Shown here: positions 1 to 32,181 of the stretch, in pieces
How positions within the stretch are numbered: position 1 is the stretch's first letter
Layout of the letters: every line of letters starts with the position of its first letter
Origin: Candidatus Kapaibacterium sp.
GTDB lineage: Bacteria > Bacteroidota > Ignavibacteria > Kapaibacteriales > Kapaibacteriaceae
Assembly (NCBI GenBank): GCA_018882585.1
Contig: VFFB01000001.1
Coordinates: forward strand, 65,793-97,973
DNA: 32,181 bases
Direction: 5' to 3'
Position numbers and translations under genes: made by a program
The notes under the pieces: model-generated
What the model was told of the DNA's origin: nothing
Databases searched by the model: none
What the model saw: only the letters and a program-made list of their open reading frames with translations

Positions 1-3000
1 GTGTTGGTTAGGATTACCGAAGCCTGCGCCGTATCGCCCGGTGCCATCACGCGCGGCAGCGCGGTCGACACCACCAGCGGATCCTTGACCGTCATCAGCT
101 GCGATGCCGAACCGAAGGCCGACCCTTTGTAGGCAACGGCCATGATGCGGACCGCTCCGGCAAAGGCCGGCAGGTCTACGTTGACGGAAGCTCGGCCGCT
201 CGGAGCATTGATCACACCGCTCCAGTATGTCACAAGATCATCACGGTCAACGGTGAACGGATTCAGTCGGCGTGACATCTCGTCATCCCCTGCCCCATAC
301 GCCTGCTTTCGAATGCGATATTCGGGGAACAGCATTGGATACATGTCGTGACTGCTTACCTGCAATGCCCGCTTCTGATAGAAGTAGCCATGCGGATCGG
401 GAGTGGCCGTGTTTCGCACCTGCATGATACCTTCATCCACAACGGCGATCGTTACCCGTGCGCCTGGAACCGTCTGCACGGCGATCGTCTGCGTCCGTCG
501 TGAACGGGATGTCAAGGGGGCATTGATCGACACGTTGAGTCGGCTGGACGGACGCACGACCGTGAGCGGCTGATAGCCATGGGCGACCGTGAGCGGCATG
601 CCGTCGGCCACGTGTGCCTTGATGAGCGTTGCGGCGATGTAGACGTTCGGCGTCCAGTTGTCGCGAACACGCAGCGCGAGCGAGGCAGACCGCTTGTCGG
701 TGCGGATGGTGTGATGTTCAAGCATGCCGTCTCGCTCCACGGCAACGATGAGCGTACCCGCGAACGGCGTGGTAAAGAGCACCTTCGCGGTCTCGCCCGG
801 TTTGTACGACGGCTTGTCGAGCGTGATGTCGACAAGGCCTTCGGTGTTCACCGGGAACGATGAGGCCTGCGTGTCGCCGTAGCCAAAGGCATAGAAGGTT
901 CTCGAGACCGTACCTCCCTTGACCATGCCGATCTGCACCTCGTACTCGCCGGATACAGTCGGCGTGACGCTTACACGCGTATCCTCGCCACGGACGTCGA
1001 CCATGCGATCGGAGATAACGACGGTTCGTTTCTGCGTCACGAAACGACTGTAGCCACCGTTGTCTTCGATGGCCGAATGCCACTCGTGGCGCAGTACGCG
1101 CACACGGGCCCTGCCGGATGCCAGTGATCCGTCATGCGTGCAGGCGATCACCGGTATCTGCAGTTGCTGGCGCGTACCGACGTATCGTTCCATACGCTTG
1201 ATGCCAAACATCACAGGCTGCGTACGCACTTCGCGCTGGAGCAGTCGGTGGACGGGACGCCCGGTCTCGTCAAAGACCGTCACAAAGATCTGGGCCTGCA
1301 GCAATCCCATGTCTGCAAGCTCGGGGCCGATCTCGCACCTGGCCGTCGCCTTGCCATCGCGATCGAGCTTACCGGATCGTTCGATCGTACGCACGACGTT
1401 GATGTCCCCCGTCGACACAGCAAAGTCATACGCCGGATAGCGCCTTGGCGCAAACTCGGCAGGACCAATGCGCACGGTCATCTCGTACGACCGGTCCGCT
1501 GCGGCAATTCCTGTGAACGACGCCGCAGAGATGTAGACGTCGAATGGAGTTGCCGGAGCGAGCGTGGCGCTTGACGCCCCAAGGTCGACCTTGAGCTTGT
1601 CCGGCAGAAAATCCTCGATGGCAAGACTGTGTGAGGTAAGCAGGATGTCGGTGGCCGAAAGGATCTCGACGCGGTACATGCCTGTCATGGACGAGGACGA
1701 CATGGGAATGTCGACAGCAGCCGATCCCTCGGCATCTGGTGCGAGGCGCATGCGGCGTACCTCCTGTCCGTCGGGACCTCGCATCACAAGCGTGACGGGA
1801 ATGTTTCGTGGAAGCCCCCACTCCTTGGTACGCACGATGGTATTCAGATGCACGGTCTCGCCGGGACGGTACAGTTCGCGGTCGCCGTAGACAAAGGCCT
1901 GCAGCTCCGCCACATTTTCGTGCAGACCTCCGGTGGCAAACCGTGCCGCATCCACACGGGTATCCTCCAGGTGCATGAAGGTGAAGTCCTCGCCCCGTCG
2001 AGCCGTGATCATGCCAAGCTTGAACCTGCCAAGGCGTTCGCGCAGATTGCTGATAGCTGCAACACCGGCGGCATTCGTGGTGATCCGGTCGATCACCTGG
2101 TGATTCGTGCTGTACAGCGTCAGTTCAACGCTGCCAAGCGGCGACGTGTCGTAGATGGAGTGTGCGAACACGGACAGATCATTCAGACCCTGCTTTGCGA
2201 TCAGGCCTACATCGCTCATGGCAACAAGGGTACTGGCGTTCTGCCAGGCATCATCCGTACCCTCGACCTTGACAACGTACATGCCCTTGCGACGGGCGTG
2301 CTGCTTCACATCAAGTTCATAGGTCACGACGCCATGTTGCGCTCGCCCAAGTTCGGCCGTCTGGTATACACGCGAGAAGACGGTGTCGGCATACTCGTCG
2401 AGACTGATGTAATCCGCATCATAGCCCACGCGCGCTACGTCGTCATCTTCGTCGGCCCAGTAGGTGTCACGCGCTGCTCGCAGAGCATGTCCGATGTTAT
2501 TCTCGTAGACAAGGAATACGCTGATCCGCACCTCGGGCACGTTCACGATGCGCACGCCAATGGCGCGCGAACCACGAGCGCCAAGGTAGACGGCTCGTTC
2601 GGATACGAAGCTGATTTCCGGCATCATCTCGGCGATCTCCACGTCACCTTCGTAGGCCTCGTCCAGCTTACCCCCCACAACGCCGAGCACTGCTGTTGAG
2701 ATGGTCACGCTATACGTTTCTCCAACGGTGAACAGGCCGCGAATGCGGAAGCCAGTCGACGTCGTCTCGAGCGAGACGTCGACCTCCGGCGAAACCGCGA
2801 CGTTGTCGGACGTCAGCGTCGATGCATCGATGGCCTGTGTCGTAACAACGTTGATGATACCGTCACTTCCCTCCCAGGTCGATTCCATCCGGACCACTTC
2901 GAGCAGTCGCCGCGAGGGTACTTCCAGAGCTGTTGTCAGCTCGTCCTTCGTGGGGGTCTCACTTTCGACGCACCGTAGCCCCTTACCGATGGTGACGGAA

Positions 3001-3614
3001 AGTTTGGCACCATCGGCATCAATGCGTTTGCCGTCGATGCTGACGATCAATGTCGATGACGGCACTTCGCTTCGGATGCGGGTTGGCAACATGCTGCCGT
3101 TGTGCGTGATGCGCAGATGCTTAGCGACGACCAGCGGATCGATGTCGTAGTTGAACGTTAACGTAACCGTGACCTCCGGCTCGCCTGTCACGTCGTTGGC
3201 ACTCCACTGTGCAACGGTTTCGTCCAACGTCAACCACTCGGTGTGAAAGTCGAACGTACGCGTCGAGGGCAGACGAACATCCTTGCCTGCCTGTCCAAGT
3301 AAGGACTCGGTCACTTCGGCCGTATATGCCGTTGCAGCGCTAAAGCCCGTGGCAGGCGAGAAGATCAGCTCCGTTGACGATCTCCACTGAAAGCGTCCAC
3401 GCACGGCAGGCGTGAATTTCACGTAGGCAGTATCGACCCACTCGGACGAGACGAGAGAGTCGGCCATCATCTTCTGTGGAAAGGTGAAGACAAGGTTCTG
3501 TTGCCTGTCGACAACCTCGCCGAAATCGACCTTGATATCACCGCCGGTACCGGGTGCGCACGACGTGACGATCGCAACGGCGATCGTTGCAGCAAAGAAC
3601 CAGAGCAAACGCAT
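1..3614 (-). CDS. Alpha-2-macroglobulin family lipoprotein (partial, C-terminus outside window)
   Basis: Reading leftward from the ATG at 3614 the frame stays open to base 1, giving 1204 residues without a stop, so the gene continues past the window edge. The N-terminus is a lipoprotein signal with lipobox VTSC (Cys19). Family hallmarks are visible: a YRPGETVHL macroglobulin motif near residue 582, a second YKPGE motif near residue 930, and VVDEGIMQV near 1060 followed by PDPHGYF-YQKRAL, typical of the bait/MG region of bacterial macroglobulins. These proteins are periplasmic protease traps that may protect the envelope. The thioester motif (CxEQ), which would decide whether it can crosslink proteases, lies beyond the window. 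A GGAG Shine-Dalgarno lies 5 bases before the start. It follows the aldehyde dehydrogenase gene by 67 bp and may share its transcript. Confidence 0.93.
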   Translation of the reverse strand, partial: MRLLWFFAATIAVAIVTSCAPGTGGDIKVDFGEVVDRQQNLVFTFPQKMMADSLVSSEWVDTAYVKFTPAVRGRFQWRSSTELIFSPATGFSAATAYTAEVTESLLGQAGKDVRLPSTRTFDFHTEWLTLDETVAQWSANDVTGEPEVTVTLTFNYDIDPLVVAKHLRITHNGSMLPTRIRSEVPSSTLIVSIDGKRIDADGAKLSVTIGKGLRCVESETPTKDELTTALEVPSRRLLEVVRMESTWEGSDGIINVVTTQAIDASTLTSDNVAVSPEVDVSLETTSTGFRIRGLFTVGETYSVTISTAVLGVVGGKLDEAYEGDVEIAEMMPEISFVSERAVYLGARGSRAIGVRIVNVPEVRISVFLVYENNIGHALRAARDTYWADEDDDVARVGYDADYISLDEYADTVFSRVYQTAELGRAQHGVVTYELDVKQHARRKGMYVVKVEGTDDAWQNASTLVAMSDVGLIAKQGLNDLSVFAHSIYDTSPLGSVELTLYSTNHQVIDRITTNAAGVAAISNLRERLGRFKLGMITARRGEDFTFMHLEDTRVDAARFATGGLHENVAELQAFVYGDRELYRPGETVHLNTIVRTKEWGLPRNIPVTLVMRGPDGQEVRRMRLAPDAEGSAAVDIPMSSSSMTGMYRVEILSATDILLTSHSLAIEDFLPDKLKVDLGASSATLAPATPFDVYISAASFTGIAAADRSYEMTVRIGPAEFAPRRYPAYDFAVSTGDINVVRTIERSGKLDRDGKATARCEIGPELADMGLLQAQIFVTVFDETGRPVHRLLQREVRTQPVMFGIKRMERYVGTRQQLQIPVIACTHDGSLASGRARVRVLRHEWHSAIEDNGGYSRFVTQKRTVVISDRMVDVRGEDTRVSVTPTVSGEYEVQIGMVKGGTVSRTFYAFGYGDTQASSFPVNTEGLVDITLDKPSYKPGETAKVLFTTPFAGTLIVAVERDGMLEHHTIRTDKRSASLALRVRDNWTPNVYIAATLIKAHVADGMPLTVAHGYQPLTVVRPSSRLNVSINAPLTSRSRRTQTIAVQTVPGARVTIAVVDEGIMQVRNTATPDPHGYFYQKRALQVSSHDMYPMLFPEYRIRKQAYGAGDDEMSRRLNPFTVDRDDLVTYWSGVINAPSGRASVNVDLPAFAGAVRIMAVAYKGSAFGSASQLMTVKDPLVVSTALPRVMAPGDTAQASVILTN

Positions 3615-3619
3615 GGAAG

Positions 3620-3623
3620 CTCC
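3620..3623 (-). promoter_or_regulatory. Shine-Dalgarno site of the macroglobulin gene
   Basis: GGAG on the minus strand, 5 bases before the ATG at 3614. It supports this start, which also gives a clean lipoprotein signal peptide. Confidence 0.6.
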
Positions 3624-3681
3624 AACAGGAGAGCGTGAACGACAACTCAACGTGAATTACTGCCGCAAAAACGGGTGCGAA

Positions 3682-5058
3682 TCAGATGGTAATAACGGAC
3701 TTTACATTGACGAATTCGCGCAATCCAAACGGACCAAGTTCGCGACCATAGCCAGAGTCCTTCACACCACCGAAGGGCATACGTGCGTCGCTGCGAACAT
3801 AGCCGTTCACGAACACATTTCCAGCATCAAGTTGCGCGACAAGGTGCTCTGCCCGTTCGGGGTCCGACGTGAACACGGCCGCACCGAGTCCGTATCGCGA
3901 CGCATTGGCCAGGGTAATGGCCTCCGTGTCCGACGAAGCCGTCATGATGGCCGCCACCGGGCCAAAGATCTCCTCGGTTGCAGCCGGATGGTTGCCTGCA
4001 ACATGAGCGAGTACCGAGGGGGCAATGAACCAGCCGCGGTGCTGTCCGTGATCGAGCGGGTCGCGGGGGAAGGCCAGTTGCGCACCCGCAGCTACGCTGC
4101 GATGCACCTGGTCGATCAGAGCATCGCGCAGATCAAGCCGCGCCATCGGCCCGATGGTTGTATCGGGCAGCATCGGGTCGCCGACGGTCTGTGCAGCCAT
4201 GGCCCCGATCACGGCCTCGGTGAACGCCTCGGCGATGGACGCGTCGACGATGAACCGCTTTGCGGCGATACAGGATTGTCCGCTGTTGATGCAGCGCGAT
4301 GCGACGCACTGGCTGGCGGCGTGGGCAACGTCGGCGTCGGCGCAGACGATGTAGGCATCGCTGCCGCCGAGTTCCAACACGCACTTCTTGACGTACGACC
4401 CTGCCAGGGACGCCACGGCGGCTCCGCCGCCGGTCGACCCGGTGAACGTCACGGCGCGGATCCTGCGATCGGCGATCACCCGTTCCACATCGGGAATGTC
4501 GATGATGAGCGTCTGGACCAGCTCTTCGGGGATGCCTGCGATATGACACAATCGCGTGGCAAGCAGGGCGCTCCCCGTGGTCGACGGCGCATGTTTAAGC
4601 AGGACGCCGTTGCCCGCCGCCAGGGCCGGCACCACAAACCGAAAGAACTGCCACAGCGGGAAGTTCCACGGCATGATGCTCAGGATGACGCCAAGGGGTT
4701 CGAACCGTACGGCGCTTCGGCGGTAGTCCGTTGGGACCTTCTGCTCGGCCAGGATCTCGATTGCATGCTGCACGTAATAGTCGCATGCCGTGACGCACTT
4801 CTCCACTTCGGCCCGTGCCTGCGATAGCGGCTTGCCCATCTCCGTGGTGATGGTATGGGCCGCCAGGTCGACGTGCGAGGAAAGCACAGCACCAAGCGTT
4901 CGCAGCGCATCAAGACGGCGCTCGAGTGGCATCGTCGACCATGCTCGCTGAGCTGCTGCGGCCGCAGCGATCATCCGGTCGACGTCGTGATGGCCGTGCC
5001 ATGCATAGGTAGCTATCTCGGCTTCCGTGGCCGGATTGATGGTCGTGAAATGCGACAT
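3682..5058 (-). CDS. NAD(P)-dependent aldehyde dehydrogenase, succinate-semialdehyde dehydrogenase type
   Basis: A 458-residue member of the aldehyde dehydrogenase superfamily, of usual length. Visible are PWNFP (130-134), the cofactor lysine in GVLLK (K155), the Rossmann glycine motif FTGSTGGG (205-212), the general base in LELGG (E229), the catalytic cysteine in NSGQSC (C263) and EEIFGPV near 361. The wording around the cysteine (GQSCIAAKRFI) resembles the Sad/YneI succinate-semialdehyde dehydrogenase group, which oxidises succinate semialdehyde to succinate; the exact substrate is inference. The ATG at 5058 overlaps the stop of the upstream gene in the form TGATG, suggesting translational coupling; a GTG one codon earlier is possible. 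Its place between two large envelope proteins is odd, since this enzyme is cytosolic. Confidence 0.92.
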   Translation of the reverse strand: MSHFTTINPATEAEIATYAWHGHHDVDRMIAAAAAAQRAWSTMPLERRLDALRTLGAVLSSHVDLAAHTITTEMGKPLSQARAEVEKCVTACDYYVQHAIEILAEQKVPTDYRRSAVRFEPLGVILSIMPWNFPLWQFFRFVVPALAAGNGVLLKHAPSTTGSALLATRLCHIAGIPEELVQTLIIDIPDVERVIADRRIRAVTFTGSTGGGAAVASLAGSYVKKCVLELGGSDAYIVCADADVAHAASQCVASRCINSGQSCIAAKRFIVDASIAEAFTEAVIGAMAAQTVGDPMLPDTTIGPMARLDLRDALIDQVHRSVAAGAQLAFPRDPLDHGQHRGWFIAPSVLAHVAGNHPAATEEIFGPVAAIMTASSDTEAITLANASRYGLGAAVFTSDPERAEHLVAQLDAGNVFVNGYVRSDARMPFGGVKDSGYGRELGPFGLREFVNVKSVITI

Positions 5059-8000
5059 CACGGTGCCACGAGCATGGTTCCGATGACAGCTCCGCCGGGG
5101 ATGGACACCGTCACCGCCGTCGGCCCCACGGGCTGCCAGCGCATCACCTGGCGGACGATATCCGATTCGGATGCGACAGACATCGTCGAACTTCCAAGGC
5201 TGCGTCCGGTCACGTCATAGGCAGCGATCGACAACACGGCTGCACCAATATCTACCAGCCGCCCGTTGCGCGTACAGATCCTGCCGGTCAGGTCGACGCT
5301 GCCGTCGATCTGAACAACGTCGGTCTCGGTGATCGTAAACCGGAATGGGAATGTGTCAGAAAGGTCAAGCGGCGAACTCCGTGTGCCCTCGAACAGACCC
5401 AGGAATCGCATCGTACACAGCGTGTCGGATCCGTCCCAGCGTCCGCCCATGCTCAGCACCAGCGTATCGCCTGCAACGGACTGTTGCACGTCGATCGGAC
5501 GTGTAGAGTCGTGCCCCAGGTAGGTTAGTCCGGCACGACGAACCCGCAGCTCGGCCAGCCAGTTGTCCAGTGCCCCTTTCACATTCGACGAGATGTTGTA
5601 GATGGTGATCGGGACGACGACCGTTTCACCGGGAGCCGAAACAAGCTGCGGTGCCTGCACGGTGGCTTCCGCCCACAGCGTGCGATTGATCCGGGTGTTC
5701 ATGATGACGTCGCACGGATCTGTCGACATCACCGTCAGCACAGCCGACGTGAGCAGCGAGCTCGGTCGGACGGCGATCGACACAACGATGGAGTCGCCGG
5801 GATCGATGACGGCCGGCAGGGAGGGTGTTGTGCCGTTGACCGTGATGTCGGCATCTGATACCGTCACCGGTGGCACCACCGTAACGGGTACGGCACCGGA
5901 ATTGCGGATCACGACCGTGCCGGCATCGGTCACCCTGTCGATGGTAATGGCGGAGTCGGATGTCACGGCAGACTGTCGCCACTCGGCTCGCAGCACACGG
6001 CGGTACTCGGTACCGCACGGCGCAATGCGCAGTCCGAACTCGCCATACATCACCCCTTCGCCCGTTGGATTCCACGTGATGTCCACGGTACTCACATCGG
6101 CGATCGTATCACCCGCAGCAAGCAAGGTCGAGAAGGGGGCAGTGATCCACACGGAATCGATGGTCACGGTGTAATTCGTCGTAGTATCGGTGATGGTCAC
6201 AGCGCGCACCAGCGGCAGCGGCGTACACTGCGTGATCCAGCCAAGGTCGATCGTATCGGGGATGACGAGTCCTGGATCGACGATGCGGGCGCTGACGGAG
6301 CCAACGAACAAAGGGCGACATCCGATGGTGACGACGTTGATGTCGGCACGGATGGTGTCGGCCGCTGCGCCGGCAACACGGATGCGCACCACCAGGGGCG
6401 TCGCGTCGATGGTCACCGGTAAGGCAGGCGCGAACACCTGCACACGCGGATCGGCGCTTGCGATCGAAAGGATCTGTGCAGGATCCTTGCCGACAGAACG
6501 GATGGCGATCACCGTATCGATATCGTTGCCGCAGGTAGCGATGGATCCAAGATCGAGAGAATCAACCTTGACGTCGATACCGGGAAATGCGTCGATCATC
6601 ATCGTATCGACAGCGGTACAGCCAAAGATGTCGGTAACCCTGCACACCAGGACCGTATCGCCGGCAACGTCAACATCGATCGTAGCAGATCGTGCCAGCG
6701 GAAGCCCGCCAAGCGTCTCCCACGAGATCTCGGGACTGCCGTGACCGCCGCGAGCCGTCGCTGTAAGCGTAACGCGATCGCCGATGCAGGCAATAGTGTC
6801 GCGTGGTGCGGCAATATCGATGTCGGCAACGGAATCAGCTTCTGGCGGAAGCACGGTTGCAAGGATGGTCGTCCCCGAGTTTCCGTCATTCGAACCATTC
6901 CATCGTTGCGGCGCAGGCTGCGTCAGCGTCCCGCCGCGCTGCCCCCCGCCAAGTGCCGGCGACAGTGCGGGCAAGCCGCGACCAACAAGGATTAGGATAC
7001 CACCGCCGCCACCGCCGCCGGATCCGTGCAGGGCAGGGTGAACGATGTTGGCGCCGTTGCCGCCTCGCATGTCGATAACCAGCGGAAGGTCAAGTGCGTT
7101 GGTGGCAATCATGATGCTGCCGCCGGCACCGCCGCCGCCGCCGCCATCACCTGCTGCCGTATCGGCGTGATTGCCGCGCGAGACCAAGGATTTCCCGTTG
7201 CCGATGATGGTTCCGGCACTGACGACAATGATGCCACCGCCATTGGCACCGCTCGTTCCCACGTTATTGTTCTGGTGTCCGCCGCCGCCACCGCCACCAA
7301 AGTGCAGGCGCAGCGAGTCGCGGTCAACAACATTCTGATATGCTCCCAGGCCGCCGTTGGTGATGGGGTTTCCACAGCCCTCCCATTGGTTGCCGCCAAC
7401 GCCGCCACTGCCGCCGTTGCCGCCGCCACCACCGCCGGAGTTGTGGGCGATGCCGCCACCACCGCCGGTTGCCCACTGCGAGCGTCCTGCCGATATACGC
7501 GGGATGGCGATGGCTGCACCTTCGCCTTTTTCGCCGCCGGCACCCGAGGCATAATCCACCAGCAGCGCCGTCAGGTTACAGTCGCCCACGCCCTGGCGCG
7601 ACACCCGTCCGCCACGAAAGCCCTGGCCACTCACGTCGATGGGCGCCTGCAGCTGCAACGTATCGACAACGGAGATAGCGACGACACCGCCGCAGCGTCC
7701 ATCCCATGGGCGCGACCGAATGGTGTCAACCACAATGGCATCGTCGAACTGCGCGACGCGGACGATCTGTACTGCCGCTGCCGTGTTGAACCGCGTTGCA
7801 AGGTGGGCTCGCAGGGAAATCTTGGTCCCCTGCACACTGCGCACCGTGGCGAACTCGAACTGTCCGGCACCGCCTGTGCCGATAAGTTGTCCGGGGTTTG
7901 CTCCAGTGTCGACCACTGCCCCTTTCATCTGCACCAAAAGGACCTTGTCGCCGGGCTGGATGGGCATTCCTCGATCCATTCGTACCCATTGGTCGCAGTC

Positions 8001-8135
8001 GATCCATAGCGAGTCGACACCTGCGCTACTGTTCACGATGCCGGCGATGCGTGCAGGTTGTGCACGGGCAGTGAAGGCAAGCACAAGCATGCAGAAGGCC
8101 AGAGCGAACCCGTATGGAAAGCGGGACGTGGTCAT
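5058..8135 (-). CDS. Large secreted glycine-rich protein with Ig/HYDIN-like modules
   Basis: A 1025-residue protein. The start at 8135 gives a clean signal peptide (residues 1-25, ending FTARAQ). Residues about 170-400 are a glycine-rich region with runs of 6-8 Gly separated by short hydrophobic strands such as GGSIMIA and GGGILILVGRG, as in glycine-rich beta-solenoid surface proteins. About 430-510 resembles an Ig/PKD-like domain (WETLGG...VCRVTD). From about 515 to 850 there are beta-sandwich modules resembling HYDIN/choice-of-anchor repeats (DLGSIATCG, DLGWITQC). The C-terminus has YDVTGRSLG near 972 and a short strand tail, reminiscent of a degenerate type IX secretion sorting domain; that is inference. 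Function is unknown; export to the surface is likely. The frame is open upstream to 8579, but that part is antisense to the neighbouring membrane protein gene. Confidence 0.88.
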   Translation of the reverse strand: MTTSRFPYGFALAFCMLVLAFTARAQPARIAGIVNSSAGVDSLWIDCDQWVRMDRGMPIQPGDKVLLVQMKGAVVDTGANPGQLIGTGGAGQFEFATVRSVQGTKISLRAHLATRFNTAAAVQIVRVAQFDDAIVVDTIRSRPWDGRCGGVVAISVVDTLQLQAPIDVSGQGFRGGRVSRQGVGDCNLTALLVDYASGAGGEKGEGAAIAIPRISAGRSQWATGGGGGIAHNSGGGGGGNGGSGGVGGNQWEGCGNPITNGGLGAYQNVVDRDSLRLHFGGGGGGGHQNNNVGTSGANGGGIIVVSAGTIIGNGKSLVSRGNHADTAAGDGGGGGGAGGSIMIATNALDLPLVIDMRGGNGANIVHPALHGSGGGGGGGILILVGRGLPALSPALGGGQRGGTLTQPAPQRWNGSNDGNSGTTILATVLPPEADSVADIDIAAPRDTIACIGDRVTLTATARGGHGSPEISWETLGGLPLARSATIDVDVAGDTVLVCRVTDIFGCTAVDTMMIDAFPGIDVKVDSLDLGSIATCGNDIDTVIAIRSVGKDPAQILSIASADPRVQVFAPALPVTIDATPLVVRIRVAGAAADTIRADINVVTIGCRPLFVGSVSARIVDPGLVIPDTIDLGWITQCTPLPLVRAVTITDTTTNYTVTIDSVWITAPFSTLLAAGDTIADVSTVDITWNPTGEGVMYGEFGLRIAPCGTEYRRVLRAEWRQSAVTSDSAITIDRVTDAGTVVIRNSGAVPVTVVPPVTVSDADITVNGTTPSLPAVIDPGDSIVVSIAVRPSSLLTSAVLTVMSTDPCDVIMNTRINRTLWAEATVQAPQLVSAPGETVVVPITIYNISSNVKGALDNWLAELRVRRAGLTYLGHDSTRPIDVQQSVAGDTLVLSMGGRWDGSDTLCTMRFLGLFEGTRSSPLDLSDTFPFRFTITETDVVQIDGSVDLTGRICTRNGRLVDIGAAVLSIAAYDVTGRSLGSSTMSVASESDIVRQVMRWQPVGPTAVTVSIPGGAVIGTMLVAP
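6990..7640 (-). repeat. Low-complexity poly-glycine coding tracts
   Basis: Within the large secreted protein gene the plus strand shows repeated GCC/ACC-type runs, clearest near 7002-7021, 7119-7144, 7276-7300 and 7395-7460. Each encodes 5-8 consecutive glycines on the minus strand. Codons are mixed, so these are not pure trinucleotide repeats. They keep spurious long frames open on the other strand. Confidence 0.85.
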
Positions 8136-8139
8136 CGCG

Positions 8140-8146
8140 CAAAATA
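8140..8146 (-). promoter_or_regulatory. Candidate -7 box of the glycine-rich protein operon
   Basis: TATTTTG on the minus strand, one base short of the Bacteroidota consensus TAnnTTTG, four bases before the ATG at 8135. It implies a leaderless or nearly leaderless transcript. No clear -33 element was seen. Confidence 0.4.
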
Positions 8147-8185
8147 CACCATCCTTGGGCGCGCAACTCCGTTGCGGCTGCATCG

Positions 8186-8193
8186 TATCTTCG
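8186..8193 (+). promoter_or_regulatory. Candidate -7 box of the TerC-family gene
   Basis: TATCTTCG, one mismatch to TAnnTTTG, six bases before the ATG at 8200. No Shine-Dalgarno is present in the gap, fitting a leaderless mRNA. Confidence 0.45.
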
Positions 8194-8199
8194 CCCCCT

Positions 8200-8979
8200 A
8201 TGGAACACCTCTTCTCTGCCGAGGGCCTGATTGCCCTTGTCACGCTCACGGTGCTCGAGATCGTCCTTGGCATCGACAATTTGATCTTCGTCAGCATCCT
8301 GGCCGGCAAGCTTCCGGCCGACCAGCAGCAGCGCGCCCGCACGATCGGCCTGTCGTTGGCCATGATCTTGCGCGTGGCCTTCCTGTTCGCGGCCACGTGG
8401 ATCGCACAGGCCACCGTACCCCTGTTTGAGATCGGACCGTTTGCCGGGATGACAGAGGCGTTCGGCGTGACCGGTCGGGACCTGATCATGGCCGCAGGAG
8501 GTCTGTTCCTGCTTGCCAAGGCCACGACGGAACTGCATGGCAAACTCGAGGGAAGCGAACACGAAACGTCGTCCGGCAAGGCGATATCCTACTCGGCCGT
8601 CATTGTACAGATCATCCTGCTGGACTTGGTATTCAGCATCGACTCCGTCATCACGGCCATCGGACTTGCCCAGGATCTGACCATCATGGTGATTGCCGTC
8701 GTCGTCGCCGTCGTCGTGATGCAGGCATCGGCTGCCACCATCAGCGGCTTCATTCACCGCCACCCCACCATCAAAGTGCTGGCACTGGCCTTCCTGCTCA
8801 TGATCGGTATGCTGCTGACGGTCGAAGCCCTGCACGTCCACGTCCCCAAGGGATACGTCTATTTTGCCATGGCCTTCTCGGTTGGCGTCGAGCTGCTGAA
8901 CATCCGGATCCGTGCACGCGCTGCTCGGCCCGTAGAATTGCGGTCACCCGGCTATCAGTCGTCAACGTCAGAAAAGTGA
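8200..8979 (+). CDS. TerC-family integral membrane protein
   Basis: A 259-residue polytopic membrane protein with about seven hydrophobic segments. It has the two conserved acidic signatures of the TerC family: E20 with D26-N27 in LEIVLGIDNLIF, and a second copy, DLVFSIDSV, around 141-149. TerC proteins are implicated in tellurite resistance and, in better-studied members (Alx, MeeF/MeeY), in manganese export and metal supply to secreted enzymes. The substrate here is not shown by sequence. The start at 8200 is chosen because the first membrane segment begins there; the frame is open further upstream but crosses the divergent gene. It is divergent from the glycine-rich protein gene with 64 bp between start codons. 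No tellurite-resistance partner genes are nearby. Confidence 0.93.
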   Translation: MEHLFSAEGLIALVTLTVLEIVLGIDNLIFVSILAGKLPADQQQRARTIGLSLAMILRVAFLFAATWIAQATVPLFEIGPFAGMTEAFGVTGRDLIMAAGGLFLLAKATTELHGKLEGSEHETSSGKAISYSAVIVQIILLDLVFSIDSVITAIGLAQDLTIMVIAVVVAVVVMQASAATISGFIHRHPTIKVLALAFLLMIGMLLTVEALHVHVPKGYVYFAMAFSVGVELLNIRIRARAARPVELRSPGYQSSTSEK

Positions 8980-8999
8980 CACGAATGACGAAAAACATC

Positions 9000-9029
9000 T
9001 TTGCCGGGTCACGGACAAGTTTATATTTG
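9000..9029 (+). promoter_or_regulatory. Bacteroidota-type promoter (TTTG-N18-TATATTTG)
   Basis: TTTG at 9000-9003, an 18-base spacer, then TATATTTG at 9022-9029. This fits the Bacteroidota consensus TTTG / TAnnTTTG and is the best full promoter in the window. The start codon of the isomerase gene lies 22 bases further on. Confidence 0.7.
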
Positions 9030-9051
9030 GTGCAACTTTTCCGGATATAGT

Positions 9052-10131
9052 ATGGCCAAGGCGAAGAATCCCGCTGCGCAGATCGACAAGAGCAACATGT
9101 TCGACGTTCTGTATGCGTTCCCCGACCAAGTCAAGGAGGCAGTGTCGATCGGAGAGCATGCTCCGCTGTGGCGGCGCCAGTTCGTCTCCAATCGCTTTGC
9201 GATCTTTGGCCTTGGCGGTTCTGCCATCGGTGGCGACCTGTTGCGGTCGTACGCAGCAGCGACTCCCGGTGCCGACCATCTGCAGATTTCCGTGCATCGG
9301 GGATATACCGCACCGACGTGGCTTGACGCCGACACGAACACCGTGTTCTCGAGCTATTCCGGCGAGACCGAGGAAACACTTTCTGCATTCGATGATGCTC
9401 GCAAGCGGTCGGACCGTGGCCTTGTGATCACGACCGGTGGCTCCTTGGGCAAACGCGGCGTCACCTTCGGCCTGCCGATCATCAACATCCCGCCGGGATA
9501 TCAACCGCGCTGCGCCATCGCCTTCTCCTTCTTCCCGCTGCTGATGGCCATGACACGCTCTGGCGCCATGGATGGCCGCGCCGCCCGCGCGAATACGAAG
9601 GGCATCAAGGAGATCATTGCCATTGCCGATGCACGTCGCGACGAGTACGCTTCGAAATCAGCCAAGAATCCGGCATTTGCGCTTGCCAAGAAACTCCAGG
9701 ACACCATTCCGGTGATCTACTCGGCGAACGAGCGCATGGACACCGTGAATTTGCGCTGGCGTGGCCAGATCCAGGAGAATGCAAAGCAGATCGCCTTTGG
9801 CAACCAACTGCCCGAGATGAACCACAACGAGATCAACGGCTGGCAGTTCCCCAAGGCCCTGACAAAGCAGGCCAGCGTGGTCCTGTTGCGCGACGCCGAC
9901 GATCATGCCCGCGTGAAGGTTCGCTTCGACGCCCTCGAAGACATCATCAAGAAGTCCGTGAAAACGATCAGCACGGTCCAAGGCGAAGGCGCAACCCTTC
10001 TTGGCCGCATGTTTTCGGCCATCTACCTTGGCGACTGGGTAAGCTGGCACCTTGCTATCCTGAACGACGTCGACCCGACACCGGTACCCGTCATTCAGTC
10101 GCTGAAAGCCGCTCTGGCGAAGAAAAAGTAG
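9052..10131 (+). CDS. Bifunctional phosphoglucose/phosphomannose isomerase
   Basis: A 359-residue SIS-domain isomerase of the small PGI/PMI family first described in archaea. It has GLGGSAIGGD (53-62), the sugar-phosphate loop SYSGETEET (101-109), PPGYQPR (147-153) and the C-terminal LPEMNHNEINGW segment near 253, which carries the Glu and His used in the family for ring opening and isomerisation. It should interconvert glucose-6-phosphate or mannose-6-phosphate with fructose-6-phosphate in the cytosol, linking glycolysis to nucleotide-sugar synthesis. The start at 9052 is chosen because it follows a good promoter; a TTG at 9001 in frame would lie inside that promoter. It is transcribed on its own, with a separate promoter for the next gene. 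Confidence 0.93.
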   Translation: MAKAKNPAAQIDKSNMFDVLYAFPDQVKEAVSIGEHAPLWRRQFVSNRFAIFGLGGSAIGGDLLRSYAAATPGADHLQISVHRGYTAPTWLDADTNTVFSSYSGETEETLSAFDDARKRSDRGLVITTGGSLGKRGVTFGLPIINIPPGYQPRCAIAFSFFPLLMAMTRSGAMDGRAARANTKGIKEIIAIADARRDEYASKSAKNPAFALAKKLQDTIPVIYSANERMDTVNLRWRGQIQENAKQIAFGNQLPEMNHNEINGWQFPKALTKQASVVLLRDADDHARVKVRFDALEDIIKKSVKTISTVQGEGATLLGRMFSAIYLGDWVSWHLAILNDVDPTPVPVIQSLKAALAKKK

Positions 10132-10219
10132 GGCCACACGACTCGGCGCATTTCCGACATCACTCGCTGAGAACACCACTCATTAGGAGATGTGTGTAGG
10201 ATTTTCCACACGAACTCCG

Positions 10220-10227
10220 TATCTTTG
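10220..10227 (+). promoter_or_regulatory. Candidate -7 box upstream of the CarD-like/rpsU pair
   Basis: TATCTTTG, a perfect TAnnTTTG, 35 bases before the start at 10263. It leaves a leader that carries a Shine-Dalgarno sequence. The -33 element is not clear. Confidence 0.55.
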
Positions 10228-10251
10228 AGGCTCAGTTTTTCTTAGAGATGC

Positions 10252-10256
10252 GGAGG
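10252..10256 (+). promoter_or_regulatory. Shine-Dalgarno site deciding the start at 10263
   Basis: GGAGG six bases before the ATG at 10263. It favours this codon over the in-frame ATG at 10248. Confidence 0.7.
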
Positions 10257-10262
10257 CACGGT

Positions 10263-10685
10263 ATGGCCACAGCAACAAAGGCCGCGGCTGCCAAAAAGAC
10301 GACGAAGCGGAAGGCGAAGTACATCATTCTGTATTCGCCCTTCCTGATGAAGGATACCAAGCACGAATTGATCGGCGAGCCGCAGGAGACCGAAAACGGT
10401 CGCACCCAGTGGGCCCGTTGCAGCGTGAGTCATCACTCGCAGCTGATCAATCTTGATGCATTGGCAACGAACGACAAAGCACCGACGACGATCCGCCTAT
10501 CCCGTGAAGATTCAAAGGATTATTCGCCGAAGAGCGAATATCAGGTAGGCGACGTTATCTACCACAAGACGTGGGACGACGTTGGCATCGTGCGTTCGAA
10601 AGAGGTTCTTTCGAACGGTCGCGGATCGCTGGTCGTGCACTTCGAGAAGAACAAAGAAAAACGACTTGCCGAAAACTTCAAGTAA
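10263..10685 (+). CDS. Small basic protein with CarD/UvrD-Tudor-like C-terminal domain
   Basis: A 140-residue protein. The N-terminal 20 residues are Ala/Lys-rich (KAAAAKKTTKRK) and probably disordered and nucleic-acid binding. The C-terminal part (from about 92) reads YQVGDVIYHKTWDDVGIV...LVVHFEKNKEKRL, the pattern of small SH3/Tudor folds as in CarD or the C-terminus of UvrD, which bind RNA polymerase or nucleic acid. The family is widespread as short hypothetical proteins; its role is not known to me, so a transcription- or ribosome-linked function is inference. It lies 31 bp upstream of the bS21 gene with no terminator between, so the two are probably co-transcribed. Confidence 0.8.
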   Translation: MATATKAAAAKKTTKRKAKYIILYSPFLMKDTKHELIGEPQETENGRTQWARCSVSHHSQLINLDALATNDKAPTTIRLSREDSKDYSPKSEYQVGDVIYHKTWDDVGIVRSKEVLSNGRGSLVVHFEKNKEKRLAENFK

Positions 10686-10705
10686 TCATTCCCCAGCTTT
10701 CATTT

Positions 10706-10710
10706 GAGGA
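10706..10710 (+). promoter_or_regulatory. Shine-Dalgarno site of rpsU
   Basis: GAGGA six bases before the GTG start at 10717. In Bacteroidota that mostly ignore Shine-Dalgarno sequences, rpsU is a known exception that keeps one and can be autoregulated through it. Whether that holds here is inference. Confidence 0.6.
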
Positions 10711-10716
10711 CAGCCT

Positions 10717-10911
10717 GTGATTGGCGTTACCATCCAGAGCAACGAAACGATCGACCGTGCACTGCGCCGCTTCAAGAAGAAGTATGAGCGCTCCGGTGTT
10801 CTGCGCGAGTTCAAGAAGCGCGCCTTTTTTGTCAAGCCCAGCGTTGAAAAGCGCATGGCCCGACTGAAGGCTGCTCGCCGCCAGCACCGCGCACAGATGG
10901 AACAGGACTAA
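10717..10911 (+). CDS. rpsU: Small ribosomal subunit protein bS21
   Basis: A 64-residue, strongly basic protein with the bS21 pattern: ETIDRALRRFKKKYERSGVLREFKKRAFFVKPSVEKR. It binds the 30S platform near the anti-Shine-Dalgarno end of 16S rRNA and influences translation initiation. The start is a GTG preceded by GAGGA, and no ATG lies at the N-terminus in frame, so a rare start codon combined with a ribosome-binding site is used. The length is usual for the family. It follows the CarD-like gene by 31 bp and is closed by a strong intrinsic terminator, so it is the last gene of its transcript. Confidence 0.96.
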   Translation: MIGVTIQSNETIDRALRRFKKKYERSGVLREFKKRAFFVKPSVEKRMARLKAARRQHRAQMEQD

Positions 10912-10935
10912 GTCCTCAGCCCACGAATGCCATGC

Positions 10936-10979
10936 AAAGGCGCTTCCGTTTTCGGGGGCGCCTTTTCGAGTTTTGTTTA
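10936..10979 (+). terminator. Intrinsic terminator after rpsU
   Basis: AAAGGCGC at 10936-10943 pairs with GCGCCTTT at 10958-10965. The stem extends inward through two G-T wobbles and three further pairs to a TTTT loop at 10949-10952. A T-rich stretch (TTTCGAGTTTTGTTT) follows. It may also help end the convergent murE transcript, but has no T-tract on that side. Confidence 0.9.
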
Positions 10980-11008
10980 AGCTGCCTGCGTTTTGCCGCA
11001 GCCGTGCC

Positions 11009-12526
11009 TTACCGATGGTTCCCGTGGTGATTCACCGATGCCCCCTCGGCTGCTGCGTGGAACCGTGCAACCTGCTCGGCATCACTGAAGTGATATCGCT
11101 CCGAGCCCACAACCTGATAGGTTTCATGCCCCTTGCCGGCGATCAGGACGATATCGCCGGGACGTGCATCAGCAAGTGCCTCGCGGATGGCCTCGGCTCG
11201 GTCTACATGTTGTTCGATGCAGCAGGACTCGTGTCTGATCCCCGCGCGGATCGCGTCGATGATGGCATGCGGATCCTCGCTGCGGGGATTATCTGACGTC
11301 AACCAGACAACGTCGGCAAGGTCACCGGCGATACGGCCCATCTGCGGACGTTTGCCGGCATCACGGTCGCCGCCACAGCCGAATACCACGTGCAGGCGTG
11401 CACTGCCCACGACATCGCGCAGGGCCTTCAGGGCCTGCGCGAGTGCATCGGGCGTATGTGCATAGTCGATCACGGCAATGGCACCATTGGCCAGCTCGTA
11501 GCGCTCCATCCGTCCTGCCGGACCTCGCACGTGTCGGAGGACATCGACCATCTTTGTCTGACTGACACCGTTGTGCATGGCCATCACGGCGCATAAGGAT
11601 GCATTGGTGACGTTGAACTGCCCAACCAACGGCGTCGTGACGCGCACACCCAGCGGCGCATCGGCAAAGGTCATGGTGAATGCCGTTTCCGTAGCGGCAA
11701 GGCTGACGCTGTTAACGACAACGTCGGCCGTCTCGGCCGAGCCAACACGGACGATCATGCCTGCTCGACAATCACGCACCATATGTTCGGCCATGGCATC
11801 GTCGGCAAAGACAACGGCGACGGCATCTTCGTCAAGCATGTCGAACAGCTTCTTCTTGGCATCGGCATAGCGCTCCATCGTCCCGTGATAATCCAGATGG
11901 TCGCGCGTCAGGTTGGTGAACACCGCCCCCTGAAATCGTATCCCTTCCACGCGGTGCTGATCCAGGGCGTGGGAGCTGACCTCCATGCAGATGGTGTCGA
12001 CTCCTGCCTGCTTCATGGTCATGATCACATCACACAGGGCTCGGGCATGGGGCGTTGTGTAATCCGAGGGCAGCACCGTGCGGCCGTACCGGATGCCGGT
12101 GGTACCGATGAATCCCACGTTGTGACCTGCGGCGGCAAAGATCTGTTCGAGCAGCGTAGCACACGTTGTTTTACCGTTGGTACCCGTAACACCGAACACG
12201 CGAAGGCCACGCGTGGGATGGTCAAGCACCGCATGCGTCAGGACGGCGAAGGCATAGCGGGAGTCTCCGACGCAGACGTAGGGCACGGCACCGAGTTCAG
12301 AGGCAACGGCGGTGTACGGCCGCTGGCCGACGATGAGGACGGCACCCGCCGCCACGGCGGCGGCGACGTGATCATGCGAATCGACATTCGTGCCTGCAAT
12401 GGCAACAAACACCCATCCCGGTTTTACGAGACGGGAGTCATTTGTGACATCGATGATATCGATCTCGGCATTGCCGTGAACTTCGGCATCCGGCAAAAGA
12501 GCAAGGAGCGACGGGAAGTGCTTCAT
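11009..12526 (-). CDS. murE: UDP-N-acetylmuramoyl-tripeptide synthetase, meso-diaminopimelate type
   Basis: A 505-residue Mur ligase. It adds the third amino acid to UDP-MurNAc-L-Ala-D-Glu in the cytosol using ATP. Visible are the ATP-binding GVTGTNGKTT (112-121), EVSSHALDQHRVEG, FTNLTRDHLDYHGTMERYADAKKKLF with the carbamylated-lysine region, DYAHTPDAL, and TSDNPRSEDP with DNPR at 412-415. In this family DNPR marks meso-diaminopimelate as substrate, so the organism should have DAP-type peptidoglycan. The start at 12526 matches the usual N-terminus (HFPSLLALLPDAEVHG); an in-frame extension to 12610 would overlap the divergent gene. It is a lone mur gene here, divergent from the Nudix gene. Confidence 0.96.
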   Translation of the reverse strand: MKHFPSLLALLPDAEVHGNAEIDIIDVTNDSRLVKPGWVFVAIAGTNVDSHDHVAAAVAAGAVLIVGQRPYTAVASELGAVPYVCVGDSRYAFAVLTHAVLDHPTRGLRVFGVTGTNGKTTCATLLEQIFAAAGHNVGFIGTTGIRYGRTVLPSDYTTPHARALCDVIMTMKQAGVDTICMEVSSHALDQHRVEGIRFQGAVFTNLTRDHLDYHGTMERYADAKKKLFDMLDEDAVAVVFADDAMAEHMVRDCRAGMIVRVGSAETADVVVNSVSLAATETAFTMTFADAPLGVRVTTPLVGQFNVTNASLCAVMAMHNGVSQTKMVDVLRHVRGPAGRMERYELANGAIAVIDYAHTPDALAQALKALRDVVGSARLHVVFGCGGDRDAGKRPQMGRIAGDLADVVWLTSDNPRSEDPHAIIDAIRAGIRHESCCIEQHVDRAEAIREALADARPGDIVLIAGKGHETYQVVGSERYHFSDAEQVARFHAAAEGASVNHHGNHR

Positions 12527-12546
12527 AGGATATGGCGTAATGGCCA

Positions 12547-12554
12547 CAAGAATA
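12547..12554 (-). promoter_or_regulatory. Weak candidate -7 box of murE
   Basis: TATTCTTG on the minus strand, one mismatch to TAnnTTTG, 20 bases before the ATG at 12526. No -33 element is clear. Confidence 0.25.
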
Positions 12555-12590
12555 CGCCGTATCGGCACGTCGTCGAACTGTGATTCTACG

Positions 12591-12598
12591 CAGATTTG
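12591..12598 (+). promoter_or_regulatory. Candidate -7 box of the Nudix hydrolase gene
   Basis: CAGATTTG, one mismatch to TAnnTTTG, five bases before the GTG at 12604. The spacing matches that seen at several other genes here and argues for GTG 12604 rather than GTG 12580. Confidence 0.4.
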
Positions 12599-12603
12599 TA
12601 ACC

Positions 12604-13281
12604 GTGACACGCCTTGATATCATCCGAACAGCTCTTGCCGGCCCCCTTCCGGGGGTGCGGGCACATGCGCACTTTGTGCCGTCCGATATGCCGGACGCTG
12701 CGAAACGTCTGCAGAAGGCGCCCGACGACGCACGCCGCAGCGCCGTCCTTGTGCCCTTGCTGCTGCGAGATGATGACGATGTAGACGTGCTGCTGACCGT
12801 GCGGACGACAACGTTGCGCAGCCATGGAGGACAGATCTCGTTTCCCGGCGGTCGTATCGACCAAGGCGAAGACGTGACAACGACGGCCTTGCGGGAGCTG
12901 GATGAAGAGACGGGAATTCCTGCGCACGACGTTGCCATCCTTGGCAACCTGAGTCCGATATGGGTTCCGCCATCGAACTCAGCCATCACGCCAATCGTAG
13001 GCCTTGTGCGCACCCCTGCGCAATACGTGCCGAGCGAGGCAGAGGTCGAAGAGATCTTCACCGTACCGTTGTCGGTGCTGCTTGATGATGCGTCGGTCCA
13101 CGTTGCACCGTGGACGCTCTACGATCGTACCGTCCAGGTACGCCATTGGCGCGTGCATCCGCGCGTGCCCCTGTGGGGCGCAACGGCCATGATCCTGAAC
13201 GAACTGCTCGAAGTGATACGTGCAGCAGAGCATGCTGCTGCAGGCCACGCAACGATCAACGACGAATCTGCAATGCCATGA
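12604..13281 (+). CDS. Nudix hydrolase, CoA pyrophosphatase (NudL/CoAse) type
   Basis: A 225-residue Nudix protein. The Nudix box fits GX5EX7REUXEEXGU: it starts GGRIDQGE at 82-89 and ends RELDEETGI at 97-105. Directly before it is LRSHGGQISFPGG (71-83), the extra signature of the CoA pyrophosphatase subfamily, which splits CoA into 3',5'-ADP and phosphopantetheine. The cellular role is probably turnover of CoA or its oxidised forms. GTG 12604 is preferred as the start; GTG 12580 is in frame and adds eight residues. The stop overlaps the start of the next gene by four bases (ATGA), so the two are one operon. It is divergent from murE with 77 bp between starts. Confidence 0.93.
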   Translation: MTRLDIIRTALAGPLPGVRAHAHFVPSDMPDAAKRLQKAPDDARRSAVLVPLLLRDDDDVDVLLTVRTTTLRSHGGQISFPGGRIDQGEDVTTTALRELDEETGIPAHDVAILGNLSPIWVPPSNSAITPIVGLVRTPAQYVPSEAEVEEIFTVPLSVLLDDASVHVAPWTLYDRTVQVRHWRVHPRVPLWGATAMILNELLEVIRAAEHAAAGHATINDESAMP

Positions 13282-13592
13282 AAAAGCACCTTCTGCGCCC
13301 CATCATCAGTATGGTCTGCCTGCTCGCGGTTTCCGCATGCAGCGACAAGCCGACGGTCGACCCCAAGCTTGTCGACGTCTATACCGACGTCGTCATCGCG
13401 CGCGAATCAACCGTCGACTCGATACAGGCACAGTCCAAGGTGCGTGCGGCACTCGTTCAGCACGGATATACGCAGGAGCGATTCGAACAGGAGCTGCGTG
13501 CTGCGGGCGAGGATCCGACGACCTTCCGCATGCTGTATGACAGCGTATCGACGCGGATATCGGCAAAGCGAAAGGCCTTGCAGGGTCAGTAA
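13278..13592 (+). CDS. Small lipoprotein, DUF4296-like
   Basis: A 104-residue protein with a lipoprotein signal: KK at the N-terminus, a hydrophobic stretch, then AVSAC with Cys21 as the lipidation site. The mature part is helical and charged (LVDVYTDVVIARESTVDS...HGYTQERFEQEL...MLYDSVSTRISAKRKAL). Its size and order, a short helix, then a Y-x-x-E-x-F segment, then a second helix, resemble the DUF4296 lipoproteins common in Bacteroidota; the assignment is by eye and moderate. The function is unknown. Its ATG overlaps the Nudix stop by four bases, so it is translated from the same mRNA. Only six bases separate its stop from the stop of the convergent dehydrogenase gene. Confidence 0.85.
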   Translation: MKKHLLRPIISMVCLLAVSACSDKPTVDPKLVDVYTDVVIARESTVDSIQAQSKVRAALVQHGYTQERFEQELRAAGEDPTTFRMLYDSVSTRISAKRKALQGQ

Positions 13593-13598
13593 TCCCGC

Positions 13599-14738
13599 TT
13601 ACGTTCGCATCGCAACGAGCTGGGCAGCAAGCCGACGGTACACGTTGTGACCATCGACGCCAAAGGCATCAAAGTAGCCGACGTACCACTGATTGAGCAG
13701 GATGCCTTCACGCCGTGAGGCCTCGATGTCGGCTGCCGTGGAAACGCCGCCGCAACGTATCACATGGAACTCACGCGTCGGGGCACATGCATCGGCGGCT
13801 CGACGCGCACGGGCGCACAGCTCGAGCGATACGTCACGCAGCGGCCGGCCGCTCAGGCCACCGCCGAATGATCTCGTGAAGTGGTCATAGACTGCCTGCT
13901 CACGTTTGTCGATCAGCGGTCGCACGGCCACGTACTGTGTGCTGGTATTGCCCAAGATGATGCCATCAAAGCCACGCTCGATCAGCACGCGCACAAGATC
14001 GTCGACGTACGCCGGGTTCGTGTCGGTCGAGAACTTCACCACGACCGGCAGGTTCCGCGTCCGCGTTGCAAGCACATGATGGGCCACGTAGTCCAGCCGC
14101 TGCAGCAGTCCGGCATCCAGTACATCGTGCTGGGCATCATGTCCGGGAACGTTTGGACACGATTCGTTCAGCTCGATGTAGTCCACGCCGACACGGTCAT
14201 ACAACCGCATTCCCTTTGCAAGTGCAGGCAAGGCGAGGTTTTGATCCATGCCCGGATCGGCGCTCACGCTGGCACCGACAGGACATCCGGCCACGCGCGT
14301 CAGCGCGGACAGTCGTGCCGCAACGGCAGCATGCCCTTCGTTGGGCAGGCCCATCCAGTTCGACGCCACGCCGCTGCGCGGATACGCCGCTGCCGGCCAC
14401 CGGATTCCGTCTTTCACGTTCCCCACGCGCGGCACCGACGTGGTCGTGCCGGCAACGTAGGCCCCTGCCCCCTGCCGTGCAACGACCTCATATCCCTCGC
14501 CGTTTTTGAACATTCCGGCCGCATTCCAGATGGGCATGGAGAACTCCAGCCCCCAGGCTCTGACAGCCATGTGTGAAGGGGCATGGAATCCCGCATGCTG
14601 CGGAACATCGTCGGCAAATGCCTTGGCAAAGGCAGTGCGACCGTCCGAGAACAGGCGGACTGCCAGATGCGGCGGCAACGTGTGCAGGACAGGCCTGAGC
14701 CAATGTTCCAGCCGGGCAATCGTTTCTATGGCGCTCAT
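13599..14738 (-). CDS. Dihydroorotate dehydrogenase-like flavoprotein
   Basis: A 379-residue FMN TIM-barrel of the dihydroorotate dehydrogenase family. Visible are the substrate loop NWMGLPNEG (127-135), NESCPNVPG (191-199), the FMN lysine in VVVKFSTD (K235), GNTS (263-266), GLSGRPL (294-300) and IRCGGVST (327-334). The cysteine at 194 sits where class 1 (cytosolic) enzymes have their catalytic base; class 2 membrane enzymes have Ser there. The end of the barrel (LNQWYVGYFDAFGVDGHNVYRRL) differs from the usual Y-T-G-x-x-Y-E-G-P ending, so a sub-family with its own electron acceptor, or a different substrate, is possible. The role would be oxidising dihydroorotate in pyrimidine synthesis. The start is 18 bp from that of the divergent AMP nucleosidase. 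Confidence 0.87.
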   Translation of the reverse strand: MSAIETIARLEHWLRPVLHTLPPHLAVRLFSDGRTAFAKAFADDVPQHAGFHAPSHMAVRAWGLEFSMPIWNAAGMFKNGEGYEVVARQGAGAYVAGTTTSVPRVGNVKDGIRWPAAAYPRSGVASNWMGLPNEGHAAVAARLSALTRVAGCPVGASVSADPGMDQNLALPALAKGMRLYDRVGVDYIELNESCPNVPGHDAQHDVLDAGLLQRLDYVAHHVLATRTRNLPVVVKFSTDTNPAYVDDLVRVLIERGFDGIILGNTSTQYVAVRPLIDKREQAVYDHFTRSFGGGLSGRPLRDVSLELCARARRAADACAPTREFHVIRCGGVSTAADIEASRREGILLNQWYVGYFDAFGVDGHNVYRRLAAQLVAMRT

Positions 14739-14745
14739 TGTTGTG

Positions 14746-14752
14746 CAAATTA
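14746..14752 (-). promoter_or_regulatory. Candidate -7 box of the dihydroorotate dehydrogenase-like gene
   Basis: TAATTTG on the minus strand, one base short of TAnnTTTG, seven bases before the ATG at 14738. It fills most of the 18-bp gap between the two divergent genes. Confidence 0.35.
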
Positions 14753-14756
14753 CGCC

Positions 14757-15536
14757 ATGCAAACCAAGCTCGACATTGCAACCAATTGGTTGCCTCGCTA
14801 CACCGGAACGCCCATCAATGGCTTTGGTGACTACATCCTGCTGACGAATTTCCGCGGCTACGTCGACCGCTTTGCCGAATGGCACAACGTGCCCGTACTG
14901 GGCACGGACAGGCCGATGCAGACGGCGACGAATGCCGACGGACTGACCATTGTGAACTACGGCATAGGCTCACCCAATGCCGCCCTGATCATGGACCTGC
15001 TGGTGGCACGACGCCCAAAAGGCGTACTGTTCCTTGGTAAGTGCGGCGGCTTGAAACTATCGACCGTGATCGGACACTTCGTGCTGCCCATTGCGGCGAT
15101 CCGTGGCGAGGGTACGAGCGACGACTATTTTCCGCCCGAGGTGCCTGCCCTGCCGTCGTTCAAGCTGCACAAGTTTGTGTCGGACAAGATCCTGCTGCAC
15201 CAGCAGGACTACCGCACCGGCGTTGTCTATACTACGAATCGACGTGTCTGGGAGTGGGATGCCGACTTCCGGCAGCGCTTGATAGACCTGTCGTGTCTTG
15301 CTATCGACATGGAAACGGCGACGATCTTTATTGTCGGACATAAGAACGGCATTCCGCGAGGCGCGCTGCTCCTTGTGAGTGACGTGCCGATCGTACCTGA
15401 AGGCGTCAAGACCGAAGAGAGCGATCAGCGCGTGAGCATGCAGTACATGGATCTGCATCTGCGGATAGGCATCGAAGCCATGGCCGAGATCGGAACCAGC
15501 GGCGAAGAGATCAAGCATCTTCGCTACGAGGAGTGA
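14757..15536 (+). CDS. AMP nucleosidase (short Bacteroidota type)
   Basis: A 259-residue member of the purine nucleoside phosphorylase fold. It matches the short AMP nucleosidase type of Bacteroidota, which hydrolyses AMP to adenine and ribose-5-phosphate. Seen are NYGIGSPNAALIMDLL (67-82), LFLGKCGGLK (91-100), RGEGTSDDYFPPEVPALPSF, the ribose-binding DMETA (184-188) and the likely catalytic Asp in VSDVP (D209). It should act in the cytosol in purine salvage and adenylate balance. The start codon is 18 bp from the start of the divergent dihydroorotate dehydrogenase-like gene, so its promoter must lie largely inside that gene. No good promoter box was seen for it. It ends 37 bp before the stop of the convergent unknown gene. 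Confidence 0.94.
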   Translation: MQTKLDIATNWLPRYTGTPINGFGDYILLTNFRGYVDRFAEWHNVPVLGTDRPMQTATNADGLTIVNYGIGSPNAALIMDLLVARRPKGVLFLGKCGGLKLSTVIGHFVLPIAAIRGEGTSDDYFPPEVPALPSFKLHKFVSDKILLHQQDYRTGVVYTTNRRVWEWDADFRQRLIDLSCLAIDMETATIFIVGHKNGIPRGALLLVSDVPIVPEGVKTEESDQRVSMQYMDLHLRIGIEAMAEIGTSGEEIKHLRYEE

Positions 15537-15573
15537 TTCAGCGATTCGCGTTAGCACGCATGCAAGTCAGATG

Positions 15574-16731
15574 TCACGTCAGCTCATCGGCTAGCATCTG
15601 CGCATAGTCCATCATGTCATCCACGGTTGCGCTGAGCAACGGATGATCAGCACCCGGCAGGTCGGTTCGCATCTCTGGCATGAATCGGTCTCGATTCGTG
15701 AGCCAATAGATCACTCGACTGCGAGGATCGTTGTTCGCAGGATCTGCCGCTTCGACCAGGGCTGTCGCAGCTCGAGACAGCATGGTCTCGGGCGCAAGAT
15801 TGCCTCGAAAGTGTGCACAGAAATTCTGCCACATGATCACCAGCTGCCTGGCCTCTTCGTATGCATGCGCCATCACAAGCAGTTCGATGGCGGATGTCGT
15901 CTGCACCGTGATCTCGGCATAGGAACGCCCATGTTCGGCCACTGCACGCTCGATGAGGGAGCGGATCTCCATTGCACGACTGCGCGCTTCGGCCGCGGTC
16001 TTGACCGCAGCATGACGCTGCCGTGCAACTTCGGCGACGAACCTCGCGGCGACAACGGGATCCAGTGCCACCTCGGCGGGATAGTAGGGCTGATCGGAGA
16101 GATCGATCACCGACAGAACGTCGGTAGCCTCGGTTGTCACATCCACCCATGGTCCGATGGTGTGGCTCCAGCCGTCGACGTTACGCATCACGTCGGCAAT
16201 GTCCAGGTAGTCCACCATTTCGTAGTTCCTGCGGCCTCGATCCGGCAGCCACTCGCAGAGCCAGCCAAGGGTCCGGTGTCCATCGACAGCTGCCGGCGTA
16301 GCCGGATCGATCCATGAGAATGACCTGCGGTACCGTCGGATGATATCCTCAAATGTCCGTTCGACCACGAAGAAGCGTCGCTGAGGCGCCAGCATCATCA
16401 CAACGGCATAGGCTTCGGGAACGGTCTCGGGCGGCGGCATGTCGATCGCCACGGCAACGGCGCCACTGGGGTTCTTGAGAACGCGAACGCCGACCTCTTC
16501 TTCCCTCGTCATTTCTTCGCCCCTTTTCCGAACCTCTGCCCGCCACAACTCCTGAACGAAGGTTGGCATGGTTGTGGTAAGCAGATGCTGTAACGTGTCG
16601 GGCCACGCAAACAACAAGTGCGGAAGGATGACATGGGCGACCATATAGTGCGAGGACTTGCCGGGTCGGGGCGTTGCGTCTTTCACAATCTCGTCGCACA
16701 GATCTGAGATTCGGTGGTGATGCGAAATCAT
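15574..16731 (-). CDS. Hypothetical protein, 385 residues, no recognised family
   Basis: A 385-residue soluble protein with no signal peptide or membrane segment that I can see. I do not recognise the family. The N-terminus is His-rich (MISHHHRISDLCDEIV). Residues about 60-100 are charged and helical (KRGEEMTREEEVGVRVLK). A Trp- and Asp-rich part follows around 138-210 (SFSWIDPATPA, LGWLCEWLPDRGRRNYEMVDYLDIADVM). The C-terminal half is Ala-rich and helical. Coding character is good: a long frame, codon use like its neighbours, and antisense frames broken into pieces. The ATG at 16731 is the first in frame, 38 bp from the start of the divergent phosphatase gene. No function can be assigned. 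Confidence 0.85.
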   Translation of the reverse strand: MISHHHRISDLCDEIVKDATPRPGKSSHYMVAHVILPHLLFAWPDTLQHLLTTTMPTFVQELWRAEVRKRGEEMTREEEVGVRVLKNPSGAVAVAIDMPPPETVPEAYAVVMMLAPQRRFFVVERTFEDIIRRYRRSFSWIDPATPAAVDGHRTLGWLCEWLPDRGRRNYEMVDYLDIADVMRNVDGWSHTIGPWVDVTTEATDVLSVIDLSDQPYYPAEVALDPVVAARFVAEVARQRHAAVKTAAEARSRAMEIRSLIERAVAEHGRSYAEITVQTTSAIELLVMAHAYEEARQLVIMWQNFCAHFRGNLAPETMLSRAATALVEAADPANNDPRSRVIYWLTNRDRFMPEMRTDLPGADHPLLSATVDDMMDYAQMLADELT

Positions 16732-16769
16732 AATGAGGCTTACATTGTGCAGAGTGCCACGATTATACG

Positions 16770-18113
16770 ATGTTCGCTGTCATGAAACACATCATATGTC
16801 TGCTGACGCTCGTCGTGGTCACGGCCTCGACCATGAACGCTCAACAGCCTGCTGTTGCAGCGGGCCCCATGATCGGCCATGTCGACATGCGTGAAGCCCT
16901 ACTCTGGGTTCAGACAACACAGGCAGTTCCGGTGCGGATCAGCTACGCTGACAGCGCACAACCTGCCATTAGACACTCAACGCCCGTGCAGACCGGTTCG
17001 GCGTCATCGCTGTATGCAATGACCTTCCGACTGGACAAGGTCGAGCCGGGCAGGACATACGCGTACGAGGTCATTGTGGACGGTAAGACCCAGAAGTTTG
17101 CGTATCCGACAACGTTCCGGACACAACCGGTATGGAAGTGGCGCAAGCAGGACCCGCCCTCGGCCACACTGGCCATCGGCTCGTGCTTCTACATCAACGA
17201 AGACGGTTACGAGCGTAGCGGCGGCGGCTACGGCAGCGACTATGAGATCATGTCCGCACTCCATGCAAAGCGGCCCGACGCCATGCTATGGTTGGGTGAC
17301 AACGTGTATCTGCGCGAACCCGACTGGAACTCCCGTGCAGGTATCTACAAGCGCTACTCGCACACGCGTGCAGTAGCCGAGTTACAGCCGCTACTTGCTT
17401 CCACAGCGCATTATGCCATTTGGGATGATCACGATTTTGGGCCAAACGACTCTGACCGCAGCTGGTGGGGCAAGGCTGATGCCTTGCAGGTATTCAAGGA
17501 CTTTTGGCCGAACCCGTCATACGGCATAGCGGATAAGTCGGGCATCACAACGTCGTTCTCACTCATCGACGTCGATGTCTTCATGCTGGACGACCGGTAC
17601 TATCGATCGGCGAACAACCGCAAGGACGGCGAGCGCACCATACTCGGCGAGCATCAGATCCAATGGTTGATGGACGCGTTATCGAGCAGCACGGCCACCT
17701 TCAAGATTGTCGCCGTGGGCAGTCAGTTCCTCACCGACAATCTTCGTAAGGAGTGCTTTGCGCGTATGCCGCAGGAGCGGCAGCGCATCATCGACCTGAT
17801 CACGCAGAACGAGATCAAAGGCGTGATGTTCGTCACGGGCGACATCCACGCTGCCGAACTATCCAAGCTCGACCGACCCGGCACATATCCGCTGTACGAG
17901 TTCACGTCGTCCTCACTCACAGCCGGTGCAAACAAGGATATCGAACAGCAGTCAAACACGTTTCGTGTTCCGGGCACGGCCGTTGGTAAGCACAACTTCG
18001 GACTCATCACCGTCAGCGGCCCAGCCAAGCAACGCGTTCTAACGCTCGCCGTCCACGACAAGGATGGCAACCAGGTATGGCGACGCGAGATCAGGGAAGA
18101 TGAGCTGCGATAA
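16770..18113 (+). CDS. Secreted PhoD-like metallophosphatase
   Basis: A 447-residue exported protein. A signal peptide covers about residues 1-24 (ending TMNAQQ); a second ATG at 16782 gives a shorter one. An N-terminal Fn3-like domain (about 30-120) is followed by the PhoD-type metallophosphatase domain: AIGSC (135-139), GDNVYLREPDW (176-186), WDDHDFGPND (218-227) and GDIHAAE (357-363). These carry the Asp, Asn and His residues that bind the two-metal centre in the family. Its activity is probably phosphodiesterase or alkaline phosphatase in the periplasm or outside, releasing phosphate from organic phosphates; the substrate is unknown. Its stop codon (18111-18113) directly abuts the first unit of a tandem repeat array. 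Confidence 0.92.
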   Translation: MFAVMKHIICLLTLVVVTASTMNAQQPAVAAGPMIGHVDMREALLWVQTTQAVPVRISYADSAQPAIRHSTPVQTGSASSLYAMTFRLDKVEPGRTYAYEVIVDGKTQKFAYPTTFRTQPVWKWRKQDPPSATLAIGSCFYINEDGYERSGGGYGSDYEIMSALHAKRPDAMLWLGDNVYLREPDWNSRAGIYKRYSHTRAVAELQPLLASTAHYAIWDDHDFGPNDSDRSWWGKADALQVFKDFWPNPSYGIADKSGITTSFSLIDVDVFMLDDRYYRSANNRKDGERTILGEHQIQWLMDALSSSTATFKIVAVGSQFLTDNLRKECFARMPQERQRIIDLITQNEIKGVMFVTGDIHAAELSKLDRPGTYPLYEFTSSSLTAGANKDIEQQSNTFRVPGTAVGKHNFGLITVSGPAKQRVLTLAVHDKDGNQVWRREIREDELR

Positions 18114-18181
18114 CGCGTTGGCCCGGCATCATCGCGTTGGCCCGGCATCATCGCGTTGGCCCGGCATCATCGCGTTGGCCC
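18114..18181 (+). repeat. Tandem array of a 19-bp unit, left side of the transposase module
   Basis: CGCGTTGGCCCGGCATCAT occurs three times exactly (18114-18132, 18133-18151, 18152-18170). A partial fourth copy runs straight into the first REP-like hairpin. Another copy of the GGCATCATCGCGT part, with one change after it, precedes the second hairpin at 18246. The array begins at the base after the stop codon of the phosphatase gene. Confidence 0.95.
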
Positions 18182-18217
18182 ACAGCTGAGGCTGTGGGCT
18201 AATATGGGCCGACGGGG
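18173..18217 (+). repeat. REP-like hairpin unit, copy 1
   Basis: The unit starts CGTTGGCCC and ends GGGCCGACGGGG. It contains the hairpin CCCACAGC-TGAG-GCTGTGGG, whose stem extends to about 12 pairs (18175-18202, one G-T wobble). The outer CGTTGGCCC can pair instead with the distal GGGCCGACG, giving an alternative longer structure. Confidence 0.9.
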
Positions 18218-18255
18218 ATTGTGCGTGCATCGAATTGTCAAACGTGGCATCATCG

Positions 18256-18300
18256 CGTCGGCCCACAGCTGAGGCTGTGGGCTAATATGGGCCGACGGGG
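18256..18300 (+). repeat. REP-like hairpin unit, copy 2
   Basis: Same 45-bp unit as at 18173, in the same direction, with one base changed (CGTCGGCCC). That change makes the outer pairing with GGGCCGACG a perfect 9-bp match, so the alternative fold is stronger in this copy. The inner hairpin core CCCACAGC/GCTGTGGG is unchanged. Confidence 0.9.
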
Positions 18301-18366
18301 ATACGACGTGCATGTAGGACTGGCGTGCATGCGTCACATTCCCTGTGTCTCAAGACACATGGTCAC

Positions 18367-18756
18367 ATGTCACACACACATACATCGCTGTGCTTCCATG
18401 TTGTGTTTGCCACGAAACATAGGATAGCGCTGATCCGCCCCGAATTGGCCGATGACATCTGGTCTATTCTATGGGATGTTTGCTCGGAGTTGGGCATTCA
18501 CGTCTACGCTATCAATGGCGGAGATGATCACGCGCATATTTTAATGGCCTTGCTACCAAACCAATGCCTCGCGGACGTCGTTAGGCTTATCAAATCGAAA
18601 TCAACGCGCGAGATACGATCCAGACACCCTGACCTAGACCATTTTGCATGGCAGCGTGGATACGGCGCGTTCACCTTCTCGCATCATCATCTCAACGTTC
18701 TGATCGCGTACGTTCGTTCTCAACCGGAGAGAGACAATAGGAGCAACCCGCCCTGA
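18367..18756 (+). CDS. IS200/REP-associated tyrosine (HUH) transposase, C-terminus probably damaged
   Basis: A 129-residue Y1 transposase. From MSHTHTSLCFHVVFATKHR the sequence follows the IS200 family closely. The HUH motif is H55-A56-H57 in GGDDHAHIL, WQRGYGAF is at 95-102, and the catalytic tyrosine is Y115 with its partner Q119 (AYVRSQ). Such enzymes cut and join single-stranded DNA at hairpins. Family members usually continue some 25 residues after this point with a TFxEE segment and a GIxFDE segment. Here the frame stops at 18756, while DFEDAVTPL (18755-18781, next frame) and AIGFDEHH (18778 on, original frame) look like those pieces split by small indels. The core may still be active. 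The start at 18367 is the family start; a GTG at 18325 is in frame. Confidence 0.85.
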   Translation: MSHTHTSLCFHVVFATKHRIALIRPELADDIWSILWDVCSELGIHVYAINGGDDHAHILMALLPNQCLADVVRLIKSKSTREIRSRHPDLDHFAWQRGYGAFTFSHHHLNVLIAYVRSQPERDNRSNPP

Positions 18757-18803
18757 TTTCGAAGATGCTGTGACACCGCTATAGGTTTCGATGAACACCA
18801 TGC
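18757..18803 (+). pseudogene. Decayed C-terminal tail of the transposase
   Basis: Directly after the TGA, the next frame reads DFEDAVTPL and then the original frame reads AIGFDEHH. Both resemble the normal C-terminal end of IS200-type transposases (TFxEE... GIxFDExY), so one or two small indels have probably broken the tail. This is judged from memory of the family, not from an alignment. Confidence 0.45.
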
Positions 18804-18848
18804 CCCCGTCGACCCATATTAGCCCACAGCCTCAGCTGTGGGCCAACG
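18804..18848 (-). repeat. REP-like hairpin unit, inverted copy 3
   Basis: The reverse complement of the 45-bp unit at 18173-18217, with one mismatch (GTCGACCC for GTCGGCCC). Together with the left copies it makes an inverted flank around the transposase gene. Confidence 0.9.
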
Positions 18849-18944
18849 TAACGATAACGTGGACCAACGTCAAGATAACGTGGGCCAACGTTACGATAAC
18901 GGGGGCCAACGCAACGATAACATAGGCTAACGCAACAATAACGT
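18840..18944 (+). repeat. Tandem array of a 21-bp unit, right side of the transposase module
   Basis: Five imperfect copies of a 21-bp unit that begins GGGCCAACG and ends GATAACGT, starting at 18840, 18861, 18882, 18903 and 18924. A sixth, shortened copy begins at 18945. The GGGCCAACG half is the reverse complement of the CGTTGGCCC core found in the left array. Because 21 is a multiple of three, one minus-strand frame stays open through it and would encode repeats of VGPRY; I do not believe it is a gene. Confidence 0.93.
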
Positions 18945-18980
18945 GGGCCAACCCGAAGATGTGGGCCCATGGTTCCATCA

Positions 18981-20606
18981 TCACACGTTCGGCCGCCAGG
19001 CAAGGTTCCGCACGTATGAAGCGATATCGGCAGGACGTTCCTCGCGGGCAAGGCCCGTGTCCCACAGCCAGGTTGCAACGGTGGCAGCGATGTGCATCTG
19101 CGTTTCGCGGATGGTGCGCAGCGGCGGATAGATCAGTCCTATGGCAAAGTCTTCCTTCGTGGCCATTGCCGCAAGAGCCCGCGCCGAAACGGCAAAGGCC
19201 TCGTCGGGAAGGTGCGTCGGACGTGCCGCCAGGACGGCCAATCCCATGGCCGGGAAGATCAGCACGTTGTTGCCCTGGCTGGCATACATGCGCTTGCCGT
19301 TGACGGTCACCGGATCAAATGGGCTCCCGCTTGCAAAGATCGCTGCGCCATTCGTCCACTGATAGGCTTCTTCGGCCGTGCACTCAGCCTTTGATGTTGG
19401 ATTCGAGAATGGGAAGATCAGGGGGCGAGGTGTGTTCGCCATCATGGCGTCGACGACGTCTCGAGTGAAACTGCGAGGTATCGTCGAGGTTCCGATGATG
19501 ACCGTGGCCTTGATCTGGCGGACTGCTTCGGCAAGATCCGTGACCTCGACATGGTCATGAGCATAGCGCCCCTTCTGGTCGCCAAGACCGGTACGAGACG
19601 ACTGCACGAGTCCCTTGGAATCGAACAGCCAGCAGCGCCTGCGTGCCTCGTCGAGCGTCAACCCGTCCTGCACCATCACCAGCGTTAGCAGGTCAGCGAT
19701 GCCAATTCCGGCCGAACCGGCGCCAAAAAACAGCATGCGCTGATCGGCAAGTTGCTCGTCCTTTAGGCGCAGGGCAGCCAGGATGCCCGCAACACCTACG
19801 GCCGCCGTTCCCTGGATGTCGTCGTTGAAGCTACACACACGGTTACGATAGCGCTCCAGGAGTGGCACGGCATTCTGATTGGCAAAGTCCTCCCACTGGA
19901 TCGTGGCCTCGGGGAAGACCTCTTGCACGGCCGTCACAAATTCTTCAAGGAAGCTGTCGTACTCCTCGCCCGTCAGCCGCTCTTTGCGCACGCCGATGTA
20001 GAAGGGGTCATCAAGCAGCTCGCGATTGTTCGTACCCACGTCAAGCGTTATGGGCAGGGCCATCTGCGGAGGCACCCCTGCACAGGCCGTATACAAAGCC
20101 AGCTTGCCGATGGGAATGCCCATGCCCTGCGCTCCTTGGTCGCCAAGACCCAGGATACGCTCGCCATCTGTAACAACCACGAACCGCACATCCTTGACAT
20201 GCCAGTTCCGCAGCACTTCGGCGATACGTCCACGATGGTTGCGGGATACCCACAACCCCTTTGGACGTCGATACCAGCGGCCGTACTGCTGGCAGGCAGC
20301 GCCTACCGTAGGCGTGTAGACGATGGGCATGTACTTCACAGGATCGTGCATCAGCACACGATAGAACAGGTCTTCGTTGCGCTCCTGCAAGTCGCTGAAG
20401 TAGACGTACCGCTCCATGTCGGTCGCCAGACTTGCCAGGTGAAGCTCGGCTCGATGAAGCTGCGTATCGTGTGAGCTTACAACGTCGGGCAGCAAGCCCT
20501 CGATGCCGAGCTCGCGTCGCTGTTCAATGGTAAAGGCCGTGCCTTTATTCAGCCGCGGGTCGCGCAGCAGGTCGATGCCACGCTTAGGTGATGTGGGGTC
20601 GGTCAT
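18981..20606 (-). CDS. Malic enzyme (oxaloacetate-decarboxylating malate dehydrogenase)
   Basis: A 541-residue malic enzyme of the long type. It decarboxylates malate to pyruvate and CO2 with reduction of NAD or NADP, in the cytosol. Motifs are PIVYTPTVG with the catalytic Tyr (Y97), GIPIGKLALY with the catalytic Lys (K168), WEDFANQNA (E239, D240) and SFNDDIQGTAAVG (D262) for the metal, and the dinucleotide-binding FGAGSAGIG (294-302). The length and order match the MaeA-like large bacterial and eukaryotic type. The cofactor preference cannot be read reliably. The ATG at 20606 is preferred; a TTG at 20615 lies in the promoter box. It is divergent from the PD40 gene and convergent with the transposase module. 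Confidence 0.95.
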   Translation of the reverse strand: MTDPTSPKRGIDLLRDPRLNKGTAFTIEQRRELGIEGLLPDVVSSHDTQLHRAELHLASLATDMERYVYFSDLQERNEDLFYRVLMHDPVKYMPIVYTPTVGAACQQYGRWYRRPKGLWVSRNHRGRIAEVLRNWHVKDVRFVVVTDGERILGLGDQGAQGMGIPIGKLALYTACAGVPPQMALPITLDVGTNNRELLDDPFYIGVRKERLTGEEYDSFLEEFVTAVQEVFPEATIQWEDFANQNAVPLLERYRNRVCSFNDDIQGTAAVGVAGILAALRLKDEQLADQRMLFFGAGSAGIGIADLLTLVMVQDGLTLDEARRRCWLFDSKGLVQSSRTGLGDQKGRYAHDHVEVTDLAEAVRQIKATVIIGTSTIPRSFTRDVVDAMMANTPRPLIFPFSNPTSKAECTAEEAYQWTNGAAIFASGSPFDPVTVNGKRMYASQGNNVLIFPAMGLAVLAARPTHLPDEAFAVSARALAAMATKEDFAIGLIYPPLRTIRETQMHIAATVATWLWDTGLAREERPADIASYVRNLAWRPNV

Positions 20607-20612
20607 GGACGG

Positions 20613-20620
20613 CAAAAATA
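20613..20620 (-). promoter_or_regulatory. -7 box of malic enzyme
   Basis: TATTTTTG on the minus strand, a perfect TAnnTTTG, six bases before the ATG at 20606. It predicts an mRNA that starts at or next to the start codon. Confidence 0.55.
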
Positions 20621-20630
20621 CGATGCTTCG

Positions 20631-20637
20631 TAGTTTG
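20631..20637 (+). promoter_or_regulatory. Candidate -7 box of the PD40 protein gene
   Basis: TAGTTTG, one base short of TAnnTTTG, four bases before the ATG at 20642. Only ten bases separate it from the divergent malic enzyme box. Confidence 0.4.
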
Positions 20638-20641
20638 CATC

Positions 20642-21691
20642 ATGAAGCATGCTCTGATCCTTACCGTAGCAGTGGTAACAGCCACCTGCAGTGCGCTTGC
20701 ACAGGAACCCAACCTGAAGAACATCCGCCAGCTGACATTCGGCGGTGATAATGCCGAGGCATACTTCTCGCCCGACGGCAAGAAACTTGCCATGCAGAGC
20801 AACAACAAGGCCTGGGGCCTACAGTGCGACCAGATCTTTTGGGTCGACATCGCAAAGGCGGCCGGCGATTCGTCGTATCGCCCACCCATGGTCTCGAACG
20901 GCGAAGGCCGCACCACCTGCTCGTACTACATGCCCAATAACCGCCACATTCTGTACGGTTCCACCTTCGAAGGGGGCAAGGAATGTCCGCCGCCTCCGCC
21001 GCCGCGGGCCGACAGGAAATACCTATGGCAGGTGCACCCCGACTACGACGTCTACGTGGCGGACGAACAAGGCACGATGATTGCCAAGTTGACGAACGAG
21101 CCCGGCTACGATGCCGAAGCGACGGTCTCACCCAAGGGCGACCTGATCGTGTATACTTCGATGCGCTCGGGTGACCTTGAGCTGTGGACGATGAACATCG
21201 ACGGATCGAATAAGCGTCAGGTGACGTCGGGCCTAGGCTATGACGGCGGAGCGTTCTTCTCGCCCGACGGCACAAAGCTGGTGTTCCGCGCGTCGCGTCC
21301 AACCACCGACAGTGCCATTGCCGAATACAAGGAACTGCTGTCGCAGGGCCTGGTGGCCCCTACGAACATGGAGATCTACGTCTGCAACGTCGATGGCTCC
21401 GACCTGCGTCAGATCACAACGCTGGGCAAGGCTAACTGGGCTCCCTTCTTCCACCCATCTGGCAAGAAGATCCTGTTCTCGAGCAACCACCATTCGCAAC
21501 GAGGCTATGATTTCCAGATCTACTCGATCGATCTGGACGGCACGAACCTGAAGCGCATCACCAGCGAAAGCATCTTCAACGCGTTTCCGATGTTCTCGCC
21601 CGACGGGAAACGCCTTGTGTGGTCGTCGAACAGGAACACGCCCGAAGGATCGCGCGACACGAACGTGTTCATCGCCGACTGGGAGGACTGA
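20642..21691 (+). CDS. Secreted TolB-like PD40 beta-propeller protein
   Basis: A 349-residue exported protein. The signal peptide is residues 1-20 (ending CSALA). The rest is a series of PD40/WD40-like blades with the usual NLKNIRQLTF...YFSPDGKKLA, ATVSPKGDLIVYTSMRSGDLELWTM, FFSPDGTKLVFRAS, FFHPSGKKILFSSN and MFSPDGKRLVWSSN strands, as in TolB and related periplasmic proteins. An unusual proline run, ECPPPPPPR, lies near residue 116 between blades. It is shorter than TolB and lacks its N-terminal domain. It probably serves as a periplasmic binding or scaffold protein; no enzymatic residues stand out. It is convergent with selD, with 26 bp between stops and no terminator seen. Confidence 0.88.
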   Translation: MKHALILTVAVVTATCSALAQEPNLKNIRQLTFGGDNAEAYFSPDGKKLAMQSNNKAWGLQCDQIFWVDIAKAAGDSSYRPPMVSNGEGRTTCSYYMPNNRHILYGSTFEGGKECPPPPPPRADRKYLWQVHPDYDVYVADEQGTMIAKLTNEPGYDAEATVSPKGDLIVYTSMRSGDLELWTMNIDGSNKRQVTSGLGYDGGAFFSPDGTKLVFRASRPTTDSAIAEYKELLSQGLVAPTNMEIYVCNVDGSDLRQITTLGKANWAPFFHPSGKKILFSSNHHSQRGYDFQIYSIDLDGTNLKRITSESIFNAFPMFSPDGKRLVWSSNRNTPEGSRDTNVFIADWED

Positions 21692-21717
21692 CGTTTCAGA
21701 CGTCAGGCGTCCGCAGT

Positions 21718-22749
21718 TCAGATCACGCTGACGACAGACTGGCCGCGAGCCACCATACGTCCCACACGAGCGGGCTGCCAGGGCATTCCCTGCGAGACAC
21801 GCTCGAAGTCGCTGACATGGTCGGGATGCACGGCCACCAGCAATCCCCCACTCGTCTGCGGATCACACATGATGGCCATGGATGCGTCGGTAAGGCCCAC
21901 CACCTTGTGGCCATACGAATCATGGTTGCGCTTCGTACCGCCGGGCACACAGCCTTGAGCGACGTAGTGACGCACGGCATCGGTGTCGAGCAGCGGCACA
22001 GCATCGGCGTCGATCTCGGCGCTTACCCCTGCCCCTTCGCATAGCTCGATAAGATGGCCGCAAAGACCGAAGCCGGTGACGTCGGTGATGGCGTGTACAT
22101 ACTCCAAGCCGCCGTAGACGGCACCCTGCTTGTTCAGGGTGGTCATGGATCGAACGGCCAGCTCCATGTGCTGCTGGGCAACCTTGCCCTGCTTCTGCGC
22201 CGTGGTGATGATACCCACGCCAAGGGGCTTGGTCAGGAAGAGTACATCGCCCTTGCGAGCGCCGGTGTTCTGCTTCAGATGGCGCAGGTCGACGCGGCCG
22301 GTAACGGCCAGACCGAAGATGGGCTCGGGACTGTCGATGCTGTGTCCGCCGGCAAGGGCGATCCCCGCTTCGGTACAGGCCATGCGTGCCCCCTCGAGCA
22401 CAAGTCGGGCGGCTTCGAGCGGCACGGTATTCACGGGCCATCCAAGCACGGCAATGGCCATCATGGGTGTGCCGCCCATGGCATAGATGTCGCTGATGGC
22501 ATTCACCGAGGCGATACGTCCGAAGTCAACCGGATCGTCCACGATAGGCATGAAGAAATCGGTCGTGCTGATGATGCCCGTTCCGTCACCCAGGTCATAG
22601 ACGGCGGCATCATCCTTCGTGTCGTTGCCGACCAGCAGTCGCGCATCCTGCACAACATCAACTGTGGAATGCAGAATCGAATCGAGCACCTTCGGAGCGA
22701 TCTTACAGCCGCAGCCGGCACCGTGGGAGTATTGCGTGAGCTTGTACAT
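21718..22749 (-). CDS. selD: Selenide, water dikinase
   Basis: A 343-residue SelD. It makes selenophosphate from selenide and ATP, the selenium donor for selenouridine and selenocysteine. The N-terminus [14 protein letters not shown] carries the active-site Cys (C13) and Lys (K16), equivalent to C17 and K20 of the E. coli enzyme; both are standard residues, so no selenocysteine decoding is needed. Other signatures are [55 protein letters not shown] and DPQTSGGLL. It is the last gene of a five-gene run and follows selU, its likely only user here, by 24 bp. Nothing for selenocysteine (selA, selB, selC) is in the window. Confidence 0.97.
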
Positions 22750-22773
22750 GTGTATTGCGATGTGAAATGGGTC

Positions 22774-23712
22774 TTAGCTCCGTGACCGGGCACGGTACTT
22801 CATGTAGTGGTCGTAGGCAGCATCATAGTAGTCCAGCAGGATCGCTGCCGCTGTGGTAAGATCGCCGTCCTGAATGGCAGCAATGGCGGCCGTGCACTGT
22901 TCGCCGCCAAGACGCCGTCGGATGCGCTCTGTTGCCGCAACAAGCTCCTGCACATCGTAGTGTCCATAGTCCTGTACAAGATTCTGTACGCGGACCTCAC
23001 GAGGCACATCAAGCAGGACGATGGTCGACGCCTGCATGCGCTCGAAGAAGACGTCGGGAATAACGACGTGGCCGACCTTCCGGCTTTCGTCTTCGACCCA
23101 TACCGGACGTCGCAGATCGAAGCCTGCAAGGACGTCTGCCATAAGATTCATGGCATACTCCGTGGACGGCTGCGGCAGCTCGCCCAATGCGCCGTACGAC
23201 GAGCCTTTGTGTCGACAGATGGCCTCAAGATCGAGCACCTGCTCGCCCTGCGCCGCCAGCGAGTGCAGATAATGCGTCTTGCCCGACCCCGTATAGCCGG
23301 CCACGACACGCAGGTCCCACGGCTTGGACAGCAGTTCGTGGACATGTGCTCGATAGGCCTTGTAGCCGCCCTTGATGGTTTCGACGTCGAGTCCTGCCGT
23401 ACGCAGCAGCCATGCCATCGAGGCGGAGCGCATGCCGCCGCGCCAGCAGTAGAGCACAACGGGCCGCCCCTGCGCGATCGCCTGCGCCTGCGTCACGAAT
23501 CCGGCCAGCTTGGGGCCGACCAGCTCCAAACCGCGCAGCAGCGCCTGCTCGCGACTCTGCTGCACATAGAGCGTACCGACCTCGGCCCGCTCCTCGTTCG
23601 TAAACAGCGCTATGTTCTCGGCTCGAGGGATGTGGCCCTGCGCATACTCGGCCGGCGACCGAACATCGATGACGGCATAGGCCGTATCGCGGATCGTTTC
23701 AAGCGGCTGCAT
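22774..23712 (-). CDS. selU: tRNA 2-selenouridine synthase
   Basis: A 312-residue protein with the two SelU/MnmH domains. An N-terminal rhodanese domain has VIDVRSPAEYAQGHIPRAENI and the catalytic Cys in LYCWRGGMRS (C89). A C-terminal P-loop domain has GYTGSGKT (139-146). It replaces sulfur with selenium in 2-thiouridine at the wobble position of some tRNAs, via a geranylated intermediate, using selenophosphate from SelD. It is somewhat short for the family (E. coli about 364). The start at 23712 lies 14 bases inside the end of the upstream nuclease gene, so the two overlap and are probably coupled. SelD follows by 24 bp. Confidence 0.95.
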   Translation of the reverse strand: MQPLETIRDTAYAVIDVRSPAEYAQGHIPRAENIALFTNEERAEVGTLYVQQSREQALLRGLELVGPKLAGFVTQAQAIAQGRPVVLYCWRGGMRSASMAWLLRTAGLDVETIKGGYKAYRAHVHELLSKPWDLRVVAGYTGSGKTHYLHSLAAQGEQVLDLEAICRHKGSSYGALGELPQPSTEYAMNLMADVLAGFDLRRPVWVEDESRKVGHVVIPDVFFERMQASTIVLLDVPREVRVQNLVQDYGHYDVQELVAATERIRRRLGGEQCTAAIAAIQDGDLTTAAAILLDYYDAAYDHYMKYRARSRS

Positions 23713-25465
23713 CGGTCCAGTCCGGCAGTTGCGAGTACTCCGAAGGTGTCTCGTCGGGCGGCGTCTCCACAATTCCCTTATGGTACCGCCGCACGGCCGC
23801 CATGATACGTTCCTGAAGTTTGAAGGGGGCAAGGCCATTCACGACGATGACGTCGGCCTTGTCGCGACGTCGGTACAGCCACGACGTGATGATGCGTAAC
23901 GCATCCAGTTCCCGCTCGTCGAACGGCCCGTCGACGGCGGCGCTGAAGTACACTTCGTCGGCGGCTGCGTACAGTGCATCCAGCGGTGCCGACGTGCCAA
24001 CGATGCGCTGCACGCGCAGACGTCCTGCACGCACAAAGAATACCTCGACCGTCGAGTAACGGTCCTGCGTGGGCATCACCAAGATGACGTTCGTATCGCT
24101 CACGGCCAACGGCGTATCCTGTTGGTGCAGCGTGACGCGTTCAAGCTCCTTGATGCCATCGCGCAGCAGCGCTGCGCGTTCATACTCCAGTCTGTCTGCC
24201 GCTGCTGCCATCTGCTGCTGCAAACGTCCCACGGCACCGCGTTCGACATTGGCGATGAACGACCGTGCTTCGCGGACGCGCTGCTGGTAGTCGTCCTTCG
24301 TTTGCAGCAGGGCGCATGGTGCCAGACATTTCTTGATGTGGTAGTTGAAGCATGGCCTGTAGTCGGGCTCGGGCTTCAGCTCGCCGTCGCACGTGCGCAG
24401 CTGATGCTCGCGCACGACCATGTCGAGCAGGCGTTGGGCCATGCGTTCGCTGCGGAACGGACCAAAGTGTTCGGAGCCATCATCGACGATGCCGTCGACG
24501 AGCTCGAACTGCGGAAAGTCCTCGTTCGTGATCCGCAGGAAGATCGGCGGCCGGTACTCGCGTCCCACCTGATTGTACGACGGACGATGCACCTTGATCT
24601 CGCGACTCTCCAGCAGCATGGCTCCCAGTTCCGTCCCCGTGGGTTCCCACCGGATATGCCGGATGTAGCGGATCATGCGCGCGACCTTCCGGCTATGCAG
24701 GGGCGTGTCCTGGAAGTAGGAACTGACGCGTTTGACGAGTGACTTTGCCTTGCCGACGTAGAGGATCTTCTTCTTCGTGTTCAAGAAGTAGTACACACCC
24801 GGCTCGTCGGGCAGTTCCTTCAGGTACGGCTCCAACAGGGCCCTGGCCTTGGTCTCGCGACGTGGTTGCGCTCGCTTGGCATACTGCAGGGCCAGCAGAT
24901 CGTCGAGCGTTTGCGCCTCGTGCTCCGACCGCGCACGGTCAAGCATCTGCATCAGCGCATGTGCTGTTGCCTCGGCATCGCCCAGTGCACGGTGGCGTGC
25001 CGTGATCGGCACATTGTAAAAGGCGGCAACGCTGCCAAGGTCATGCCGGGGCAGACCGGCGCTGACGCGGCGCGAAAGTTTGCACGTGCACAGACGGATC
25101 ATGTCGGGCACGTCTTCGTTACACCGCTGCAACGCAGCGCTCACAAAGCCCCAATCAAACCCCACATTGTGGGCTACAAAGACGGTACCATCACGACGTA
25201 GCTCGTCGGCGATGTGTATGACGACGTCATCCTCGTCGGGTGCCGAGGCCACCATTTCATTCGTGATGCCGGTCATGGTCACGATGAAGTCGGGAATAAC
25301 CTGATGTGGGTTAACGAGTGATGAGTATCGACGCACGATGACGCCATCTTCGATCACACAAAAACCAAGTTCCGTGATCCGATGGTCGCCGCCCGTTCCG
25401 CCGGTCGTTTCAACGTCGACCACGACAAACCGAACATCATCGAGGGAGATATCTGTCTGCTGCAC
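23699..25465 (-). CDS. DEDDh exonuclease / UvrC-like GIY-YIG endonuclease fusion
   Basis: A 588-residue two-nuclease fusion. Residues 1-180 are a DnaQ/PolC-type 3'-5' exonuclease with ExoI VVVDVETTG (D17, E19), ExoII HNVGFDWGF (D104) and ExoIII HRALGDAEAT (H158, D163). Residues 220-300 are a GIY-YIG domain (GVYYFLNTKKKILYVGKAKSL, with E288). Four cysteines (359, 372, 380, 384) match the UvrC iron-sulfur site, and 403-443 looks like a UVR motif that would bind UvrB. The UvrC C-terminal RNase H-like nuclease and HhH domains are absent, as in Cho. Similar fusions are known in actinobacteria. Its role is probably DNA repair incision with end trimming. The start is a GTG, 19 bp after the lipoprotein stop. 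Confidence 0.93.
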   Translation of the reverse strand: MQQTDISLDDVRFVVVDVETTGGTGGDHRITELGFCVIEDGVIVRRYSSLVNPHQVIPDFIVTMTGITNEMVASAPDEDDVVIHIADELRRDGTVFVAHNVGFDWGFVSAALQRCNEDVPDMIRLCTCKLSRRVSAGLPRHDLGSVAAFYNVPITARHRALGDAEATAHALMQMLDRARSEHEAQTLDDLLALQYAKRAQPRRETKARALLEPYLKELPDEPGVYYFLNTKKKILYVGKAKSLVKRVSSYFQDTPLHSRKVARMIRYIRHIRWEPTGTELGAMLLESREIKVHRPSYNQVGREYRPPIFLRITNEDFPQFELVDGIVDDGSEHFGPFRSERMAQRLLDMVVREHQLRTCDGELKPEPDYRPCFNYHIKKCLAPCALLQTKDDYQQRVREARSFIANVERGAVGRLQQQMAAAADRLEYERAALLRDGIKELERVTLHQQDTPLAVSDTNVILVMPTQDRYSTVEVFFVRAGRLRVQRIVGTSAPLDALYAAADEVYFSAAVDGPFDERELDALRIITSWLYRRRDKADVIVVNGLAPFKLQERIMAAVRRYHKGIVETPPDETPSEYSQLPDWTDAAA

Positions 25466-25484
25466 GATGCAATGTCAGAAAGTG

Positions 25485-26051
25485 TCAACGAACGACAAGG
25501 GGAAACGTGACGCTCACATCCGTTTCGTCGCTGCGATTCACCCCTGTCTTTTGTGTGGGGTCATCGAAGTGTGACAGCTCGATGCCAAGGCTGCCCGTAC
25601 CGGCCTTGCGTCCCACCAGGCCGATGCTCAATCCAACAGGCAGACTACGATCGTCGTAGTCCTGGATCGTGATGGTGGCCAGCGAATCCGTTATCGTGAA
25701 AAAGAACTGGTGTTGGTCCATATCATCACGCACGCCCGACGTCAGGTCCTCGACGGGCGAAACGGTGCTGTTGAGCAGTCTTAGCGAGCCGACATAGGTC
25801 TTGCCGACCTCCAGCACGATGGTATCGATCCGGTTAGGATTGTTGCCGCCGGCACCGTCTGCATCTTCCCAGACGTAGGTCGTGGTGTCGGCCGAGAGCA
25901 GGCCGACAAGGCTTACCTCGACCCTTGAGACCACATCGTGGTCATGTCCATCAGGGCCGTGGCTGTGTTCACTGCATCCCCACAGCATCAGTATCATGGC
26001 GATGAAGGGGGCAAGGTTGCGCACGCGGTGCGTCATAATGAAGGCTCGCAT
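25485..26051 (-). CDS. His-rich lipoprotein of the TonB-receptor-associated type
   Basis: A 188-residue lipoprotein: hydrophobic signal, lipobox LWGC with Cys26, then a histidine-rich linker (SEHSHGPDGHDHD) that could bind a metal ion. The mature part (TTTYVWEDADGAGGNNPNRIDTIV..., GKTYVGSLRLLN, VEDLTSGVRDDMDQHQFFFTI) matches a Bacteroidota family often labelled type 1 periplasmic binding fold protein, recognised here by pattern. In Bacteroidota these genes commonly sit beside TonB-dependent receptors, as here, so a surface or periplasmic ligand-binding partner is likely. ATG 26036 is an alternative start that also keeps the signal. It follows the receptor by 16 bp and precedes the nuclease fusion by 19 bp. 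Confidence 0.85.
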   Translation of the reverse strand: MRAFIMTHRVRNLAPFIAMILMLWGCSEHSHGPDGHDHDVVSRVEVSLVGLLSADTTTYVWEDADGAGGNNPNRIDTIVLEVGKTYVGSLRLLNSTVSPVEDLTSGVRDDMDQHQFFFTITDSLATITIQDYDDRSLPVGLSIGLVGRKAGTGSLGIELSHFDDPTQKTGVNRSDETDVSVTFPLVVR

Positions 26052-26067
26052 AGGATTGTGGTGATGC

Positions 26068-28443
26068 TTAGTGATTGAGCGGGATGGCAAGCCGAAGAAC
26101 GATATCGCGACCGGAGTCGAGAGCGACATAGCGAAAGCGGCTCAGGTAGTCTCGATAGCGTTGATCAAGGAGGTTGCTGACAGTGCACGACAGACGAATA
26201 TCGGTACTGCCAAGGTGTATCGTGCCTCCTGCGGCAAGGTCAAGCAACGCATAACCGGCAGGTGGATCAACATAGTCTTCGCCGGACACAAATCGGTCCT
26301 GACGCCGCACCCCCGTGCAACCGGCTTCCACGAAGGCGTCATGCAGCCCAAGTACGTCGGGCAGGTGTGCATGGACGGCGATGCGGCCGCGGTCTGCCGG
26401 CATCATGAAGAGTGGCACGTCGCGTTCGACGTCCTGACCGCGGACAACGGCGAGCGTCCCAAGGACGGACCATGTCTCGGATACAGCCCATGTTGCCTTC
26501 ATGTCGATGCCGCCGATGACGGCATCATGCTGGATAAACCGATAGGTCGGGAAGGCGCCACGCACCGTCACCGTGGGATTACCCGGCTCCGGAACGGCAT
26601 AGATATATCCATCAAGGTCATGCATGTATGCCGTCACCTGCAGGTCCAGTCCACGAACGGATACATCCACACCGGCATCAATGGCAAGGTTACGTTCGGG
26701 ACGCAGCGTCGAATCACCTACCTCGTACAGTGCCACGCCGTGGTGCACATCATTAGCGTACAGCTCATTCACCTGCGGCGGCCGCCATCCAGTGCCGACG
26801 TTAACCGACAGTCGAACGTCTTGGGTGGCATTCCATGCCGCGCCGATGCTGCCGGCAAGATTTGCAAACGTTCTGTTCTGTTGCACGGTATCACGACTGC
26901 CCCGGCGTGTAATGTCAGCCGTCAGCCACCGCACGTCGTACCGTAGGCCCCCACTCAGCATCAGATCACCCATCATGAGCGTCTGCAGCGTGTATGCGCC
27001 GACGCCATGGGCAAGGTAGTCGGGCACAAGGAAGACGGAGCCCGATCGATCGTTCACCTGTCGCGTGCCGCTGATACCTGTTTGCGACTGCCAGGCATCC
27101 AAGATCGTACGTTCCCACCGAAGGTCGGCCGTATAGGTTGTCAGCAGCAGCTCCATCGCCGGCGTTGCCAGTGCGCGGGAAAGACGCTCAATGGAATCGC
27201 GGGCACGCTCGACGAGGTCGTCACCACGTCCGACGATGCGTGCGTTGTGCTTGTCAAATTCCTGACGAAGATTCTGCTGCCATCCATAGACGAAGCGCAG
27301 TCGGTCGGCATCGCTGACGGGCCCTGTGGCTTGGACCGACAGCAGGCGATGTGAGATCTCCTGCCGCGGACGCCCGATGTCGTACGAGAATGCCGATGTC
27401 GTGGCCGGTCCGCCGCGCTCGATGGCCCGCTGCAGGTCGGCCGGATTGCCAAGGTGCGACCCCTCGTAAATGCCGAGCGTGGTGGCGAAGCCGCGGGCAT
27501 GCGACGTGAGCGACCACTGACCAAGGCGCAGTCCAAGGTCAACGGCGCCGGCCGCCTCTGCAAAGCCTGAATTGCGCAGCACATAGTCCGGTGTACGTGC
27601 ATCGCCGGCCCGACGTCCGCTTGCCTGCATGCGTATCGACAGCGGCGTGCCGAACAGGCCGCCGCGCTCGGCAACGATGCTCCCTGCCCCTTGTCGGTTA
27701 TTCATAAACCCTTGTAGCATCACGTCACCCATCCACGACGTCGACGTGGTAAGGGGGCGAGGCTCCACACTGATGACGCCGCCCATGGAATTGGGTCCGT
27801 GCAGTACCGCGGCCGGACCGCGCACCACGCCGATCCTGTCAGGTGTGAAGGGGTCGATCTCGGGAGCGTGTTCGGCGCCCCACTGCTGTCCCTCCTGGGC
27901 GATGCCTGCATTCAGCGTCACAAGACGTGTGCCCGTCATACCATGCAGCATGGGCTTGGCGATGGACGGACCGGTCTGCATCACGGTGATGCCGGGCACC
28001 TGTCGCAGCACGTCGGCAAAGGTCTGCCCACGATGTTCATCAACTTCGGCCTGCGTCAGCATGACCACATCCTGCGTGGGTGTTGCAGACTGCCGTCGGA
28101 CACCCTGAACCACGACCTCGCGCATGGGTGCAAGCTGTTGCGACAGCAGCACCTCGATGCGGACATCGTCGTTTGCGACCACGTCGATGGTACGGGGCAC
28201 GTAATACACGTACGACACGACCAGACGCAGGCGCCCCGCTGGCACGTCATGCAGGTGAAACACGCCGTCGCGCGCCGCGACGGCGCCGAGCGACGTCCCC
28301 TCGACAATGACCGTGGCACCGGCCAGAGGCTGGCGCGTGGCGCTGTCGCGGACGATGCCGTGAATATGTGTGTCGGCAGCTGCGATCGTCACCGCGAGAA
28401 GCAGTGCGATCAGCGCGCATACCAAACGTTGATGATCATGCAT
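26068..28443 (-). CDS. TonB-dependent outer-membrane receptor, ZnuD-like
   Basis: A 791-residue receptor. Signal peptide 1-23; a carboxypeptidase-regulatory-like domain about 25-110 (HIHGIVRDSATRQPLAGATVIVEG), then the plug (FADVLRQVPGITVMQTGPSIAKPMLHGMTGTRLVTLNAGI, DRIGVVRGPAAVLHGPNSMGGVISV) and a beta-barrel. The plug wording AQEGQQWGAEHAPEID is typical of Bacteroidota receptors related to ZnuD, a zinc importer; a metal or metal-complex ligand is inferred and supported by the His-rich lipoprotein downstream. The barrel ends IPLNH rather than in an aromatic residue. The start at 28443 gives the signal peptide directly. It heads a five-gene run that continues into the nuclease fusion, selU and selD, and has a perfect -7 box and an upstream palindrome. 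Confidence 0.92.
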   Translation of the reverse strand: MHDHQRLVCALIALLLAVTIAAADTHIHGIVRDSATRQPLAGATVIVEGTSLGAVAARDGVFHLHDVPAGRLRLVVSYVYYVPRTIDVVANDDVRIEVLLSQQLAPMREVVVQGVRRQSATPTQDVVMLTQAEVDEHRGQTFADVLRQVPGITVMQTGPSIAKPMLHGMTGTRLVTLNAGIAQEGQQWGAEHAPEIDPFTPDRIGVVRGPAAVLHGPNSMGGVISVEPRPLTTSTSWMGDVMLQGFMNNRQGAGSIVAERGGLFGTPLSIRMQASGRRAGDARTPDYVLRNSGFAEAAGAVDLGLRLGQWSLTSHARGFATTLGIYEGSHLGNPADLQRAIERGGPATTSAFSYDIGRPRQEISHRLLSVQATGPVSDADRLRFVYGWQQNLRQEFDKHNARIVGRGDDLVERARDSIERLSRALATPAMELLLTTYTADLRWERTILDAWQSQTGISGTRQVNDRSGSVFLVPDYLAHGVGAYTLQTLMMGDLMLSGGLRYDVRWLTADITRRGSRDTVQQNRTFANLAGSIGAAWNATQDVRLSVNVGTGWRPPQVNELYANDVHHGVALYEVGDSTLRPERNLAIDAGVDVSVRGLDLQVTAYMHDLDGYIYAVPEPGNPTVTVRGAFPTYRFIQHDAVIGGIDMKATWAVSETWSVLGTLAVVRGQDVERDVPLFMMPADRGRIAVHAHLPDVLGLHDAFVEAGCTGVRRQDRFVSGEDYVDPPAGYALLDLAAGGTIHLGSTDIRLSCTVSNLLDQRYRDYLSRFRYVALDSGRDIVLRLAIPLNH

Positions 28444-28455
28444 GGCGATTTGATG

Positions 28456-28463
28456 CAAAACTA
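28456..28463 (-). promoter_or_regulatory. -7 box of the TonB receptor operon
   Basis: TAGTTTTG on the minus strand, a perfect TAnnTTTG, 12 bases before the ATG at 28443. The place of a -33 element falls within the palindrome at 28476-28490. Confidence 0.55.
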
Positions 28464-28475
28464 CGCCGCATCTAC

Positions 28476-28490
28476 GCGGCATCATGCCGC
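28476..28490. promoter_or_regulatory. Perfect palindrome between divergent promoters, candidate operator
   Basis: GCGGCAT-C-ATGCCGC, a perfect 7-bp inverted repeat around one base. A further GCCGC half-site lies at 28465-28469. The centre (28483) is 20 bases upstream of the receptor -7 box and 18 bases upstream of the dehydrogenase -7 box, so a bound protein would cover the -33 region of both. A metal-responsive regulator is a guess from the receptor type. Confidence 0.5.
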
Positions 28491-28500
28491 CGTCATTTCC

Positions 28501-28508
28501 TATTTTCG
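28501..28508 (+). promoter_or_regulatory. Candidate -7 box of the dehydrogenase operon
   Basis: TATTTTCG, one mismatch to TAnnTTTG, three bases before the ATG at 28512. It implies a leaderless mRNA. Confidence 0.45.
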
Positions 28509-28511
28509 GCC

Positions 28512-29474
28512 ATGCAAGCACTCGTGCTCACGTCAGATACGTTCGGCATTACCACGGTGTCGGATCCCGTGCCTGTGGCAGGTGAAACATGTGTCAAGGT
28601 CCTGGCGGCCGGACTTAACCGCCGCGACCAGTGGATCCGTGAAGGCAAGTATGCGAAGATCGTTTACCCGGCCATCCTCGGCTCGGACGCTTGCGGTCTG
28701 ACCGATAAGGGCGAACGTGTGATCATCGATCCATCGTTCGACTGGGGCGACAACGCTGCGGCCCAGTCTTCCGGATACCACATCCTTGGCATGCCGTCGC
28801 AGGGCGCCATTGCCCAGAAGGTCTGCGTACCGACTGCCAATCTGCACCCCGCTCCGACACACTGCACCGACGTGCAGGCAGCCGCTCTGCCTCTTGGCGG
28901 CGTTACGGCCTATCGAGCTTTGATGGTTCGCGGCGCGCTGCAACCAAACGAGACGGTCGTGATCACAGGCATCGGGGGCGGCGTGGCAACGCTGGCCATG
29001 CAGATGGCATTGGCGGCAGGAGCACGCGTCTTTGTCACCAGCGGCAGTGACACGAAGATCGAGCGGGCGAAGCAGCTGGGCGCTGCCGGAGGTGTCAACT
29101 ACCATGATGATGCCTGGCCGAAAAAACTCGAGGCCATGGCCGGCGCGGCCGACCTTGCCATCGACTCGGCCGGAGGCCGTGTCCTGAACGATCTGACAGC
29201 AGTAGTGCGGCCCGGCGGCCGCATCGTGTTCTTCGGCGCCACCACGGGGCCGACGCCACTGTTGAACCTGCACCGCATCTTCTGGAAGCAGCTCGACATC
29301 CGCGGGTCGACCATGGGCAGTGCCGACGACTTCAGGGCGATGCTGGCATTCGTGAACAAGCACCGCATCATTCCTGTGATCGACAGCGAGATACCGTTTC
29401 ACGACGCCGTACGAGCGTTCGACCTGATCGCCACGTCGGACCAGTTTGGCAAGATCGTCATCACGATGTCATGA
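28512..29474 (+). CDS. Medium-chain dehydrogenase/reductase, quinone-oxidoreductase type
   Basis: A 320-residue medium-chain dehydrogenase/reductase. The N-terminal GroES-like domain has AAGLNRRDQWIREGKY and PAILGSDACG; the usual zinc-ligand Cys near residue 38 is replaced (NRRD), so a catalytic zinc is unlikely and a zinc-free quinone-oxidoreductase or enoyl-reductase activity fits better. The Rossmann part has VVITGIGGGVATLAMQMALAAGARVFVTSGS, and near the end RIVFFGATTGP. The substrate is unknown; NADPH is the usual cofactor. Its stop overlaps the start of the rRNA methyltransferase gene by four bases (ATGA), so they form an operon. It is divergent from the TonB receptor gene, with 68 bp between starts. 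Confidence 0.92.
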   Translation: MQALVLTSDTFGITTVSDPVPVAGETCVKVLAAGLNRRDQWIREGKYAKIVYPAILGSDACGLTDKGERVIIDPSFDWGDNAAAQSSGYHILGMPSQGAIAQKVCVPTANLHPAPTHCTDVQAAALPLGGVTAYRALMVRGALQPNETVVITGIGGGVATLAMQMALAAGARVFVTSGSDTKIERAKQLGAAGGVNYHDDAWPKKLEAMAGAADLAIDSAGGRVLNDLTAVVRPGGRIVFFGATTGPTPLLNLHRIFWKQLDIRGSTMGSADDFRAMLAFVNKHRIIPVIDSEIPFHDAVRAFDLIATSDQFGKIVITMS

Positions 29475-30604
29475 CCTCGGAATCGTTGCTTGGCCATGCC
29501 GCCGAGCTGGTGCGCATCATCCGCAAGAGTCCTCAGCCTGCCGACGCGCTGGCGTCGGAGTATATGCGGTCGCGCAAGTACATCGGCGCAAGCGACCGGC
29601 GCTTCATTTCGTCAGCCGTCTTCGACACGCTGCGCACGCTGGCCATCTGCGACCTCGTGGCAGAGCGTCTGGCACTACCCGATGCAGTACATGCTTGGTA
29701 TGAGATGCAGCAGGGACGTGTTGATATGACCGTGCTTGATGCCGAGCTGCCGCACGTGCGTTGCGGCACGCAGGCGTGGCTGCTGCAGGCTACGGCGGAG
29801 CGATGGCCCGACGATGCCTGGCACGTGTGGTCGGCCATGATGCAACCTGCGCCCGTGTGCCTGCGCGTAAACCTGCGGCGGGCCTCGCGAAGCGACGTAC
29901 TGCGTATGCTCGAGGCAGAAGGCATCTCGGCCCAGGCGGGACGCCATGCGCCTGCTGCCATCATCCTGCACGACCGCGTCAACCTGCTGCAGCATGGTCT
30001 ATACACCGGCGGCATCATCGACATCCAGGATGAAGGAAGTCAATTGATCGGTCTGGCCTGCAGGCCCGACCCCGGCATGCGTGTGCTGGACGCCTGTGCC
30101 GGCGCGGGCGGCAAGGCCTTGCATCTGGCAGACCTCATGCAAGACCGTGGCACGATCCTGGCGCGCGACATCGAGTGGAACCGCCTGAAGGAGATCGGCC
30201 CGCGCGCGAAGCGCGCGGGCGTGCGCAGCATCACCACCGAGATCGTCCGACGCGGACAGCCCGCGTCACGCCAAGCCCCCTTCGACATCGTCCTTGTTGA
30301 TGCACCTTGCAGCGGAATGGGCACGGTGCGACGCATGCCAATGGTGAAGTGGCGTCTTACTCCGGAACAGGCTGCACGGCATGCCGCGAAGCAGCTGATG
30401 ATCCTGTCGGAGAATGCAGTGCACGTTGCTGCCGGCGGCGTGCTTGTCTATGCAACATGCAGCATCCTGCCCACCGAAAACGAACACGTGGTGAGGAGCT
30501 TCCTGCAGGGGCATGACGACTTCACGCTCGAGGCTGAGCAGCAAGTAGATCCGTATCACGACGGCACCGACGGACTGTACTGGGCGCGGATGCGACGCGC
30601 ATGA
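29471..30604 (+). CDS. RsmB-like 16S rRNA (cytosine-C5) methyltransferase
   Basis: A 377-residue RsmB/NOP2-type enzyme. A short NusB-like helical domain covers about 1-130 (ALASEYMRSRKYIGASDRRFISSAVFDTLR). The SAM-binding domain has RVLDACAGAGGKALHLADLM near 207-226. The two cysteine motifs are DAPCSGMGTVRR near 277 and VYATCSILPTENE near 325, whose second Cys is the catalytic nucleophile in this family. The likely target is C967 of 16S rRNA (E. coli numbering) in helix 31, but a neighbouring rRNA or tRNA cytosine is possible. Four-base overlaps (ATGA) join it to the genes on both sides, so translation is probably coupled. Confidence 0.93.
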   Translation: MTSESLLGHAAELVRIIRKSPQPADALASEYMRSRKYIGASDRRFISSAVFDTLRTLAICDLVAERLALPDAVHAWYEMQQGRVDMTVLDAELPHVRCGTQAWLLQATAERWPDDAWHVWSAMMQPAPVCLRVNLRRASRSDVLRMLEAEGISAQAGRHAPAAIILHDRVNLLQHGLYTGGIIDIQDEGSQLIGLACRPDPGMRVLDACAGAGGKALHLADLMQDRGTILARDIEWNRLKEIGPRAKRAGVRSITTEIVRRGQPASRQAPFDIVLVDAPCSGMGTVRRMPMVKWRLTPEQAARHAAKQLMILSENAVHVAAGGVLVYATCSILPTENEHVVRSFLQGHDDFTLEAEQQVDPYHDGTDGLYWARMRRA

Positions 30605-30897
30605 CAACTCGTAGCGTTCTACCTGGTTGGCGCGTCGGCCTTGGCACAGGATTGTTTCTGCTGGGCCTTGTACTTCCCGCCGCCATTCCGCTTGTCTACA
30701 TGGCACAGCTCGACGCTTGGATAACGGGCGTACTGACAGCTGCCTTTGCCATAGGTCTTCCTGAACTGCTGTGGCTGCTTGCCGCCCTGTGCATCGGTCG
30801 TGACGGTGTCAAACGTCTGTGGCGTCAGACCAAGGTCCACGCACGCATCGCACGACGTCGCAGCGTGCGACTGCTGGGACGCTACCGAACGCGATGA
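30601..30897 (+). CDS. Small two-helix membrane protein
   Basis: A 98-residue protein with two membrane segments (about 13-34, GLGTGLFLLGLVLPAAIPLVYM, and about 41-64) and a very basic cytoplasmic tail (KRLWRQTKVHARIARRRSVRLLGRYRTR). The second helix and what follows (LPELLWLLAALCIGRDGVKRLW) resemble the small transporter-suffix-type membrane proteins, but the match is loose and the function is unknown. Its start overlaps the methyltransferase stop by four bases, so it is the last gene of that operon. Its stop codon lies inside the 5' arm of a long hairpin. Confidence 0.82.
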   Translation: MTTRSVLPGWRVGLGTGLFLLGLVLPAAIPLVYMAQLDAWITGVLTAAFAIGLPELLWLLAALCIGRDGVKRLWRQTKVHARIARRRSVRLLGRYRTR

Positions 30898-30944
30898 TGC
30901 CGGAGACTCCCACGGACATTGGTCCGAGGAGTTCCGGCATCATC
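30893..30944. terminator. Long hairpin between convergent genes, likely bidirectional terminator or repeat
   Basis: GATGATGCCGGA (30893-30904) pairs perfectly with TCCGGCATCATC (30933-30944). Inside it ACTCC pairs with GGAGT and CGGAC with GTCCG, around an ATTG loop at 30918-30921, giving about 22 pairs in all. There is no T-tract on either side, so classical intrinsic termination is uncertain. The 5' arm includes the stop codon of the upstream gene. Confidence 0.65.
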
Positions 30945-30971
30945 ATGTCTCGACGTCGCAATCGTTGCAGA

Positions 30972-32181
30972 TCAGAACTGGTATGAGGCCGAGAGATACG
31001 TCAGCCGCGGGATGTTCGATCCACCAAAGATCTCGAAGTGGCGGCGGTTCAGCAGGTTGTTAACGACAAGGCCAAGACGCAGGTCCTGTGTGACGTGATA
31101 GCCTGCATTGAGGTTCACGACGGCATACGACGGAACGTAGCCTTGGAAGTCGCCGGCAAGCCATGCGAAGCCTTCGACGTAGCGTAGCATGACCGAGGCG
31201 TCCCAGGCATTCTGCTTGATGTAGGTAGCACTGATGTTGAAGCGGTGCGGCGATGTGTTGGGCGACAACAGCGCGCTTCCCGTGGCAAGAAATGGATTCG
31301 GCGTCTTGGCATCGAGAAGGTTCGCACGGAAATAGGCGTAGTTGGCTGCGACCTCAAGCTCCGGCGTCACGGCATACATCACGTTCAGCTCGAGACCGTA
31401 CTGCTCGACCAGGCCGATGTTCGTGTTCGACACGATGAATGATGGACTACCCTGATAGGTTGTGAACCGTGCGCGGTCCTGCGGGCTGATCTGGGAGTAG
31501 ATGATTGAGTCAACCACCGACGCGTACTGCTGGAGCTCAGCCGGCAGCTGAGACTTGCTCGACCACGAAGTGAAGTTCGGGTTTACGCCGGGAAGGAAGC
31601 CCGAGATAAAGTTGGTCAGACGGTTGTAATAGAGATCAACCGTGACGTAGAGCTTAGTGCCGATCTTGGCATTGTAGCCGAGCTCGATACCAATGTTCTG
31701 TTCGACGTTAAGATCGCGGTTACCTACACCCCAGGCAGCGGGCTGAATACCGCGCGGATCACGTGGGTTCGTTACCGTTGTATCGTACAGACCCATGAAC
31801 ACCCGTTGCTGAGCGCCGCTGAGCGCAGAGAGCGCGCTGTCGATGCGACCCTGCACGGGACGGAAGTTGACAGGAGCCCCTTGAGCAGTAAAGGCCGGAC
31901 GGAACGCATACTTGCGGAAGAGTTCGGAGAAGTTGGCCCGCTGGAACGACCGGCCGGCCGAGAGGCGGATAACCTGGTCAGCATCTGGCTTGTAAAGAAA
32001 CGCTACGCGTGGAGAAAACTGCTGCGGATAGATGTTCGCGTTGTCATAGCGTGCAGAACCAACAAACGAGAGTTGATCTGTGAGCTTTGCCTCGAGCTGA
32101 GCGTAGATACCACCAATGTTCGCAATGATCGGCTCATCCGGGAAGACGGTACGATTCGACGCCACCGACAGATGCTGATAC
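30972..32181 (-). CDS. TonB-dependent receptor, C-terminal beta-barrel part (5' end outside window)
   Basis: 403 residues are visible. The frame is open to the right edge (YQHLSVASNRTVF...), so the true start, the plug and the signal lie outside; the GTG at 32165 is internal. The sequence is typical of an outer-membrane barrel: alternating strands such as LSFVGSARYDNANIYPQQFSPRVAFLYKP, QVIRLSAGRSFQRANFSELF, YVTVDLYYNRLTNFI, YGLELNVMYAVTPELEVAANYAYF and HRFNISATYI, ending LGLVVNNLLNRRHFEIFGGSNIPRLTYLSASYQF with the terminal Phe recognised by the BAM complex. The FSP-A-LxYxP and GRSFQRANFSELF wording resembles Bacteroidota receptors of the carboxypeptidase-regulatory type. The ligand is unknown. 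It is convergent with the small membrane protein gene, across the long hairpin. Confidence 0.92.
   Translation of the reverse strand, partial: YQHLSVASNRTVFPDEPIIANIGGIYAQLEAKLTDQLSFVGSARYDNANIYPQQFSPRVAFLYKPDADQVIRLSAGRSFQRANFSELFRKYAFRPAFTAQGAPVNFRPVQGRIDSALSALSGAQQRVFMGLYDTTVTNPRDPRGIQPAAWGVGNRDLNVEQNIGIELGYNAKIGTKLYVTVDLYYNRLTNFISGFLPGVNPNFTSWSSKSQLPAELQQYASVVDSIIYSQISPQDRARFTTYQGSPSFIVSNTNIGLVEQYGLELNVMYAVTPELEVAANYAYFRANLLDAKTPNPFLATGSALLSPNTSPHRFNISATYIKQNAWDASVMLRYVEGFAWLAGDFQGYVPSYAVVNLNAGYHVTQDLRLGLVVNNLLNRRHFEIFGGSNIPRLTYLSASYQF

Follow-up and report, generated by a model that had tools for sequence, protein, structure and literature searches.

How does a single transposase gene come to lie between two tandem arrays whose units differ in length and yet share the same nine bases in opposite directions? 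The question is raised by a 32,181-nucleotide stretch of a Candidatus Kapaibacterium genome (the window), in which two convergent genes, encoding a PhoD-like phosphatase (16770–18113, plus strand; an open reading frame matching PF09423 at 5.2e-27) and a malic enzyme (18981–20615, minus strand; PF03949/PF00390 and NF010052), enclose 867 bp. This gap contains, in order, a 19-bp array, two hairpin units, a Y1/HUH transposase gene, an inverted hairpin unit and a 21-bp array. The original prediction of an HUH transposase framed by inverted REP-like units was right, as borne out by the Pfam match of the protein, its predicted fold and the cognate hairpins dispersed in the genome.

The hairpin unit, about 42 bp long, has the form of a nested palindrome, CGTTGGCCCACAGC TGAG GCTGTGGGC TAATAT GGGCCGACG, with an NTAG tag at the 5´ foot, an 8-bp stem and a 4-nt loop. 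Units 1 (18173–18214, hairpin 18178–18199) and 2 (18256–18297, hairpin 18261–18282) lie on the minus strand as direct repeats at a distance of 83 bp, and unit 3 (18807–18848, hairpin 18822–18843) is inverted relative to both, on the plus strand; the tag ATATTAG of units 1 and 3 points to the gene. The length of the unit had first been put at 45 bp, and the symmetrical pair of hairpins first proposed gives way to three units, two on the left in one orientation and an inverted one on the right. Folding of the single strand agrees with what had been claimed, and the right unit reaches z = -5.4 relative to shuffles. A known RNA family was rejected, as Rfam gave no match.

Both arrays, listed on the plus strand, were found by TRF and by a repeat search. 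The left array (18114–18181) abuts the stop codon of the phosphatase gene and consists of 3.6 copies of the 19-bp unit CGCGTTGGCCCGGCATCAT with 100% matches, the last copy entering the outer arm of the first hairpin. The right array (18838–18952) has its start within the hairpin's 3´ arm, from which it extends outward with 5.5 copies of the 21-bp unit GTGGGCCAACGTAACGATAAC (81% matches). TRF at its default threshold reports no other tandem array in the window. The nine bases CGTTGGCCC occur seven times in the window, four times forward in the left array and three times reversed in the right array, as had been noticed; shuffled windows contain 0.59 copies on average and four at most, none of 100 reaching seven, and a tandem pair of the exact core is found nowhere else in the 2.79-Mb genome. 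The units of the two arrays differ less than had been described when both are read outward from the gene, as GGGCCAACGC-GATGATGCC and GGGCCAACGTAACGATAACGT. The units keep a core, GGGCCAACG, that could pair at 7 to 9 of 9 positions with CGTCGRCCC, the conserved 5´ flank of the hairpin units of the window. As a general rule this complementarity was dropped, none being visible in the related locus L033. A guide rule has been described that links the tag to the cleavage dinucleotide (PMC8266576). Each consensus unit of both arrays has one CA, within the shared core, and no CT, and the actual copies of the right array have additional CAs and one CT; a cleavage site predicted from the tag (CT or CA) did not fit relatives with other tags, and we regard it as speculation.

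The transposase gene (18367–18756, plus strand) encodes 129 amino acids from an ATG at 18367 that is homologous to the start in relatives. The protein matches Y1_Tnp (PF01797) at 1.4e-25 and the NCBIfam IS200/IS605 model NF033573 with 81.8 bits (cut-off 55), but it fails the model of REP-associated tyrosine transposases (RAYTs), with 30.1 bits against a cut-off of 80. In a Foldseek search, which bears on the fold only, its AlphaFold2 model (mean pLDDT 91.7) is closer to the ISDra2/IS608 TnpA structures (2xma/2xqc, TM 0.74) than to the E. coli RAYT (4er8, 0.67). Among 14 relatives there is no variation at the two catalytic histidines, the tyrosine and the glutamine. The relatives carry DH-u-H, WQ and Y---Q--HH, the motif set of TnpA-Y1 subclass 1.2 (PMC6006769), in which the first motif is DH[IV]H. 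In the window protein the corresponding residues are DHAH, WQ and YVRSQPERD. By its model score and its motif (YVRSQP, not Y---NP), then, the enzyme is not a RAYT, and in sequence it resembles subclass 1.2. RD stands in place of the HH that follows the catalytic tyrosine in its closest relatives, and the C-terminal tail of the subclass (about 30 amino acids) is missing in the clade of the window and present in other relatives; because of these two features the protein could be decaying. The genome has one close copy (judged from a 200-contig draft), the next Y1 protein being 31% identical, and a protein scan of the genome contigs with the transposase as query found nothing. No tnpB gene is adjacent to the Y1 gene.

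The closest relatives of the PhoD-like protein come from metagenome-assembled genomes of the Kapaibacterium lineage. One of these genomes, Ca. Kapaibacterium SFB_649D (L218), has the two genes next to each other in the same convergent arrangement, separated by 9 bp and with no transposase between them; its malic enzyme is 63% identical. Because the same intergenic gap is only 9 bp in that genome, the element of the window is probably an insertion rather than the remnant of a loss elsewhere, as judged from this one comparison.

Hairpins of the same type are not confined to the locus. Elsewhere the genome has about 35 copies, perfect or nearly so, and their stems differ from those at the gene in a compensated manner (CCCACGGC/GCCGTGGG in dispersed copies vs CCCACAGC/GCTGTGGG). 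NTAG stands at the 5´ foot in 34 of 35 tabulated units (N being T in 18, G in 13 and A in 3), and units oriented by the tag have about 15 nt upstream in common, GTCGRCCNATANTAG. Many dispersed hairpins are paired in inverted orientation, tags inward, with a common spacing of 145 bp. At several places a 175-bp pair aligns over its full length at 94–97% identity, and at its ends it matches the units of the window at 92–94%; we propose that such pairs form a miniature non-autonomous element of 165–175 bp.

Hairpin and enzyme also occur together across genomes. Within the same bacterial family, the general pattern CCCNNRGC-N4-GCYNNGGG was counted 148 times in G022, 31 times in G007 and 3–5 times each in G016, G019, G020 and G021, all of which have the enzyme; in G002, G003 and G005 it was not found, and the enzyme search there also found nothing. 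Among the 16 units compared, drawn from the dispersed set and from nine Y1 loci, stems are 100% paired and three pairs covary, with a covariation score reached by none of 500 shuffles. Tags differ among enzymes (TTAG/GTAG, ATAG, CTAG, ACAG, ATTG, and CTGA in two relatives), and each Y1 gene of the genome of the window (G000) has its own hairpin family, that of the second gene, with the 31% identical product, being CCCCGGGCTGCCGCCCGGGG, which is both dispersed and present in adjacent arrays. When flanking repeats were traced in 20-kb stretches of 36 genomes, dispersal was seen in 1 of 40 cases, these stretches being too short to register low copy numbers. An assignment of the window hairpin to the CGTC-type REPs was rejected: the conserved GTCGRCC lies 15–16 nt from the hairpin and not at its foot, and published CGTC repeats have no transposase. 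A sequence resembling a CGTC-type REP, CGATTCCCGCTTTCGCGGGAATGACG, is found close to the window hairpin family in L005 (about 330–400, G000 contig C109), where several repeat families occupy the same intergenic regions.

In the clade of the window and in the dispersed units, the hairpin's 3´ arm contains the start of the array, which extends outward from the hairpin foot. Its unit in this clade, in which half-hairpin units were dissected, consists of the 3´ arm and a spacer: CCGTGGG+ACG (10 bp) in L033, CCGTGGG+TGC (10 bp) in L061, GCCCTGGG+TGTGAA (14 bp) in L041 and GCCCTGGG+TTGGAGA (15 bp) in L036, the 21-bp right unit of the window following the same plan. Within the outer 80 nt, 22 of 50 related hairpins repeat the final 6 nt of their 3´ arm, compared with 5 of 50 on the inner side and 2.7 expected from shuffles. 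The iterated half-hairpins seen at both ends of the window element are thus real and recur in its clade. Elsewhere in the phylum unit length increases to as much as 165 bp; a whole palindrome is present in some units, and others have none that is significant. The best match between the two sides of a gene, in the loci that allowed a comparison, may be inverted or direct; in L106, L040, L055, L034 and L036 the arrays on the two sides match directly and not in inverted orientation.

Arrays were called at a TRF score of at least 100 and a period of at least 10 within 400 bp of the gene, from assemblies in which short reads may miscount repeats. On this basis they adjoin 27 of 56 subclass-1.2-like loci in Bacteroidota, with representatives in 10 of 16 families sampled, and lie on both sides in nine. 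The corresponding figures are 6 of 222 for size-matched open reading frames of the same genomes (none on both sides), 0 of 21 for DDE transposases, 1 of 29 for RAYTs of the same phylum and 0 of 12 for IS200-type genes on plasmids. Fisher tests, whose significance is somewhat inflated by shared ancestry among loci, give p = 1.6e-16 against open reading frames (3e-7 for arrays on both sides) and 1.7e-5 against RAYTs. About half of the subclass-1.2-like loci have no TRF array, two named Bacteroidota plasmid loci among them. The second Y1 gene of the genome has its own, different arrays. Arrays beside roughly half of the relatives point to a recurring process.

What could turn a hairpin into an array? 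RAYTs cut single-stranded REPs 5´ or 3´ of the hairpin and remain linked through tyrosine to the 5´ end, leaving a 3´ hydroxyl that can be joined elsewhere, and the tag helps to select the cut site (PMC8266576). The reading we favour, with a probability of roughly 0.58, is that the locus resembles a REPtron and is based on a Y1 enzyme that is IS200-related and subclass-1.2-like, with arrays that arose by repeated cutting and rejoining in shifted register. The single-copy enzyme would recognize the hairpin in single-stranded DNA by its 5´ NTAG tag, 8-bp stem and 4-nt loop, may mobilize it, and would, by analogy with RAYTs, cut at its 3´ foot. Once two copies of the foot are present, cutting at one and joining to the other, a strand transfer linked through tyrosine from one iterated copy of the site to another, would add or remove one unit, and the DNA outward of the 3´ foot would grow into arrays of 3´ arm and short spacer. 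Cutting and rejoining would account for the start of arrays at the foot, for their one-sidedness, for a sequence specific to the locus and for their link to this group of enzymes and not to hairpins at large. The original prediction had offered docking or guide sites on the one hand and slipped cutting and joining on the other, and the second fits better. More tentative is the generalization that subclass 1.2 Y1 enzymes create arrays de novo, each cutting its cognate hairpin at the 3´ foot and resealing the strand with a shift of one unit. If it holds, the arrays of each lineage should have their own sequence and a common architecture, and bacterial minisatellites would have a transposase-driven origin.

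The main rival, which we consider somewhat unlikely, is replication slippage: the fork would stall at a strong hairpin, the nascent strand would mispair, and the enzyme would do nothing but spread hairpins. Slippage at palindromes is established biology, and the edge of the array lies inside a hairpin arm. Arrays also adjoin dispersed hairpins away from transposase genes in the genome of the window, which fits both models. RAYT loci provide a comparison. Repeats common to both flanks are found in 22 of 29 of them, much as in the subclass-1.2-like group (46 of 63) and far above open reading frames (4 of 150), and 23 of the 29 have palindromes of at least 7 bp, yet only one has an array. Repeats or hairpins alone therefore do not explain arrays, and the subclass-1.2-like group is distinguished by its tandem arrays and not by repeats as such. 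Moreover, the iteration is restricted to the 3´ side, which plain stalling does not predict for both directions of replication.

Half-hairpins could instead have been retained by selection, because the transposase or a host protein binds them, uses them as targets or is titrated by them. The presence of arrays on both sides of the gene in 9 of 56 loci and the complementarity of the window core to the 5´ flank of the hairpin are in keeping with such docking sites. Units are not conserved, differing in sequence and in length (10 to 165 bp) among all relatives inspected, which makes this explanation improbable; L033 iterates a core without visible complementarity to the 5´ flank, and the uniformity of the arrays (100% on the left, 81% on the right) is more like that of a recent amplification than of a constrained site.

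A further alternative, an ordinary mobile insertion sequence of the IS200/IS605 family that has subterminal hairpins, would account for the NCBIfam score and for ISDra2 and IS608 TnpA being the closest solved folds. The subterminal hairpins of IS200/IS605 elements are co-directional. Those of the window are inverted and also occur dispersed without a gene, the genome has only one close copy, and none of the 12 typical IS200-type loci has arrays; on copy number and hairpin orientation we rejected this very improbable alternative. A chance association of unrelated tandem repeats with the gene, to which the array-free half of the relatives might lend some colour, is practically negligible given the excess over open reading frames and, related sequences being partly dependent, the occurrence of arrays with differing units in 10 of 16 families.

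The cut-and-rejoin reading places the locus among known systems as follows. With REPtrons and their RAYTs it shares a single-copy Y1 gene, inverted tagged hairpins that are dispersed mostly as doublets, and a perfect 8-bp stem as in the REPs of Stenotrophomonas (PMC8266576). The tag NTAG may be a counterpart of the GTAG (GT[AG]G) of REPs, related enzymes having CTGA, ACAG or ATTG. The enzyme differs from RAYTs in model score and in having Y---Q. Cleavage of the single-stranded REP, and not of the complementary strand, is a further mark of RAYTs. The dimers are tail-to-tail, which is the rarer form among GTAG repeats, and the arrays iterate half a hairpin, in contrast to published clusters that repeat whole REPs or REPINs (PMC3116915; PMC3733652). 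Subclass 1.2, which occurs in Bacteroidetes or Cyanobacteria, is similar in low copy number and in its Bacteroidetes distribution, and in part in its motifs (DH-u-H, WQ and Y---Q). It is listed as being without REPs (Quentin et al., 2018; PMC6006769), however, and the window has REP-like hairpins and arrays and a protein that lacks HH and the C-terminal tail. IS200/IS605 elements such as IS608 and ISDra2 have the Y1 fold and catalytic residues in common with the window, and the tag is located where their guide sequence is, 5´ of the hairpin; single copy number, inverted and gene-free dispersed hairpins and the missing tnpB set the window apart. TIRtrons also carry a Y1 gene between terminal inverted repeats (PMC3733652), with the consensus GGGGWSAS; the repeats of the window are tagged hairpins, and arrays do not figure in what has been described for TIRtrons. 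The layout is thus of the REPtron type with an enzyme that by sequence is not a RAYT. The earlier statement that no described element has this layout therefore does not hold for the inverted hairpins and stands for the half-hairpin arrays: as far as the literature was searched, with sparse coverage of subscription journals, we found no description of such arrays or of REP-like partners for subclass 1.2.

Subclass 1.2 TnpA-Y1 enzymes have been described without REPs or IS ends and have thus been missing a DNA partner. The tagged hairpins, which co-occur and covary with the enzyme, are a candidate for it. Arrays at about half of the subclass-1.2-like genes would link a single-strand transposase to the birth of bacterial tandem repeats, a connection open to experiment, and suggest why many intergenic regions in Bacteroidota hold short tandem palindromes.

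Several further repeats were observed in these genomes. In L078 (1060–1293, G000 contig C9) a 30-bp whole-hairpin array of six copies, CCCACGACTTCAGTCGTGGG, runs into an 18-bp array that retains only the 3´ part of the hairpin, such that whole- and half-hairpin arrays adjoin. The second Y1 gene (L080/L025, G000 contig C168, about 9005–9950) adjoins arrays of 17, 34–35 and 115 bp with CCCCGGGCTGCCGCCCGGGG, a hairpin that in its dispersed form is often a neighbour of the first hairpin family. An 18-bp array, GCGTGCGCTCGATGCGTG, of 11.8 copies follows a third, divergent Y1 fragment (L026, G000 contig C63, 21411–21665). In G022, hairpins CCCCGGGCCTTGGCCCGGGG are repeated at an exact spacing of 53 bp on contigs C7, C32 and C44, away from matches to the transposase query. 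Finally, heptanucleotide tandem repeats, e.g. TCGTAAT in 40 copies and CACCTCA, are found near several Y1 loci (L083, 1328–1609; L033, 1503–1582; L034, 955–984; L053, 1369–1394; L056; L096).
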